This document shows positions 1 through 64,000 of a stretch of 64,000 nucleotides of DNA, in pieces. The position numbers and the translations under genes were made by a program. The notes under the pieces were generated by a model. The model did no database searches. It had not been told where the DNA came from and saw nothing but the letters and a program-made list of their open reading frames with translations. Source of the DNA: Prochlorococcus marinus XMU1405 (lineage in GTDB: Bacteria > Cyanobacteriota > Cyanobacteriia > PCC-6307 > Cyanobiaceae); NCBI RefSeq assembly GCF_017696275.1, contig NZ_JAAORF010000002.1:62001-126000 (forward strand). Reading direction: 5' to 3'. The first letter of the stretch is position 1. Each line of letters begins with the position of its first letter.

Positions 1-163
1 TATTTTTAATTAATTCTTTAGTTTTCTTATTAGTTTTTAATATTTTTATTAGTAAATTATCTGGCAATCCTATCTGAACAAATAATAGCTCTACCCACCA
101 TGGAAGATCTTTCTTTTTATTTTTCTTTGAGATTTCGGAATTATTCATTTTTTTTGAGTTCAT
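1..163 (-). CDS. Hypothetical protein, C-terminus cut by window edge
   Basis: The frame opens with ATG at 163 and runs off the left edge, so only 54 residues are visible. They show a Lys/Asn-rich hydrophilic start, then the stretch PWWVELLFVQIGLP (residues 21-34), then a basic segment. The double Trp followed by an amphipathic segment looks like a conserved motif of a small cyanobacterial membrane-associated protein, but I cannot name a family. A second in-frame ATG at 148 is an alternative start. It is transcribed away from the gene at 344, with about 180 bases between that show nothing specific. Confidence 0.6.
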   Translation of the reverse strand, partial: MNSKKMNNSEISKKNKKKDLPWWVELLFVQIGLPDNLLIKILKTNKKTKELIKN

Positions 164-343
164 AATTATGGTTTCTAGCCTCTTTAGGTTTATTTGTCTT
201 ATTTTTATTCATATCATCGAATATCATTTTGAATATAGGAGTTTTATTTTGATTTGGAAACTATATTTTTATTTTATAAGTTTTAATTTAATTTATCTAC
301 GAATTTGATTATTGTAAATTTGTATTTGAAATAAAATTCTTAG

Positions 344-613
344 ATGGCAAAAAAAAGAAGAAAGTTAAATAAAGAGTTCGAGAGGAAAATATATACATCA
401 AAAAGAAATGTTGAATTAGTCTTAGCCAAGATCTATGATATTGATGATGAGGACATACAAAAAGAATATATGAGTGCATTTAATAAAATTGTGTATTTGT
501 ATGATCTATTAAAAGAAGATTATGAACAAAAAGGATTTAATGAAGATTCAGAATCACTACTTTTAAACTATAAAAATGCTTTTAATCTTTTTGAATCAGA
601 ATTTGAAATTTAA
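344..613 (+). CDS. Conserved small hypothetical protein, 89 aa
   Basis: I do not recognise the family. The 89-residue product starts with a strongly basic segment (KKRRKLNKEFERK), followed by a largely helical, acidic C-terminal half rich in Asp, Glu, Tyr and Leu. There is no signal peptide, membrane segment or cysteine, so a soluble cytoplasmic protein is expected. The start is ATG, with a purine run just downstream rather than a clear upstream ribosome-binding site. It converges on a small secreted-protein gene with a gap of seven bases. Confidence 0.6.
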   Translation: MAKKRRKLNKEFERKIYTSKRNVELVLAKIYDIDDEDIQKEYMSAFNKIVYLYDLLKEDYEQKGFNEDSESLLLNYKNAFNLFESEFEI

Positions 614-620
614 ATCCTAA

Positions 621-827
621 TTACCTTTTATAAGGAATTACAGGTATTTCAATTAAATTGCCTTTTTTGAGATTATATTTTTTATCTTCAAGATTTTTTA
701 TACATTTTTCCTTGCTTCTTTCTTTTTTGCAAATTTCTTTTATTTTGTAAGCACTAAGAGAGAATGATTTTTCATAAAATGAAAAAAATATGAATAAAAA
801 TAAAGCTAAATTTAATGCTAATTTCAT
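621..827 (-). CDS. Small putative secreted protein, 68 aa
   Basis: The first 20 or so residues form a hydrophobic segment typical of a signal peptide or membrane anchor (LALNLALFLFIFFSF), followed by a short Lys-rich mature part with two cysteines (C33 and C42). I recognise no family. The two cysteines in an exported peptide could form a disulfide in the periplasm or lumen; that is inference. The gene sits tail-to-tail with the 89-residue gene and may share a transcript with the DUF2103-like gene upstream of it on the same strand. Confidence 0.5.
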   Translation of the reverse strand: MKLALNLALFLFIFFSFYEKSFSLSAYKIKEICKKERSKEKCIKNLEDKKYNLKKGNLIEIPVIPYKR

Positions 828-869
828 TTATTTCCTTCAGAGTAAATTTTAATTGGTTTTTTTTAATTA

Positions 870-1145
870 TTATTTATTATAAATATCTATGATCCGTTTT
901 AATTCATCTTTATTTAAGTCTGTTGAAATAAAAACTTCTTGGGCCGTTTTCCCCTTTCTTGCTATTGCTTTATATCCATTTATAGTTTTCACTGACAATC
1001 TAATTATCAATTTTGAGGATTTACCTTTTACTCTGGATAGCACAGCTGGAGTTATTGTCTTGATATTTATGTCAAGGGCTAATTTTTGGAGTACTGGAAT
1101 TAGACCTTCTATATGTGTACTATGATTTAAAACTAACCTACCCAA
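870..1145 (-). CDS. DUF2103-like protein, 91 aa
   Basis: The start GRLVLNHSTHIEGLIPVL and the later basic, beta-rich part match what I recall of DUF2103, a short prokaryotic family sometimes called a predicted metal-binding protein; its function is unknown. The two early histidines (H8 and H11) are candidate ligands. The only available start is TTG at 1145, directly before the conserved GRLV, and the family's short N-terminus supports it. It is divergent from petN, which starts about 120 bases away. The assignment rests on memory of the family pattern. Confidence 0.6.
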   Translation of the reverse strand: MGRLVLNHSTHIEGLIPVLQKLALDINIKTITPAVLSRVKGKSSKLIIRLSVKTINGYKAIARKGKTAQEVFISTDLNKDELKRIIDIYNK

Positions 1146-1264
1146 TTTTTTTTATTTTTCTTTAATTATATTTGCAAAATTATTTTTATGAGAAATTAAC
1201 TTTAGCTTATAAATGAAAATAATTTCTGAAATTCTGTTATATTTAAGAAAGAGATTTAAATTTA

Positions 1265-1366
1265 ATGATTTTTCAGATAGGGTGGGCTTCATTGGCTGCA
1301 ATTTTTACTTTTTCAATTGCAATGGTTGTTTGGGGAAGAAATGGTGATGGCTCCATTGATATATGA
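1265..1366 (+). CDS. petN: Cytochrome b6-f complex subunit VIII (PetN)
   Basis: This 33-residue ORF encodes one hydrophobic helix, roughly [19 protein letters not shown], ending in the polar tail [10 protein letters not shown]. That is essentially the whole PetN signature. PetN is a single-span thylakoid subunit needed to assemble and stabilise the cytochrome b6-f complex between the photosystems. Its length is normal for the family. Its stop codon overlaps the start of the next small membrane ORF in an ATGA arrangement, implying translational coupling. Confidence 0.93.
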
Positions 1367-1503
1367 TTTCATTTTTAACTTATGAAGTCTATTTAAGTAA
1401 ATTTCTTATACTAACATCGCTCGTTTTACTCATATTAATAACATTCGCTGTAATATATATATCCTATGTCTCTTGGAAAGATAAAAAAAGATTAAAAAAA
1501 TAG
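1363..1503 (+). CDS. Small single-span membrane protein coupled to petN, 46 aa
   Basis: An ATG at 1363 overlaps the petN stop by four bases (ATGA). The frame runs 46 codons to TAG at 1501-1503. The product has one hydrophobic span (about residues 12-36, [19 protein letters not shown] region) and a very basic C-terminal tail (KDKKRLKK), predicting an N-out/C-in one-helix protein. I do not recognise it. The tight coupling with petN suggests co-expression and possibly a role near the b6-f complex or thylakoid membrane, which is inference only. Confidence 0.6.
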
Positions 1504-1511
1504 GTATTACC

Positions 1512-2117
1512 TTATTGTTGTTTATTCTTATTTTTAGTCCTGAGCTCTTCAATTAATTCTTTTGCTTGTTTCATTTTAGATATACTGCTTTTATAAATTC
1601 CAATATCTTTTTCTGCTTTATTAGTAGATAAATTTAATTTTTCAAAAATATCAGAAATAATCTTATTTTTCTCTGATTCATCTTTTTCTTTAAGATCTTG
1701 GGCGTTTGATATTAATATATATACAGCTAAGTTCAAAATCCTTGAGGGATAAAGTTTAGAATTGCTTTTTTCTATTAATAATTTCAAAATATCTTTAGAT
1801 GATTTATTCTTGAATTCCTTTTGAGATTTTTGAGATATTTCATTAATTTCCTTCGCTTCAAAATTTGAAGAACTGCATAAAGATTCAAAAAGTAGATCTA
1901 ACTGTTTTTCAGGTTGATATCCTTTTGTTAATTCTTTAAATGTTTCTGTTAGACCGATACAAAATAGATAATTTTGCGTGAATTCATTTTGATGGTTTAG
2001 AAGATTAAGTTCAACAAGCATTTCATCAACTATTCTTTTATATAAACCTGGAATGACGTAAGGGAATTTTTCATGAAATAACTTTTTGCTATCTGAAACA
2101 GTCAATTTTTCTTTCAA
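1512..2117 (-). CDS. thf1: Thf1/Psb29 thylakoid formation protein
   Basis: TVSDSKKLFHEKFPYVIPG, then YKRIVDEMLVELNLL, CIGLTETFKELTKGY and the helical C-terminus match Thf1 (Psb29/Psp29). This family is known for photosystem II biogenesis, thylakoid organisation and modulation of FtsH stability. I chose the TTG at 2117 because the family starts only a few residues before the TVSD motif; an upstream in-frame TTG at 2162 would add 15 residues. It is divergent from clpP and close to ftsH, which fits the Thf1-FtsH connection. The C-terminus is Lys-rich and probably coiled. Confidence 0.85.
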   Translation of the reverse strand: MKEKLTVSDSKKLFHEKFPYVIPGLYKRIVDEMLVELNLLNHQNEFTQNYLFCIGLTETFKELTKGYQPEKQLDLLFESLCSSSNFEAKEINEISQKSQKEFKNKSSKDILKLLIEKSNSKLYPSRILNLAVYILISNAQDLKEKDESEKNKIISDIFEKLNLSTNKAEKDIGIYKSSISKMKQAKELIEELRTKNKNKQQ

Positions 2118-2197
2118 TTTTTTATATGTAAACCTTAATAAGGTTAGCGTATGTTGACTCAATATCGTTAATATCTAATAAACAGATAAATATTATT

Positions 2198-2785
2198 ATG
2201 ATCCCTTTAGTATTAGAAGAATCCGGTGGTAGTGAAAGAGTCTTTGATATCTATTCGAGACTATTAAGAGAGAGAATAATTTTTTTGGGAGAACAAGTTA
2301 CTAGTGAAACTGCAAATAGAATTGTTGCTCAATTATTATTCCTTGAGGCAGAGGATCCAGATAAGGACATTTATATGTACATAAATTCACCAGGCGGATC
2401 AGTATATGATGGATTGGGTATCTTTGACACAATGCAACATGTTAAGCCTGACATTCATACAGTTTGTGTAGGCTTGGCAGCTAGTATGGGCGCATTTTTA
2501 CTTGCGGCTGGCACTAAAGGTAAAAGAAGCAGTCTTAGACATTCAAGAATAATGATTCATCAACCACTAGGAGGTGCTAGAGGACAAGCCAGTGATATAA
2601 GAATTCAAGCAGATGAAATTCTTTTCTTAAAAGAGCGACTCAATACTGAATTGTCAGAAAGAACTGGAAAGGATTATGACACTATAAAAGAAGATACTGA
2701 TAGAGATTTTTATATGTCCCCTAACGAAGCAGTTGAGTACGGTTTAATTGATCTGGTATTAGATAAGAAACCAATTAAGGTCTAG
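2198..2785 (+). CDS. clpP: ATP-dependent Clp protease proteolytic subunit
   Basis: This is a serine peptidase of family S14 that forms the barrel chamber fed by Clp ATPases. The catalytic triad is visible: Ser96 in GLAASMGAF, His121 in [10 protein letters not shown] and Asp170 in DTDRDFYMS, so this is an active ClpP rather than a Clp[13 protein letters not shown] (about 61-72) supplies the oxyanion-hole glycines. At 195 aa the length is normal. Cyanobacteria carry several clpP paralogues and I cannot say which one this is. Its end overlaps convergent ftsH by four bases. Confidence 0.95.
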
Positions 2786-4695
2786 CTTAATAATTGAGGT
2801 GTTCTCTGTTTTTCAGGAATTTTGGTGAATTTTGAAAGAATACTTACAAATTCATCACCATCTAATGTTTCTTTTTCTATTAATTGGTCAACTATCTTAT
2901 CCATAGCTTCTCTATTTTTGCTTACTATATCGTAGGTTTCTTTATAACATTCCTTTACCATTACTCTTACACTTTCATCTATTTGTTTAGAGATTGAATC
3001 AGAAACTTCACTTCTAGTCATTAAATCTCTACCAACAAATACTTCTTGATTACCACTTTCTAAAGCTATTGGACCTAAATTACTCATTCCAAATCTGGTA
3101 ACCATTTGGCGAGCCATCGAAGCAACTTGTTGGAAATCTCCTCCTGCTCCTGTTGTAATCTCACCTTTTCCAAAAACTACGTCTTCAGCAGCTCTGCCTC
3201 CTAAAGCACCCATTATTCTTGCTTTTAGTTGAGCCCTGCTAACAAGGGTTTGTTCATCGTCTGGGGTAAACCAAGTTAATCCTTTAGCCTGACCTCTTGG
3301 AATTACGGTCACTTTTTGAACAGGATCATGTGCCTTCACAAGTGAACCTATGAGAGCATGACCAACTTCGTGATAAGCAATTAATCTCTTACTTCTACCA
3401 TCTGTTAATGGAGAACCTTCCATTCCTGCGACAATCCTGTCTACAGAGTCATCAATTTCTGAAATACTTATAGAGTCTTTTCTCCTCCTAGCCGTTAATA
3501 TAGCCGCCTCATTTAATAAATTTGCTAAATCTGCTCCAGTAAATCCTGGTGTTCTTCTCGCAATGCTTTCAAGTGTTAGATCGTCTTGAAGTTTTTTATT
3601 CCTAGCATGAACTTCTAATATTGATAGTCTGCCTTTGATATCAGGTGCGTCTACAGTTACCTGTCTATCAAATCTGCCAGGCCTCATTAATGCTGAGTCT
3701 AGAACATCTGGCCTATTTGTGGCTGCAATTATAATAATGCCACTATTACCTTCGAAGCCATCCATTTCAGTAAGTAATTGGTTGAGAGTTTGTTCTCTCT
3801 CATCATTACCTCCACCAATACCTGCACCTCTTTGCCTTCCGACAGCATCAATTTCATCAATAAAAATTAAACAAGGGCTGTTCTCTTTAGCTCTTTTGAA
3901 AAGGTCTCTAACTCTACTAGCACCAACACCAACAAACATCTCAACAAATTCAGAACCTGATAGTGAGAAAAATGGTACACCTGCTTCACCTGCAATTGCT
4001 TTTGCTAAAAGTGTTTTACCAGTACCAGGAGGTCCTACTAAAAGAACGCCTTTTGGAATCCTTGCTCCTACAGAAGTAAATTTTTCTGGTTTTTTTAGAA
4101 AAGTGACAACTTCTTGCAAATCCTGTTTTGCTTCATTGACTCCTGCAACATCATTGAAAACAACTCCTGTTTCAGCTTCCATTGCAAATCTTGCCTTTGT
4201 TTTACCAAATTGCATTGCTTGTCCAGGACCTCCAGGCATACCATTTGACCTCCTTGCTAACAAAATTAAACCTCCAATTAAGATAGCTGGGAAGAGTAAG
4301 TTACCCAATATTCCTAGTGCTGGAGGGGCTGTCTTGACTGGATGAACGTCAAAACTAATTCCCTCATTTTTTAAAATACTTATAAGTTCTGGTGTTAAGC
4401 CGGGGAGATCTACACGCAACCTTTGAACTTTATTATCTAAATCCGAATCTATTGTCTCTATAACTGCATTTCTGCCACCCTCAAAAATATCAACAGATGT
4501 AACCCTTCCTGAATTAATGTAATCTAAAAATCTGCCGTAACTAACTCTAGCTACCGCTGAATTTCTTGGTGCAACAGTAGTTCCATTAGATTTAAGTGAA
4601 TCAACATTGCTTGAAGATAAAAATTGGTAGGAAAGCGCTATTACTAAAAGTATAGGTAAAGCCCATAAAATTAATGTTTTAAATTTCTGATTCAT
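2782..4695 (-). CDS. ftsH: ATP-dependent zinc metalloprotease FtsH
   Basis: FtsH is a membrane AAA+ protease; cyanobacterial forms remove damaged PSII subunits such as D1. Visible features in order: N-terminal membrane helix (8-25), exposed domain, second helix (about 130-147), Walker A GPPGTGKT (221-228), Walker B LIFIDEID (276-283), second region of homology with RPGRFDR (338-344), zinc site HEVGH (442-446) and a third-ligand candidate Asp520. At 637 aa it is full length. Cyanobacteria have about four FtsH paralogues and the exact one is not assignable here. Confidence 0.96.
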
Positions 4696-4803
4696 TAATT
4701 TGTAGAAAGTTAATTCATAAGATTCTAGAATGAATCAGTGCATTTCGTTGATATTTTCTCTAACTTTATGCTTATACTACTTTTGAATGTATCCATTTTA
4801 TAA

Positions 4804-5013
4804 ATGAAATTTGAAATCAACGATAAGGTTAAGTTGATTGCACCAGTCTCTTACTTGAAGACTTCAGATAATATGCCGATGTTAAGACCACCTGATCTAG
4901 TTGCAATTGATGAAATTGGGGAAATCCTATCAATTAAATCCCCAGATACTGTTGAAGTACGGTTTAGAAGAGGTTCGTTTTTAATCGATATTGATAAGAT
5001 TGAGAAAAACTAA
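4804..5013 (+). CDS. sipA: SipA-like DUF3148 protein
   Basis: The 69-residue sequence has the pattern seen in SipA/Ssl3451: an SH3-like beta start (INDKVKLIAPVSYLKT), MPMLRPPDL (about 24-32), then VRFRRGSFLID. In other cyanobacteria SipA binds the histidine kinase NblS/Hik33 and stimulates its autokinase activity, so it affects stress and high-light signalling. The length is normal for the family. It stands alone on the plus strand, divergent from ftsH and convergent with the M16 gene one base away. The symbol rests on family resemblance only. Confidence 0.75.
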   Translation: MKFEINDKVKLIAPVSYLKTSDNMPMLRPPDLVAIDEIGEILSIKSPDTVEVRFRRGSFLIDIDKIEKN

Positions 5014-5014
5014 C

Positions 5015-6232
5015 TTAAAAGTTTTTCTTCCATATATTAGAAATTTCTAAACATATTTTTTCATTTCCAGAAATACTCAGAAAAGGTTTTGAAAAATACT
5101 TATTAGTCAATTTAAGAATATCTAACGTTGATATTTCCTCCATTTTTGAATTTAAATCTATCTCAGAAATTGGTGAAATACCATAACTGAATAATTGTAC
5201 TTTTCTCTGTAGAATTTCATCTAATGATTGATTGCCTAATAGAAAAGACCCTTTTAGTTTTTCTTTAGCTAAAAATATTTCAGCATCAGTCAACGGATTT
5301 AAAAGTAAATTTTTCCATAGTGATGATAAAAGTTCAAAAGCGAAAAGGGCTTGCTTATTAGATACTGATAAATAAATTAAAAATGGGGCGTTTCCACTCC
5401 TGATAGGATAATAAACACCTAAATCGTAAGTGATACCATGTTTTTCCCTAAAAAGTTTAAATAAAGCAGCGCTCATTCCATAAGATAAATATGACTCCAA
5501 AAGCTTAAGTGGCAAATATTCACTACTTCTTCGCGAGCAAGTTTGGTCCCCCATCATTATTATTGTTTGATTTGAATCATTATTAATGCAATCAAATCTT
5601 TTCATTGAACTTAAATTATGATTTATACGTCCTGATTTTTCTTTTAGGATTTTTTTTTCTAATGTTCCAAAATTTTCTCCATTGATTTCAGAATTATTTG
5701 AAATTAAATACTTTTCTCTATTTTTAAAATTTTGAAACTCAAGCAAAACATCTTCATAGTTAATCTTTGAGACATCATTGGCATTCCCAATTGTGTTGGA
5801 AGCATAAGGATGATTTGAGTAAACAATTTTTTTCCATTTTTCAAAACATATATTGAATGGATTCTCTTTGTCTTTTTTAATGTAATCAATAGAAAATTTT
5901 TTTACTTTTTTAAATTCTGTTTCCGAGAGGATTGGCTTATTAGTTATTAGGTCCAATAGAGGTAATAATTTACTGAAATGTTCATTTAGGGATTTAATGC
6001 TTATTGAAATACCATCTTCAAATACTTCTTGATTCAATTCTGCTCCATAGGACTCAATATACTCAGAGAGCAAGAAATTATTAAAACCTTCACAACCTCT
6101 AGTAAGTAATGAACAAAGGATCTTGTTTATACCTTTTTTGCTCTTACTATCCATATCACTCCCCCCTTTAATCCAAATCGAAGCAATTGAAAAGTTTCTT
6201 TTTTTGTTATCTAAAAAATATCTTTTTAACAT
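5015..6232 (-). CDS. M16-family peptidase homologue, zinc site lost
   Basis: This 405-residue protein has the M16B fold pattern, including the C-terminal glycine-rich/Arg-Tyr signature (LFREKHGITYDLG, about 260-272) that contacts substrate in the inactive-partner subunit. The HxxEH zinc motif is absent: the equivalent position reads KILCSLLTRG. In M16B systems one active and one inactive subunit pair, so this is likely the non-catalytic partner of the adjacent gene. Its first codons overlap the end of that gene by seven bases, indicating coupling. Confidence 0.85.
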   Translation of the reverse strand: MLKRYFLDNKKRNFSIASIWIKGGSDMDSKSKKGINKILCSLLTRGCEGFNNFLLSEYIESYGAELNQEVFEDGISISIKSLNEHFSKLLPLLDLITNKPILSETEFKKVKKFSIDYIKKDKENPFNICFEKWKKIVYSNHPYASNTIGNANDVSKINYEDVLLEFQNFKNREKYLISNNSEINGENFGTLEKKILKEKSGRINHNLSSMKRFDCINNDSNQTIIMMGDQTCSRRSSEYLPLKLLESYLSYGMSAALFKLFREKHGITYDLGVYYPIRSGNAPFLIYLSVSNKQALFAFELLSSLWKNLLLNPLTDAEIFLAKEKLKGSFLLGNQSLDEILQRKVQLFSYGISPISEIDLNSKMEEISTLDILKLTNKYFSKPFLSISGNEKICLEISNIWKKNF

Positions 6233-7494
6233 TTACCCGGGGATGCAATTAAGGTGAATTTATCTTCATTTATATATTCAATGATCTCTTGGAAGTTATC
6301 CAAGTTACTCCAGTATTTTAGATGCCTTTCTATATTATGGATTGAAGATTTTCTATCCCAAAGCAGTTCATTACCAAAGAATGAAGAAAGCTGTGTTGAT
6401 GTCTCTAAATTAAAAATATAATTACTTTTCACAATATTTATAGCTTTATTTATTTCATCCAAAGTTAAACCCTTGAAATTTGAAATTTCATCTATTATTT
6501 TATTAATTTGCTTTTCTACTAAAAGTATATCTCTGGATTCACAACTTGCTTCCACTATAAATAATCCACCTAATTCACCTGCGTTTACATCAACATATAC
6601 TGATTCAACAAGTTTACTATCTTCTTTTAAAATTTTTACTAACCTGCTATTTCTTCCTACAGAGAGTATTGATGCCAATATCTCTAGTCCAATAATATTT
6701 TTTTGATCATTGATGTTTGGGATAAACCAAGCCATAAAAATTCTTGAGAACTCTAAATTATCAAATTTAATTAACTCTCGCCCATTCCTAATTTTCAAAG
6801 AAGGTTTATTTTTTTTTAGATTTATTAAGTTTGAATCTTTGTAATTTAGATTTTTATTTATCTCAGATAAATTACTTTTTTCAAAAATTTTATAAATTTC
6901 TTCAGAGAGATTCCCAGCAATTGCAATACAAATTTTATCAGTAGTGTAATGTTTTCGATGAAATTTCTTAAGGTCATTTATCTCTAAGTTTTTAATACTA
7001 TTTTCAGTTCCAAGAATTGAATTAGCATAAATCGGACTTAGCCAAACCCTTTTCAAAAAATAATTAAATAATCGTTCTTCTGGCTGATCATTTTGTTGTT
7101 TTATTTCATCAATAACCACCCCTTTTTCTTTTATAAATTCATCTGGATTAAAATTTGGAGAAACGATAATATTTGTCAAAAGAGCAAGTGATTCTCTAAA
7201 GTTAGTTGGTGGAACAAGGACGTGGTAATGTACATCATCGTAACCTGTTGAAGCGTTGCTTAAGCCGCCAAGTGATTCAATTTTATAGTCAAATTCACCT
7301 GGCATTATTTTGTTAGATCCTTTAAAAATCATATGCTCTAGAAAATGAGCAGTGCCATTTTTATCAACCTCCTCAAATGAAGAACCTGCTTTGCACCAAA
7401 TATCAATGCTTATAAGTGGTAATTCTTTATTATCCACAAACACACATTTAATTTTGCTTGAATGGGTATAGTAGTTAACGTCTCCTACATTCAT
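6226..7494 (-). CDS. Zinc-dependent M16 peptidase, active-type subunit
   Basis: The inverted zinc motif HFLEH lies at residues 50-54, and Glu130 sits at the correct distance (76 residues on) to be the third ligand, in VVIDEIKQ. The protein therefore looks catalytically competent, unlike the co-transcribed downstream paralogue. M16B enzymes resemble mitochondrial processing peptidase and degrade or trim peptides such as targeting sequences. There is no signal peptide, so it probably acts in the cytoplasm. At 422 aa it has the normal length for one M16B subunit. It starts divergently from pcyA, 41 bases away. Confidence 0.9.
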   Translation of the reverse strand: MNVGDVNYYTHSSKIKCVFVDNKELPLISIDIWCKAGSSFEEVDKNGTAHFLEHMIFKGSNKIMPGEFDYKIESLGGLSNASTGYDDVHYHVLVPPTNFRESLALLTNIIVSPNFNPDEFIKEKGVVIDEIKQQNDQPEERLFNYFLKRVWLSPIYANSILGTENSIKNLEINDLKKFHRKHYTTDKICIAIAGNLSEEIYKIFEKSNLSEINKNLNYKDSNLINLKKNKPSLKIRNGRELIKFDNLEFSRIFMAWFIPNINDQKNIIGLEILASILSVGRNSRLVKILKEDSKLVESVYVDVNAGELGGLFIVEASCESRDILLVEKQINKIIDEISNFKGLTLDEINKAINIVKSNYIFNLETSTQLSSFFGNELLWDRKSSIHNIERHLKYWSNLDNFQEIIEYINEDKFTLIASPGKC

Positions 7495-7535
7495 TTAAAG
7501 CCTCTCTTTAAACTCTATTTTGGTACTTTTTAACC

Positions 7536-8261
7536 TTGTTGTCTGAATCTTTTACTAAAACAAAATTAAAAGATCCTCTTATTTTGGATTTGCTGCAAAA
7601 TATCAGAGATCGTAGATCCATGCTTGAGAATCTTGAGATTATAAAAGTCAATCCAAATTTTACTAATATATTTTCTAACGAAGTAGGTAGAGAACTTTAT
7701 ATAGAAAATGAATTTCACAGGGCAAAAGGATTTAGAAAGTTACATATTGAGGTGGCAGAATTTTCAATGAAGCTTAAAATTTTGCACTGCGTTTTTTTCC
7801 CTGACCCAATGTTTGATATTCCAATTTTTGGGATGGATTTAGTAAAAATAAATGATATCGTTTCTGCTGCCATTGTTGATTTATCACCAGCATCTCATAA
7901 TCAGGATTTTAAATACGAAAAATCTCTTTCTGAAGTTGATAAAAGTTCTTTCTCTTCATTGAGAGAAATTCCTAAATGGGGGGAAATCTTTTCTAAAAAT
8001 GTATTGTTTGCTTCTTTAAAAAGTAATTCTGAAAAAAATGATTTTTGCAGAGTTGTTGATCAATACCTCAATGTTTTGATCAAACTAAGTTACGAAGCTA
8101 AACCTGAATTTAAGGAGGAAATTATCCAAGAGAGAATTGATTATCAAAAAAATTATTGTGTGCAACAAATGAAAAATGAAAAGACTAGCATGGTTCTTTT
8201 AAAATATTTTGATGAAAAATGGGTCAATAAATACATAAAAACAGTGCTTTTCGATTTTTAA
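7536..8261 (+). CDS. pcyA: Phycocyanobilin:ferredoxin oxidoreductase
   Basis: PcyA reduces biliverdin IXalpha to phycocyanobilin with ferredoxin electrons. The signature is clear: [21 protein letters not shown] (about 55-75, split across two motifs), [20 protein letters not shown] and [11 protein letters not shown]. At 241 aa the length is standard. The start is TTG at 7536; no ATG lies near. The stop overlaps the start of the next gene in a TAATG arrangement, so pcyA is coupled to the exporter genes. Prochlorococcus keeps this enzyme although it lacks normal phycobilisomes, which suggests a regulatory or chromophore role. Confidence 0.92.
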
Positions 8262-9175
8262 TGAAAATAAAAACACTTAAAAATTTATTTATTTATTTTT
8301 TATTATTCACACCATTATCTTTAGGGATAATTTCCTGTTCTAGCAATAATAAATCTAATGCAAAATTTAAAGATGAAATAACAACAGATATTATTTCCCC
8401 TATTACAGCTGTTGCCGCACTAGGTCAACTTTCTCCTTCAGGAGAGATTAGGCAATTAGCAGCTCCAATAAGTCAGTTTGGCTCGTCTCCTAGAGTTGTC
8501 GAAATTTTAGTCAATGAAGGAGATTTTGTAAAAAAAGGTGATATCCTCGCAATTTTTGAAAATGAAGAAAAGTTAATTTCTGATCTTGAAAGAAATGAAA
8601 ATCTAATTAATACTATTAATGATGAAATTGCCCTCAAGAAAGATCAAATTCAAAGGTATGAATTAGCTTTTAGCAAAGATGCATATTCTTTTGTAAAGTT
8701 TTCGCAGAGAAAAGATGAATTATTAAAATTGCAGAAACAAAAAATAAACCTTATCGGAGATCAAAAAAATATCAAGATTGATCTATTTAATTCAAAACTA
8801 AGGAGTCCAATCGATGGTTTTATCCTTGAAATAAATACAAATGTTGGAGAGAGGCCAAAGAATGAAGGGATATTGGATATTGGTTCTAGTCAAAAAATGG
8901 AAGCTTTGATAGAGGTTTATGAATCTGATATCGATAGAGTTTTTATCTCGCAGAATGTTGAATTGAGCAGTGAGAATGGCGGTTTCCAAAAAAATCTTAA
9001 AGGAAAGGTAATTAGGATTAGCCCTCAGGTTAAACAAAGAAAAGTTTTGTCTACTGATCCAACTGGGGATGCTGATTCGCGAATTATTGAAGTGCTAGTA
9101 AAACTTGATCAAGATTCTATAGATATCGTGCAAAACTATGCAGGAATGAAAGTGATTGCAAAATTTATTCCCTAA
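8261..9175 (+). CDS. DevB/HlyD-type membrane fusion protein of ABC exporter
   Basis: An N-terminal hydrophobic segment ends in a lipobox-like IISC (Cys26), suggesting a lipoprotein periplasmic adaptor. A lipoyl half-motif follows (VEILVNEGDFVKKGDILAIFE), then a helical hairpin (about 105-165), the second lipoyl half and a beta-barrel C-terminus. This is the layout of periplasmic adaptors of the DevBCA family, which link an inner-membrane ABC exporter to a TolC-like channel. It overlaps pcyA and the permease gene by one base each (TAATG). The substrate cannot be read from the sequence. Confidence 0.85.
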   Translation: MKIKTLKNLFIYFLLFTPLSLGIISCSSNNKSNAKFKDEITTDIISPITAVAALGQLSPSGEIRQLAAPISQFGSSPRVVEILVNEGDFVKKGDILAIFENEEKLISDLERNENLINTINDEIALKKDQIQRYELAFSKDAYSFVKFSQRKDELLKLQKQKINLIGDQKNIKIDLFNSKLRSPIDGFILEINTNVGERPKNEGILDIGSSQKMEALIEVYESDIDRVFISQNVELSSENGGFQKNLKGKVIRISPQVKQRKVLSTDPTGDADSRIIEVLVKLDQDSIDIVQNYAGMKVIAKFIP

Positions 9176-10347
9176 TGAGTTTTTCTTTTTTTAAATTCAG
9201 AAAAATACCATTAGCTTGGTTATTATTAACCAGGCAACCATTGAGACTTGCAGTTGCGATAGCTGGAATAAGTTTTGCAGGGATTTTGATGTTCATGCAA
9301 TTGGGTTTCAGAGATGGTTTATTTGACACTAGCGTAACTATTCATAAACTTTTAGATGCTGATCTCGTTTTGATAAGTCCTAGATCAAAAAGTTCTATAA
9401 GCATGAGTGGTTTTCCAAAAAGAAGGCTTATTCAGACTCTGGCAGTAGATGATGTTGAAAAAACGGCCCCCGTCAATCTAAATTATTTACTTTGGAGAAA
9501 TCCAGAAAATCTTAAAACCAGATCGATACTTGCATTAGGTTTTAATCCCTCCGATTCACTTCTTTTAGATGATGGATTCTCAAAGAAGGCTTATAAATTG
9601 AGAAATCCATCAAGAGTTCTTTTTGACAAATTATCTAGACCTGAATTTGGACCAATTGAAGAATGGTTTTTATCAGAAAAAAAAGTTGAGACTGAGGTTG
9701 CGGGGAAAAGAGTAATTGTCGAAGGTCTTGTAGAGTTGGGACCATCTTTTGGTGCAGATGGTAATTTGATAACTAGCCGAGAAACCTTCTTAAGACTTTT
9801 TCCTGCTAATCCTCCTGGAAGCATAGAAATTGGATTGGTAAAGCTAAAAAAAGGATCTGATCCTGAATTGATTTCAAGAATATTAAATAACTCACTCCCA
9901 AATGATGTTCGAGTTCTTACAAAAAATCAATTTATAGAATTTGAGAAGGATTATTGGAAAAATAGTACTGCAATAGGTTTTATATTTAGTTTGGGAGCAT
10001 TGATGGGTTTTGTTGTAGGGTGTGTGGTCGTTTATCAAATTCTTTATAGTGACGTTACAGATCATCTCCCAGAGTATGCGACCTTATTGGCAATGGGTTA
10101 TAGACTTAAGTCCCTTTTCTTTGTCGTAGCAAGAGAAGGGTTTTTGTTGGCATTATTTGGTTATTTACCTGCTTATTTCTCTGGTCAAGTACTCTACTCA
10201 GTTATAAGGAAATCTACTAAACTACCAATAATAATGGATGCAGATAAAACGATTTTAATTTTCGTATTAGTTTTAGTAATGTGTATGGGATCCGCTGCTG
10301 TTGCGATGCGTAAATTAGTTGATGCTGATCCTGCCGAAATTTTTTGA
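9175..10347 (+). CDS. DevC-type ABC exporter permease (FtsX/MacB family)
   Basis: This 390-residue protein has one N-terminal span (about 27-46), a long periplasmic domain and three C-terminal spans (about 268-292, 315-337 and 358-375). That is the FtsX/MacB topology used by DevC permeases. It partners with the adaptor before it and the ATPase after it. In heterocyst-forming cyanobacteria DevBCA exports envelope glycolipids; in a unicellular marine strain the cargo must differ and is unknown. Start overlaps the adaptor stop by one base. Confidence 0.87.
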   Translation: MSFSFFKFRKIPLAWLLLTRQPLRLAVAIAGISFAGILMFMQLGFRDGLFDTSVTIHKLLDADLVLISPRSKSSISMSGFPKRRLIQTLAVDDVEKTAPVNLNYLLWRNPENLKTRSILALGFNPSDSLLLDDGFSKKAYKLRNPSRVLFDKLSRPEFGPIEEWFLSEKKVETEVAGKRVIVEGLVELGPSFGADGNLITSRETFLRLFPANPPGSIEIGLVKLKKGSDPELISRILNNSLPNDVRVLTKNQFIEFEKDYWKNSTAIGFIFSLGALMGFVVGCVVVYQILYSDVTDHLPEYATLLAMGYRLKSLFFVVAREGFLLALFGYLPAYFSGQVLYSVIRKSTKLPIIMDADKTILIFVLVLVMCMGSAAVAMRKLVDADPAEIF

Positions 10348-10360
10348 TAATTAAATTTAA

Positions 10361-11089
10361 ATGGTTAAAGCTAATAAATCAAAAAAAAATGTTAAAAACT
10401 TTAAAACAGTCTCAATAAATAGTTTGAGTCACTTTTATGGAAAAAATGAGAATAAGAAACAAGTTCTTAATGACGTTAATTTAAATATTGATAAAGGAGA
10501 GTTGGTTCTTTTAAAAGGACCTTCTGGATGTGGTAAAACTACTCTTTTAACCTTAATTGGTGCTTTGAGAACCTGCCAAAATGGTGATTTAACTGTATTA
10601 AATAATCAATTAAATGGAGCATCAAGGAAAACTCGTCAAATTCTTAGAAGAAGTATTGGCATGATTTTTCAAGGTCACAATCTTCTAAGATGTTTAACAG
10701 CAGAACAAAATGTTCAGATGGGCGCCGATTTAATAAAAGGTTTAACATATTTGCAAAGACGTGAAATAGCAAGGAATTGGTTGTCAGCAGTGGGATTGGA
10801 AGAGCATCATAAAAAATTGCCAAATGACTTATCTGGTGGGCAGAAACAGAGAGTAGCAATTGCTCGAGCTTTATCTGCTAACCCAAAACTTTTATTAGCT
10901 GATGAGCCCACTTCTGCTTTAGATAGTGTAACAGGAAGAGAAATTGTAACCCTTTTAAGAAAACTTGCAAAAGAGCAAAATTGTTCTGTACTTATGGTGA
11001 CTCATGATCCAAGAATTTCTGATATGGCTGATAGGATATTAAATATGGAAGATGGTAAAATATATAGTGCTCATAGTGAGCTAATATAA
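10361..11089 (+). CDS. DevA-type ABC exporter ATP-binding protein
   Basis: This is an ATPase of the LolD/MacB subclass. Walker A GPSGCGKT is at 53-60, the signature LSGGQKQR starts at 157, and Walker B LLLADEP is at 177-183, followed by TSALD and the H-loop MVTHD. The first 18 residues are a Lys/Asn-rich extension typical of these AT-rich genomes. It closes the three-gene exporter set, 13 bases after the permease. It energises export by the DevB/DevC-like pair. Confidence 0.9.
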   Translation: MVKANKSKKNVKNFKTVSINSLSHFYGKNENKKQVLNDVNLNIDKGELVLLKGPSGCGKTTLLTLIGALRTCQNGDLTVLNNQLNGASRKTRQILRRSIGMIFQGHNLLRCLTAEQNVQMGADLIKGLTYLQRREIARNWLSAVGLEEHHKKLPNDLSGGQKQRVAIARALSANPKLLLADEPTSALDSVTGREIVTLLRKLAKEQNCSVLMVTHDPRISDMADRILNMEDGKIYSAHSELI

Positions 11090-11107
11090 TTAAAAGTTAA
11101 AAATTTC

Positions 11108-11257
11108 ATGTCTAAGAGAAGGAATCTAAAAAAAGAAAAGCAGGAACGTAATCGAGCTTATGCTAGAAAATTCAAAAAAAGGAAATTAAGAACAGATGGA
11201 AGACCTGATGGTGGAAACGTTACTGGCACAGCAAATAATGGCGGTGCCGCTGATTAA
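11108..11257 (+). CDS. Small highly basic protein, 49 aa
   Basis: ATG at 11108 opens 49 codons ending in TAA. The product begins SKRRNLKKEKQERNRAYARKF, with about half the first 30 residues Arg or Lys, and ends in a flexible Gly/Asn/Ala tail (GGNVTGTANNGGAAD). It resembles a small nucleic-acid- or ribosome-associated peptide, but I recognise no family. It lies 18 bases after the DevA-like ATPase, so it may be co-transcribed. The clean, biased composition and a tidy start/stop support it being a real gene. Confidence 0.55.
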   Translation: MSKRRNLKKEKQERNRAYARKFKKRKLRTDGRPDGGNVTGTANNGGAAD

Positions 11258-11312
11258 GGCATATCTTTTATTTTATCTTTTTGGAGTCCAATAAATTATG
11301 CAAATTTAAGGC

Positions 11313-12230
11313 ATGATCATGAATGTAAGTATTGTTATCCCGACTTACAATAGATTACCTATATTAGAGAAATGTCTCTATGCGCTCGAGAATCAAAAAT
11401 TAAATACAAATATCAGTAATTATGAAGTGATAGTAGTTGATGATGGATCAACTGATGGAACAAGCTCATGGATAAATAAAAATAAAGCTAATCTTCCACA
11501 CGTGATTCTGTTTGAACAAGAACATGGAGGTCCTGCATTGGGAAGAAATCTTGGGGTAATTAAATCAAAATATGAAATTATTATATTTATTGATAGTGAC
11601 CTTATTGTTTTAAATAATTTTATAAATTGCCACGTAGAAAAATTACTTGCCTTCTGGAGAAACGATAATAAAAAATGTTTTACCTATGGCTCGGTGGTCA
11701 ATACTTCTAATTTTCTAAATCCTCAGAGTGAAAAACATAAAATAATGGACACTTCTTTTGCTTACTTCGCTACTGGGAATGTTGCGATATCAAAAGAATT
11801 GATTTTAAGCGTCGGCTTATTTGATACTTCCTTTAGTCTTTACGGTTGGGAGGATTTAGAACTTGGAGAAAGATTAAAAAAAATTGGGACAAAATTAATT
11901 AAATGTCCAAATGCAGTAGGTTTTCATTGGCATCCACCTTTTAAATGCGAACAAATAGATTCATTAATAGCTCAAGAAAAAGAAAGGGCAAAAATGGCTT
12001 TAGTGTTTTATAAGAAACATCCAAATTTAAGGGTTAGATTTATGATTCAATTAACTCCTCTTCATCATTTACTTTGGCAAATTCTTTGCTTTGGAGGACT
12101 AATCAGTATTGAAAGAATCCTTCCTTTATTAAAATTTCTAGTAAATATACGAAGAAATAGACTTGCACTTGAGATACTTAGGATCCCTCTTAATATGATT
12201 TACATTAAACAGTTAAACAAATCAAGATAA
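11313..12230 (+). CDS. Family 2 glycosyltransferase
   Basis: A GT-A fold: N-terminal SIVIPTYNR (about 6-14), EVIVVDDGSTDGT (38-50) and the metal-binding DSD at 94-96 in FIDSDLIV. GWEDLELGERL (178-188) supplies the catalytic-base and acceptor motif typical of galactosyltransferase-like GT2 enzymes. The C-terminus (about 245-305) is hydrophobic and basic and may associate with the membrane. It probably builds cell-surface or lipopolysaccharide glycans; donor and acceptor are unknown. ATG at 11319 is an equally good start. Confidence 0.85.
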   Translation: MIMNVSIVIPTYNRLPILEKCLYALENQKLNTNISNYEVIVVDDGSTDGTSSWINKNKANLPHVILFEQEHGGPALGRNLGVIKSKYEIIIFIDSDLIVLNNFINCHVEKLLAFWRNDNKKCFTYGSVVNTSNFLNPQSEKHKIMDTSFAYFATGNVAISKELILSVGLFDTSFSLYGWEDLELGERLKKIGTKLIKCPNAVGFHWHPPFKCEQIDSLIAQEKERAKMALVFYKKHPNLRVRFMIQLTPLHHLLWQILCFGGLISIERILPLLKFLVNIRRNRLALEILRIPLNMIYIKQLNKSR

Positions 12231-12283
12231 AAAACTTTTAGAAATACGCATCACTTGTTAGAATAGTTGAAATTAAATTCACA

Positions 12284-12347
12284 CATCTGACAGTTTCGGG
12301 TGATTTATTAATATAAATTCCCCGTCAGATGGAGGCTAACCCGAAAC
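12284..12347 (+). promoter_or_regulatory. rpsB leader: two interleaved perfect complementarities (candidate pseudoknot)
   Basis: Upstream of rpsB, CATCTGAC (12284-12291) is perfectly complementary to GTCAGATG (12324-12331). GTTTCGGGT (12293-12301) is perfectly complementary to ACCCGAAAC (12339-12347). The order A-B-A'-B' means the two helices either form a pseudoknot or exclude each other. A GGAGG (12331-12335) lies at the junction, 23 bases before the ATG at 12359. The segment is GC-richer than its surroundings. E. coli rpsB is known to be autoregulated by S2 through a structured leader; an analogous role here is inference. Confidence 0.75.
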
Positions 12348-12358
12348 CTTTTTAAATT

Positions 12359-13063
12359 ATGGCTGTTGTATCACTATCTGAAATGATGGAAGCTGGTGCT
12401 CATTTTGGGCATCAAACTAGACGTTGGAATCCCAAGATGTCTAAGTACATTTATTGTGCTAGAAATGGAGTTCATATTATTGATCTTGTGAAAACAGCAT
12501 TGTGTATGAACAATGCTTATAAATGGACAAGAAACGCAGCAAAAAGTGGTAAACGTTTCCTTTTCGTCGGTACAAAAAAACAGGCATCAGATGTTGTTGC
12601 TCAGGAAGCTACTAGATGCGGAGCTGCATATGTAAATCAAAGATGGCTTGGAGGGATGTTGACTAATTGGACAACAATGAAAGCTAGGATTGAAAGATTA
12701 AAGGATCTAGAAAGAATGGAAAGTAGTGGTTCAATAGCAATGAGGCCTAAAAAAGAAGCTGCAGTTTTAAGGAGAGAACTTGAAAGATTGCAAAAATATT
12801 TAGGTGGACTTAAGGGTATGAGAAGATTGCCAGACGTAGTTGTTTTAGTAGATCAGAGAAGAGAATCTAATGCAGTATTAGAAGCCAGGAAATTAGATAT
12901 CTCATTAGTATCAATGTTGGATACAAACTGCGATCCAGATTTGTGTGAGGTTCCCATTCCATGTAACGATGATGCCGTTAGATCAGTGCAACTTATTTTA
13001 GGAAGACTTGCAGATGCTATAAATGAGGGCAGAAAGGGTTCTAATGCCGAAAGAAAAAATTAA
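12359..13063 (+). CDS. rpsB: 30S ribosomal protein S2
   Basis: S2 sits on the back of the small-subunit head/body junction and is needed for S1 binding. The sequence shows the family hallmarks [23 protein letters not shown] near the start, then [20 protein letters not shown] (about 98-106), LPDVVVLVD and the [19 protein letters not shown] region. At 234 aa the length is normal. It is co-directional with tsf, 43 bases upstream, the classic order. A structured leader precedes it and may provide autoregulation. Confidence 0.97.
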
Positions 13064-13106
13064 ATTCAAATTAAAAACTTACTAATTATTATTTTTATTA
13101 AATCAA

Positions 13107-13763
13107 ATGGGAAACATTACAGCAAAACTTGTAAAAGATCTTAGAGACAAGACTGGAGCAGGAATGATGGATTGCAAAAAAGCACTTAACGAAACTGATG
13201 GAAATGTTGATAAAGCATTGGAATGGTTACGAAAGAAAGGCATAGCTAGTGCTGAAAAGAAGTCGGGAAGAGTTGCAGCTGAAGGTTCAATTGGTAGTTA
13301 CATACATACAGGTTCAAGAGTGGGAGTTCTACTAGAGTTGAATTGTGAAACTGATTTTGTTGCTAGAGGTGATATTTTTCAATCTCTGTTGAAGGATGTC
13401 TCAATGCAAGTAGCAGCTTGCCCAAATGTTGAATATGTCTCAATTGATGAAATACCCGAAGATGTTGTGGAAAAAGAAAAGCAGATTGAAATGGGGAGAG
13501 ATGATTTATCTGGAAAGCCAGAACAAATTAAAGAAAAAATAGTTGAAGGGAGAATTGCGAAAAGACTTAATGAGTTGGTTTTGCTATCACAACCATATAT
13601 TAAAGATAGTTCTCTTACTGTCGAGGATCTCGTTAAACAAGCAGCTGCAAAAATTGGGGAAAATATTAAAGTAAGACGTTTTACAAGATATACATTGGGT
13701 GAAGGTATTGAAAAAAATCAGATGGACTTCGCTGAAGAGGTCGCATCAATGCAATCAAACTAG
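13107..13763 (+). CDS. tsf: Elongation factor Ts
   Basis: EF-Ts is the guanine-nucleotide exchange factor for EF-Tu. The N-terminal UBA-like domain is plain ([21 protein letters not shown]), as is the TDFVAR motif at about 82-87 that contacts EF-Tu. At 218 aa it is the short single-core cyanobacterial/plastid type, not the longer E. coli form. It follows rpsB in the conserved operon. The next gene begins almost immediately after the stop, so it is probably on the same transcript. Confidence 0.96.
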
Positions 13764-13767
13764 TCAC

Positions 13768-14871
13768 TTGAATGACTTGGATAATTTAAATAATTTGAAT
13801 AATCTAAATAATTACCAAGATATAGATAAAATTGATTCTCAATTAGAGAGAGCAGAAAAGCAAAAAAAAGCATTAGTTAGAAATATCTATAAGGAATATG
13901 AACATTATCTTAACCTCGTAAGAAATCTACTTTATAGCTCTGTAGAAAAAGGGCTTAACCAAATATATAGTTATCCAACAATTAATGATAATTTCATACA
14001 TGAAAATGAATTTTGTACTGTCTTTGAAAAAAAAATAGGTAGGCTCATTCATACTATTTTGCCCTTATTAACCGTAGAACAATTAGAGATAAATGAGATT
14101 GAAAAAAACATAAATAAGGAAATTACTTTTGATAGTTTATATAGTTCCATAAAAACAAAGGATGACCAAAAAGAAAAATTTCAATATAAAGATGGTTTTC
14201 AATTAGAAGAACCCGTTCAGTTCAAGATTAGTGAGGATATTTCAAATACTTCTGAATATTATCATTCTGATAATTATGAGAAATTCGTATCAATTGATTT
14301 AGATAATAACGACCATAATAATTATTTATCCGATGACAATATTATTGAAAATTTGGGAGTTGAAAAACAATTTATTTCCTCTCTACTCGAATTAATAGGG
14401 GAAGTAAAGGTTGAAAAAACAAGACATCAGGAAAAAGATAATATCAATCAAATAAATATTTCACCCAAAAATCAGATTCTCAAAAATTTTGATTTAATAG
14501 ATAAGTCATTGCAGGATTTACTATTGAATCTGTCATATAAGATTAACCAAGAATTATTTAAGGCCAATCTAATAAAAAAAATGATATCTAAAGATTCCTT
14601 TGATTACTTAGTGGGTAAAAATTTGATGATAAAACATCCATATCCTTTTGTTATTAATTTCGAATTCAACTTAAATCGGTCATCATTAAAAGGCAATAAT
14701 TTTCCCAGCATTGTTTTCTTTAATATATCTACTGTAGAGTTAGAGTTTAAGAATTTAGATCTTTCTATTCAAAGGAATAAATTAAATGAGCTCAAAAATC
14801 AATTTCAGCGTTTGATTAAAAAAGAGACATACTGGAGGCAAAAAGAAATAACTTTGAATAAGATACGTTGA
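13768..14871 (+). CDS. Hypothetical protein between tsf and recG, about 367 aa
   Basis: I recognise no family. The frame is open from before the tsf stop; a GTG at 13699 would overlap tsf by 65 bases. I prefer the TTG at 13768, four bases after the stop, but this is uncertain. The N-terminus carries a short Leu-Asn repeat (LNN three times) followed by a charged helical segment. The middle (about 110-230) is very acidic and Asn-rich, looking unstructured. The C-terminus has a beta-like region (PYPFVINFEFNLN) and a basic helix. It is probably soluble. Confidence 0.6.
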   Translation: MNDLDNLNNLNNLNNYQDIDKIDSQLERAEKQKKALVRNIYKEYEHYLNLVRNLLYSSVEKGLNQIYSYPTINDNFIHENEFCTVFEKKIGRLIHTILPLLTVEQLEINEIEKNINKEITFDSLYSSIKTKDDQKEKFQYKDGFQLEEPVQFKISEDISNTSEYYHSDNYEKFVSIDLDNNDHNNYLSDDNIIENLGVEKQFISSLLELIGEVKVEKTRHQEKDNINQINISPKNQILKNFDLIDKSLQDLLLNLSYKINQELFKANLIKKMISKDSFDYLVGKNLMIKHPYPFVINFEFNLNRSSLKGNNFPSIVFFNISTVELEFKNLDLSIQRNKLNELKNQFQRLIKKETYWRQKEITLNKIR

Positions 14872-14891
14872 AAAAATAACTCTTTTCAAAT

Positions 14892-17348
14892 GTGACTACT
14901 AGCGATAATAATAATAAATTAATTAAAGATTGGATAAGACCCCTTCAAAAATCTCTTACTATTGAAACTGAAAACAAATTTATTAATACTTTAGGAAGAG
15001 AAAAATATTTTAATGATTATTTGCATGAATCATTAAAAAAACTGGATAATCTAAATCTCTCAGAGGAATATTTAAGGATATTTTATGGATTTTCTAAAAA
15101 ATATAATGAATATAATAAATTAGATGAAAATCAAAGAAAAAGGTTAATTATAGATACAAGAAAAAATCTTTATAAACTAGGTAAAAATCTAGAAATAGAA
15201 AGTTCTAGAAATATTAATAATAATGTTTTTCTGAATAAAGCTGATTCAAGTTTGTCTTTTGATTCAGATATTTCATTAATAAAAAATGTAGGAAAAGTTT
15301 ATAAAAATAAGCTTAATGAATTAGGGATATTTCATATAAAAGATCTAATTAATTATTTCCCACGAACGTATCTAGACTATACAAATAGAGTCAAGATAAT
15401 AAATTTAAAACCAGATAATTTATACACGTGCATCGCAAACGTTAAGAGATTTTATATTCATAAGAGTAAAAAAAATAGTAACTTATCAATAATGAATATT
15501 GTAGTTTCTGATGAAACGTCTTCAATAAAGGTTACAAAATTTTTTTTAGGAAGAAGATTTAGATCTTACTCCTTCTTCACATCTCAAAAATCTTTGTATA
15601 ATCCTGGAACCAAATTAGCAATTTCCGGTAAGGTTAAATTGACAGAGTATGGAAAAACTTTTGTAGATCCGCAGATTGAAATTCTTAACGATAACAATGA
15701 TAATTTTAATTTTTCAGGCAAAATATTACCCTTGTATTCATTAGGTGAAGCTATATCAAATATGAGTTTTATAAAACTTATGAAAAAGGTACTAATTTAT
15801 GCAAAGGAATATCCAGAAATTTTAAATAAAAAGCAACTTGATTCATTATCTTTATTATCAAAAGGAGAGTCGTTGATTAATATTCATTTCCCACCAACCC
15901 AACAGTCACTTATTGAGTCAAAAAAACGGTTGGTTTTTGATGAGTTATTCCTACTTCAAATAAAGTTCCTACTTAGAAAAAGAAAGATGAATAAAAATGT
16001 AACTTCCCAACAATTACCTCAAAAGAAATCTTTATTAAAAGAATTTTTAAATACTTTTCCTTTTGAATTAACAAAATCTCAAGAAAATGTTTTAAATGAA
16101 ATTAAGAAAGATTTATCTAATCCCGTACCAATGTCTAGATTGCTTCAGGGAGATGTGGGAAGCGGTAAAACTATAATTGCAATAGCGTCTCTTTTACTTG
16201 TCATTGAAAAAAACCTGCAAGGTGCATTTATGGTCCCAACAGAGGTATTGGCAGAACAGCATTATAAAAATTTATTAAAATATTTGAATCCTCTTTTAGT
16301 TTCTGTTGAATTACTTACTGGGAATACTCCTCAAAAAAAGAGAAAAGAAATTTTTTCTAATTTGAAAAATGGATTAGTTGATATCCTCGTAGGTACTCAT
16401 GCATTATTTGAGGATAAAGTTATCTTTAATGCATTAGGCATGGTTGTAATTGATGAACAACATAGATTTGGAGTTACTCAAAGAAATAGATTACTAAATA
16501 AAGGAGAAAATACTAACTTGTTATCAATGACAGCAACACCAATTCCAAGAACTCTTGCGCTTTCTATTTATGGTGATTTAGATGTGAGTCAAATTACAGA
16601 ACTCCCTCCTGGTAGAGTTCCCATAACAACAAAAATAATTTCAGAAGATGATTTAACTAACTTGTTTAAGATTGTTGCAGATGAGATCAATAAGGGAAAG
16701 CAAGCTTATGTGATTTTGCCACTCATAGAAGATTCAGAAAAAATGAATTTAAGCTCCGCAAAGAAAACATTCAAACATTTATCAGAAGAGGTCTTTTTTA
16801 ACAAAAAAGTTGGATTATTACATGGGAAGTTAAGTTCACAAGAAAAGAACGAAGTAATTAATTCTTTTTTAAAGAATGAAATTAATATATTGGTTTCAAC
16901 CACAGTAATTGAGGTTGGCATTGATGTGCCTAATGCCACAATTATGATTATTTATAATTCGGACAGATTTGGATTGTCCCAGCTACATCAATTAAGGGGG
17001 AGAGTTGGTAGAGGATCAACAAAATCTTTTTGTTATCTGGTAACCCCCGATAAAAATGGATTAGAAAATAAACGACTTTGTGTTTTGCAAAAATCTAATG
17101 ATGGCTTTTATATTGCTGAAAAAGACTTGGAGCTTAGAGGACCAGGCCAGATTTTAGGATATAGACAATCCGGATTGCCTGATTTTGTACTGGACAATTT
17201 ACCTAACAATAAATTTCTTATTGATAAGGCTCGTGAAGAGGCTATTAAGATTGTTAGCAATGATCCTGATTTAAATGAAAATATTGTTTTAAGGAATATA
17301 CTTATTGATAATTCTGATAATAAATTCATTCATGATTTCTTAAATTGA
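14892..17348 (+). CDS. recG: ATP-dependent DNA helicase RecG
   Basis: RecG remodels stalled forks and branched DNA. After an Asn/Lys-rich extension of about 120 residues, the wedge/OB region begins with IKNVGKVYKNKLNELGI (about 130-146) and contains YFPRTYLDYTN. The helicase domain has Walker A GDVGSGKT (420-427), DEQHRFG (521-527), SMTATPIPRTLA, and motif VI QLHQLRGRVGRG. At 818 aa it is longer than E. coli RecG, as expected from the N-terminal extension. The start is GTG at 14892. Confidence 0.95.
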   Translation: MTTSDNNNKLIKDWIRPLQKSLTIETENKFINTLGREKYFNDYLHESLKKLDNLNLSEEYLRIFYGFSKKYNEYNKLDENQRKRLIIDTRKNLYKLGKNLEIESSRNINNNVFLNKADSSLSFDSDISLIKNVGKVYKNKLNELGIFHIKDLINYFPRTYLDYTNRVKIINLKPDNLYTCIANVKRFYIHKSKKNSNLSIMNIVVSDETSSIKVTKFFLGRRFRSYSFFTSQKSLYNPGTKLAISGKVKLTEYGKTFVDPQIEILNDNNDNFNFSGKILPLYSLGEAISNMSFIKLMKKVLIYAKEYPEILNKKQLDSLSLLSKGESLINIHFPPTQQSLIESKKRLVFDELFLLQIKFLLRKRKMNKNVTSQQLPQKKSLLKEFLNTFPFELTKSQENVLNEIKKDLSNPVPMSRLLQGDVGSGKTIIAIASLLLVIEKNLQGAFMVPTEVLAEQHYKNLLKYLNPLLVSVELLTGNTPQKKRKEIFSNLKNGLVDILVGTHALFEDKVIFNALGMVVIDEQHRFGVTQRNRLLNKGENTNLLSMTATPIPRTLALSIYGDLDVSQITELPPGRVPITTKIISEDDLTNLFKIVADEINKGKQAYVILPLIEDSEKMNLSSAKKTFKHLSEEVFFNKKVGLLHGKLSSQEKNEVINSFLKNEINILVSTTVIEVGIDVPNATIMIIYNSDRFGLSQLHQLRGRVGRGSTKSFCYLVTPDKNGLENKRLCVLQKSNDGFYIAEKDLELRGPGQILGYRQSGLPDFVLDNLPNNKFLIDKAREEAIKIVSNDPDLNENIVLRNILIDNSDNKFIHDFLN

Positions 17349-17404
17349 AACTATCATTGTAATTTTTGATATATATGCCACTATAAATCAATTGCAAATT
17401 TCAA

Positions 17405-18088
17405 TTGAAAATTTGGAATAAAATACCAATTAAAGATAATGGAGATAAATTAATAGCTATACCTAGCTGCCTAAAGTTTTTAGATCCTCACCCTTACTTT
17501 CATTTAGGAGCACCTTACAAAGATAAAACTTCTATTTGGAAATTAAGAGAGGAAGTTGTAAATAGATTAATAAAAGTAAATGATTATTTGATATCAAAGA
17601 GTAGTTTTAACCTCTTAATTTATGACAGTTGGCGACCTTTAGAAGTCCAGGAATTTATGTTTAAAAGAGCATTTTTATTAGAATGTGAAAAATCTGATAT
17701 TGATATTTCTTTTGAAAATATAAAATCTTATCCATCCATTTTAAAAAAAGTTGAAAAATTTTGGGCATATCCTTCCTATGACACTAGGTGTCCTCCCCCT
17801 CATTCAACTGGGGGTGCATTGGATGTTTGTTTATCAGATAAAGATGGAAATCTTGTTGAAATGGGAAGCATGGTTGATCAAATGGATGAGACCTCAAATC
17901 CTTATTTTTATGCAAACATAAAGAATGAAGGAGCAATTATTTGGAATAGTAGAAGAAATTTATTAAGGGAAATTATGACTAAATTCGGATTTGCTCAACA
18001 TCCTAATGAATGGTGGCATTTTAGTTATGGTGATCAATTATGGGCTTGGAAAAATAAAAAAGCAAATGCCCTCTATGGAAAAATTTAA
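17405..18088 (+). CDS. D-alanyl-D-alanine dipeptidase, VanX/DdpX family (M15D)
   Basis: This zinc peptidase family cleaves D-Ala-D-Ala dipeptides in peptidoglycan turnover. Key residues are visible: Arg77 in YDSWRPLE, His133 and Asp140 in PPHSTGGALDV, Glu202 and His205 in NEWWHFSYGD. All zinc ligands and the catalytic base are therefore present. No signal peptide is seen, consistent with a cytoplasmic dipeptidase. At 227 aa the length is usual. The start is TTG at 17405. It converges on sir with a three-base gap. Confidence 0.88.
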   Translation: MKIWNKIPIKDNGDKLIAIPSCLKFLDPHPYFHLGAPYKDKTSIWKLREEVVNRLIKVNDYLISKSSFNLLIYDSWRPLEVQEFMFKRAFLLECEKSDIDISFENIKSYPSILKKVEKFWAYPSYDTRCPPPHSTGGALDVCLSDKDGNLVEMGSMVDQMDETSNPYFYANIKNEGAIIWNSRRNLLREIMTKFGFAQHPNEWWHFSYGDQLWAWKNKKANALYGKI

Positions 18089-18091
18089 AAT

Positions 18092-19879
18092 CTATTGATT
18101 TTCATTTAGTAAATTTAATATATAATTTTCATCTTGAGTATTTATAAAATCTCCGAAATCCAAATCCAAATTACTCTTCCAATTATCAAATAATGGTTGA
18201 AGAGTTTTTTCTAAATCGTTAAGTTCCATTCTTTGTAAAAATGGTTTAGCAAGCCTTTGTAGATTTTTACTTCCCCCCAACCATAATTGGTATTTGTTTT
18301 GCCCACTTCCAACAAGTGCTAATTCGGCCATATAAGGCCTGGTACATCCATTCGGACATCCTGTCATTCTGAATAATATTGTCTTTTGTATTTTTAGATC
18401 TAATAGTAAATTTTCAATCCTTTTTAGTACATCAGGTAAAATTCTTTCGGCTTCAGTCATTGCAAGACCACAAAGTGGTAGAGCAGGACATGCTAAAGCG
18501 TGTCTTTGTATTTCATTAATGTTTTCTAAATTTTCATATCCAATTTTTAATAAAGATTTTTGAATTTCACCTTTGTTTTTATTTGGGATATTACAAAGTA
18601 AAATATCTTGATTAGGGGTGAGTCTTAAATCTAAATTATATTTTTTAACAATACTTGTGATGGTATTCTTCTTCTCTCCAGATAATCTTCCTGATAATAA
18701 TGGTAAACCTACGAAATGGGAGGTTTTATTTTGTTTATGCCAACCTAGGTAATCAATTAGAACTTTATCAGGTTCTTTTCTAATTTTTTTAATTTCTTTT
18801 TTGAAATACTTATCAGAAAGTATCTTTTTGAACCATTTAATACCTTTTCTATGAAGAAGATATTTCATTCTCGAATTTTTTCTTGATTTTCTATCACCAT
18901 AATCTCTTTGAATAGCCACAATGCTTTGTATTAATTCATAAACATCAGGTTCTTCAACGTATCCAAGTGGATCTGCAATCCTGGCAAAGGTCTCCTCATT
19001 ATTATGTGTGCGACCCATACCACCTCCAACATAGAAGTTGCATCCTTCTAAGTTTCCATCTTTAGAAGTAAAGGCAACTATTCCTATGTCATTGGTAAGA
19101 AGATCAACAGAATTGTCCCCAGGAACTGTCACGGCACATTTGAATTTTCTCGGTAAATAAGTTGAACCATAAAGAGGCTCATCTTTTATTCCACTAAAAA
19201 CATTATCTTTGAATTGGAGCTTCCTAATTGCTTCAATATCTTCGTCAGGCTTTATGGTGTACTCTAAATCTCCATCAGCCCAAAGCTCTAAAAAAGTGCC
19301 TTGGCCAGCCATTGGGGTGAGAAGATCTGCAACTTTTTTTGCCAATGCTCTTGCAATATTATAGTCTGGCGAATCAAATGGAGCCGCAGGGGCCATAACA
19401 TTTCTATTAATGTCTCCGCATGCAGCTAATGTGGAGCCCATTGAATTTACTATTGTTTGAATTACTTCCTTTAGGTTTTCCTTTCTGATTCCATGCATTT
19501 GAAAGGCTTGTCTTGTAGTGGCCCTAAGTGTTCCATTACCAAGTTTGTCAGATAATTCATCTAATGCTAAAAATAATTTCCCAGGAACTTCACCGCCCGG
19601 ATTTCTTAACCTAAGCATCATTTGCCAATCTTTACTTTTTCCCGGCCTTCTATTTTCCCTGTTATCTTGTTGATAACTACCATGAAATTTTAATAACTGA
19701 ACCGCATCATTGGTAAAATGATCGCTCTCATTGACTAATTCCGTAGCAAGTGGTTCTTTTAGAAATTGGCTACTTTTTTTAAAATTCTCGAATTTAGAAA
19801 CTTCAAGTCCATTTGCCAAACAAACAGTTTCTTCCTTAGCAGAATCTTTTTTCTTTTTTACTTTCTCAACCTTGATCAA
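18092..19879 (-). CDS. sir: Ferredoxin-sulfite reductase
   Basis: It reduces sulfite to sulfide using ferredoxin, with siroheme and a [4Fe-4S] cluster. The four cluster cysteines are visible: Cys464 and Cys470 in CPALPLC, Cys508 and Cys512 in TGCPNGC. Substrate/siroheme-binding Arg/Lys motifs occur near TTRQAFQMHG (121-130) and RKFKCAVTVPGD (244-255). The KCAVTVPGD-type region favours sulfite over nitrite reductase. At 595 aa it fits the family. The only near start is TTG, preceded by no strong ribosome-binding site. The first 15 residues are Lys-rich. Confidence 0.92.
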   Translation of the reverse strand: MIKVEKVKKKKDSAKEETVCLANGLEVSKFENFKKSSQFLKEPLATELVNESDHFTNDAVQLLKFHGSYQQDNRENRRPGKSKDWQMMLRLRNPGGEVPGKLFLALDELSDKLGNGTLRATTRQAFQMHGIRKENLKEVIQTIVNSMGSTLAACGDINRNVMAPAAPFDSPDYNIARALAKKVADLLTPMAGQGTFLELWADGDLEYTIKPDEDIEAIRKLQFKDNVFSGIKDEPLYGSTYLPRKFKCAVTVPGDNSVDLLTNDIGIVAFTSKDGNLEGCNFYVGGGMGRTHNNEETFARIADPLGYVEEPDVYELIQSIVAIQRDYGDRKSRKNSRMKYLLHRKGIKWFKKILSDKYFKKEIKKIRKEPDKVLIDYLGWHKQNKTSHFVGLPLLSGRLSGEKKNTITSIVKKYNLDLRLTPNQDILLCNIPNKNKGEIQKSLLKIGYENLENINEIQRHALACPALPLCGLAMTEAERILPDVLKRIENLLLDLKIQKTILFRMTGCPNGCTRPYMAELALVGSGQNKYQLWLGGSKNLQRLAKPFLQRMELNDLEKTLQPLFDNWKSNLDLDFGDFINTQDENYILNLLNENQ

Positions 19880-19968
19880 AGGACCAAAAAATATCTCTTT
19901 TTATACATTAGCGAAAAGCTTATTTAACTGGTAGTAAATTATAGTAAGTTAAGTCAAATTTTTTTTTC

Positions 19969-22131
19969 TTGTCTAAATATCTACTTGAGATAGGAACAGA
20001 AGAGTTGCCCGCGAAATTCTCTCATTCTGTTCTAAAGCAATTTAAATCTTTAATAGAATTTGAATTGGATAAAAAGTTAATCAAATTCGAAAATATATTT
20101 GTCACCTCTACACCAAGGAGGATAGTTCTACTCCTCGAAGGTTTAGTTGATTATGCAGAAGATAAGACAATAGTAAGAAAAGGGCCTAAAGCAAATTCAG
20201 CTTATTTAAATGGATGTCCAACTAATGCAGCTTTAGGATTCGCTAATAGCTTAGATATAGATGTAAGTGAGCTAGAAATAAAAAATACAGAAAAGGGTGA
20301 TTTTGTATTTGGAAAGAAAATTGAAAAAGGACTCTCAACAAAAATTTCTTTGTCTTTAATTATCCCAAAATTAGTAAAGAGTCTTCAAGGCCCTCGATTT
20401 ATGAAATGGGGTGCTGGGACCATAAAATTTTCAAGACCTATCAGGTGGATTACCTCTGTTTATAATGATGAAATTCTTGATTTTGAATTTGATGAATGTG
20501 ATCCAAAGATCAAAATAAGTAATAAATCAAGAAGTCATAGGCTAATCAATGAAGTTTTAGAAGTTCAGAATCCTGAAGACTTTTTTGAATTATTGAAACG
20601 AAATAGAGTCTTAGCTATTCGAAAAGAAAGAAAAGAAAAAATTGAAAGTTTAATAAATCAGGCATCTAAATCTTTAAATCTGAAACCTGATCTTTCAGAA
20701 GGATTGCTAAATGAGTTAACTGATTTAGTTGAATGGCCAGACTTAATTATTGGCCAATTTAGTGATGAATTTCTTGATCTTCCGGTTGAAGTTCTCTCAA
20801 CAGTCATGAAAAGTCATCAGAGATACGTTCCTCTTTTATTCAAAAACAAAAGTTTTTCTAAACTAGATTTGAGCTCTGAAAAAAATATTAGTACAACTTT
20901 CTGCGTTATTTCAAATGGTCTTGAAGAATCAAATAATAATATTGCCAAAGGTAATGAGAAAGTATTAAAGGCAAGGTTTTCAGATGCAAAGTTTTTCGTA
21001 GAAAGTGACAAAAAAGTTGCTTCAATCGAAAGAAATGAAAAGCTTAAATTTGTTTCGTATTTGAAAGGACTTGGAAATATTTTTCAAAGGGTAGAAAGAA
21101 TAGAGGAAGTTGCTAAAAAAATTCTTAAATTCTTAAACGATAAGTCTTTAGAAGAAAAAAAAATAATGGAAGTTGCTAAATACTGTAAAAACGACTTATG
21201 TAGCGAAATTGTTTTCGAATTCCCTGAGCTGCAAGGAATAATGGGCGGCAAATATCTTAAATATGAGGGATTTAGTGAGGATGTTTGCTTGGCTGTCGCT
21301 GAACATTATTTACCTTCCTCTTATAAAGATGCTTTGCCCTCCACAAAATATGGTGCAATAGTTTCTGTAGCAGATAAGGTAGAAACTTTAATTAGTATAT
21401 TTATTTCTGGTAAGCGTCCCAGTGGATCATCTGATCCTTATGCTTTAAGAAGAAATTTGAATGGAGTAATTAAAATAATTTGGGATTATGAACTTGATTT
21501 ACCTTTAGATAAATTATTTAATGAACTTATTGATTTTTGGAAAATCGCATTTCCGAATTTAAACTTCTCAAGAGAAACAGTATTTAATGATTTAAATCAA
21601 TTTTTAGTTCAAAGAATTGTTAGTCATCTCGAAGAAATATCACTAAGTAAAGAATTAATAAAGGCCGTTTGCTTTTCTGATGAATTATCTCAAAAAAGAG
21701 TAATGAATATTGTTGATCTTAAAGATAGGATTAAATCTCTTGTTAATTTTAAAGAAAAAGAAAATTTTGTTGAAATCCAGAAGGTAATTACTAGGGTAAG
21801 CAAATTAGCAAATAAAAGTGATATTTCAAGAGACGTTCTCTCAACAAGAGATTATGTAAACACAAAACTTTTTGAAAAAGATTGTGAATACAAAGTTTTT
21901 GAATTTATTGGAGAATTAGAAAAACTTTTTTCAGAAGGTTATTGCAATTACTTGGAACTTCTAAATTTGTTTGAGATTAATATAAACACTATCGAGGATT
22001 TATTTGATAATGAAAAGGGAGTCCTAATAATGTCAGAGGATTTAAAAATAAGAAATAATAGACTCAATTTGTTGAGCTTAATTAGAAATTATTCTCTAAA
22101 AATAGCCGATTTTACACTTTTGAACTCTTAA
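19969..22131 (+). CDS. glyS: Glycyl-tRNA synthetase beta subunit
   Basis: The alpha2beta2 GlyRS charges tRNA-Gly; the beta subunit binds tRNA. The N-terminus reads YLLEIGTEELPAKF (about 4-17), followed by VTSTPRRIVLLLEGL, KGPKANSAY, RPIRWI and MKSHQRYVPL, all GlyS landmarks. SGKRPSGSSDPYALRR near residue 480 is the HD-like region signature. At 720 aa the length is normal. The start is TTG at 19969. The alpha subunit gene is not in this window. It overlaps chlP tail-to-tail by 20 bases. Confidence 0.95.
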   Translation: MSKYLLEIGTEELPAKFSHSVLKQFKSLIEFELDKKLIKFENIFVTSTPRRIVLLLEGLVDYAEDKTIVRKGPKANSAYLNGCPTNAALGFANSLDIDVSELEIKNTEKGDFVFGKKIEKGLSTKISLSLIIPKLVKSLQGPRFMKWGAGTIKFSRPIRWITSVYNDEILDFEFDECDPKIKISNKSRSHRLINEVLEVQNPEDFFELLKRNRVLAIRKERKEKIESLINQASKSLNLKPDLSEGLLNELTDLVEWPDLIIGQFSDEFLDLPVEVLSTVMKSHQRYVPLLFKNKSFSKLDLSSEKNISTTFCVISNGLEESNNNIAKGNEKVLKARFSDAKFFVESDKKVASIERNEKLKFVSYLKGLGNIFQRVERIEEVAKKILKFLNDKSLEEKKIMEVAKYCKNDLCSEIVFEFPELQGIMGGKYLKYEGFSEDVCLAVAEHYLPSSYKDALPSTKYGAIVSVADKVETLISIFISGKRPSGSSDPYALRRNLNGVIKIIWDYELDLPLDKLFNELIDFWKIAFPNLNFSRETVFNDLNQFLVQRIVSHLEEISLSKELIKAVCFSDELSQKRVMNIVDLKDRIKSLVNFKEKENFVEIQKVITRVSKLANKSDISRDVLSTRDYVNTKLFEKDCEYKVFEFIGELEKLFSEGYCNYLELLNLFEININTIEDLFDNEKGVLIMSEDLKIRNNRLNLLSLIRNYSLKIADFTLLNS

Positions 22132-23452
22132 CTTTAATTCCTCCTTTTATTGAATAATTTTCTAGCATTTTTTCTACTTCTTTATTTTCCCTAACAGCAC
22201 TATCAACGGGTTTATATTTTAGAGGGGCTAGGGCTTTCCCTCTTAAAATCGAACCAAGTGTAAGCATCGTAATTTTAAGTTGCTGTAATGGTTTCATGGA
22301 GACAACTCTTTTGTATAAGTAACTATCAAAAGTAAGCCTTTGAACATCCATGTCATCACACATCTCAACAAAGGCTTCTCTAGCAGAATCATTTCTGTAG
22401 AAAATATTTTGAAGGATTTCTAGCACCTTATAAGTTGTGCCATATTTTTTATCCCATTTTTTAAGATAGTTTTTTAAATCTTTTTCTGATGGAATTACTT
22501 GACCATTTTTTGATGCTTCAACAATTTCTTCAGCACACATTCTTCCACTTTTTGCAGCAAAATAAATACCCTCTCCAGAACTTTTTGTAACATAACCAGC
22601 TGCATCACCAACCAATGCCATTCTCCCTACTACCCTTCTTGGCCTTGGATGCTCTGGAATAGGGTGAGCTTCTACCTTTATTACTTCACCATTGACAAGT
22701 CTTTTCTTTGCCCTATTTCTTACACCCTCTTGAAGTCCTTTAATTAATGACTGATTCTTTTGCATGGTTCCAGTGCCCACAGCAACATGATCATATTTAG
22801 GAAATACCCATCCATAAAAATCAGGAGAAACATCAGTTCCGACATACATTTCAGCAAGATCTTCGTAGTAACTCATTTCTTCTTTAGGCAATTTAATTCT
22901 TTCCTGAAATGCTATAGCAACTTTGTAATCACCTGCATCCATTGCTTTAGCGACTCTGCTATTGGCTCCATCAGCTCCGATCAAAAGGTCAACAGTAAGC
23001 TCTTTGAGTTCCCCTTTTTTATCTCCATTCGTAAAATCTGAATAGGAAAGCTTATATGGCCCTTGATTATTATCGCCAGTATCAATTGAAGTAACTAATC
23101 CATTTATTAAAGTAGCACCAAGATCTGATGCTCTGTTGCGCATAAAGGCATCCATAACTTCTCTTCTACACATCCCAATAAACTCATTATCACTTTTCCC
23201 ATAAACTCTATCTAAACTTATGTCTACTTCTCTATTTGATGGAGATATCATTCTCATATGCCTTACTTTTCTATCGATAATTGACTCAGGTAAATCAAAT
23301 TCTTCGACCATGCAAAGTGGAATTGCTCCTCCACATGGTTTCGCATTATCTAATTTCCTCTCGAAGAGCCAAGTTTTTATCCCAGCTTTAGCAAGTATTT
23401 CTGCTGCACATGAACCACTTGGACCTCCACCAATAACAGCTACCCTCAACAT
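22112..23452 (-). CDS. chlP: Geranylgeranyl reductase
   Basis: ChlP reduces geranylgeranyl groups to phytyl for chlorophyll and tocopherol side chains. It is an FAD-dependent enzyme: the dinucleotide motif GGGPSGSCAAE begins at residue 8, AKPCGGAIP follows near 39-47, and VGDAAGYVTKSSGEGIYFA marks the second FAD contact. At 446 aa it is slightly longer than many homologues. The N-terminus has no targeting segment. It supports divinyl-chlorophyll synthesis together with hemA in this window. Confidence 0.95.
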   Translation of the reverse strand: MLRVAVIGGGPSGSCAAEILAKAGIKTWLFERKLDNAKPCGGAIPLCMVEEFDLPESIIDRKVRHMRMISPSNREVDISLDRVYGKSDNEFIGMCRREVMDAFMRNRASDLGATLINGLVTSIDTGDNNQGPYKLSYSDFTNGDKKGELKELTVDLLIGADGANSRVAKAMDAGDYKVAIAFQERIKLPKEEMSYYEDLAEMYVGTDVSPDFYGWVFPKYDHVAVGTGTMQKNQSLIKGLQEGVRNRAKKRLVNGEVIKVEAHPIPEHPRPRRVVGRMALVGDAAGYVTKSSGEGIYFAAKSGRMCAEEIVEASKNGQVIPSEKDLKNYLKKWDKKYGTTYKVLEILQNIFYRNDSAREAFVEMCDDMDVQRLTFDSYLYKRVVSMKPLQQLKITMLTLGSILRGKALAPLKYKPVDSAVRENKEVEKMLENYSIKGGIKVKSSKV

Positions 23453-23564
23453 ATGAAAAAAAATAATACTGTATATAAAAACTACATCTTTTTTGCTTAT
23501 AAAAGTGCATTTCTTAAAATAATAGTTAATATCGAAATATCTTTTCCAAATTCACTTCTAAATA

Positions 23565-24278
23565 TTGGAACTAAACAAAGATATCGATCAATTTGAAATA
23601 CCACTTGCCAAGAGAACTAACCTAAATAATCCAAATTCAACATTATTAAAAAAATTATTAGTATTTTCTCCATTTCTTTTTCTTATTTTTTCTGTCGCTG
23701 CATTGAGATTAATTAGAAATATAGAAATAGGATCTCTTGGCAATATTAATGTTCAGGTTCAGACAAATCACGATCATAGAGTTTTGGGCCATTTACCTTA
23801 TGCGGAAATTCCTAAGGAGAAACTAGTTTTAATTGAGCCCAATATTCAAGTTCACATTGATATGCGTGATTCTTTGTTGGATATGAGGGATGCAGCAAAA
23901 AAGAATGGGATATACTTAGTTTTCTTGAGTGGTTATAGATCAATAAATTTGCAAAACGAAATCTTCTATTCTCTTAAATCTTTAAGAAATCAGGAAGCTG
24001 CAGAAAGAGCTAGAGTTTCAGCCCCCCCTGGATATTCTGAACATAGTACTGGTTTTGCAATTGATATTGGTGATGCTACTCAAAGAGAAACAGACTTTGA
24101 GACCGAATTCGAAAATACTGACGCCTTTAAGTGGTTAATAAAGAATGCAGCTAAATTTCATTTCAAGTTATCGTTCACTAGAGATAATAAATTTATAGAT
24201 TATGAACCTTGGCATTGGAGATATGAGGGTTCAATTGAAGCCTTAAAGGTTTTTGAAAATTCAAATAGAAAATCATAA
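23565..24278 (+). CDS. Membrane-anchored D-Ala-D-Ala carboxypeptidase, VanY/LdcB family (M15B)
   Basis: A hydrophobic anchor (about 31-50) precedes a periplasmic catalytic domain. Zinc-peptidase motifs are SGYRS (122-126), His160 and Asp167 in SEHSTGFAIDIGD, and His217 in YEPWHWRYEG. These enzymes trim the terminal D-amino acid of peptidoglycan stem peptides. The mature part matches the family length. The start is TTG at 23565. With the VanX-type gene at 17.4 kb, this is the second peptidoglycan-trimming peptidase in the window. Confidence 0.88.
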   Translation: MELNKDIDQFEIPLAKRTNLNNPNSTLLKKLLVFSPFLFLIFSVAALRLIRNIEIGSLGNINVQVQTNHDHRVLGHLPYAEIPKEKLVLIEPNIQVHIDMRDSLLDMRDAAKKNGIYLVFLSGYRSINLQNEIFYSLKSLRNQEAAERARVSAPPGYSEHSTGFAIDIGDATQRETDFETEFENTDAFKWLIKNAAKFHFKLSFTRDNKFIDYEPWHWRYEGSIEALKVFENSNRKS

Positions 24279-24408
24279 ACCTAATTCATTAAATTAAGTT
24301 ATTCAATATGATTATGTTTTTCAAAGTCTTAAAGAGAAAATTCTCATAATAAGCATTCTTTGAGTTAGCCTTAATAAAGTTAATCTACTATTTATATAAA
24401 ATTTATAA

Positions 24409-26205
24409 ATGTCATCTTCGATAAAAGAAATTAGGAATGTTGCAATTATTGCGCACGTAGATCATGGTAAGACAACACTTGTGGACGCATTGTTATCTCA
24501 ATCAGGAATATTTAGAGACAATGAAGTCATTCCTACATGCGTAATGGATTCGAATGATCTAGAAAGAGAAAGAGGAATAACAATACTCTCAAAAAATACT
24601 GCTGTGAATTATAAAGATACCAGAATTAACATTATAGATACACCAGGACATGCAGATTTTGGAGGAGAAGTAGAGAGAGTTTTGGGAATGGTTGATGGTT
24701 GTCTGCTTATTGTTGATGCTAATGAGGGGCCGATGCCTCAAACAAGATTTGTTTTGAAAAAAGCATTAGAAAAAGGACTTAGGCCTATAGTTTTTGTAAA
24801 TAAAATTGATAGGCCAAGAGTAGTCCCAGAAATAGCAATTGATAAGGTATTGGATTTGTTTTTAGAATTAGGAGCAGATGATGATCAATGTGATTTCCCT
24901 TATCTTTTTGGAAGCGGCCTTTCTGGTTTTGCAAAAGAAGAGATGGAATCTAATAGTGACAATATGATGCCTCTTTTTGAAGCTATTATTAGACATGTTC
25001 CACCTCCAGTAGGCGATGCCAACAAGCCTCTTCAGCTACAAATAACTACTTTGGACTATTCTGATTTCTTAGGCAGAATAGTAATTGGAAAGATACACAA
25101 TGGAACTATAAAAAATGGTCAACAGGCTAGTTTAATTAAAGAAAGCGGAAAAACTATTAAAGGTAAGGTTAGTAAGCTTTTAGGATTTGAAGGATTGCAA
25201 AGAATTGATATAAATGAAGCATTTGCAGGTGATATTGTTGCTGTTTCTGGTTTCGATGACGTCAATATAGGTGAGACCATAGCATGTCCCGATTCTCCCC
25301 ATCCACTTCCATTAATCAAAGTTGATGAACCTACCTTAAATATGACATTTGTTGTTAATGATTCTCCATTCGCGGGTAAAGAGGGGAAATTTGTTACTAG
25401 TAGACAACTGAAAAATAGATTGGAAAGGGAACTTTTAACAAATGTTGCCCTAAGGGTCGAAGAAACTGATTCTCCCGATAGATTTTCAGTTTCAGGAAGA
25501 GGAGAATTACATTTAGGTATTTTGATTGAAACTATGAGAAGAGAAGGGTTTGAGTTTCAAATCTCACAACCTCAAGTAATTTTTAGAGAAATTGATAATG
25601 TTGAATGTGAGCCTATTGAGACTTTGGTTTTAGATGTACCTGAAGTATCCGTTGGCTCTTGTATTGAGAAACTTGGATCGAGAAAAGCAGAAATGAAAAA
25701 TATGCAGACAAGTTCGGATGGGAGAACTCAATTAGAATTTCTTGTGCCATCAAGAGGACTTATTGGGTTTCGCGGTGAATTTGTTCGTATAACAAGAGGT
25801 GAGGGTATCATGAGTCACTCATTTTATGAATATAAACCTAAAGCAGGAGATTTTGAAACTAGAAGGAATGGAGTCCTTATAGCTTTTGAGGAAGGTGTGG
25901 CCACATTTTATGCATTAAAGAATGCTGAAGATAGGGGAGTATATTTTATTAAACCTGGAGTAAAAGTTTATAAGGGAATGATAATTGGGGAGAATAATCG
26001 ACCACAAGATCTTGAGTTGAATATATGTAAAACCAAGCAGTTGACTAATATGAGGTCCGCAGGGGCAGAAGAACTTGATACTTTGCAGTCACCTGTTGAT
26101 ATTACGCTTGAAAGAGCGCTCGAATATATTGGTCCAGACGAAATGCTAGAGGTAACACCTGATTCAATAAGGATGAGAAAAATAAATAAAAAGAAAAGAA
26201 ATTAA
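24409..26205 (+). CDS. typA: Translational GTPase TypA/BipA
   Basis: A ribosome-associated GTPase of the elongation-factor class, involved in 50S assembly and stress. G1 is AHVDHGKTT (15-23), switch I contains RERGITI, G3 is [12 protein letters not shown] and G4 NKID. The C-terminal portion shows the BipA-specific region ([11 protein letters not shown], and [10 protein letters not shown] near the end). At 598 aa it is full length. It is followed after 11 bases by the DUF309 gene on the same strand. Confidence 0.96.
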
Positions 26206-26216
26206 TAATTAGTTTC

Positions 26217-26585
26217 ATGAACGAAGAAAGTACAAAAAGTTTTAAAGATTCTCTTTTTACTGCTTTAAATCTTTTTAACAATCATGAATGGTATGAGGCT
26301 CATGATGCTTTTGAAGAAATATGGAATTCCGTTGATGGAGACGAAAGACAAGTTATTCAAGGAATTTTACAAGTATCTGTTTCTCAATTTCACTTAAGTA
26401 AGGGTAATTTGAATGGAGCTACTATTTTGCTTGGAGAGGGTTTAGGTAGAATAAAAACTAGAACTAAGATTAATTTAGGAATTGATCTTGAATCCTTCTG
26501 CCAATGTTTGGAAGATTTATTGAGGAAATTACAGTATGAAGAGCTATTAAATGAGGACGATAAGCCTTTTTTGAAACCTCTTTGA
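26217..26585 (+). CDS. DUF309 protein, 122 aa
   Basis: The motif FNNHEWYEAHDAFEEIW (about 20-36), followed by RQVIQGILQVSVSQFHLSKGN, is the DUF309 signature: a small all-helical domain with conserved His, Glu and Asp whose biochemical role is not established. The protein is soluble. It lies between typA and an lptB-like ATPase, and its stop overlaps the start of a 32-codon ORF (ATGA), so translation may continue into that ORF and on to lptB. Confidence 0.85.
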   Translation: MNEESTKSFKDSLFTALNLFNNHEWYEAHDAFEEIWNSVDGDERQVIQGILQVSVSQFHLSKGNLNGATILLGEGLGRIKTRTKINLGIDLESFCQCLEDLLRKLQYEELLNEDDKPFLKPL

Positions 26586-26683
26586 TGAATATGAATATAT
26601 CTTTATCTTTAATGAAATTACTATTTTCTATCCCAAATTTTTTTCAAGAAAACAAGAAAACTAATCGAGCTCAAGAAAAATGA
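26585..26683 (+). CDS. Possible 32-aa coupling ORF between DUF309 and lptB
   Basis: ATG at 26585 overlaps the DUF309 stop (ATGA). The frame ends in TGA at 26681-26683, overlapping the lptB ATG at 26680, again ATGA. The product (MNMNISLSLMKLLFSIP..., ending KKTNRAQEK) has a short hydrophobic half and a basic tail; I recognise no family. Exact double overlap suggests either a real mini-protein or a translational bridge feeding lptB. Chance is possible at this size. Confidence 0.35.
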   Translation: MNMNISLSLMKLLFSIPNFFQENKKTNRAQEK

Positions 26684-27408
26684 ACCTAAAGATTCATAAC
26701 GTATCCCTTTCAATTAAAGGAAGATTAATCGTAAATGATGTTTCTATAATTGTAAATCCAGGGGAAGTTGTAGGTTTGATGGGACCTAATGGTGCAGGGA
26801 AAACTACCACTTTTAATATTGCAGTTGGGAATATAAAACCTGATAAAGGTGAAATTTTAATGAATGGAAAAAATATAACCAATCTTCCTCTCCCAATTAG
26901 ATCAAGACTTGGTTTGGGTTATTTAACTCAAGAAGCAAGTATATTTAGAGACCTAACTGTTAAGGATAATATAGATTTGGCTTTGCAGAATTCATCTTAT
27001 AGTAGAGCTGCAATAAGAAATAGAAGAGAACAATTAATTAATGAATTTAATTTGAATAACTTTGTAGATAATTATGGTTATCAACTTTCGGGAGGAGAGA
27101 GGAGGAGGTGTGAGATAGCTAGGGCTCTTACCGTAGGCAGAAAAGGACCTAAATATTTGTTGTTAGACGAACCCTTTGCTGGAATCGATCCTCTAGCTGT
27201 TAATGATTTAAAGAAACTAATTCTTAAATTAAGTAGTGACGGGGTTGGGATTCTTATTACAGACCACAATGTTAGGGAAACCCTTTTAATTACAAACAAA
27301 TCATATGTTTTAAGTGAAGGAAAAATTTTAGCTTATGGATCATCACGTGAATTAGCAGATAATCCAATAGTAAAGAAGTATTATCTAGGAGATAATTTCA
27401 AACTTTGA
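26680..27408 (+). CDS. lptB: LptB-type ABC transporter ATPase
   Basis: LptB powers extraction of lipopolysaccharide from the inner membrane with LptFG. Walker A GPNGAGKT is at 35-42, then YLTQEASIFRDLTV (the Q-loop region typical of LptB/YhbG), LSGGERRR from 136, and LLLDEPFAGIDPLAV from 160. The 242-aa length matches. The Q-loop and the FAGIDP motif separate it from the LivF/LivG family. lpxD elsewhere in the window agrees with an LPS-bearing outer membrane. Partner permease genes are not here. Confidence 0.87.
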   Translation: MNLKIHNVSLSIKGRLIVNDVSIIVNPGEVVGLMGPNGAGKTTTFNIAVGNIKPDKGEILMNGKNITNLPLPIRSRLGLGYLTQEASIFRDLTVKDNIDLALQNSSYSRAAIRNRREQLINEFNLNNFVDNYGYQLSGGERRRCEIARALTVGRKGPKYLLLDEPFAGIDPLAVNDLKKLILKLSSDGVGILITDHNVRETLLITNKSYVLSEGKILAYGSSRELADNPIVKKYYLGDNFKL

Positions 27409-27517
27409 AATCTTATTGAAAATAAATTAAAATTTAATTATTAAAGATTTACTCATATAGGAATAATTTAAATTATTATTTGAATGTCATGAAATATAAA
27501 TCATATTAATTTCTTAG

Positions 27518-28447
27518 ATGATACTAGATAATTTTTCTAAAAATTTAATATATGACCCAGTTTCAGTCTTGGGTCTTCTAGTCTTTTATTTTTTATTATT
27601 TAACTTACCGATATCTTTAAGTGCAGTTTTTAAAAAGAAATTTTCTTCAACAGTGAGATTCCTTACGATTTTAGTGAATTTATTAATATCATTGCAATTG
27701 CTTTTTAGGTGGTCAATTTCTGGACACTTTCCTATTAGCAATTTGTATGAATCTCTTTATTTTCTTACTTGGGGAATCACAATTGGCCAACTATTGATTG
27801 AAAGGGAATATGAATCTCCATTAATTCCCTCAATTGCCATACCTATTGAGTTACTTACCGTATCCTTTGCTTGTTTTGTACTGCCTGAAGATTTGAAATT
27901 ATCATCAAACTTGGTTCCAGCTTTAAGATCTAGTTGGTTAGTAATGCATGTTAGCGTCGTAATGCTTAGTTATGCAGCATTAATAATAGGTTCTTTACTT
28001 TCAATATCTGTTTTGTTTATTAATAAAAATAAGCCGCTTCAAATCAGAAGTAGTTCTACAGGTATAGGAGGATTTAAGCTTTCTAATGGCTATCCTTTAA
28101 ATGATTTAGTAAAACCTATTGAATTTTCGCATTCAGAAGAATTAGATACATTAAGTTATCGTTCTATATTAGTAGGCTTTGTTCTTTTGACTCTCGGTTT
28201 AATCTCAGGTGCAGTTTGGGCTAATGAGGCCTGGGGGACATGGTGGAGTTGGGATCCAAAAGAAACATGGGCATTTATCTCATGGTTGTTTTATGCCGCT
28301 TATCTGCATATGAGAATAAGCAAGGGTTGGCAAGGTCGTAAACCAGCATTATTAGCATCTACAGGCTTTTTAATTGTTTTAGTTTGTTATTTAGGAGTTA
28401 ATTTTTTAGGAATAGGGTTGCATAGTTATGGATGGATATTTGGGTGA
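27518..28447 (+). CDS. ccsA: Cytochrome c biogenesis protein CcsA
   Basis: CcsA with CcsB delivers heme across the thylakoid membrane to apocytochromes (System II). The heme-handling WWD domain is visible as [15 protein letters not shown] (239-253). Conserved histidines that can ligate heme are His144 (LVMHV) and His302 (LHSYG). About eight hydrophobic spans are seen. The length of 309 aa matches plastid ccsA (ycf5). CcsB is not in the window. It converges on rpe. Confidence 0.93.
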
Positions 28448-28468
28448 TTTCTTAATCATTCAGAATAT

Positions 28469-29227
28469 TTATTGAGGCTCTGGAAGAACATTCCCCTTTT
28501 GTGCTTCTAGTGCAACCTTTCTCAAGTCCTCACATCCCTCTTTTAATGTTGGGTAAGCAAACATTCCACTACCTGCAATAAAACAATTCGCACCAGCATC
28601 CGCACATTGTGAAATAGTCCAATTTGCTTTTATCCCCCCATCAACTTCAATATCGACATTTAAGTTTTTTTCGATAATAAAGTTTCTTATTTCTCTGATT
28701 TTATTAAGCATTGTAGGTATGTAAGCTTGTCCTCCAAAACCTGGATTAACTGTCATAACCAAAACATGATCAACCATATCCATAATGTTTTTAATCATTT
28801 CAAAAGGAGTATGAGGGTTTAATGCAACAGAAGGAGATCCTCCTAAATCTCTTATTTTACCGAGAACTCTATGCAAATGAATATTTGCTTCGGCATGAGC
28901 TATTACTACTCCTGGTTCACCATTTGCCCCTTTTGTAGCGTTTACATAAGATTCAAGCATGGTTTCACAGTTGTACTGACTAACCATTAATTGAGTTTCA
29001 AAAGGGACATTGCAATATTTCCTGCATGCAGCAATCATCTCAGGCCCAAAGGTAAGATTTGGTACGAAATTTCCATCCATTACATCAAATTGAATTCTAT
29101 CTACCCCAGCTTCCTCGAGCTCTTTTACGCATGCCCCCATATTTGCCCAATCTGCTGGTAAAACTGAAGGAATTATTTGAATTGGTCTATTAGCACCAGT
29201 TAAATTTGCTTGATTTGACTCGGTCAT
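28469..29227 (-). CDS. rpe: Ribulose-phosphate 3-epimerase
   Basis: It interconverts xylulose-5-phosphate and ribulose-5-phosphate in the Calvin and oxidative pentose phosphate cycles. TIM-barrel motifs: IIPSVLPADWANM, FDVMDGNFVPNLTFGP, VMTVNPGFGGQAYIP, and EVDGGIK near the C-terminus carrying the second catalytic Asp. An N-terminal extension of about 17 residues precedes the family core. It is transcribed divergently from the FBPase/SBPase gene glpX, so the 189-base intergenic region could co-regulate two Calvin-cycle genes. Confidence 0.95.
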   Translation of the reverse strand: MTESNQANLTGANRPIQIIPSVLPADWANMGACVKELEEAGVDRIQFDVMDGNFVPNLTFGPEMIAACRKYCNVPFETQLMVSQYNCETMLESYVNATKGANGEPGVVIAHAEANIHLHRVLGKIRDLGGSPSVALNPHTPFEMIKNIMDMVDHVLVMTVNPGFGGQAYIPTMLNKIREIRNFIIEKNLNVDIEVDGGIKANWTISQCADAGANCFIAGSGMFAYPTLKEGCEDLRKVALEAQKGNVLPEPQ

Positions 29228-29293
29228 TTAATTTTTAAAATATTTAATAAAGATACTATATTTAGTTGTTTATTCCTAATTTCAAGTCACGGC

Positions 29294-29373
29294 CTGATAA
29301 AGTATCAGCTGTAAAGAGTTAAAAAAAGCTTACTAGCATAATAATTCTCATAAAAAATAACATTTTTTATGAG
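29294..29373. promoter_or_regulatory. Two dyad symmetries in the rpe-glpX divergent region
   Basis: CTGATA-AAG-TATCAG (29294-29308) is a six-base dyad. CTCATAAAAAAT-AAC-ATTTTTTATGAG (29347-29373) is a perfect 12-base inverted repeat with a three-base loop, ending 42 bases before the glpX start. No long T-run follows, so it does not look like a simple terminator. Candidate roles are an operator for a Calvin-cycle regulator or a hairpin in the glpX leader. Confidence 0.5.
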
Positions 29374-29415
29374 ATCATACTCAAAACCTTTTAGAAAAAT
29401 CCTCAAAATTTAATT

Positions 29416-30417
29416 GTGAATCAAACTTTAATTCAAGAAATTCTCGAAGTTGTCGAGCAAGCAGCTATTGCCTCAGCAAAACTAACAGGACTTGGCCAAA
29501 AAGATGAAGCTGATGCTGCAGCTGTCGAAGCAATGAGATTGCGAATGGGCAAAATTGAAATGAAAGGGAAAATTGTTATTGGAGAAGGTGAAAGAGATGA
29601 AGCACCTATGCTTTATATAGGTGAAGAGGTTGGTAGTGGAAGTGGCCCAGGGGTTGACTTTGCAGTAGATCCTTGTGAAGGAACTAATCTTTGTGCGAAT
29701 AATCAAAGAGGTTCTATGGCGGTTTTAGCTGCTTCTGATACAGGTGGTCTTTTTAATGCTCCTGATTTTTACATGAACAAATTAGCAGCGCCTCCAGCAG
29801 CAAAAGGTAAAGTAGATATTAGAAATTCAGCTACTGAAAACTTGAAGATACTAAGTGATTGCTTGGGTCTTTCTATTGATGAGCTTACTGTTGTTGTAAT
29901 GGATAGAACTAGGCATAAAGATTTAATCAAAGAGATTCGTGGATGTGGTGCAAAAGTACAACCGATTTCTGATGGTGATGTTCAAGCTGCGATTGCATGT
30001 GGTTTTGCAGGAACTGGAACACATTGCTTGATGGGTATAGGTGCTGCTCCTGAGGGTGTTATTTCTGCTGCTGCGATGAGAGCTCTAGGCGGACACTTTC
30101 AAGGACAACTAGTTTATGATCCAGCAATCGCTCAAACTTCTGAATGGGCTGATTACACAAAAGAAGGAAATATAAAACGTCTTAATGAAATGGGTATAAC
30201 AGATATAGATAAAATCTATGAAGCTAATGAATTGGCCTCGGGAGAAAATGTTGTTTTCGCTGGAAGTGGTATAACTGATGGATTACTATTTGACGGAGTT
30301 AAATTTGAAAGGGATTGTGTTAGAACTAGTAGTCTAGTTATTAGTACATTAGATAGTACTGCAAGGTTCACGAATACTGTTCACATAAAAGATGGTGCTA
30401 AGAGTATCAGCCTTTAA
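29416..30417 (+). CDS. glpX: Class II fructose-1,6-/sedoheptulose-1,7-bisphosphatase (GlpX type)
   Basis: This is the dual-function bisphosphatase of cyanobacteria, supplying both FBPase and SBPase activity in the Calvin cycle. Motifs: [22 protein letters not shown] (metal-binding Glu/Asp, about 54-75), [15 protein letters not shown] (about 79-93), [12 protein letters not shown] and [20 protein letters not shown]. At 333 aa it is the usual length. The start is GTG at 29416. hemA follows after 18 bases, so the two may be on one transcript. Confidence 0.95.
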
Positions 30418-30435
30418 AAATTCACTTTTGATTTT

Positions 30436-31746
30436 ATGCATATTGTTGTCGTCGGACTGAGTCATCGCACGGCACCTGTTGAAGTGCGTGAGAAGTTAAG
30501 TATTCCTGACCAATCCATAACAGAATCATTGAAAGCATTAAAAGATTTCTCTGATGTATTAGAGGTGTCAATATTAAGTACCTGTAATAGGCTGGAAATA
30601 TATGCGTTAGTAAAAGATAAAAATACTGGAATTTCATCTATTAAAGAATTCATATCAGAATATTCTGGAATTATTTTTGAAGATTTAAATCCACATCTTT
30701 TTTGCTTTAGACAGGAAGAAGCAGTTTTGCATTTGATGAAAGTCGCGGCAGGACTAGATAGCCTTGTTTTAGGGGAAGGACAAATCCTTTCGCAGGTAAA
30801 AAAAATGATGAGATTAGGTCAAGAGAATCAATCTACTGGACCAATTCTTAATAGATTATTAACTCAATCTGTTAGTACAGGTAAAAAAGTAAGATCAGAA
30901 ACAAATTTAGGAACTGGAGCAGTATCAATCAGTTCAGCAGCGGTAGAACTTGCCCAATTAAAAATTGGCCAAGAAAAGGGTTTTGATACTCTTGTAAGTT
31001 TGGAATCAGAGAACGTTCTTGTTGTTGGCGCCGGACGAATGAGTAGGCTTTTAATAACTCATTTAAAATCAAAAGGATGTCATAAACTTATCCTTTTAAA
31101 TAGAAATATTGATAGAGCATTAAATCTTGCTCAAGACTTCCCTGATTTAGAGATTGTTTGCAGAGGGTTAAACGAATTAGAAGAAAACATATCACTATCT
31201 TCAATTGTTTTTACCAGTACTGCTTCTGAAGAGCCAATTATTGACCTCGCAAAAATTGAAAAATTAAACTTGAGTAATAGACTTAAATTTATTGATATTG
31301 GTGTACCGAGAAATATATCTAATGATGTCAAACAACATGAATTTGTAAAATCATTTGATGTTGATGACTTACAAGAGGTCGTTTCAAGAAATCAAGAATT
31401 TAGGCAGAAAATAGCTAAGGAAGCGGAATCTTTAGTAGAAGAAGAAAGGATCATTTTTCTAGAATGGTGGGCAAGTTTAGAGGCGGTTCCAGTAATTAAT
31501 AAACTTAGATCAGATTTGGAGTTAATTAGAAAAGAGGAATTGCAAAAAGCACTTAGTAGGATGGGACCTGATTTTTCGGCTCGAGAAAGAAAAGTTGTAG
31601 AAGCGCTTACTAAAGGAATTATCAATAAAATACTTCACACGCCTGTAACCAAATTGAGAAGTCCTCAATCAAGAGAAGAGAGACAAGTTTCTTTGAAAAT
31701 CATTGAAAAATTATTTTCTTTGGTAGAAGAGGACAAAAATAACTAA
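30436..31746 (+). CDS. hemA: Glutamyl-tRNA reductase
   Basis: It reduces Glu-tRNA-Glu to glutamate-1-semialdehyde, the committed step of C5 tetrapyrrole synthesis. The nucleophilic Cys50 is visible in ILSTCNRLEIYA. The N-terminus VVGLSHRTAPVEVREK and LGEGQILSQVK are signature blocks. The NADPH site VLVVGAGRMSRL lies near residue 196, and the C-terminal dimerisation helix ends in LKIIEKLF. At 436 aa it is normal. It follows glpX closely and is 129 bases before glgC. Confidence 0.96.
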   Translation: MHIVVVGLSHRTAPVEVREKLSIPDQSITESLKALKDFSDVLEVSILSTCNRLEIYALVKDKNTGISSIKEFISEYSGIIFEDLNPHLFCFRQEEAVLHLMKVAAGLDSLVLGEGQILSQVKKMMRLGQENQSTGPILNRLLTQSVSTGKKVRSETNLGTGAVSISSAAVELAQLKIGQEKGFDTLVSLESENVLVVGAGRMSRLLITHLKSKGCHKLILLNRNIDRALNLAQDFPDLEIVCRGLNELEENISLSSIVFTSTASEEPIIDLAKIEKLNLSNRLKFIDIGVPRNISNDVKQHEFVKSFDVDDLQEVVSRNQEFRQKIAKEAESLVEEERIIFLEWWASLEAVPVINKLRSDLELIRKEELQKALSRMGPDFSARERKVVEALTKGIINKILHTPVTKLRSPQSREERQVSLKIIEKLFSLVEEDKNN

Positions 31747-31875
31747 TTTTTCTCATTTATATTAAGTTTTTCTAGTGATTTATCGAAATACCTTTGTAAA
31801 CTGACCATTAGTATTTCTAAATTTGCCCATAATCAGTTACTTTAAATAGTTGTATATCTACCTCCATTTGATTGA

Positions 31876-33171
31876 ATGAAGCGTGTGTTGGCCATAATCC
31901 TCGGAGGAGGAAAAGGTTCTAGACTTTACCCTTTAACAAAAATGAGGGCAAAACCTGCGGTGCCGTTGGCAGGTAAGTATCGTTTGATAGATATCCCAAT
32001 TAGTAATTGTATAAATTCAGGCATTGAAAAAATGTACGTGTTGACCCAGTTCAATAGTGCATCTCTAAATAGACATATAGGAAGAACCTATAATTTAAAT
32101 GGCCCTTTCGGCCAAGGATTTGTAGAGGTTTTAGCTGCACAACAGACTCCTGATAGTCCTACGTGGTTTGAAGGTACTGCTGATGCTGTAAGAAAATACC
32201 AGTGGTTATTTCAAGAATGGGATGTTGATGAATATTTAATATTGTCAGGAGATCAACTGTACAGAATGGACTACAGTTTATTTGTTCAACATCATAGAGA
32301 TAATGGCGCTGATTTAACCGTTGCAGCTTTGCCAGTTGATGAAGCTCAAGCAGAAGGTTTTGGCCTCATGAGAACAGATGATGTAGGAAATATAAAAGAA
32401 TTCAGTGAAAAGCCCACTGGTGAGAAGTTGAAGGCAATGGCAGTAGATACTTCAAAATTTGGATTAAGTGAGGAGTCGGCTGCCGAAAAACCTTATCTAG
32501 CCTCTATGGGTATTTACGTTTTTAGCAGAAATACTCTTTTCGATCTTTTAAATAAATTTCCTAGTTATACGGATTTTGGTAAGGACATAATTCCTGAAGC
32601 CCTCAATAGGGGAGATACTCTTAAAAGTTATGTATTCGATGATTATTGGGAAGATATCGGCACCATTGGGGCATTCTTTGAGTCAAACCTTGCCTTGACT
32701 GAGCAACCAAAACCTCCATTTAGTTTTTATGATGAAAAATTTCCAATTTATACAAGACCAAGATTTCTACCCCCTTCTAAACTAGTAGATGCTCAAATTA
32801 CTGATTCAATAGTCTGTGAGGGTACAATCTTGAAGTCATGCAGTATTTTGCATTGTGTTTTAGGTGTAAGAAGCAGGATTGAAAGTGATTCAGTTCTTGA
32901 GGACACTCTCGTTATGGGTGCCGATTTCTTTGAATCGCCTGAAGAGAGGATTGAATTAAGAAAAGGAGGCGGCACACCTCTTGGAGTAGGTGAAGGAACT
33001 ACTGTAAAAAGAGCAATTCTCGATAAGAATACAAGGATTGGTGATAATGTTGTGATAATTAATAAAGATCGAGTAGAAGAAGCAGATAAGCCAGAATTAG
33101 GCTTCTACATAAGAAATGGAATTGTTGTAGTTGTTAAAAATGCAACTATTGCAAACGGAACTATTATTTAA
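31876..33171 (+). CDS. glgC: Glucose-1-phosphate adenylyltransferase
   Basis: It makes ADP-glucose for glycogen synthesis. The N-terminal [24 protein letters not shown] pattern (about 10-33) is the nucleotide-binding and allosteric region. [36 protein letters not shown] and SMGIYVF are further hallmarks. The last 100 residues form the left-handed beta-helix domain. At 431 aa it fits the plant/cyanobacterial type activated by 3-phosphoglycerate. gnd follows after 95 bases. Confidence 0.96.
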
Positions 33172-33266
33172 ATTTTTTCGATCATTTTTCGCTGACATAA
33201 GTATTTTTTTTGAGCAATTTTGTTTAGTTGCATGCACACTATATTTATTGAGTTTTTTAATTTTTT

Positions 33267-34685
33267 ATGTCCAAGGCACATTTTGGTTTAGTAGGTCTTG
33301 GTGTTATGGGCGAAAATTTAGTTCTTAACGCAGAGAGAAATGGATTTTCTAGTGTAGTTTTTAATAGAACTTACTCAAAAACCGAAGAATTCTTACAGGG
33401 TCGAGGCCTTGGGAAGAATATAGAAGGAGCTGAAACTCTTCAGGAATTTGTTAATAAGTTAGAGAGACCTAGAAGAATTCTTATGATGGTTAAAGCTGGG
33501 CCAGCAACAGATGCTGTCATTGATAATATTTCTGGATATCTCGAGGAAGGAGATTTATTAATAGATGGCGGTAACTCTCAATTTAAAGATACAGAAAGAA
33601 GGGTGAATACTCTTGAAAGTAAAAGTTTTGGATACATCGGAATGGGAGTCTCTGGGGGTGCCAAAGGAGCTCTAGAGGGTCCAAGCATGATGCCCGGTGG
33701 TACTAAGGCTTCATATGATGCAATAGAGAGCTTACTAACAAAAATGGCTGCCAAAGTTGAGGACGGACCATGTGTTGCATATGTTGGCCCAGGCGGCTCA
33801 GGTCATTTTGTAAAAACTGTTCATAACGGAATTGAATATGGAATTGAACAAATACTTGCAGAAGCTTATGACCTTATGAAGAGAGTCAAAGGTATGAATG
33901 GAGAGCAGATGTCAGAGGTATTTGGTATTTGGAATAATACTGATGAATTAGCTTCTTATCTTGTTGAGATAACAGAGATTTGTCTAAATACAAAAGATGA
34001 TATAACTGGAGATGATGTCGTGGAAAAAATATTAGATAAAGCTGGCCAGAAAGGTACAGGTTTATGGACTGTTGTGAGTGCTCTAGAACTGGGGGTATCA
34101 GTCCCAACTATTTATGCATCTTTAAATGCAAGAGTAATGAGTTCTTTAAAAGAGCAACGTAGTGAGATTGAAAAAACTATTCCATCTAAAGAGATAGAGG
34201 ATTTTGATTTAGGAAATGTATCGGATGGAATGAAACCTTTATTTGATGCTGTAGTCCTTGCCACAATTGCTAGCTATGCCCAAGGTATGGATATTTTAAG
34301 AGAAGCATCTGCAGTATATAACTATGGTTTGAATATGCCGTCAATTGCACAAATATGGAAAGGTGGTTGCATAATTAGATCAAAATTATTAAGTAAAATT
34401 CAAGATGCTTATAACAAAGATCCTGATCTAAAAAATTTAATTTTTGATGATTGGTTTAATAATGAAATTGCGACAAGATTAGATAACTTAGCTAAGGTAG
34501 TTTCTCTATCCACAAAGGCAGGTATACCAGTCCCATGTTTATCCAGTACTTTAGATTATTTGAATAGTTATAGAACCAATAGACTTCCTCAGAATCTTGT
34601 GCAGGCAATGAGAGACTGTTTTGGCTCTCATACATATGAAAGAATTGATAGGGAAGGTAGTTTTCATACTGAATGGATGAAATGA
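33267..34685 (+). CDS. gnd: 6-phosphogluconate dehydrogenase, decarboxylating
   Basis: It oxidises 6-phosphogluconate to ribulose-5-phosphate, giving NADPH in the dark. The N-terminal Rossmann motif is GLVGLGVMGENLVLNAERNG (about 5-25); GGNSQFKDT, MGVSGGAKGALEGPSMMPGG and FVKTVHNGIEYGIEQ contain substrate and catalytic residues (Lys in FVKTVHNG, Glu in GIEYG). At 472 aa it is full length. Its last 13 bases overlap the start of pgl, so the two consecutive enzymes are coupled. Confidence 0.96.
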   Translation: MSKAHFGLVGLGVMGENLVLNAERNGFSSVVFNRTYSKTEEFLQGRGLGKNIEGAETLQEFVNKLERPRRILMMVKAGPATDAVIDNISGYLEEGDLLIDGGNSQFKDTERRVNTLESKSFGYIGMGVSGGAKGALEGPSMMPGGTKASYDAIESLLTKMAAKVEDGPCVAYVGPGGSGHFVKTVHNGIEYGIEQILAEAYDLMKRVKGMNGEQMSEVFGIWNNTDELASYLVEITEICLNTKDDITGDDVVEKILDKAGQKGTGLWTVVSALELGVSVPTIYASLNARVMSSLKEQRSEIEKTIPSKEIEDFDLGNVSDGMKPLFDAVVLATIASYAQGMDILREASAVYNYGLNMPSIAQIWKGGCIIRSKLLSKIQDAYNKDPDLKNLIFDDWFNNEIATRLDNLAKVVSLSTKAGIPVPCLSSTLDYLNSYRTNRLPQNLVQAMRDCFGSHTYERIDREGSFHTEWMK

Positions 34686-35410
34686 TTGAAAAGGTCAAAA
34701 ATGGATACACCTTAAATATTTACAAAGACAAGTTAGAACTATCAACAGCGGTTTTTAAGTTTATTCAAAGCCATATTATTCATACTTTAAAAAAGAAAGA
34801 TAGATTCAAATTTTGTGTAAGTGGAGGTTCAACTCCTAAATCTGTGTATCATCTCTTATCAAATAATGATCTTCAATGGGATATGGTTGATGTCTTTTTA
34901 GGAGATGAAAGATGTGTTGATCCAAATTCAGAATTAAGTAACTCGTTAATGTTGAGAAATTCTTTGCTAACTAATTTTGGATCTAAAGCTTATTTTTATG
35001 AAATTTTCAATGATTTAAACGCTGATGATGAAACTACTAAAAATCAATTTATCTCTAAATTATTTGAAAAATGCGGATCAAACCCTCCAACTTTTGATTT
35101 AACATTATTAGGTCTTGGAGATGATGGTCATACAGCCTCACTATTCCCTTATCAAAAAAATAATGATTTAGATGATTTTGTTATTTTTAATGAAGGTAAA
35201 GGTTTAAAAAGAATTTCATTAACTCCAAAGGTTCTTTCAGCTTCTTCAAAGATAGTATTTTTAGTTAGTGGAGCTTCTAAAAGAATTGCTCTTGAGAGGT
35301 TATTAGATGAAAAAGAGCTACCAGATAGAACACCATCAAAATTAATAAAATCTATTAATCAAATTTCAATATTTTGTGATCAGGATTCAGCAAAAGAATT
35401 AGAAATTTAG
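34673..35410 (+). CDS. pgl: 6-phosphogluconolactonase
   Basis: It hydrolyses 6-phosphogluconolactone, the step before Gnd in the oxidative pentose phosphate route. FCVSGGSTPKSVYHLL (about 48-63), VDVFLGDERCVDPNSELSN (about 76-94) and LLGLGDDGHTASLFP (about 144-158) are the PGL/DevB (lactonase) family blocks. At 245 aa the length is usual. ATG at 34673 overlaps gnd by 13 bases. An internal ATG a few codons later would reduce the overlap. The CIA30 gene follows after 30 bases. Confidence 0.94.
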   Translation: MDEMIEKVKNGYTLNIYKDKLELSTAVFKFIQSHIIHTLKKKDRFKFCVSGGSTPKSVYHLLSNNDLQWDMVDVFLGDERCVDPNSELSNSLMLRNSLLTNFGSKAYFYEIFNDLNADDETTKNQFISKLFEKCGSNPPTFDLTLLGLGDDGHTASLFPYQKNNDLDDFVIFNEGKGLKRISLTPKVLSASSKIVFLVSGASKRIALERLLDEKELPDRTPSKLIKSINQISIFCDQDSAKELEI

Positions 35411-35440
35411 TTAAAGTCTATTAATAATTTAAATTATTTA

Positions 35441-35989
35441 ATGAGTAAGAAAAAATTTTTATTCCAGAAAAAGGAGTTCGATGGTTGGAAAACATTAAAT
35501 GATACTGTTATGGGCGGATCAAGTTCAGCTTTTTGTGAAACTTCAAATTCGGGTTTGATATTAAAGGGTAATATTGTCGAGAAAGCTGGAGGATTTGTTA
35601 GTTGTAGATCTTCTATATATAAACCTTCTTTAAATGTATCTGAGTATTCATCCTTTGAATTAAATATTGATGGACAAGGAAGAACTTTTAAATTTGCTGT
35701 CGCTTGTGAAGATGATCTACTAGGACTAACCGAATTTATTCCTGGTGGACTTAGATGGATTAAATCATTTCCAACAAAAAAATTCGGGACAACAAATGTT
35801 CAAATTCCTTTTAGTGAGTTAAAACCTTCTGTAAGAGCTAATAAAGTACGTTTTCCATTTAAATTCAAGCCATCTAAAATTAAAAGATTGCAACTACTAC
35901 ACTCTAAGTTCGGTGATGATGGATTACTTAATAATGAGTTTAAACAGGGTTCAATAAAAGTTTTAATTAAATCAATAAGTGTTATTTGA
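35441..35989 (+). CDS. CIA30 (complex I intermediate-associated protein 30) family protein
   Basis: DGWKTLNDTVMGGSSSAF near the start and GGFVSCRSS, followed by LNIDGQGRTFKFAV, match the CIA30/NDUFAF1 domain, a galactose-binding-like beta sandwich. In mitochondria CIA30 assists complex I assembly. Cyanobacterial homologues are uncharacterised and might act on NDH-1 or on other membrane complexes; this is inference. At 182 aa it is a single domain with no signal peptide. It follows gnd-pgl, and its end overlaps the next ORF by 11 bases. Confidence 0.85.
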   Translation: MSKKKFLFQKKEFDGWKTLNDTVMGGSSSAFCETSNSGLILKGNIVEKAGGFVSCRSSIYKPSLNVSEYSSFELNIDGQGRTFKFAVACEDDLLGLTEFIPGGLRWIKSFPTKKFGTTNVQIPFSELKPSVRANKVRFPFKFKPSKIKRLQLLHSKFGDDGLLNNEFKQGSIKVLIKSISVI

Positions 35990-36365
35990 AAATCCACCTA
36001 AAAATATAGAGAGCTTAATCGCTAAGTCAGCAGATTTAACAAATAAACCTTTTGTTCATTCTGTAGTAAAAATAAATGGTGAATACGAATTCGAAGATGA
36101 AGATATTGATTTAACAGTTAATATCTTATGTAGAGATAAAGAAGGTAAAAGATTAGAAATTTATGATCTTGAATTAGAACTTTTTAAATCAAATAAAGAG
36201 TTGGTTTTAGTAATCTCTAAGCTTAACTTCCCTGATGAACCAATATTATGGTGTGGAGTTAAAACATTATGGATGGATAGCAATAACGGGAAAAAATGCA
36301 ATTCACCAAAATACAGCGCTAGATTGGAAAATTTAGCAAATAGGATTAAAAGTTTTATTGATTAA
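35979..36365 (+). CDS. Conserved hypothetical protein, 128 aa
   Basis: I do not recognise the family. The start is GTG at 35979, overlapping the CIA30 gene by 11 bases, which suggests coupled expression. The protein is acidic in the first half (EFEDEDIDLTVNILCRDK) with predicted beta strands, then contains PILWCGVKTLWMDSNNG and a short helical end. Cys48 and Cys88 are the most notable residues. No membrane segment is present. The gene ends 21 bases before the convergent ilvD gene. Confidence 0.6.
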   Translation: MLFENPPKNIESLIAKSADLTNKPFVHSVVKINGEYEFEDEDIDLTVNILCRDKEGKRLEIYDLELELFKSNKELVLVISKLNFPDEPILWCGVKTLWMDSNNGKKCNSPKYSARLENLANRIKSFID

Positions 36366-36367
36366 GA

Positions 36368-36397
36368 AAAAAAAATTTGAGCTGATTTATAAATCAG
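36368..36397 (-). terminator. Probable ilvD terminator
   Basis: The 16-base perfect palindrome CTGATTTATAAATCAG (36382-36397) overlaps the last codons of ilvD. On the minus strand it is followed, a few bases later, by a T-run (complement of the A-run at 36366-36374). This is consistent with a weak factor-independent terminator for the leftward ilvD transcript. The stem is AT-rich. Confidence 0.4.
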
Positions 36398-38060
36398 TAA
36401 CAGCCCCTAAACTTGATGTGCTTACGATTCTCGAATATTTTGAAAGAATTCCTCTTTTGTATTTTTGAATAGGTTTTACCCAATCTTTTTTTCTTTTTTC
36501 TAATTCTTCGTCAGATAAATCAACTTCAATTAGTTGTTTTACAGCATCTACTGTAATTAAATCACCTTGTTTTATTAGAGCAATATTTCCTCCTACAGCA
36601 GCCTCTGGAGCTATGTGACCCACAACAAGACCATAGGTACCGCCGCTAAATCTGCCATCGGTAATTAAAGCCACCTTTTCTCCAAGCCCTTGACCAACAA
36701 TTGCAGATGTTGGAGCTAACATCTCTCTCATACCTGGTCCGCCTACAGGACCTTCGTTTCTAATAACAACAACATCACCAGCTTTGATATCGTTATTTAA
36801 TATCGATTTTAAACAATCCTCTTCACTTTCAAAAATCTTTGCGGGACCAGTTAATACAGGGTTTTTTACTCCGCTAATTTTGGCTACAGAACCTTCGCTC
36901 GCTAAGTTACCTTTTAATATCGCTAGATGTCCTTTTTTATAAAGAGGGTCATTTATGTCTCTTATGACATTTTGATTTGTTGGAGGCTTATCTGGAATAT
37001 TTTGTAAGTATTCTGAGATGGTTTTTCCTTCAATGTTTTTGCAATCGCCATGAATTAACCCTGCATTCAAAAGTATTTTCATTACTTGTGGAATCCCACC
37101 TGCCTTATGAAGATCCACCGTCACATATTTACCACTCGGTTTAAGGTCACAAATAACGGGAACTTTTTGTCTGATTCTCTCAAAATCATTAATGTTGATA
37201 TCTATTCCTGCAGTATTCGCGATAGCTAAGATGTGCAATACCGCATTTGTTGATCCTCCAATTGCCATAATTACTGATATTGCATTTTCAAATGCTTTCT
37301 TAGTCATTAGGTCTAGAGGTCTTATATCTTTTTCTATTGCAGAGACTAATATCTCAGCACTTTTATCTGCACTAAGTTCTTTTTCAAGATCTTCAGCAGC
37401 CATAGTGGAACTGTGAGGAAGACTTAACCCTAATACTTCAATAACCGCAGACATTGTATTAGCTGTAAACATTCCTCCACAGCTACCAGCACCAGGAATA
37501 CAATTTTTCTCAACTTGGATTAGCCTTTCTTCATTAATTTTGCCTGATGTTAATTGTCCAACAGCTTCAAATGCACTAACAACAGTAAGATCTTCTCCAT
37601 GCAATTTCCCAGGCTTTATTGTCCCTCCATAAATGAAAATTGAGGGAATATTCATTCTTGCAATCGCAATCATGGCACCCGGCATATTTTTATCACATCC
37701 ACCTATGGCAAGTACTCCATCCATACTCTGAGCATTGCATGCTGTTTCAATTGAATCAGCAATAACTTCTCTTGAAACTAGGGAATATTTCATGCCCTCT
37801 GTTCCCATAGAAATCCCATCACTTACTGTTATAGTCCCAAACATCTGAGGCATCCCACCTGATCTTTTTATAGACTCTTCAGCTTTTAGAGCTAACTTAT
37901 TTAAACCCATATTGCATGGTGTGATGGTGCTGTATCCATTTGCAACTCCAATAATAGGTTTATTAAAATCTTCATCATTAAATCCAACAGCTCTTAACAT
38001 CGATCTGTTAGGCGATCTTTGCACACCTTGGGTTATTGCAGATGATCTGAGTTTATTCAT
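36387..38060 (-). CDS. ilvD: Dihydroxy-acid dehydratase
   Basis: It makes branched-chain 2-oxoacids for valine and isoleucine. Fe-S ligand candidates are visible in [11 protein letters not shown] and [17 protein letters not shown], and [16 protein letters not shown] near residue 470 carries the catalytic serine region. [12 protein letters not shown] near the start supplies a third conserved Cys. At 557 aa it matches the short IlvD family. Two more minus-strand genes lie just upstream (96-aa membrane protein and upp-like), perhaps transcribed together. Confidence 0.95.
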
Positions 38061-38083
38061 ATTATTTGAGAACCTTTTTTATT

Positions 38084-38374
38084 CTATTGCCCCAACTCTT
38101 CAAGTTGCTTCCTCACATCAGCAATTGCAGAATTAAGTTGCTCAACTTTCTTCTCCAGATTCTCTCCTTCAACTTCATTTATATTTTCATTTGAATCAAT
38201 CGCTTCTGAGCCGTCTTGAATTCTGGAGGAATACATCATTGCTTTTTGTTTTTTTTCCTCCTTCCTTTTGTCTGCTTCGGATATTAACCACCAAGCTAGA
38301 CCTGCTGCTCCAATAAAAGCACCGCTTATTAATGATAAAAGATTATTTGAAGACGAATCTCTGTATTCAGACAT
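38084..38374 (-). CDS. Small membrane-anchored coiled-coil protein, 96 aa
   Basis: A hydrophobic span (about 12-32, LLSLISGAFIGAAGLAWWLIS region) is followed by a basic stretch (KRKEEKKQK) and an acidic C-terminal helix with heptad spacing (LEKKVEQLNSAIADVRKQLEEL), suggesting a coiled coil in the cytoplasm. I recognise no family. It sits 23 bases upstream of ilvD on the same strand and 29 bases after the upp-like gene. A scaffold or oligomeric membrane role is possible but unproven. Confidence 0.6.
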   Translation of the reverse strand: MSEYRDSSSNNLLSLISGAFIGAAGLAWWLISEADKRKEEKKQKAMMYSSRIQDGSEAIDSNENINEVEGENLEKKVEQLNSAIADVRKQLEELGQ

Positions 38375-38403
38375 TGGTAAAAAACTTACTCCTATATTAT
38401 ATA

Positions 38404-39021
38404 TTAGTTCTTATCTTGAAATATAGTACTTAAACGCGATAGAGGAGTCCCAATACCCGGTACTAATAATTGTGTTTTTTCGTCTTCCTCATCTATGCAA
38501 GAAGTGTAAATTACCTGATTAGGGAATAATTTCGCAATTTCATTTAATCCTTTATTTGAGCAAATAGCAGTTATTAAAAGAATCCTATTTGAATCAACAC
38601 CTAATTCCTTTAATTTAATTAAAGTTTCTAATGTTGCTGATTTTGTTGTTATTTGTTCTGAATAAAATATAACTCCTTCATTTGATTCAATAGTTTTAGG
38701 AAGTTCTCCTAATGAGAGTGTTGAATTAGGAATTACTTCTTTAGATCCAAACCAAAGAGATAATCCTTCGGGCAACATTGCGAGCACTTTTATTGGATAA
38801 TCATTATTAATAAAGAATCCATCTGCGTCTCCATTATCAGTATTTATTATTTCTTTTTTATATGGCAGCCAATTACGTAATGCTTCATATGTAAGCCATT
38901 TCCCTAATTGCTCATATCCTGTTGAGTACAAAATATTTGGAGTATTTTTTTCTCGTAATATTGAAAGCCAATGTTTTATTAATGGATGAGGAGGAACAAT
39001 AACCTTTAGTGACATTGCCAT
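38404..39021 (-). CDS. Uracil phosphoribosyltransferase-like protein, PRPP loop degenerate
   Basis: The N-terminal third (VIVPPHPLIKHWLSILRE, then GKWLTYEALRNWLP) aligns with Upp. Active Upp has a PRPP loop of the DPMLATGGS type; here the matching position reads FYSEQITTKSAT (about residues 119-130), with no Asp-Asp or Gly-Gly pair. The C-terminal uracil loop (GLGDAGD in active enzymes) reads GIGTPLSRL. So the fold is kept but normal UPRTase activity is doubtful. At 205 aa it is full length, so it is not truncated. Confidence 0.75.
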   Translation of the reverse strand: MAMSLKVIVPPHPLIKHWLSILREKNTPNILYSTGYEQLGKWLTYEALRNWLPYKKEIINTDNGDADGFFINNDYPIKVLAMLPEGLSLWFGSKEVIPNSTLSLGELPKTIESNEGVIFYSEQITTKSATLETLIKLKELGVDSNRILLITAICSNKGLNEIAKLFPNQVIYTSCIDEEDEKTQLLVPGIGTPLSRLSTIFQDKN

Positions 39022-39084
39022 GTATTTTCCTTTAAGATACTCTTACAGACTTTAAATACTTAAGTTCTAAAATACAGTCTTATT

Positions 39085-39597
39085 ATGATTAAATCAATTG
39101 TTTTCCCCTCACTAAAGAATGCATTAATTACGTTGTTATTTATTGGGATTTTATTTTTTAATTCTGTAAATTCTGCATGGGCTAAAAGACCTCCTGAGAT
39201 TAGAAACCAGCAAGACCTTAATTTAGAGCCAGATATGCATGGTCAAGACTTAAGCGGTAACGAATACGTTAAGTTTGATTTGAATGGGTTTAATTTCAGT
39301 GAAAGTAATTTAGAAGGGGCGGTGTTCAATAATAGTAAATTGCAAAACTCTAAGTTTACTGGAGCAAATTTAAGAGATGCACTAGCTTATGCAACAGACT
39401 TTACAGATGCTGATCTTTCAGATGTTAATTTTACTAATGCTTTATTAATGGAGAGTAATTTTGAAGGCGCAAAAATAGATGGTGCAGATTTTACTGATGC
39501 TGTTCTAAGTCGTACACAACAAAAACAATTATGTGCGATTGCTAATGGCACAAATAGTTCTACAGGAGAGAGTACAGAATATAGCTTAGGTTGTTAA
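39085..39597 (+). CDS. Exported pentapeptide-repeat protein (likely thylakoid lumen)
   Basis: A signal peptide with an AWA cleavage site after residue 33 precedes a right-handed beta-helix of pentapeptide repeats (SNLEGAVFNNSKL, ANLRDA, ADLSDVNFTNALL, ADFTDAVL, about 73-140). The C-terminal cap carries two cysteines (QLCAIANG and SLGC) that could form a disulfide after export. Lumenal pentapeptide proteins of this design exist in cyanobacteria; their functions are poorly known. At 170 aa it is complete. It is divergent from the upp-like gene. Confidence 0.85.
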   Translation: MIKSIVFPSLKNALITLLFIGILFFNSVNSAWAKRPPEIRNQQDLNLEPDMHGQDLSGNEYVKFDLNGFNFSESNLEGAVFNNSKLQNSKFTGANLRDALAYATDFTDADLSDVNFTNALLMESNFEGAKIDGADFTDAVLSRTQQKQLCAIANGTNSSTGESTEYSLGC

Positions 39598-39606
39598 TCA
39601 TCAAAG

Positions 39607-40671
39607 ATGAAAAAAAAAATTCCAGTTATTGTTGTTTCGGGATTTCTTGGTTCAGGTAAAACAACTTTTCTAAGATATCTACTAAAAGAGAGTAAAAAAA
39701 AATTTGGTTTAATAATTAATGAATTTGGTGATGTTGGAATTGATGGTGATTTGATTAAAAGTTGTGATAAATGTGATGAATCTGAAGACGACTGCGTTAT
39801 CGAATTAAGCAATGGATGCTTATGTTGTACTGTTCAAGATGACTTTGTTCCATCAATAAAAGCTCTCCTAGAATTTAATCCTCCTATCGAATCAATAATT
39901 ATCGAAACAAGTGGGTTGGCACTACCAATACCCTTAATTCAAGCACTTAACTGGCCTGAGATTAGGTCTTCCATCTACCTTGATGTTGTTGTTGGTATCG
40001 TTAATGGAGAATCAATGCTAAATGGTTCACCAATTAATGATTTAAATAAAATAACAAAACAATATAACGAAACAGATAAAATTGATCATAACGCCACTAT
40101 AGATGAACTTTTTGAGGAGCAACTAGAAGTTTCTGATATCGTTTTAGTTTCTAGATCAGATATCTTAAATGATGATCAGTTTGACGTTGTAAAAAATAAA
40201 ATTCAAGGAAGTCTAAATTCATCTACACCAGTCCTTAAATCCAAGAATGGCAAAATTGATTTAAATTATCTATTTGATTTTAATTTTAAAAAAGAAACTT
40301 ATAAAGAATTTTTAACGGAAGAACATGACCATAATCATGTTGAGCTCGTAACAGATTCATTTAAATTAAATTATTTCCTTGAAAAAAATGACTTTGAAAA
40401 GGAGATGTCAAAAATCTTGGATGAATTAAACATTCTTCGAATAAAAGGACGTATTTGGATTCCAAACAAATCATTGCCTTTACAAATACAAATTGTTGGA
40501 AAGAAAATTAATACTTGGTTTGAAGAAGCTCCAGACAATTGTTGGAGACCAAATGATAATGCTGGGCTTGAATTAGTAATAATTTCCTTTGATGAAAAAT
40601 CTATACAAACTTTCAATATAAAAATTAAAGAGAAATTTAAGATTTTAAGTAACCCAAAAATAGCAATTTGA
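39607..40671 (+). CDS. CobW/COG0523-family GTPase
   Basis: These G3E GTPases act as metal chaperones. Walker A GFLGSGKT is at 12-19, the metal-binding GCLCC motif at 70-74 and LIINEFGDVGIDG near 36-48. A Cys/acidic insertion (CDKCDESEDDC, 53-63) just before the GCLCC motif, and a His-rich stretch (EEHDHNHVE, about 238-246), are extra candidate metal sites. The C-terminal domain has GRIWIPN and WFEEAPDNCW. It starts nine bases after the pentapeptide gene. Zinc or cobalt handling is likely; the client is unknown. Confidence 0.88.
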   Translation: MKKKIPVIVVSGFLGSGKTTFLRYLLKESKKKFGLIINEFGDVGIDGDLIKSCDKCDESEDDCVIELSNGCLCCTVQDDFVPSIKALLEFNPPIESIIIETSGLALPIPLIQALNWPEIRSSIYLDVVVGIVNGESMLNGSPINDLNKITKQYNETDKIDHNATIDELFEEQLEVSDIVLVSRSDILNDDQFDVVKNKIQGSLNSSTPVLKSKNGKIDLNYLFDFNFKKETYKEFLTEEHDHNHVELVTDSFKLNYFLEKNDFEKEMSKILDELNILRIKGRIWIPNKSLPLQIQIVGKKINTWFEEAPDNCWRPNDNAGLELVIISFDEKSIQTFNIKIKEKFKILSNPKIAI

Positions 40672-40717
40672 CTTTATAGTTACTTGTCGTGATACTTACT
40701 ACAGTAGACAGTCCAAG

Positions 40718-40882
40718 ATGGAAAATTCAAAAATTGCTTTAAAACAAATAATCTCTAACGAAGTTTCTTCAATTGATAAAATAAAATGTTCAAAATGTGG
40801 AGGGTCGGGAAATTTTAAAACACCTGAAAATTCAAGAAAAACTTGTTTAGTTTGTTTTGGTAGAGGCTACATAGACATTTAA
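40718..40882 (+). CDS. 54-aa protein with two CXXCXGXG zinc-finger motifs
   Basis: ATG at 40718 opens 54 codons ending in TAA. CSKCGGSG (24-31) and CLVCFGRG (43-50) are two CXXCXGXG motifs, the spacing used by DnaJ-type zinc fingers, preceded by a short helical N-terminus. Plant BSD2 and related small chaperones share this motif type, but two motifs alone do not prove the family. The pair can bind one zinc. It follows the CobW-like GTPase by 46 bases, a putative metal chaperone. Confidence 0.6.
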   Translation: MENSKIALKQIISNEVSSIDKIKCSKCGGSGNFKTPENSRKTCLVCFGRGYIDI

Positions 40883-40981
40883 TAACTCAGAAAACCTTAA
40901 GGTAAAAAAATATTTGTTTATTAATCAATAGTACTTTTTATTAAAATTTAAACTAATCTTCTAGTAGAAATTAATTTTTAA

Positions 40982-41236
40982 TTGGACCAATTTGCTGTAA
41001 AAGTTTTTGTAAGACTAAGACCCTCAGTTTTAGATCCAGCAGGGGAAGCTACTAAATCTGCTTCTATAAAACTTGGAGCCGAGGGAATAAAATCATTACG
41101 TATAGGAAAAATGATTGAGGTGAAAATAGAAGGTAATGGTGAAAACGAAGTAAGAGAAAAAATTGATTTATTGTGTGATAGGTTATTCGCAAATATTGTT
41201 ATTGAAGATTACGAGTATTCACTAGAAAAATTATAA
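40982..41236 (+). CDS. purS: Phosphoribosylformylglycinamidine synthase subunit PurS
   Basis: PurS is the small structural/ammonia-channel subunit of FGAM synthetase in organisms with separate PurLQS. The 84-residue fold reads [23 protein letters not shown], then [17 protein letters not shown], the family pattern. The start is TTG at 40982. It ends one base before purQ, and the two are in the usual order. The large subunit PurL is not in this window. Confidence 0.93.
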
Positions 41237-41237
41237 G

Positions 41238-41903
41238 ATGGATAATTTTACTGTAGGAGTTGTTGTCTTCCCTGGTTCTAATTGTGATCGTGATGTTTCA
41301 TGGGCATTGGAAGGTTGTTTAGACATAAGAACAAAATTCTTGTGGCATGAGTCTTCAGATTTAAGTGATGTAGATGCAATAGTTTTACCTGGAGGATTTA
41401 GCTATGGTGATTATTTGAGATGCGGAGCAATTGCGAGATTCTCTCCATTAATAAATGCCTTGGATGAGTTTGTTAAAAGCGGGAAAAGAGTTTTAGGAAT
41501 TTGTAATGGGTTTCAAATCTTGACAGAATCAGGCTTTTTGCCTGGTGCCCTTACTGCAAATAAAAATCTTAATTTCATCTGTGATGATGTTGAACTTGAT
41601 ATCATTTCTTCAAAAGGAGGTTGGTTTAATAATGGAGGTGAAAAACAAACTATTAAGTTGCCAATAGCGCATGGGGAAGGAAGATATCATTGTGATTCTG
41701 ATACTTTAAAAAAACTTGTAGATAATGAATTGATCGCTTTGCGATATAAAAATAATCCTAATGGATCCTCATTCGATATTGCAGGTATAACTAATGAAAA
41801 GGGAAATGTTCTAGGTTTAATGCCTCATCCAGAGCGTGCATGTGACGAGACAATTGGTGGGACTGATGGTCTCTTTACATTGAAATCATTAATATTGAAA
41901 TAA
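41238..41903 (+). CDS. purQ: Phosphoribosylformylglycinamidine synthase subunit PurQ
   Basis: PurQ is the glutaminase subunit producing ammonia for purine step four. It is a class I amidotransferase with nucleophile Cys89 in [10 protein letters not shown], and His197 and Glu199 in LMPHPER completing the triad. [19 protein letters not shown] and HGEGRYHCD are further blocks. At 221 aa it is normal. A terminator follows right after the stop codon. Confidence 0.95.
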
Positions 41904-41937
41904 AAAAGACCCCCAATTTTGGAGGTCTTTTTTTTAT
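41902..41937. terminator. Bidirectional rho-independent terminator (purQ/fba)
   Basis: The stem GACCCCC/GGAGGTC (arms 41908-41914 and 41921-41927, with one C-A mismatch) encloses a six-base AATTTT loop. It is flanked by an A-run before it and a run of eight T's after it. Read on either strand the hairpin is followed by T's, so it can stop both purQ and the convergent fba gene. It is the clearest terminator in the window. Confidence 0.85.
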
Positions 41938-41953
41938 TTAATTTGGGAAGAAA

Positions 41954-43027
41954 TTAAACAGTAGCTTTTACTTTTGGATCTAAATCACCTTTAGCGTAGA
42001 GATCAGCAAAGTAATTGGTGCTGTTTTGCTTGATCTTACTTGCTTGACCTTCGCACCAGAACTGTTTGTATCTGTCAAGACAAACTTGCTTCATGTATTT
42101 TCTAGCAGGTTTGTTGAAATGTCTTGGGTCAAAGTTTGCCTTGTCAGCAAATGCGGCCTCTCTTACTGCGGCAGTGAAAGCAAGCCTGTTATCTGTATCA
42201 ATGTTGACTTTCCTCACTCCATTTCTTATTCCCTCTTGAATCTCTTCAACAGGAACACCGTATGTTTGAGGGATTTCACCACCATATTTGTTAATGATAT
42301 CCAACCATTCCTGAGGAACTGAACTAGATCCATGCATTACAAGGTGTGTATTTGGAAGTGCTTTATGGATTTCAGCAATTCTGCTTATTGCAAGAACTTC
42401 TCCTGTAGGTTTTCTTGTGAATTTATAAGCACCATGACTTGTACCTATAGCAATAGCTAATGCATCAACTTTTGTTTTAGCAACAAAATCTGCAGCTTCT
42501 TCAGGATCAGTCAAAAGCATATCTGTAGAAAGTTCACCTTCAAAACCATGACCATCTTCAGCTTCTCCTTTCCCTGTTTCTAATGAACCTAAGCAACCTA
42601 ATTCTCCTTCAACACTAACCCCAACTGAATGAGCAAAATCTACAACTTTTTTAGTGACTGCAACATTATATTCGTAACTTGCGGGTGTTTTTGCATCTGC
42701 CTCTAGAGAACCATCCATCATTACTGATGTGAAACCATTTATTGCTGCTGAATAGCATGTTGATGGCTCATTACCATGGTCTTGGTGCATTACAACTGGA
42801 ATATTTGGATATGTTTCTGTAGCAGCAAGGATTAGATGACGTAAGAAAATTTCCCCTGCATAATTTCTTGCCCCTCTTGAAGCTTGGAGGATAACTGGAC
42901 TATCAGTTTCATATGCTGCTTCCATGATTGCTTGAACTTGCTCAAGATTATTAACATTGAAAGCTGGAATACCGTAACCATTCTCAGCAGCGTGATCTAA
43001 AAGTAGTCTTAGTGGAACGAGGGCCAT
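41954..43027 (-). CDS. fba: Class II fructose-bisphosphate aldolase
   Basis: It condenses triose phosphates to fructose-1,6- and sedoheptulose-1,7-bisphosphate in the Calvin cycle and glycolysis. Zinc-site motifs are VMHQDHG (about 78-84) and GVEGELG (about 136-145), with MHGSSSVP and [11 protein letters not shown] near residues 230 and 276. At 357 aa it is the class II A type. It converges on purQ and shares the terminator. Its start follows an AT-rich promoter region of about 90 bases. Confidence 0.95.
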
Positions 43028-43119
43028 AATTAAAATAAGTTAGATGCTATACAAAGCACTTGTTTCCGCGAGTTTAGTACAAAGAGGGATCAAATGTCAC
43101 GTAATTAGATATACAAAAT

Positions 43120-44217
43120 CTATATTTTTATATTTAACCCGCTCTTCGACGATTCTCTTATAGCTTCGCAAACTTTATGACTTGCAAGTCCCTCGCATAA
43201 GCCTGGAATGATAGGTGTTTTATTAAAAATACTCTCAGCCCATAAATTTTGAATTCTCAAAACTGGAGCTATCCTCCCATCAGTCCATGTTTTTTCAAAA
43301 TTAAAACTTGATTCTGCAGTTAGATTTTGTATTTTATTTTTGCTGTTTGAATATTTCAAATTAAAACCATGGACATAATCTTTTTGGTTCTCGCTTTTAA
43401 GAATAAGTGAACCTTCGCTTCCATATATTTCTAAACTAAATCCTCTACCGTTTTTAGAAATCGATGATAAAGATACCTGACATGGAATAAGATTCGAGCT
43501 GAAGTTTGATATTTCTATATTGGCTAAACATACATCTTCACTCGTAACATCATTTAAATCAGATGAATTAGGTAAAGGTCTTTTTTTTATTGATGTTGCT
43601 AACTTTCCAGACACGTTTATTGCTTCTCCAAAAAACCAATTCAACATATCGAACGCATGAGTACCTAAAGCGCCAATAACTCCTCCACCTTTTTCTTCCA
43701 ATGAATACCAATTCCAGGATCTTTTGGGGTCGGATCTACTGCCCATTAACCAATCTAATTTGACTAAATATATATCTCCTAAGATATTTTCATCAATAAG
43801 TTTTTTTGTCTGAAGGAAAAGAGGTACTGCTCTGTATTCAAAATCAACACATACGCTTAAATTATTAATCAAAGATATTCTCTGAAGCTCTTCAATTTCT
43901 GAGGAGGATATTGAAACGGGTTTTTCAAGGAGCAAATTTTTATTATTCTCAAGAGCTTGTTTTGCTAACTTAAATCTTGATTCAGGAGGGGTGGCAATAA
44001 TAATCCCATCAATTTCTTGAGATTTAACTAAGTCTTCCCAATCATGAAAAAACTCTAATCCAGTTTCTTTTTCTAAAATTGATTTTTGCTTTTTGTCATA
44101 ATGATAAATAGCAACTGGCGTTAAATAATCCGACTCTTTTAACGCTTCTAAATGTACTTTTTTGCCAAACCCTAGTCCAGCGATTGCTATTTTTAATTTT
44201 TTATTTTTAGTATTCAT
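43120..44217 (-). CDS. Gfo/Idh/MocA-family oxidoreductase
   Basis: An NAD(P)-dependent sugar or inositol-type dehydrogenase. The Rossmann motif AIAGLGFGKKVH begins at residue 11; DGIIIATPPESRF and LLLEKPVSISSSE (with the catalytic Lys of EKP, about 97) are standard, and GVIGALGTHAFDMLNWFFG lies near 178-197 with the conserved H of GTHAFD. At 365 aa it is complete. The substrate cannot be named. It is three bases downstream of the hypothetical exported gene and follows accD on the same strand. Confidence 0.85.
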   Translation of the reverse strand: MNTKNKKLKIAIAGLGFGKKVHLEALKESDYLTPVAIYHYDKKQKSILEKETGLEFFHDWEDLVKSQEIDGIIIATPPESRFKLAKQALENNKNLLLEKPVSISSSEIEELQRISLINNLSVCVDFEYRAVPLFLQTKKLIDENILGDIYLVKLDWLMGSRSDPKRSWNWYSLEEKGGGVIGALGTHAFDMLNWFFGEAINVSGKLATSIKKRPLPNSSDLNDVTSEDVCLANIEISNFSSNLIPCQVSLSSISKNGRGFSLEIYGSEGSLILKSENQKDYVHGFNLKYSNSKNKIQNLTAESSFNFEKTWTDGRIAPVLRIQNLWAESIFNKTPIIPGLCEGLASHKVCEAIRESSKSGLNIKI

Positions 44218-44219
44218 TC

Positions 44220-44612
44220 TTATTCATTAATAAACTCTGAACAACTATTTTCAATAACAACATCTATAAGTTCATCATTATTAGAAGTTTGCCATTTTGA
44301 ATTGAATTGAGGAATTCCATTTATTGATGTATCTTTGAACTTTTTTTCATTGCAATTAATTCTCATTACATAAAGTGATAATTCTCCATCATCATCAGAA
44401 TTAGTTGGATTTTTAAAGAATTTTGTTAATACACTTATTTCACCATTTGGTAGCGGCTTAATACTCCCTTTATCAAGCCATTCTTTCCCATCATCATTCT
44501 CTTTAAGGAGAACCCAATCAACATTTCCTATCGCATATGAATAGGAGGAAAAGTTTAAAATAAAGAGTAAAAGGCTTAAAGAAAAATAAAATAAATTAGA
44601 AATTATTCTCAT
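44220..44612 (-). CDS. Small exported protein, surface-adhesin-E-like domain
   Basis: A signal peptide (about residues 1-27, ending SYSYA) is followed by a short beta-rich domain with VDWVLLKENDDGKEWLDKGSIK, KFFKNP and MRINCNEKKF. The pattern of Trp, Asp and a central Cys resembles the surface-adhesin protein E type domain, a small secreted fold of unclear function in cyanobacteria. Cys89 and Cys124 may form a disulfide. It is one base from accD on the same strand, so co-transcription is likely. Confidence 0.6.
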   Translation of the reverse strand: MRIISNLFYFSLSLLLFILNFSSYSYAIGNVDWVLLKENDDGKEWLDKGSIKPLPNGEISVLTKFFKNPTNSDDDGELSLYVMRINCNEKKFKDTSINGIPQFNSKWQTSNNDELIDVVIENSCSEFINE

Positions 44613-44613
44613 T

Positions 44614-45495
44614 TTATATATTTGCTTTTACAAGTTCTTTTACACCATGAATTTTTAAAATTTTAGTCAGAGTATCCTTGAGATCTTTCCTTTTAACTAT
44701 TACATCAACAAAACCATGCTCAAGAAGATATTCAGCTGTTTGAAAATTATCGGGTAATTTTTCTCTTAATGTTTGTTCTATAACCCTTCTTCCAGCAAAA
44801 CCAATAAGAGCTTTAGGTTCCGCCAAAATTAAATCACCCAACATTGCAAAGCTGGCTGTTACCCCTCCAGTGGTTGGATGAGTTAACAAGGGCATATAAA
44901 GAAGATTTTTTTCTTTATGTTTTTTTAGTGCTCCAGATATTTTTGCCATTTGCATGAGACTTAACATACCTTCTTGCATCCTTGCTCCTCCTGATGCGCA
45001 AACAATAAGTATTGGAAAATTTTCTAAAGTTGCTCTCTCAATTATCCTTGTAATTTTTTCGCCAACTACTGAACCCATGGATCCTCCCATAAATCTAAAA
45101 TCCATAACAGCTAATGCTAAAGGCATTGAATTTACAGAACAGATACCTGTTACGACTCCATCTCTTAAACCTGTACCAGCTTGACTTTCTTTAATTCGAT
45201 CAGCGTATGACCTTCTATCTTTAAAACCTAAAGGATCTGTAGGACTTAGTGAAATATCAAATTCTTTGAATGAATTTTTATCAGCAATTATATTTATCCT
45301 TTCATCACTATTAATTCTATTATGGTGACCACAATTACTACAAACATTGAAATTTGAAATTAGGTCTTTTCTATAGGCTACTTGCGAACACTCTGAACAT
45401 TTAACCCACAAACCATCTCCTTCGTCAGTATCTTGGGAAACTTTCCCAACAAATTGATCTTTACGCCTTGCGGCAAACCAGTCGATTAATGACAC
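44614..45495 (-). CDS. accD: Acetyl-CoA carboxylase carboxyltransferase subunit beta
   Basis: It transfers the carboxyl from biotin carboxyl carrier protein to acetyl-CoA, the first step of fatty-acid synthesis. The N-terminal zinc ribbon has Cys33, Cys36, Cys52 and Cys55. The crotonase-like core shows [35 protein letters not shown] and [16 protein letters not shown], the oxyanion hole and substrate-binding Gly regions. At 293 aa it is normal. Two small genes follow it on the same strand. Confidence 0.95.
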
Positions 45496-45634
45496 AACGT
45501 TACCTGTTTTTTCTATTTAAATCTAAGTAAGGTACTTTTATCAAGAAAGATATATAAATATTTGAGATTTTCTAAATTAGAAACTCCTCAAAGTTAAAAA
45601 TTTAATTATTTGAGTTCATAATCGAAATTAATTA

Positions 45635-46531
45635 TTATTTATTTTTCTCCTCAATCATTTTATGAATTATTGGAGTAAGAATTAGTTCCATTGCGAAACC
45701 CATTTTCCCACCATTTACAACGATACTTGTTGGACTTGACATGAATGAATCATTAATCATTCCAAGCAAGTATTGAAAATCAATACCCCATTTCTCTCTT
45801 GCCCCTTTTCTGAAATGTATGATCACAAAGCTCTCATCGGGAGTTGGGATATTTCTGCATATAAAAGGATTTGAAGTGTCAATTGTGGGAATTCTCTGGA
45901 AATTAATATCGGTTTTGCTGAATTGTGGGCAGATGTGATTTATATAATCAGGCATTCTTCTCAATATCGTATCCACAATGGTTTCCGCTGAGTAACCTCT
46001 TTCTGCGTTATCTCTATGGATTTTTTGAATCCACTCTAAATTTGTTATCGGAACAACGCCAACAAGTAAATCAGCATAGGATGCCACATTGTATCCATCA
46101 CCTTCTACCCCGCCATGCAAACCTTCATAAAAAAGTACGTCTGTCCCCTCAGGAATATCTTCCCATGGAGTAAATTGCCCAGGTTCTAGGGATGTACCAA
46201 GTCTTGTATTATGTTCTTCTGCTTCTTCAAGACTATGTAGATAATATCTTTTTTTTCCTCCTCCAGTTTCACCATAGATTTTAAAAAGTTCTTCTAACTT
46301 GTCAAAAAGATTAGCCTCTGGACCAAAATGAGAGAAATTTTCACCTTTTGAAAGAGCCTCTGCCATCGCTTTTTTCATAGGCATTCTTTCAAATCTGTGG
46401 TAACTATCACCTTCTACAACTGCGGGAACTATATCTTCTCTGGCAAAAATATGCTCAAAGGCTCTTTTTACTGTACTTGTTCCTGCTCCTGATGATCCTG
46501 TTACAGCGACTACTGGATGACGTTTTGACAT
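45635..46531 (-). CDS. prk: Phosphoribulokinase, short proteobacterial-type
   Basis: It phosphorylates ribulose-5-phosphate to make the Rubisco substrate. The P-loop is GSSGAGTS (12-19), with VVEGDSYHRF (38-47), LFYEGLHGG (133-141) and IVDTILRRMPDY. At 298 aa, with the TGSSGAGTSTVK start and the TDINFQR-TSNPF pattern, it resembles the octameric proteobacterial enzyme. The cyanobacterial/plant type is longer and has a redox Cys pair near the P-loop. No Cys occurs before Cys201, so thioredoxin control of that kind looks absent. Promoter region 46531-46621 is AT-rich. Confidence 0.93.
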   Translation of the reverse strand: MSKRHPVVAVTGSSGAGTSTVKRAFEHIFAREDIVPAVVEGDSYHRFERMPMKKAMAEALSKGENFSHFGPEANLFDKLEELFKIYGETGGGKKRYYLHSLEEAEEHNTRLGTSLEPGQFTPWEDIPEGTDVLFYEGLHGGVEGDGYNVASYADLLVGVVPITNLEWIQKIHRDNAERGYSAETIVDTILRRMPDYINHICPQFSKTDINFQRIPTIDTSNPFICRNIPTPDESFVIIHFRKGAREKWGIDFQYLLGMINDSFMSSPTSIVVNGGKMGFAMELILTPIIHKMIEEKNK

Positions 46532-46620
46532 TTTTTAAAAACAATATCTAATGATTCTGACAGGTCATATGCCAACTTTATGTTTTACTTAAAAATATTT
46601 TTTTATTTATTAATTTTTTT

Positions 46621-47694
46621 TTAAATTTCATCCATTATTTTATCTCCGATTTCACTGCAAGATAATACTTCGGAAGACCCATCTGCTAAATCGGCTGTTC
46701 TAAATCCTTTTGATAAAACTTTATCAATGGCAGTTTCTAAATTTTCTGCAGCCTCTTCTTCATTTAACCCAATTTTTAACATCATGGAAGCAGATAAAAG
46801 CATTGCAATAGGATTCGCTATGTTTTTACCAGCTATATCAGGAGCCGAACCATGAACCGGTTCAAAAACTCCTGGACCATCATTGTTTAGAGAAGCAGAA
46901 GGAAGCATACCAATAGAACCAGTTAACATTGCGGCTAAGTCACTTAAAATATCTCCAAATAAATTACTTGTTAAAATTACATCAAATTGACCAGGATCTC
47001 TAACTAATTGCATTGCTGCATTATCAACGTACATATTGCTTAGAGATATATTTTTATCTTTTGAGGTGATATTTAAAACTGTATCTCTCCACAATTGGCT
47101 AACCTCAAGAACGTTTGATTTATCAACAGAACATATTTTTTTATTTCTTTGGTTAGCAATTTTTATTGCTATTTCTGTTATTCTCTCTATTTCAGCCGAA
47201 TCATAAACCATCGTATTGAAAGCTTTTGGGATTTTTGTATTTGTTATGTGTCCTCTTGGTTTCCCAAAATATATTCCCCCTATTAATTCTCTTACAACAA
47301 TTAGATCTACATGCTCAACGATTTCTTTTTTTAATGTACTTGCATCTAATAGAGATTTTCTTATTTTGACAGGCCTGATATTTGCGAAAAGGTTTAGTGC
47401 AGATCTTAACTTTAGTAATCCACTTTCTGGCCTTAATTCTCTTGCAAGAGAGTCATATTTAATATCTCCTACACATGCTAAAAGTACAGCATCACTTTTT
47501 TTGCATTGATCAAGTGTCTTATCTGGAGCAGGATTCCCATATTTTTCATAAGCTATCCCTCCAAATAATTCTTCAATAATCTCAATATCGAAATTATTAT
47601 TTTTTGAAAGCCTTTTTAAAACTTTTTTTGAAACTTCTGAAATCTCTGGTCCAATTCCGTCCCCTGACAATAAAACTATCTTATATTTCTTCAT
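46621..47694 (-). CDS. leuB: 3-isopropylmalate dehydrogenase
   Basis: It oxidatively decarboxylates 3-isopropylmalate in leucine synthesis using NAD. SGDGIGPEI starts near residue 10, followed by LRSALNLFANIRPVK, VVRELIGGIYFG, VDNAAMQLVR, LTSNLFGDILSDLAAML and EPVHGSAPDIAGK, all dehydrogenase-family hallmarks. At 357 aa it is normal. It lies 29 bases downstream of lpxD on the same strand. Confidence 0.95.
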   Translation of the reverse strand: MKKYKIVLLSGDGIGPEISEVSKKVLKRLSKNNNFDIEIIEELFGGIAYEKYGNPAPDKTLDQCKKSDAVLLACVGDIKYDSLARELRPESGLLKLRSALNLFANIRPVKIRKSLLDASTLKKEIVEHVDLIVVRELIGGIYFGKPRGHITNTKIPKAFNTMVYDSAEIERITEIAIKIANQRNKKICSVDKSNVLEVSQLWRDTVLNITSKDKNISLSNMYVDNAAMQLVRDPGQFDVILTSNLFGDILSDLAAMLTGSIGMLPSASLNNDGPGVFEPVHGSAPDIAGKNIANPIAMLLSASMMLKIGLNEEEAAENLETAIDKVLSKGFRTADLADGSSEVLSCSEIGDKIMDEI

Positions 47695-47723
47695 TTGAAT
47701 TTTTATTTATTAAAAACAATAAA

Positions 47724-48758
47724 TTATTGCTTGTCTAATTGTCTAAGTTTTTTTGCTAATTCTGGTAATTTTTTAAAAATACTTGAACTCCTTAGCCATG
47801 ATTTATTTTCCATCGCGGGGAAACCACTAATTATCCTGCCATCTTCTATATCACAATGGATTCCGCATTTTGAACTCGCAATGACATTATTCCCAACTTT
47901 TACTCTATTATTGACTCCTACTTGCCCTGCTAAAATTACACCATCTCCAATATTTGCTCCTCCAGCTATACCGACTTGAGCTGCAAATGCACAATTTTTT
48001 CCAATTTTAACTCCATGACCTATTTGTATTAAATTATCCAATTTTGTTCCCTCATCAATAAAAGTAAATCCAACTGAGGGCCTATCAATACAACAATTCG
48101 TTCCAATTTCTACAAAACTCATTATTTTTACACCACCTTTTTGAGGCATCTTTACCCATTTGCCATTTTTAGGAATAAAACCAAATCCCTCTGATCCAAT
48201 AACAGAATTTGAATTAATTACACAATTATTTTTTAGAGTGGTATTTTCGTAAATAACACAATTTGGATGAATTATATTATTATTTCCTATTCGAACATTG
48301 CCTAAAATTGATGCTCCAGAAAGAATATGATTATTGTCACCAATTACAGTATTTTCTCCAATATATACATTAGGTCCAATATGGCAATCTGCTCCAATTA
48401 TTGCTGTTTTATCTATAACCGCTGAAGCGTGAATTCCTGGTTTGAAATTGATAGTTTTATATAAACAATCCAATACTTCTGCAAATGCAATTCTTGGGTT
48501 TTTAACGATTATGTTTGATATATTGAGTTTATTTAGGACACTAACGATTTCATCGTTATTAGTAGTTATTATTGCTGATGCTTTAGTTTCATCTAATTTT
48601 TCTTTAAGGATATTATTTTCTTCTAAAAAAGATATTTGATTTTTAACTGCAGCATCTAATGAGGCAGCATCATCTATATATAAATCTTCAAAAATATTGG
48701 CACTAATAAAATTTGAATTTCCTTTTTTTATTAGATCAACTAAATCACTTAAAAGCAT
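47724..48758 (-). CDS. lpxD: UDP-3-O-(3-hydroxymyristoyl)glucosamine N-acyltransferase
   Basis: LpxD adds the second acyl chain in lipid A synthesis. The central and C-terminal part is a left-handed beta-helix of hexapeptide repeats (IGADCHIGPNVYIGENTVIGDN, about 118-139), and the catalytic His region is LIQIGHGVKIGKN (about 242-254). The N-terminal uridine-binding domain is short and Lys/Asn-rich. At 344 aa it is normal. It agrees with the LptB-type ATPase in this window in implying lipid-A-containing LPS. Confidence 0.93.
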   Translation of the reverse strand: MLLSDLVDLIKKGNSNFISANIFEDLYIDDAASLDAAVKNQISFLEENNILKEKLDETKASAIITTNNDEIVSVLNKLNISNIIVKNPRIAFAEVLDCLYKTINFKPGIHASAVIDKTAIIGADCHIGPNVYIGENTVIGDNNHILSGASILGNVRIGNNNIIHPNCVIYENTTLKNNCVINSNSVIGSEGFGFIPKNGKWVKMPQKGGVKIMSFVEIGTNCCIDRPSVGFTFIDEGTKLDNLIQIGHGVKIGKNCAFAAQVGIAGGANIGDGVILAGQVGVNNRVKVGNNVIASSKCGIHCDIEDGRIISGFPAMENKSWLRSSSIFKKLPELAKKLRQLDKQ

Positions 48759-48778
48759 TTTTCAGTTTTAATTTTTTT

Positions 48779-49861
48779 CTAAGAGAGAGCAAGAACATCT
48801 CTGTGTACGACAATTATCGAGGAGTTGTTATTTTCTTTATTATTTAAGATACTTCTTAATTTGTCACTACTTATTGATACTAAACCTTTTGCAACCTCCT
48901 TATCATTTATATTTACGATTTTAACTGCCTGATTAATCGTAAAGTTTCCTTCTACATGCTTAACACCAACCGCTAAAAGTGAGGCACCTTTTTTTTTAAT
49001 TGCAAAAGAAGCGCCATCATCTAAAGTAATTTTACCTACCGTTTGAATTGCATGTGAAAGCCAACTTTTTTTGTTTCCTATAGGTTTTTCTACTGGATAA
49101 AATAAAGTTCCAATTTTATTATCATTAAAAATTTCAATTAAGTTTTTTTTATTAGTTCCATCAACTAGTTGGACTTCGACTCCTCCTTTTGTTGCTATTT
49201 CTGCAGAAATTAATTTTGTAGAAATTCCTCCTGTTCCCCATTTATTATTTGAGTTTTGAATATTTTTATCTTTAATTTCCTTTAATTCACTATTATGAAC
49301 TTCTTTAATAGGTTGCGCATCTTTATTATTACGTGGATCTTGTGAGTATAGATTTTCAATATCGGTTAATAAAATAAGCTTGTTAGCATTTATAGCCAAG
49401 GCAACTAAAGCAGAGAGGGTATCATTATCTCCATATTTAAGCTCTTCATTTGCTACGGTATCATTTTCATTTACTATTGGAATAACATTTAAATCGATTA
49501 ATTTTTTTAAAGTTTTAGAAGCGTTATTAAATGATTCTCGTGAATTGAAATCAGCTTTAGTTATTAAAATTTGAGCAATATTATGACCTAATTTATTAAA
49601 TACTTTATCGTATAAGGACATTAAATTAACTTGACCTACTGCAGCAGTAGCTTGAAGAGTACTTAAATCATTTGGTCTTGTTTTGATATTTAATTTTTGG
49701 CAACCTAATCCAACAGCTCCACTAGTTACTAAAATTAATTTGTTTCCTTTTGAAAGAAAACTTGTAAAGGATCTAGAAAGGTTTTCAATAACTTCTTCTG
49801 TAGATGTTTCCTCTGTTCCTCTTAAAATACTAGTACCAATTTTTATAACCCAAGTTTTCAT
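48779..49861 (-). CDS. proB: Glutamate 5-kinase
   Basis: It phosphorylates glutamate to start proline synthesis. The amino-acid kinase domain shows VIKIGTSIL (4-12), [35 protein letters not shown] (about 134-158, split over several motifs) and [13 protein letters not shown]. The C-terminal PUA domain spans about 275-355. At 360 aa it is normal. Its first bases overlap the yqeG stop by four (ATGA), so the two are coupled. Confidence 0.95.
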
Positions 49862-50352
49862 TTTATAAAATTAGAAATTAATTTTTCTATTTTCAAAGTT
49901 AAATTAAATTTTATAGGCAAGCCATCTCTATTTAATCGCTTAACTAATATGGTTTTTATATCACATCTATTCCCAACAATAATATCTGTAAAAATTCTGT
50001 CGCCAATAATGGCTATATTTTTTGGCTCTCTGCCAATTTCTTTGATAGCAGACAAAGTTACTTTTTTTCTTGGTTTTGATGCATTGTATTTATACCTTAA
50101 ATTTAATTCTTTCGCTATTTTTGCGATTCTTTTTTTTGATGGATTATTACTTATTAGATATAAGGAGAAAAGTTTTTTAGATTCTATGATCCAATTTTTT
50201 ACAGCTTTTGGGATCATATTAGATTTTCTATTTACTAGAGTCCCATCCACATCTAGCAATAAAGAATTAATTCCTTTTTGTTGCAATTCAGATTGAGAAA
50301 TATTATATATTGGTAAATTTGAATCCCAATTGACTTTTAGGATAGATCTCAT
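49858..50352 (-). CDS. YqeG-type HAD-IIIA phosphatase
   Basis: A small haloacid-dehalogenase phosphatase. The nucleophile motif is [10 protein letters not shown] (31-40), the second motif LISNNPS, and the third [18 protein letters not shown]. At 164 aa it matches YqeG. In other bacteria this subfamily has been linked to phosphatidylglycerophosphate dephosphorylation; whether that holds here is not known. pgsA, the producer of that lipid phosphate, is at 57.6 kb. It overlaps proB by four bases. Confidence 0.85.
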
Positions 50353-50364
50353 TGATTTTAAGAA

Positions 50365-50895
50365 CTAATTTTTTTCAAGCTCACTTTCAATCAAAGGTTG
50401 AATTCTATCGAACTCATCATCTTCAACTAATGAGGCACCTTTGTTTTTTAATTTACCCACAATAAAAAAAGGATCTAGGGGTATATATAAACCATATTCT
50501 TGATCAAAAAGATTAAAGTTAACAAGCAATTCATAACTCTCACTGTCATCATCGACGTAATCTTCTTCTAATTCATCGTAAATTGGTTCTTCAAGTTCAC
50601 CTGATACGGTTAATGTTACTGCTGATCTGATAAGTCTTAAATCATGTTCTTGAAGAACTGCTTCAGCATTTTTTAGTATTTGTTCATTTTTATCTATTTT
50701 CTCAATTAATTCAGGTTCATCTTTTTCATTTATCTTAAAAAGAGTTACTGGAGTATCAACTGGCGTTAATAAAGCATATTCTTGGCCTTCAACACTTACT
50801 AATTGTTCAAGATAACAAAATAACTCGTTTCCATTTGAGTCATTTAATAAAAGAGTCTGTGCATCATAATTATCATTTGAATTGGCTTCTTTCAT
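50365..50895 (-). CDS. DUF3727 protein
   Basis: The N-terminal part (TLLLNDSNGNELFCYLEQLVSVEGQEYALLTPVDTPV) resembles the DUF1292/DUF3727 beta-barrel unit, then an acidic linker (EEDYVDDDSE) leads to a second unit (VNFNLFDQEYGLYIPLDPFFIVG). Cyanobacteria and plastids carry DUF3727 proteins of unknown function, often near ruvX. The 176-aa length fits. It is soluble and acidic. It is 26 bases downstream of ruvX and 12 bases upstream of yqeG. Confidence 0.8.
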   Translation of the reverse strand: MKEANSNDNYDAQTLLLNDSNGNELFCYLEQLVSVEGQEYALLTPVDTPVTLFKINEKDEPELIEKIDKNEQILKNAEAVLQEHDLRLIRSAVTLTVSGELEEPIYDELEEDYVDDDSESYELLVNFNLFDQEYGLYIPLDPFFIVGKLKNKGASLVEDDEFDRIQPLIESELEKN

Positions 50896-50921
50896 TTAAA
50901 AATTATCGATCCTTATTAATA

Positions 50922-51383
50922 TTAATATTTTATCTGAAGTTTACCAGCTATTTCTTCTAATTCAGGACCCTCTTCGATCCATTGTTCAAGTATTATTTTT
51001 GCTGAAAAACTATCAATCAATCCGGATTTATCTTTTTTTATTCCAAATCTTTCTGAAGATTCCCAAGTTGAACTATGTTCGTTGACATAAGAAAATGGAA
51101 GCTTTAATTCATTTGAAAGTAATTGACCGTAATTTTTACAGTCAATAGCTTGAGTGGTCATTTGACCTTCCTCATCTAGCGGAATACCCACAATAAAACC
51201 AGTCAAATTAAATTCATTTATATACTTTCTAATGATTTTAATCTCTTGATTATTTTCAAATCGTTTTACTGCTGGAAGTATATTTGATGTTATACAGAGG
51301 GGATCACAATAAGCTAATCCTATTCTTTTGGTACCTATATCCAAACTCAAAATTGACTTGGGTTTGGGTTTGCAAAATTTCAC
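50922..51383 (-). CDS. ruvX: Putative pre-16S rRNA nuclease / Holliday junction resolvase YqgF
   Basis: An RNase H-like fold nuclease, thought to process pre-16S rRNA 5' ends. [15 protein letters not shown] (14-28) has the catalytic Asp, [11 protein letters not shown] the second block, and the C-terminal [12 protein letters not shown] carries the last conserved Asp. At 153 aa it is normal. Its start overlaps the end of the 351-residue gene by four bases, implying coupled translation. DUF3727 follows it. Confidence 0.9.
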
Positions 51384-52435
51384 TTTGTTTTTAATGGAAA
51401 AGGAGATGGATATGGATTACCTTGTGGACTTAATTTTTCAATGATTGATTCCAAAGATTGATTTATTATATTTACTTGTTTGGCTTCATTCTTAATTATT
51501 GTGTTCCTAATAAGAATTATATCTTGATTTTTTTCTTTTATATTACACTCTTCGAGAAAAACATTTAATTGAGAATTTTCTTTATAGGTTTTTAAATATG
51601 AAACAGGTGATTTTTCAAAAAATCTTTTAATAAATTCTTTTAAAATAGAATTGAATCTCTTATCCCAATATCTACTTATAGTTAAAGTATAAATTTCCTC
51701 ATTTTGATAATTAATATCTTTTAAAATTGTACATAAAACTGAATTTTCATATATTAAGGCACCACTCTTAGAATTATTTCTTTTAAGAATGTCGTCTTGA
51801 TCAAAATCTAAAATATTTCTTATTAAGGGAGATTGATTTGACCTTATGAAATTAACTATTTTTAATATATTTTGTTTATTAATGTTTTGGAATTCATTAA
51901 TTAATTTATAGGCATTGGTATTTTGATTTGTAGGTTTATTTAAATCAGAACCATCCCAAAGGATTATCTCTCCTAAAGGTTGAAAGCCTAATTCTCTTGA
52001 GTTTGATATGAGGTCAACATTATTTATATCTGAATTAATTATCCAACTTGAAGTTTTGATTTCTTTTATTGAGATAGATTTTTTTATCAATCCTAAAGTT
52101 AGTTGTTTATCTGTTAAAGAGCACTTGTTATTAATCAACTTGGGCTTAGATATTTTTAAGCAAGTCTCTTTTTTGTTTAAAGGAAAAATATTCAAATAAC
52201 CAATAATTTTGTTTCCATATATAGCAATTATGCATTTATTTTTATTTTTCTTAAGATTATTTAAAAAAATTTTAAAGTCATCAAAGGTATTTATAATAGC
52301 CATCTTTAAAAACCAATTATTCAATTCTTTATTTTTAATATCTATTAAAAGGTTAATGTGCCTTATATGGAGTTCTTCAAAAGTTACTTCCATTCCTTTT
52401 TTAGATTGAAAAGAATAAGAGGTATCTTTTTTCAT
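51380..52435 (-). CDS. Hypothetical protein with possible GNAT-like N-terminus, 351 aa
   Basis: I do not recognise this family with confidence. The N-terminus ([15 protein letters not shown], then [18 protein letters not shown] near 68-85) resembles the beta4-beta5 region of acetyltransferase folds, and a second similar stretch appears around residues 205-250. The rest is Lys/Asn/Ile-rich. No membrane segment. It lies in a run of overlapping picocyanobacterial genes: four-base overlap with ruvX and immediate contact with the F420-ligase-like gene. A function cannot be assigned. Confidence 0.55.
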
Positions 52436-53602
52436 TTACTTTTTTTCTCTTATTAATACTATAGGAGTTTTTTCATCTCCATTGCCAGCTGGATTAGATA
52501 TTAAGTTTCTTTTGAGTATTTTATTTACTTTTTTATTTGAACTAGCTAAGACTTTCACCCCTCCAAGATCATTAACATCGACTACAGCAACATCTATATT
52601 TAGATAGTTCGAGACCTCCTTACAAAATAAATCCGCATTGAGAGGACCCATAACTATACTCTTATCGTAAGGTGTAACTGTACCACTTATATCATCGATG
52701 AGGGAGGATTCCGAACCAGTTAACCTGTAAAACATTCCGTTAATACCAACTAATTTGAAGAGAAATCCAACAAATAGTGCTAAGGTTATTCTTGTGACTC
52801 CAATTTTATTTATTAGTAATTGCATGCCGCAAGCTGTTGCGAGACTGCTTGTAGGGTGAAAAAAATAACATAAAGCTTTCGAAAATAGACTATATTCTAA
52901 ATTTTGAGGGGAAATATATCTATTTTGCATAATCGCTAGAGGACTCTCTCCGATCGTTAAAATATCATTTTTTTCTATAATCCCTTTACAGTATTCAATC
53001 ACAGTATTTACTGGGTTATCAAAGCAACCAAGTAAATCAGTTTTAATAGCAAAAGCTTTATATTTATTATTTAAAGGAATTTCAAAAACTTCTATCGGTG
53101 TTTGTTTTTGACCATCTAAATTAATTAAGAAACAATCCTTATTATTTGAAATACCAAAATGTCCATAGTTCTCCCAATATATTTTTAACCATAGATATTT
53201 TATTTTTTTTCTAAAATTATTATTGCTAAATTTATATATGATTCTTACAAATAATTCTGAATTTGACTTGATAATTGTTGTTGGCCAGTAATTATTTAAA
53301 TTCTTAATTTTATTATTTTCATAGATATAAATATCTTCTTGATAATTAAAATTTTGGCAATATTCGTTACCTTTACTTTTAAAGAAATCTAATTCAAAAT
53401 TTATATTAGATACCATCGTCTCTTTGGTTTTACTTCTATTAGTTATTTTTAAATCAATAATTAATTCGTTTAAACCATCCTTTCTTTTGATTTTGTAATT
53501 TATAGGTACCAGATTTAACTTAGTTTTGGGTGAGTTTTTAATATATAAATCTGAAAGAATTAAAAAAATTAAAAGAACTAAGAAGATATTTATTAATATC
53601 AT
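52436..53602 (-). CDS. F420-0:gamma-glutamyl ligase-like (CofE-like) protein with N-terminal anchor
   Basis: After one membrane span (3-22) and a beta-rich domain (about 30-185), the C-terminal part reads AIKTDLLGCFDN, ILTIGESPLAIMQNRYISP, SGTVTPYDKSIVMGP and VVDVNDLGGVKVLAS, ending NPAGNGDEKTPIVLIRE. These blocks resemble COG1478 CofE-type ligases, which add glutamate to coenzyme F420-0. Cyanobacterial homologues exist although F420 biosynthesis is not typical of Prochlorococcus, so the real substrate is open. It is one base downstream of the 351-aa gene. Confidence 0.7.
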   Translation of the reverse strand: MILINIFLVLLIFLILSDLYIKNSPKTKLNLVPINYKIKRKDGLNELIIDLKITNRSKTKETMVSNINFELDFFKSKGNEYCQNFNYQEDIYIYENNKIKNLNNYWPTTIIKSNSELFVRIIYKFSNNNFRKKIKYLWLKIYWENYGHFGISNNKDCFLINLDGQKQTPIEVFEIPLNNKYKAFAIKTDLLGCFDNPVNTVIEYCKGIIEKNDILTIGESPLAIMQNRYISPQNLEYSLFSKALCYFFHPTSSLATACGMQLLINKIGVTRITLALFVGFLFKLVGINGMFYRLTGSESSLIDDISGTVTPYDKSIVMGPLNADLFCKEVSNYLNIDVAVVDVNDLGGVKVLASSNKKVNKILKRNLISNPAGNGDEKTPIVLIREKK

Positions 53603-53611
53603 TTTTTTAAA

Positions 53612-54160
53612 TTAATTTTTGTTTTTATCTTTTTTTTCAGAAATGATACTGTTGTATTCATTAAAACTTTCTACAGAAAATGACGTGTCTTCTATATCAA
53701 TTCCCTTTAGTTCTCCTATAACTTTGTTTAATTCATCTATATTAATCATTCCATTTTTATCATATTGCACTTCTCCATTACTATTTAAAATAATGGTTTG
53801 TGGAATTAATCCGTTCCAATAATAATTAGGTTCATTTCTAAGATTAGACTTTTCTTTATCCTGTAATTCATCAGTAGTTAAAGCAATGATATCTATATTA
53901 TTTCTCCATATCAAATCTAAACCGGATATTATCGGAGCCATAGCTTTACTATCTGAGCTGTCGTCAAGATAAAAAAATAAAACTGCGACTCTTTTATTTT
54001 TTAATGATTCCTGAAGAGTCGTCTGGGGAGGAACTATAGCCCCATTACCTGCATATATAGGAAAGATGTTGCCATCGTAACTATCAGAATCTCTAGAGGC
54101 ATTTGCTTTATATGGACTTAAGAAAATTAATGCTATTAGGATCCATTGAACTATTTTCAT
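53612..54160 (-). CDS. Exported thioredoxin-fold protein lacking CXXC
   Basis: A signal peptide (1-22, ending KANA) is followed by a thioredoxin-like fold: RVAVLFFYLDDSSDSKAMAP (about 52-71), NIDIIALTTDEL, then NGLIPQTIILNSNGEVQYDKNG with the cis-Pro position before TII. In active thioredoxins the sequence after the first strand holds CXXC; here it is SDSKAMAP, so no redox dithiol is present. It is probably a lumenal or periplasmic binding or assembly factor. At 182 aa it is complete. It is nine bases downstream of the DUF3685 gene. Confidence 0.7.
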   Translation of the reverse strand: MKIVQWILIALIFLSPYKANASRDSDSYDGNIFPIYAGNGAIVPPQTTLQESLKNKRVAVLFFYLDDSSDSKAMAPIISGLDLIWRNNIDIIALTTDELQDKEKSNLRNEPNYYWNGLIPQTIILNSNGEVQYDKNGMINIDELNKVIGELKGIDIEDTSFSVESFNEYNSIISEKKDKNKN

Positions 54161-54174
54161 TAAAGTTTAAAAAC

Positions 54175-55791
54175 TTACTTTGAACTTGATCTTCCTAATC
54201 CTTGAAGGATTCCTTTCCCAACTAAACCGATAGCTTTGCCAACGACTTTTGTAAGGAAAGTTACGAAAAGATTACCGATATATTTTACAGCAACTTCTAA
54301 CTGAGGTGCTACGGCATCTCTTATCTCAACTAACAATGTAACTTGTTTTTGTAGCCATTCTAGATTCTCTAATTCTTTCTCCCTATTTTCATTTTTGAAG
54401 TATCGGGTAAATTTCTTATCGATAATATCAATATATTCTCGTTTACTCTCATACAAGTAGATAGGCATATAAATATAGTCATGCCAGCGATTGTAGTTAT
54501 TAATATTATTTCTAAATCTTTCGAAATTTCTTGTCGATTGTAATTCGGGATTTATAAGTACAGTCCTTAATTCAGGCCAAGAAGAACAAATATTAAAGAT
54601 TTCAGAAGCTAATAAATTACAGTTTCTTATTGTCCAATTTGAAATTATATTTTCAAGGATCAAAAATGATTCTGTTTCATATAGAGGGAGTAATTTCCCA
54701 TCATAGTCAAGAGCTTCATTTTTAATAATTGGCTCAATAAACATTATTGATTGATGTGACTCTCTATCTATCTCTTCGCAACTTACTTCACTATAAATAA
54801 AATCATTTATTGATATAGATTCGCCTCCTTTTTTTAATCGAAAATAGCTGTCTGTGATGTTTGAAATTGTATTAACTTTAAGTTCTTTTATAAGAGAATT
54901 TAAATCATCTTTAAAATCTTTCTCCTTATAGTTTTCCTTAATATTTTTAACTAAATTATCTAACTCATCTAACATTTTGCAAATTAGTCGTGAAATGAAT
55001 TCTTTCTTTATCCCAGATAGAATTATTGATGAATTATTAAATTCAACCTGTAAGTTAGTAGAGCTATACCTTTCTTTTAGTCTATCTAAAATTAAATTCC
55101 ATATTTCTATAGTGTTTTTATCTTTAATGAATACAGTATTCTTATTTTCAAGATTAATTTTATTTTCAGTGTAAACTGCCTCTGTATAAAGTTCTAGTGA
55201 ATTACCCCATAAGAAAATTAGAAAAGATTTTGCAGTAATAAGTTCTCTTAATCTTCCTTTTAAAATGAATTTATAAAATTCTGGTGTTGAATCAGAGTTG
55301 ACATATTTGAATATATAATTAATTTCAGAATCTATTTGTTTAAGACCTGAAGTTAGAATTTTTTGACTAAAAGAGAGAGGTTTATTTTTGTTAAATTTAA
55401 CTTGGGAATTATTTTCAATATCAAATACCCTTCCTCCATTTAAAATGGTACCAATAGATTCAAGAACTTTTTCTGCACTGGGATTTAAAAGAAAACCTTC
55501 AGAATTTAACGATGGAAGGGTATTTGCTTCATTAACAAATTCGCCAGATAGAATTATAAGAAACTTTGACTCATTATATCTTTCTCTTAATTTTAATAAT
55601 TCTAAACTTATAAGATCTTCTGATTGGAAATTAAGAACATTCCATATAACTAAATCCGGATTTTTATCACCTGTTCCATTATTAAAATTAATGTCTAAAT
55701 TTTGGTCTAGTGATGTTAATTTAAGCGATAAAGATTCTGCTATTAAGCTTGGAGCAATAATCAATATCGGTTTTTTTGAAATTAATTCCAA
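54175..55791 (-). CDS. DUF3685 (Ycf55-like) protein, 538 aa
   Basis: The N-terminal 120 residues resemble a response-regulator receiver-like domain (PILIIAPSLIAESLSLKL, LVIWNVLNF, LLKLRERY) without an obvious phospho-acceptor Asp site. The large middle part is helical, and the C-terminal block with LEVAVKYIGNLFVTFLTKVVGKAIGLVGKGILQGLG is the hallmark of DUF3685, related to plastid Ycf55. The function is unknown. The hydrophobic C-terminus suggests membrane association. It follows hisA after 79 bases on the same strand. Confidence 0.75.
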   Translation of the reverse strand: MELISKKPILIIAPSLIAESLSLKLTSLDQNLDINFNNGTGDKNPDLVIWNVLNFQSEDLISLELLKLRERYNESKFLIILSGEFVNEANTLPSLNSEGFLLNPSAEKVLESIGTILNGGRVFDIENNSQVKFNKNKPLSFSQKILTSGLKQIDSEINYIFKYVNSDSTPEFYKFILKGRLRELITAKSFLIFLWGNSLELYTEAVYTENKINLENKNTVFIKDKNTIEIWNLILDRLKERYSSTNLQVEFNNSSIILSGIKKEFISRLICKMLDELDNLVKNIKENYKEKDFKDDLNSLIKELKVNTISNITDSYFRLKKGGESISINDFIYSEVSCEEIDRESHQSIMFIEPIIKNEALDYDGKLLPLYETESFLILENIISNWTIRNCNLLASEIFNICSSWPELRTVLINPELQSTRNFERFRNNINNYNRWHDYIYMPIYLYESKREYIDIIDKKFTRYFKNENREKELENLEWLQKQVTLLVEIRDAVAPQLEVAVKYIGNLFVTFLTKVVGKAIGLVGKGILQGLGRSSSK

Positions 55792-55870
55792 GACTAGATT
55801 TCTTATCTCTTATACAAAATTAACTAACAATTACTGCAAATACCAGCCTTAAATCGATTTTTATACTTTT

Positions 55871-56638
55871 TTAGGCGTAGTAATTTCTATTTAAATCAAT
55901 GTCATTTAATCTCTCTGATGACAATACATTATTCGCTTCGTAGATTGTGAATTTATTTTCATAAAGAGCTTTACCTACAATTACTCCAAAGAGTCCAGAG
56001 TTTTCAAATTTTACTAACGATAATAAATCAGAAATTGAACCAACACCTCCTGAGGCTATTACTGGAATATCTGTAATTTCAAGTATGCTTTTTATGAATT
56101 CTTCATTTGTCCCTTCTAACGTCCCATCTGTATTTATATCTGTAACAATAAAACTAGCAATTTTAAATGAAGAAAACTCCTTTACTAGATCTGTGGCAAA
56201 AATATTAGATTGCTCAAGCCAACCCCTTGTACTAACTTTTCCATCTTTTGCATCTATACCAACAATTATCCTTCCAGGAAATTTATTTGATAAGTCTTTA
56301 ACTAGCTCTTTATTTTCTATTGCAGAGGTTCCCATGATAACTTTCTCAATACCATAAGAAAATAATTGTTCTATCCTTTCTTGAGACCTTATCCCCCCAC
56401 CTATTTGAATTGGTATGTTAACTGTTTTTGCAATCTTTTTTATTGATTCATCGTTTGTTGGGGATCCAGATTTTGCAGCATCCAAATCAACTATATGTAT
56501 ATATTTTGCCCCTTCGCTTTCCCAAAATTTAGCTTGTTCATGAGGCTCTTTGGTGAAGTCTTTTCTTTTATTAAAGTCGCCTTTAAAAAGCCTCACACAC
56601 TTACCATTCATTAAATCAATTGCTGGAATTAGGTCCAT
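55871..56638 (-). CDS. hisA: Phosphoribosylformimino-5-aminoimidazole carboxamide ribotide isomerase
   Basis: HisA performs the Amadori rearrangement in histidine synthesis. It is a TIM barrel with two phosphate halves: IPAIDLMNGKCVRL (4-17; Asp8 catalytic), IQIGGGIRS (77-85), VGIDAKDGKVSTRGW (126-140; Asp129 catalytic) and IASGGVGS near residue 195. At 255 aa it is normal. It is divergent from the epimerase at 56725 and heads the long leftward gene run ending at fba. Confidence 0.95.
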   Translation of the reverse strand: MDLIPAIDLMNGKCVRLFKGDFNKRKDFTKEPHEQAKFWESEGAKYIHIVDLDAAKSGSPTNDESIKKIAKTVNIPIQIGGGIRSQERIEQLFSYGIEKVIMGTSAIENKELVKDLSNKFPGRIIVGIDAKDGKVSTRGWLEQSNIFATDLVKEFSSFKIASFIVTDINTDGTLEGTNEEFIKSILEITDIPVIASGGVGSISDLLSLVKFENSGLFGVIVGKALYENKFTIYEANNVLSSERLNDIDLNRNYYA

Positions 56639-56724
56639 AGAATCATCCTTTTCATTAATTACTTATTAGTAGTACTATTCAATATGTAATTCTATTTAAG
56701 ATTACTACTTCAGTTAAATATTTT

Positions 56725-57651
56725 TTGAATATGAAAATTCTTGTAATGGGTGGCACTAGATTTGTTGGCAAGTCTTTGGTTGGAAAGTTATTAAGTAAAA
56801 ATTATGATATTGATATTTTCACGAGAGGTAATAAAAGTAATCCTGAAAAAACAAATTTAATTAAAGGTGATAGAAATAATTCAGAAGATATCGTCAAGCT
56901 AAGAAATGAAAGGTATGATGTTGTTTATGATATTTCTGGACGAGAGTTAGAACAAACCAAACTTCTTATAGAAAATTTAGATAACTCTTTCCAGAGATAT
57001 ATATATGTCAGCTCTGCAGGTGTTTATAAAGATAATTGTGAACTACCCTTATCAGAAGTTGATCCAATTGATCCAGAAAGTAGGCACAAAGGAAAGTTTG
57101 AGACAGAAAATTGGTTAAAAAACCAAAAAATTCCTTTTACAAGTTTTAGACCTACATATATTTATGGACCAGGAAATTATAATAAAATTGAAAATTGGTT
57201 TTTTGAAAGGTTATTTACTAAAAAATCTATACCAATCCCTGGTGACGGTTCTTTAATTACTCAGCTAGGCCATGTTTCGGATCTAACTGATGTAATGATT
57301 AGGTGCATAAATTTTGAAAATTCCACAAATAATATTTACAACTGTTCAGGTGAAAAAGGAATAACAATCAAGGGTTTAATTTATTTCTGTGCGAAGGTTC
57401 TTGGATTAAACCAAAATGAGATTTCTTTAAGATCATTTGATTATCAAAAATTAGATCCTAAGTCTCGAAAGGGATTTCCAATTAGATTAAATCATTATCA
57501 GACAAATATCTCTAAGATAAAACGTGATTTAGAGTGGGCTCCAACTTTTGATTTACTTAATGGTCTAAAAGATAGTTTTGAGAATGATTTTAATAATAAA
57601 AAGAGTGAGGAGTTTGATGAAAATTCAGATGATATTCTTTTTAGTTCTTAA
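56725..57651 (+). CDS. NAD-dependent epimerase/CSP41-like protein
   Basis: An SDR-type Rossmann fold: ILVMGGTRFVGKSLV (5-19), YDVVYDISGRELEQT and YVSSAGVYKDN (about 94-104). The MGGTRFVG start and the missing canonical YxxxK of epimerases resemble the cyanobacterial/plastid CSP41b type, an RNA-binding protein tied to plastid transcription and ribosomes. The C-terminus (RKGFPIRLNHYQTNISKIKRDLEWAP) supports that. A sugar-epimerase role is the alternative. Its end overlaps the convergent pgsA by 27 bases. Confidence 0.8.
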   Translation: MNMKILVMGGTRFVGKSLVGKLLSKNYDIDIFTRGNKSNPEKTNLIKGDRNNSEDIVKLRNERYDVVYDISGRELEQTKLLIENLDNSFQRYIYVSSAGVYKDNCELPLSEVDPIDPESRHKGKFETENWLKNQKIPFTSFRPTYIYGPGNYNKIENWFFERLFTKKSIPIPGDGSLITQLGHVSDLTDVMIRCINFENSTNNIYNCSGEKGITIKGLIYFCAKVLGLNQNEISLRSFDYQKLDPKSRKGFPIRLNHYQTNISKIKRDLEWAPTFDLLNGLKDSFENDFNNKKSEEFDENSDDILFSS

Positions 57652-58209
57652 ATAGCCTAATAAAGTCACAAAAGTCATAATGAATCCTAACCAATAAAAA
57701 ATTAAAGCCAAATTATTCAATAAGCTAAATTTTAATGGTGTAAAGAAGGTAATTACTGAAATAAAAAAGAAAAATGTTTTATATTTTCCTAAAATTGATG
57801 CTGGTAAACCGTCTTTTGTAGAGTTCCTTAGGCTAGAGATAATTAATTCTCTAAATAAAATTAATGACAAAGACCAGAAGGGTATAAAATTATTTTTACA
57901 AAGGAAGGTCAAAGGAATTAAATAGAATACTTTATCGCTTAAGGGATCAAGGATAGCTCCTAATCTGGTTTTAAGATTGAATTTCCTTGCAATTAAACCG
58001 TCAAAATAATCAGTTAAACCTCCAATAATAATTAATATAAAGACATAAAAAGGCCTGTTAATTTCTAAAAAAAGTATTAATGGAAATACAAGCAAAAGGC
58101 GAGATAACGATAATAAATTGGGAATATTAAATGCCAAATTTTTAAGATTTTTTCTTAATAACAAATCAGTTTTTGTATATAAAAAATATATTACACTCTC
58201 AACAAGCAT
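57625..58209 (-). CDS. pgsA: CDP-diacylglycerol-glycerol-3-phosphate 3-phosphatidyltransferase
   Basis: It makes phosphatidylglycerophosphate, the precursor of PG, an essential thylakoid lipid. The CDP-alcohol phosphotransferase motif is complete: Asp67, Asp70-Gly71, Ala74-Arg75, Gly84, Asp88 and Asp92 (DYFDGLIARKF...GAILDPLSDK). Five or six hydrophobic helices span the protein. At 194 aa it is the usual size. The N-terminal 20 residues look like an extension and the true start could be internal. Confidence 0.9.
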   Translation of the reverse strand: MLVESVIYFLYTKTDLLLRKNLKNLAFNIPNLLSLSRLLLVFPLILFLEINRPFYVFILIIIGGLTDYFDGLIARKFNLKTRLGAILDPLSDKVFYLIPLTFLCKNNFIPFWSLSLILFRELIISSLRNSTKDGLPASILGKYKTFFFFISVITFFTPLKFSLLNNLALIFYWLGFIMTFVTLLGYLRTKKNII

Positions 58210-58348
58210 AAATTTTTAGTAAAAATTATAAATGTTTTTTGAAGATAGATTCTAAAATTTAATTTAAATCTGAATCCTAAAGATTATAAACTCAACTTCT
58301 CTTTATGAATGATGATGTTTTATATTACAAAATTATTCCTTACCTCTA

Positions 58349-58960
58349 ATGCAGTCTCATAGCCTAAAGCTATCTCCAGGATCTGATTTGATAAATTCAA
58401 TTAAAGAATATTCTTTATCGAATAATTTATACGGGTATGTTTCTGGAGTAGTTGGTAATCTTAGAACAGTTTGTATTCAATGCCCAGGTAATCAAGAGAT
58501 AAATAAATTTGAAGGAAATCTAGAGATAGTTTCTTTAAACGGACATTTTAATAAAGGAGATGTGCATTTACATTTGAGTTTCGCAGATGAGGGATGCAAT
58601 GTCTTTGGCGGGCATCTTGAGGAGGGATGTATTGTAAAAAAAGGTACTGATATATTATTACTTTCTTTTGAACAGAAAATTATTAATATCTCAAATCATG
58701 ATTTAATCGCTAATGAATCACGTGTAAAAGCATATATTTTAAAGGATTGTCCTTGGTCAAAAAGAGCAATTAGGTTGCTTAATTCTTTATCTATCCCTCA
58801 TGAAGTTACTTTGATAGACAATGATGAGAGCTTTCAAAAATTAATGGCTCAAAGTAGCCATAATACTTTCCCTCAAATATTTTTGGATAATAAATTTTTT
58901 GGAGGATATGATGAACTTTCAGAACAAGCAAAGTTGGATAACTTAATTTCATTTAAGTAA
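58349..58960 (+). CDS. PPC (DUF296) domain fused to a monothiol-like glutaredoxin
   Basis: Residues about 1-122 form a PPC/DUF296 domain: LKLSPGSDLINSIKEY, GYVSGVVGNLRTV, LNGHFNKGDVHLHLSF (64-78) and VFGGHLEEGCIV (85-96). A glutaredoxin domain follows (126-203): AYILKDCPWSKRAIRLL with Cys134-Pro-Trp-Ser137 as active site, TFPQIFLDNKFFGGYDEL (cis-Pro175, GG at 185-186). CPWS has one active cysteine, the monothiol pattern. A PPC-Grx fusion is unusual. The start overlaps a 14-codon upstream ORF by one base. Confidence 0.85.
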   Translation: MQSHSLKLSPGSDLINSIKEYSLSNNLYGYVSGVVGNLRTVCIQCPGNQEINKFEGNLEIVSLNGHFNKGDVHLHLSFADEGCNVFGGHLEEGCIVKKGTDILLLSFEQKIINISNHDLIANESRVKAYILKDCPWSKRAIRLLNSLSIPHEVTLIDNDESFQKLMAQSSHNTFPQIFLDNKFFGGYDELSEQAKLDNLISFK

Positions 58961-58969
58961 TCTAAATTT

Positions 58970-59158
58970 TTAACTATCACGATTTGTAAGCTTTTCAGCA
59001 ACTAATTCGTCCTCTAACTGCTTTATTAATCTTGATACAAGACTTTGAAATTCTGGCTGACAGCCTTTAAATGCAGCTTTATGTCTTATTGGCTCATTTC
59101 TAGTTCTTAAATCAGTAAGCATTAATTGTAATGCGTCAATTTTGGGATTTATTTTCAT
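58970..59158 (-). CDS. Conserved hypothetical protein, 62 aa
   Basis: I do not recognise the family. The 62-residue product has a helical appearance with many charged residues (LQLMLTDLRTRNEPIRHKAAF, then LVSRLIKQLEDEL). Cys33 is the only cysteine. No signal peptide or membrane segment. It sits 26 bases downstream of the NAD(P)-binding protein gene on the same strand and converges on the PPC-glutaredoxin gene. Confidence 0.6.
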   Translation of the reverse strand: MKINPKIDALQLMLTDLRTRNEPIRHKAAFKGCQPEFQSLVSRLIKQLEDELVAEKLTNRDS

Positions 59159-59184
59159 AGTTTTAATTTATATATTTACATCTT

Positions 59185-59844
59185 TTAAATCATTTGCATA
59201 GCTTTTTTAAAAGAAATCTTTTTATTATCATTCGAACTTGTAACTTCTATTAATTTATTTATGGATTCTTTGTTTTTTAAAGAATCCATACAACATTTCG
59301 CAACTAATCTTCTTGGGATTGATCCATTAATTTGAGTATCCTCCTTTGAATAATTTATATTTTCTGATTTAATATCTTCAATTTCTTTTAATCCTCCAGG
59401 TCTAATAATAGTCCATTCGAAATTTGAATTTCGTAGAAAGTTTTCACCTAATTTCTTCCAAATAAGAATTAAACCAAACAAGTTTAATGGGTGAAATAAC
59501 TTTCCAGTACAAAGAGAACTTACCAAAATAACTCTCTTAATGCCAACTCTTTTGCAACTCTCCAATTGCCTATATACACCTAATGCATCAACCTTTGCAG
59601 GACCGGTTAAATCTATTGATGCTCGCGCACCAGTAGCAATTATCAAAGCATCAATATCTTTTAATGCTTTATCAAGTTCTTTTTTATTGTCTAATGAAAC
59701 TCTAATTGTTTCCAAACTCTCTAATCCTTCTGAAACTTTTGAATTCTTTCTAATAATTTGCCTAACTTTATACCCTTTTTTAATTGCCTCTTCAGAAATC
59801 CTATAACCTGTTTTCCCAGATGCACCTGTAATTGCTATTTTCAT
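59185..59844 (-). CDS. NAD(P)H-binding SDR-like protein (NmrA type)
   Basis: An atypical short-chain dehydrogenase: ITGASGKTGYRISEEAIKKG (4-23) is the NAD(P) loop, and ALIIATGARASIDLTGPAKVDALG follows. VILVSSLCTGKLFHPLNLFG (about 105-124) lacks the usual YxxxK. The family includes NmrA-like and YwnB-like proteins of unclear function, often nucleotide sensors rather than enzymes. At 219 aa it is compact. The 62-aa gene follows it on the same strand. Confidence 0.75.
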   Translation of the reverse strand: MKIAITGASGKTGYRISEEAIKKGYKVRQIIRKNSKVSEGLESLETIRVSLDNKKELDKALKDIDALIIATGARASIDLTGPAKVDALGVYRQLESCKRVGIKRVILVSSLCTGKLFHPLNLFGLILIWKKLGENFLRNSNFEWTIIRPGGLKEIEDIKSENINYSKEDTQINGSIPRRLVAKCCMDSLKNKESINKLIEVTSSNDNKKISFKKAMQMI

Positions 59845-59879
59845 GATTAAAAAACTAACTAAATTATTATATAAATTTC

Positions 59880-60533
59880 TTAAGGCTTTTTACATATAAA
59901 TTTCTTTTTTCTTTTGGGATAAAGAGTCCGACACAAATAACATTTTGTTCCATCACAGCCTCTTGCTGTACAGTACTCTCTGCCATAAAAGATTATTTGC
60001 AAATGTAAGGTATTCCAATCATTAATAGGAAATATTTTTTTTAGGTCTTTTTCTGTTTGAACTACGCTATCTCCATTTGATAGACCCCATCTTTGTGACA
60101 ACCTGTGTATGTGAGTATCGACTGGGAATGAGGGTATTTTAAATACTTGAGACATTACAACTGATGCTGTTTTATGACCTACCCCTGGCAGAGATTCAAG
60201 CTTCTCAAAAGAATCTGGGACCGTACCATTATGCTTCTCAATCAATAGTTTAGATAAGTTGTAGATGTTCTTTGATTTTTGATTAGATAGACCTAAAAAT
60301 TTTATGTATTCGTAAATCCCATTAATACCTAGCTGCATCATCTTTTCTGGATTATCTGCAACCTTAAATAACCTTTTTGTTAATTCATTAACTTTTTTAT
60401 CTGTTGATTGAGCACTTAAAACTACGGCGACTAGAAGTGTATATGCATTTGTATGATCAAGGGGTATTGGAGGCGATGGATATAGCTTTTTGAGTTCCTT
60501 GCTTATTATTTCTGCTCTTTCAGACTTTCTCAT
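59880..60533 (-). CDS. nth: Endonuclease III
   Basis: A base-excision DNA glycosylase/AP lyase for oxidised pyrimidines. The helix-hairpin-helix LPGVGHKTA (115-123) carries catalytic Lys121, and FPVDTHIHRL (136-145) the catalytic Asp139. The C-terminal cysteines are at 188, 193, 198, 201 and 214, so the standard C-X6-C-X2-C-X5-C spacing of E. coli is not present; C188-X9-C198-X2-C201 is seen instead. At 217 aa it is normal. It is divergent from the ABC ATPase. Confidence 0.92.
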   Translation of the reverse strand: MRKSERAEIISKELKKLYPSPPIPLDHTNAYTLLVAVVLSAQSTDKKVNELTKRLFKVADNPEKMMQLGINGIYEYIKFLGLSNQKSKNIYNLSKLLIEKHNGTVPDSFEKLESLPGVGHKTASVVMSQVFKIPSFPVDTHIHRLSQRWGLSNGDSVVQTEKDLKKIFPINDWNTLHLQIIFYGREYCTARGCDGTKCYLCRTLYPKRKKKFICKKP

Positions 60534-60553
60534 TAAATTTGAAAATTGATTGA

Positions 60554-60588
60554 TGTATAAAATTATACAAGAGATATTTTTGTATAAT
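60554..60588 (+). promoter_or_regulatory. Putative promoter with dyad upstream of FutC-like gene
   Basis: A TATAAT hexamer lies at 60583-60588, about 40 bases before the GTG at 60629. Upstream of it, TGTATA-AAAT-TATACA (60554-60569) is a perfect six-base inverted repeat placed near the -35 zone. The arrangement suggests a -10 element with a repressor-type operator over the promoter. It does not resemble a Fur box. Confidence 0.4.
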
Positions 60589-60628
60589 ATTTTCTGCTAA
60601 TTTAATATATTTAAAGAATAAAAATTTT

Positions 60629-61687
60629 GTGAAAAATGATGCGTTAATAATTGATGATCTGCATCATAAATATGATAAGCGAGAATGTTCAAATTGGATA
60701 TTAAACGAAATTAACCTGAAAATTGAAAATGGCGAATTATTAGGGTTGCTTGGTCCTTCTGGTTGCGGAAAAACTACTCTTTTACGATTAATTGCTGGGT
60801 TCGAATACCCATCTAAAGGGAGAATTTCTCTAAATGATAAGGAAATTTCAAGTAGGGAAAAAATTCTTAGTCCTGAGAAAAGAAATATTGGTATGGTTTT
60901 TCAAGACTATGCACTTTTCCCTCACTTAACTGTTTTGGAAAATGTAATTTTTGGTTTGAAAAACAAAAAAGACAGATCTAGAGTTGATTATTTATTAAAT
61001 GTTGTTGGTCTTGATAGTTTTGTTGGAAGGTACCCACATGAACTTTCTGGTGGTCAAAAACAAAGACTTGCAATTGCAAGAGCTCTTGCTCCAGGTACAA
61101 ATTTTATTTTATTAGATGAACCTTTTTGTAGTCTTGATATGCATGTCAAACTAAAATTGAGAAGTGAACTTCCTAATATTCTAAAAGGTTGTAATGCAAG
61201 CGGATTGATGGTTACTCATGATCCGGAAGAAGCAATGTCAATTTGCGATAAAGTCGCCGTTATGAATGATGGAAAAATACATCAAATTGATTCACCAATT
61301 AACCTTCTAAATAATCCCAAGACCATATTTGTTAGTAGTTTTATTTTGGGCAATAATATTATTAGTCTCAAAAAAAATGGTAATTCATATATTTCTTGTT
61401 TAGGTGAAATAAATTGTTCAGAGTATTTGAAAAATACAAGTATCAAAAGTATGTCAATTTCGCCTAAATTTATTTCAATTAAAAGGTCAGAATCTGGTGA
61501 TGCGATTGTTATGTCTAAAGAATTTCTTGGAGAATTTCTTTTATATAAAGTATCTATTAATGGATACATATTAAGGGTTAGAACTGATATTAATAATCTT
61601 CTAAATAATGGTGATAAATGTTCTCTTTCTATTAATAAAAATATTTATTATTTTTTATATCCTGGAGCACATAAGGTACATATATAG
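60629..61687 (+). CDS. ABC transporter ATPase, FutC/FbpC type (ferric iron)
   Basis: Walker A GPSGCGKT is at 42-49, FQDYALFPHLTVLENV (91-106) the Q-loop, LSGGQKQR from 139 and LLDEPFCSLD (161-170) follow. The C-terminal 100 residues form a TOBE-like domain (YISCLGEINCS, SGDAIVMSKEFLGEFLLYKV). This matches the Fe3+/spermidine/putrescine-type importers; given ferritin and Fur-like boxes next door, ferric iron (FutC) is the best guess. No permease or binding-protein gene is adjacent. The start is GTG at 60629. Confidence 0.82.
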   Translation: MKNDALIIDDLHHKYDKRECSNWILNEINLKIENGELLGLLGPSGCGKTTLLRLIAGFEYPSKGRISLNDKEISSREKILSPEKRNIGMVFQDYALFPHLTVLENVIFGLKNKKDRSRVDYLLNVVGLDSFVGRYPHELSGGQKQRLAIARALAPGTNFILLDEPFCSLDMHVKLKLRSELPNILKGCNASGLMVTHDPEEAMSICDKVAVMNDGKIHQIDSPINLLNNPKTIFVSSFILGNNIISLKKNGNSYISCLGEINCSEYLKNTSIKSMSISPKFISIKRSESGDAIVMSKEFLGEFLLYKVSINGYILRVRTDINNLLNNGDKCSLSINKNIYYFLYPGAHKVHI

Positions 61688-61694
61688 AATTTAT

Positions 61695-61817
61695 TTATAG
61701 GCAATTACACTTGCCTCCCTTCCAATTAGAGCATTTTTTCTTTTTACATTTCTTTTTTTTACTTTTATATATTTTTTCAGTTAATAGCAGTTCAGAAAAA
61801 CTGTACTCTAAATTCAT
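61695..61817 (-). CDS. 40-aa Cys/Lys-rich mini-protein beside ferritin
   Basis: On the minus strand, ATG at 61817 opens 40 codons ending in TAA at 61695. The N-terminal half is acidic-helical (NLEYSFSELLLTEKIYK), then comes a basic Lys run and CKKKKCSNWKGGKCNC: Cys24, Cys29, Cys37 and Cys39 in C-X4-C-X7-C-X-C. Four cysteines could bind a metal or an Fe-S cluster. I recognise no family. The Fur-box-like site at 61828-61846 is 11 bases upstream of its start, hinting at iron control. Chance cannot be fully excluded at this length. Confidence 0.5.
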   Translation of the reverse strand: MNLEYSFSELLLTEKIYKSKKKKCKKKKCSNWKGGKCNCL

Positions 61818-61827
61818 TTATAGTATT

Positions 61828-61846
61828 GCGAGTGATTTTCATTATC
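61828..61846. promoter_or_regulatory. Fur-box-like site between Cys-rich ORF and ferritin
   Basis: The 19-base window ending GATTTTCATTATC matches the Fur consensus GATAATGATAATCATTATC at about 14 of 19 positions. It lies 11 bases upstream of the Cys-rich ORF (minus strand) and about 85 bases upstream of the ferritin start. It shares the core ATTYTCATTATC with the two sites near 63.4 kb. Functional Fur binding is inferred only. Confidence 0.5.
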
Positions 61847-61930
61847 ATATTATTTAATTTAATTTAAAGGATTTATTAATTACTAATTTATACAAAATGT
61901 TGTATTATTCATTTAGATACTTTGTTGAAT

Positions 61931-62485
61931 ATGAATGAAAATAATTTAAGAACAAAGAAATTAATTAATTTTGGTCCATCTGGAAGAGCTGTTGCTCAAC
62001 CGATAGACAATAGTTTATTAGATAACATTTTTGAACATCTAACAATGGAAAGATATGCAAATGTTCAATATTTTTCTATGTATCTATGGTTTCAAGAACG
62101 TGATTTAAATGGATTTGCCTCTCATTTTCTAAGTGAATCACAAGGCGAACTGGAGCATGCTCAGAAATTTGCAGATTACTTAATCGCAAGAGGACAGAGC
62201 GTTAAATTAGATGAAATTCCTTCACCCGTTCAAACATGGGATTCTATAGAGGAGCTGATTTCTTATTCTTTTAATATGGAGGCTGATTTAACTTCATCTC
62301 TACAACAACTTTATTCCATTTCAGAAAGAATTTTAGATACAAGAACTAACGTATTTTTAGATCCTATTATAGAGGCTCAAACACAATCAGAAGATGAATT
62401 TGCGAACATACTGGGCAAGGTAAAGTTTGCTTCTAATCAACCTTCGGCAATATTACTAATAGATAGTGATTTAAAGAAAAAATAA
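61931..62485 (+). CDS. Ferritin
   Basis: A four-helix-bundle iron-storage protein of the prokaryotic (FtnA-like) type. Ferroxidase ligand candidates are Glu40 in LTMERYANVQYF, Glu73 and His76 in QGELEHAQKF, Glu117 in FNMEADLTSS and Glu154/156 near TQSEDEF. I chose ATG at 61931 (184 aa); a TTG at 61922 would add three residues. It lies in a cluster with the FutC-like ATPase and the Crp-like regulator. Fur-like sites on both sides fit iron-dependent control. Confidence 0.93.
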   Translation: MNENNLRTKKLINFGPSGRAVAQPIDNSLLDNIFEHLTMERYANVQYFSMYLWFQERDLNGFASHFLSESQGELEHAQKFADYLIARGQSVKLDEIPSPVQTWDSIEELISYSFNMEADLTSSLQQLYSISERILDTRTNVFLDPIIEAQTQSEDEFANILGKVKFASNQPSAILLIDSDLKKK

Positions 62486-62758
62486 ATTACTTTCAAATTT
62501 ATTTTCATTCAATGTCCTTTTGGTTATTTCAAAAAGTAAATTCGAAAAGTTAATTTTCTCATTATTTTTATTTAAGAGTTCAGCTATTTTATGAATCTCT
62601 TTAACTCTTTTAAAAATATTTTTGTTTTCAGCAAATAATCTTCCCTTCAATGCTTTATTTTCTGTAGTTTTATAGGATTGCTTGATATTTCTGAGTCTAT
62701 TCGATAAAACATCAATTTCCATTAACAAGTTGTTTGTAAGTGATTGTGATTCCTTCAT
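62471..62758 (-). CDS. Hypothetical helical protein, 95 aa
   Basis: The ATG at 62758 gives 95 residues with a strongly helical, Lys/Asn/Glu-rich composition (LLMEIDVLSNRLRNIKQSYK, then IFKRVKEIHKIAELLNKNNEK). A longer frame upstream would add a poorly supported hydrophobic/basic segment. I recognise no family. It overlaps ferritin by 15 bases tail-to-tail and starts five bases after the Crp-like gene, so it is likely co-transcribed with that regulator. Coiled-coil dimerisation is plausible. Confidence 0.6.
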   Translation of the reverse strand: MKESQSLTNNLLMEIDVLSNRLRNIKQSYKTTENKALKGRLFAENKNIFKRVKEIHKIAELLNKNNEKINFSNLLFEITKRTLNENKFESNLFFL

Positions 62759-62762
62759 GTTT

Positions 62763-63350
62763 TTATAGCGGCGATGTTTCAATAAAAGAAGGGGCAACAC
62801 TGACTGTTTGGGTCCCGATAGGAGCTATTAATAACTCAGATGATCTTAATTTAGAAATTAATCTTGTTGATGTTACTCGTGTAGAACCGATTAATTCGCC
62901 AATCCTTTCGTGAGTTAACCTAAAAGGTAACTCACACCATTGGCCACATCTTTTACCAAGACGATTTACTAGTATTGAAAACAAGGCTTGTAATCGCTGC
63001 TCTGCATTTCCTAAGTGTCTAATCCTAAGGAGTTGCAAAGTCCATTCATTTACTGCATCGAAACCCATATTCTCATCAATATTTACATTGCTATGAAACG
63101 ACAAATCTGTTAGTGCTTCAACGCAGACACCTTCGCTACATAAAAGGTCTGTCCTTAATTGATCTCCTGATTGTAAAAATGCGAGCGTCATTCCTTCAGT
63201 TTCTTCACAAGGACAATAAACTCTTGCAATTCCACTCTCGACTTCTAGGCAAGTCCCTCTTGGTCTTGATGAAGGATCTATTAATACAGATTGTCCAGTA
63301 ATTATCCTTACTAATTTTGACGGAGATTCTCCATAACTATGGAAATTCAT
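62763..63350 (-). CDS. Crp/Fnr-family transcription regulator, cysteine-rich
   Basis: A shortened cNMP-binding-like N-terminal domain (about 12-95) followed by a dimer helix and a winged HTH (FRLTHERIGELIGSTRVTST..., 143-175), typical of Crp/Fnr regulators. Seven cysteines stand out: 34, 46, 48, 71, 76, 135 and 139 (CPC, CSEGVC and CGQWC). I chose ATG at 63350; an upstream in-frame start would add a poor Ile-rich segment. A near-perfect Fur-box palindrome lies 13-31 bases upstream of its start. It probably controls iron genes; the ligand is unknown. Confidence 0.85.
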   Translation of the reverse strand: MNFHSYGESPSKLVRIITGQSVLIDPSSRPRGTCLEVESGIARVYCPCEETEGMTLAFLQSGDQLRTDLLCSEGVCVEALTDLSFHSNVNIDENMGFDAVNEWTLQLLRIRHLGNAEQRLQALFSILVNRLGKRCGQWCELPFRLTHERIGELIGSTRVTSTRLISKLRSSELLIAPIGTQTVSVAPSFIETSPL

Positions 63351-63362
63351 TAATTTAAATAT

Positions 63363-63381
63363 GATAATGAGAATTATTATC
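63363..63381. promoter_or_regulatory. Fur-box palindrome upstream of Crp-like regulator
   Basis: GATAATGAGAATTATTATC matches the Fur consensus GATAATGATAATCATTATC at 17 of 19 positions and is nearly palindromic. It lies 13 bases upstream of the Crp-like gene start on the minus strand. Fur represses iron genes when Fe(II) is present, so the regulator is expected to be induced under iron limitation. This is the best Fur-box match seen in the window. Confidence 0.75.
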
Positions 63382-63407
63382 AATTATGCACTATAAATTT
63401 ACTTATT

Positions 63408-63426
63408 GCAATAGATTCTCATTATC
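63408..63426. promoter_or_regulatory. Weaker second Fur-like site upstream of zinc-ribbon gene
   Basis: The sequence ending GATTCTCATTATC matches the Fur consensus at about 13 of 19 positions. It is 77 bases upstream of the zinc-ribbon gene at 63504 and 45 bases from the better palindrome. It shares ATTCTCATTATC exactly with the reverse complement of the first site, so the two may bind Fur together. Confidence 0.4.
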
Positions 63427-63503
63427 ATCGAATATCTGAAGTTTTTCTTTACATAGTATTTAGCAATATAATTTAGATAGAATTGCTAAAAATTTTATTT
63501 TTG

Positions 63504-63692
63504 ATGAGCGTAAATAGAGTTTGTTTTAATTGTGGAAGTTCTTCGTTTGTCTCAGATCGTTCTTTAGGAGGTAAGATTGTCTGCTCTAAATGTGGATCTT
63601 CTTCATTTAAAAAAAAATCCTCTTCATTTTTAAAAAGCAAAAAGTTTGTATTCCTTGCTATTGCCATAGCTATTTTTATAATTGTTATTTAG
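63504..63692 (+). CDS. Zinc-ribbon membrane protein, 62 aa
   Basis: Cys7-X2-Cys10 and Cys27-X2-Cys30 form a zinc-ribbon pair (CFNCGSSS and CSKCGSSS), followed by a Lys/Ser linker and a C-terminal membrane helix (about 43-62, KKFVFLAIAIAIFIIVI region). I chose ATG at 63504; an upstream TTG at 63483 adds seven residues. Small zinc-ribbon tail-anchored proteins of this form occur in many bacteria with no known function. Its end overlaps the ABC ATPase gene by eight bases. Confidence 0.65.
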   Translation: MSVNRVCFNCGSSSFVSDRSLGGKIVCSKCGSSSFKKKSSSFLKSKKFVFLAIAIAIFIIVI

Positions 63693-64000
63693 ATAATCTG
63701 TTTATATTCCAAAGTCCATTATTTTTAACCACCTCTACATCAATGCCGTATAACTTATTAAGATTCTCACTATTTATAACTTTATTTTGATGGCCATCAG
63801 CGATTATCTTGCCATCTTTTAGCATTAGGACGCGATCATATATTCTTGTAATCATAGAGATATCATGAGTAACGCAAAATATTCTGGTATTTAATTTTGA
63901 TAATTCATTAATCTTATCAACAACAAAAAACTTTGATTTATAATCTAAATTTGCAATTGGTTCATCTAGGATCAAGATATCTGGTTTTTTTATTAACGCC
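63685..64000 (-). CDS. ABC transporter ATPase, C-terminal part, cut by window edge
   Basis: The frame runs off the right edge; about 105 residues of the C-terminal half are visible. Walker B ILDEPIANLD, the H-loop CVTHD and the DRVLMLKDGKIIADG strand are clear. The end NLNKLYGIDVEVV is the type of tail seen in FecE/BtuD/HmuV importers of iron chelates or cobalamin. With the Fur-like sites nearby, an iron-chelate system is likely, but manganese or zinc is possible. The permease and binding-protein genes would lie beyond the window. Confidence 0.8.
   Translation of the reverse strand, partial: ALIKKPDILILDEPIANLDYKSKFFVVDKINELSKLNTRIFCVTHDISMITRIYDRVLMLKDGKIIADGHQNKVINSENLNKLYGIDVEVVKNNGLWNINRLSK

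Follow-up and report, generated by a model that had tools for sequence, protein, structure and literature searches.

Autogenous leaders of ribosomal protein operons (those of L1, L10, S4, S15 and others) have RNA folds and ligands other than those of the rpsB motif. What they share with the element described here is their place in the leader of an operon whose product can repress it (Meyer 2009; PMC10931766). The rpsB motif is set out in Meyer 2009 (PMC2704228) as a helix P1, an optional P2, a P3, and a pseudoknot formed by the loop with a 3′ extension after P1; Cyanobacteria are among its members, their P2 being absent or very short, and a pseudoknot of five base pairs is predicted outside the Firmicutes. 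Judging from its name and its hits in genomes, RF01815 would be the Rfam entry for this motif. In E. coli, according to PMC10931766, excess S2, aided by S1, represses its own mRNA via the 5′ UTR; the ribosome site lies outside the S2 operator, rendering the details of repression unclear there, and the mechanism in cyanobacteria may therefore differ.

Here, a leader element directly upstream of rpsB in a 64-kb window (i.e., the whole stretch of DNA that was analysed) is compared with these systems. With a probability of about 0.8, we regard it as an S2-responsive mRNA leader, namely the known rpsB motif in its cyanobacterial form. An earlier note on this DNA could cite no cyanobacterial counterpart; however, since the architecture and the pseudoknot are defined, and Cyanobacteria named, in Meyer 2009 (PMC2704228), the element is already known, and the newly found part is a lineage variant in the family of the window.

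The Leader and Its Surroundings

The S2 protein encoded at 12359–13063 is identical to that of named Prochlorococcus. From the Prochlorococcus names and from general knowledge, we take the family of the window, which includes Prochlorococcus and is called f1 below (other families of the class being numbered likewise, e.g. f9 and f18), to be the marine picocyanobacterial family, and its class to be oxygenic. The gene name rpsB was assumed from recognised sequence, that of tsf from recognised sequence together with the known rpsB–tsf order, and the open reading frame that ends at 12230, upstream of the leader, is presumably glycosyltransferase-like, again by recognised sequence. The features of the locus are as follows:

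12259–12264, + strand: putative −10 promoter element TAGAAT, read in the sequence
12284–12291, + strand: P1 5′ arm (helix A), CATCTGAC; read in the sequence, kept in relatives, covarying
12293–12301, + strand: pseudoknot 5′ arm (helix B), GTTTCGGGT; includes GGG 12298–12300
12302–12319, + strand: P3 hairpin, arms 12302–12308 and 12313–12319; 7 bp, inside the 22-nt spacer
12321–12323, + strand: CCC adjoining the P1 3′ arm; partner of the helix-B GGG in the non-knotted fold
12324–12331, + strand: P1 3′ arm, GTCAGATG; read in the sequence
12332–12338, + strand: junction GAGGCTA; conserved, reads GGAGG together with G12331, not a Shine–Dalgarno (SD) sequence
12339–12347, + strand: pseudoknot 3′ arm (helix B′), ACCCGAAAC; read in the sequence
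12359–13063, + strand: rpsB, ribosomal protein S2 (234 aa); open reading frame, presumed regulator
13107–13763, + strand: tsf-like open reading frame (elongation factor Ts), starting 43 nt past the rpsB stop

The pairing of CATCTGAC with GTCAGATG is perfect over 8 bp and that of GTTTCGGGT with ACCCGAAAC is perfect over 9 bp. The helices are interleaved in the order A-B-A′-B′, with spacers of 1, 22 and 7 nt, and the GGAGG at 12331–12335 lies 23 nt ahead of the ATG at 12359. In all of these coordinates and lengths the earlier note was right, as it was in judging a chance origin very unlikely: the perfect 8+9 arrangement is unique in the window (both strands, spacers within the ranges searched), and among 20,000 dinucleotide-shuffled versions of the 128-nt leader it occurs in one. 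The P3 hairpin, and the alternative GGG/CCC pairing that competes with helix B, were not part of that description.

A putative transcript start some 7 nt beyond TAGAAT would fall just ahead of the motif. At all 107 loci of the genus at which the leader was found (92 distinct leaders), there is a TTGnTAnnnT-type block no more than 40 nt upstream of the motif. The conserved CACTTGCTAGAAT-like block ahead of the motif in the genus (12231–12283 in the window; loci L001–L111) is a promoter candidate, with a start just 5′ of P1.

Conservation Across the Class

A first set of 100 rpsB leaders comprised 40 from f1 (one from each of 38 other genera and two from the genus of the window), 49 from the remaining families of the class (a single one for each genus) and 11 from other classes of the phylum. 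A second set of 40 more leaders of the class, picked for the nearest outgroups and for divergent families, brought those from outside f1 to 89 in all. The layout was found by one parser in 129/129 parsed class leaders (40/40 from f1 and 89/89 others), compared with 81 of 645 shuffled leaders, two of which reached the lowest real score of 11.7 (the second-lowest real score was 14.0); one divergent leader, L261, has a parser score as low as those of shuffles. As the parser demands GGGT followed by G or C, as well as AC[CT]C, the invariance of pseudoknot pairs 1–4 is partly built in. An unanchored search recovered the same helix B in 39/40 leaders from f1 and in 47/49 others. In L256 and L261, as parsed, some 23 and 36 nt separate P1 from the pseudoknot arm, possibly harbouring a P2 stem.

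Within the genus, the motif was found at 107 of 111 loci, among which the window (L001) is counted and some leaders occur in duplicate, and all 107 leaders keep at least 7 pairs of P1 and at least 8 of the pseudoknot. Two of the remaining four loci are contig ends (L052, L060), and the leaders of the other two (L012, L071) are intact by eye.

The presence of the motif in other classes of the phylum was considered and rejected: of the 11 leaders parsed (L201–L211), seven gave nothing and four scored 8.9–13.0 and look like chance, two of these (12.4 and 13.0) lying above the lowest real score but below the second-lowest. By eye, ten of the leaders from outside the class had no clear motif. The other, L207 (f30), appears by eye to have a reduced motif, CACACGCCC...GGGGCGGAGG / CACACGCCC...GGGGCGGAGGACAAACC, and perhaps a knot of 3 bp; it was left uncounted, and it resembles the Firmicutes form in Meyer 2009 (PMC2704228).

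Covariation of the Two Helices

Compensatory changes in relatives had been proposed as the check on both helices. Identical rows were collapsed before shuffling, leaving 27 of the 40 leaders from f1, 47 of the 49 in the first set from outside it, and 83 of all 89 from outside it; the shuffles ignore relatedness. P1 gave a strongly positive result. Among the class leaders of the first set (n = 89, 74 distinct), 97.6% of its cells are paired and 166 cells are changed on both sides, either value being reached by 0/1000 shuffles, and inside f1 alone (27 distinct) there are 22 cells changed on both sides (0/1000 shuffles).

For helix B, the outcome differs inside and outside f1. Inside f1, it is almost invariant (99.6% paired, zero changes on both sides), so that f1 alone gives it no covariation support. 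In the first set from outside f1, the whole of helix B has 27 cells changed on both sides versus 17.1 in shuffles (0/1000), although its pair types are hardly above shuffles (109/1000 reach them). Pseudoknot pairs 5–7, in the 89 leaders from outside f1 (83 distinct), have 9 such cells versus a shuffle mean of 1.4 (0/2000), and their pair-type count was reached in 16/2000 shuffles. Changes on both sides of the pseudoknot occur in six families other than f1, and in E. coli, where pair 5 is G-C. At pair 5, U-A replaces C-G in L177 and L243 (f19); at pair 6, A-U replaces U-A in L175, L239, L240 and L241 (f18); and pair 7 is A-U in L236 (f52, in which L235 keeps U-A), L256 (f47) and L260 (f42), and G-U in L189 (f9). 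Outside f1, pairs 8 and 9 are non-standard in 35/89 and 63/89 leaders, respectively, which puts the conserved core of the knot there at about 5–7 bp; the knots of L242 and L245 have only 4 bp.

Relation to the rpsB Motif, to Rfam Models and to the E. coli Leader

Like the rpsB motif (Meyer 2009; RF01815), the element in the window is directly upstream of rpsB, has a P1 (8 bp) and a P3 (7 bp) with a 1-nt spacer that leaves no room for P2, and has a pseudoknot that joins the loop strand to the 3′ extension past P1. It differs in the length of the knot, which is 9 bp in 39/40 leaders from f1 (and 9 or 10 bp in 9/89 others), compared with the five base pairs predicted outside the Firmicutes in Meyer 2009.

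At Rfam gathering cut-offs, there was no match anywhere in the window. Such a cut-off is the curators' reporting threshold and no biological feature, and all Rfam matches found in cyanobacteria score below it. In a permissive scan of 251 bases, the t44 model (RF00127) matched the leader of the window on the correct strand with 29.1 bits (E 1.7e-4), and its gathering cut-off of 44 bits was not reached. At genome-wide E ≤ 10, t44 had no match in the window's own genome and also matched unlikely control genomes, e.g. that of a methanogen. RF01815 matched, below its threshold, 10 of the 59 genomes searched in the phylum, seven of these ten matches being directly upstream of rpsB; its cut-off (40 bits) was reached in none of the 59, the best scores being 31.2 and 28.5 bits (both at rpsB leaders), and there was no hit in the window's own genome or in 16 of 23 other genomes of its class. 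Among the leaders of 19 relatives (18 of the class, and L207 from outside it; E. coli apart), six had a match to t44 or RF01815 at E ≤ 1, all of them at the motif, and 13 had none.

The E. coli K-12 rpsB leader scores 83.5 bits with t44. In the coordinates of that leader (L212), CACGTATC is at 132–139, GGGGT at 152–156, GATACGTG at 180–187, GAGGCATA at 188–195 and ACCCC at 196–200, i.e., CACAC...P1...GGGGT...P1′-GAGGCATA-ACCCC, which is the order of parts in the window. The t44 model (L212 111–197) takes in only the first two bases of the pseudoknot 3′ arm and so leaves the knot unmodelled. The E. coli leader differs in having, by eye, extra pairing in the stretch from P1 to the GGGGT arm, and an SD sequence (AGAGG) that begins after 11 nt past the pseudoknot arm. 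The two leaders have the same order of parts and are homologous, and the earlier reading of a structured rpsB leader of pseudoknot type is borne out.

The Shine–Dalgarno Contrast

An SD-like tetramer was defined as GGAG, GAGG, AGGA or AAGG at positions −18 to −3. It is present in 89/89 leaders from outside f1, whereas it is present in 0/40 from f1 and 0/107 of the genus, and in the window there is none from the pseudoknot to the rpsB ATG. Outside f1, the SD sequence starts 0–7 nt past the ACCCG-type core in 89/89 leaders, and in 25 of them it overlaps the end of helix B as extended to its maximum length (for L240, the start was fetched 3 nt early, the true ATG being 3 nt further on, and the SD sequence is still within range). 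The background, for open reading frames of at least 150 aa with the first ATG taken as start codon and rpsB included, is 14/86 in six stretches from f1, 6/53 in the window and 26/110 in eight stretches from outside f1. Leaders from outside f1 thus retain an SD sequence at the pseudoknot as a rule, much more often than the background would give, and f1 is the only sampled group to have lost it. Three of the closest outgroups (L227–L229, S2 identity 71–73%) keep the SD sequence and have knots of 7–8 bp. The contrast in SD sequence and knot belongs to one clade and probably goes back to a single evolutionary event.

The GGAGG, which the earlier note had taken for a ribosome site that folding could hide or present, was rejected as an SD sequence. 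It is the conserved junction of P1 and the pseudoknot, at 23 nt from the ATG, which is not an SD distance, and a separate SD-like sequence is present near the ATG in 89/89 leaders from outside f1, 69 of which also have a GAGG junction. The junction begins with GAGG in 36/40 leaders from f1 (GTGG in the other 4/40), in 69/89 others and also in E. coli (GAGGC; GAGGCATA). The interpretation given in that note is partly supported.

The titles and abstract beginnings of the literature matches listed include no description of the SD contrast or of a long picocyanobacterial knot. In the available text of Meyer 2009 (PMC2704228), the rpsB section does not mention an SD sequence and the term Shine-Dalgarno is absent from the main text; neither a uS2 or t44 leader nor the string “cyanobacter” occurs in the available text of PMC7247131.

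Geometry of the Pseudoknot and a Competing Hairpin

For an ideal A-form helix, the distance across the deep groove is about 10 Å at 6–7 bp and 16.3 Å at 9 bp, so that, with coaxially stacked stems, a first loop of 1 nt would probably be too short to bridge all nine pairs. The suspicion that a one-base first loop is tight was well founded: a 9-bp helix B with such a loop misfits the ideal coaxial pseudoknot, and, on this model, about two outer pairs of helix B, or the top pair of P1, are probably open in the knot. The top P1 pair is non-standard in 12/40 leaders from f1, and P3 at the junction may relax the strain. The modelled steric strain of a full 8+9-bp coaxial pseudoknot with a 1-nt loop counts against our preferred reading.

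The lowest-energy nested fold combines P1 with pairing of GGG 12298–12300 to CCC 12321–12323 (−20.3 kcal/mol). When helix B is forced, at the cost of P1 because the two cannot share a nested fold, the energy is −18.0 kcal/mol; these energies cover nested folds, not the knotted fold. Inside the P1 loop, the mean pairing probability of the GGG in f1 (n = 40) is 0.967 versus 0.858 for the loop-shuffled control, being higher in 38/40, whereas outside f1 (n = 89) it is 0.598 versus 0.752, being higher in 22/89; for 50 unique loops of the genus, it is 0.987 versus 0.801. A CC at −3, −2 ahead of the P1 3′ arm is present in 37/40 leaders from f1 and in 20/89 others. These modelled pairings hint at a lineage-specific two-state leader in f1.

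Proposed Mechanism and Alternative Explanations

The following mechanism can be proposed from the parts of the leader and their conservation, from the fact that both helices covary within the class (helix B only in families other than f1), and from the order of parts shared with E. coli. P1 would close a loop that holds the P3 hairpin, and the loop strand GUUUCGGGU would pair with ACCCGAAAC just ahead of the start codon, giving rise to the pseudoknot. S2 present in excess over 30S subunits would bind the leader RNA, perhaps with S1, and stabilise the pseudoknot, which, being within the footprint of the initiating ribosome, would lower translation of rpsB and, along with it, that of tsf. By analogy with E. 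coli, where S2 represses together with S1, S2 presumably binds the leader in cyanobacteria too, rpsB would be repressed, and the pseudoknotted state would be the OFF state. In f1 the knot ends 8–15 nt from the ATG, and in other class leaders it abuts the SD sequence; as such positions lie within the footprint of an initiating ribosome, occlusion is the simplest mechanism to infer. Mutsuda and Sugiura reportedly described in 2006, going by the title, SD-independent, S1-dependent initiation of cyanobacterial rbcS, and for this reason S1 could matter in f1.

An alternative that we regard as possible, though not as the favoured one, is a two-state switch. In its ON state, P1 would form together with a P3 extended by GGG:CCC, leaving ACCCGAAAC free, the pseudoknot, formed once the GGG has left P3, would be the OFF state, and S2 would choose between them; the competing hairpin would then be a feature of the Prochlorococcus family. 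This is in keeping with the nested fold that contains GGG:CCC and P1 having the better energy, with sequestration of the GGG above control in f1 and below it elsewhere, and with the CC beside P1 that is frequent in f1. However, the alternative helix has no covariation because the GGG is invariant, the loop control, which preserves nothing but base composition, is already at 0.86, and the leaders from f1 are non-independent because they form one clade; in addition, the nested-fold energies leave switch and knot unranked. A related suggestion, which we offer tentatively, is that the operator was rewired in f1: the SD sequence would have been lost, the knot would have grown to 9 bp in the direction of the start codon, and a GGG:CCC hairpin competing with it would have appeared, resulting in an SD-independent two-state switch run by S2 (perhaps S1).

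It is improbable that the leader is a static structural element, serving mRNA stability or placement of the start site without regulation by S2. With the SD sequence gone in f1, placing the start codon may be all that the leader does there, but it precedes rpsB in every parsed class leader and corresponds to the S2-responsive leader of E. coli. A chance pair of inverted repeats, for which only the AT-rich setting speaks, is refuted by conservation (107/107 leaders found in the genus, 129/129 wider leaders) and by the covariation of P1, and the rarity of the arrangement in shuffles likewise makes it hardly credible.

Implications

The comparison shows that a single type of rpsB-leader RNA is common to E. 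coli and every sampled leader of the cyanobacterial class, and that the cyanobacterial copies fall below the cut-offs of both Rfam models tested. In the rps2 leaders of plastids, a relic of the S2 operator is worth asking about. The SD contrast (89/89 versus 0/40) can be seen as a natural experiment on the function of an operator after loss of the adjoining ribosome-landing signal. It is relevant both to S2 autoregulation, the mechanism of which is unsettled, and to initiation without an SD sequence in highly abundant photosynthetic cells.
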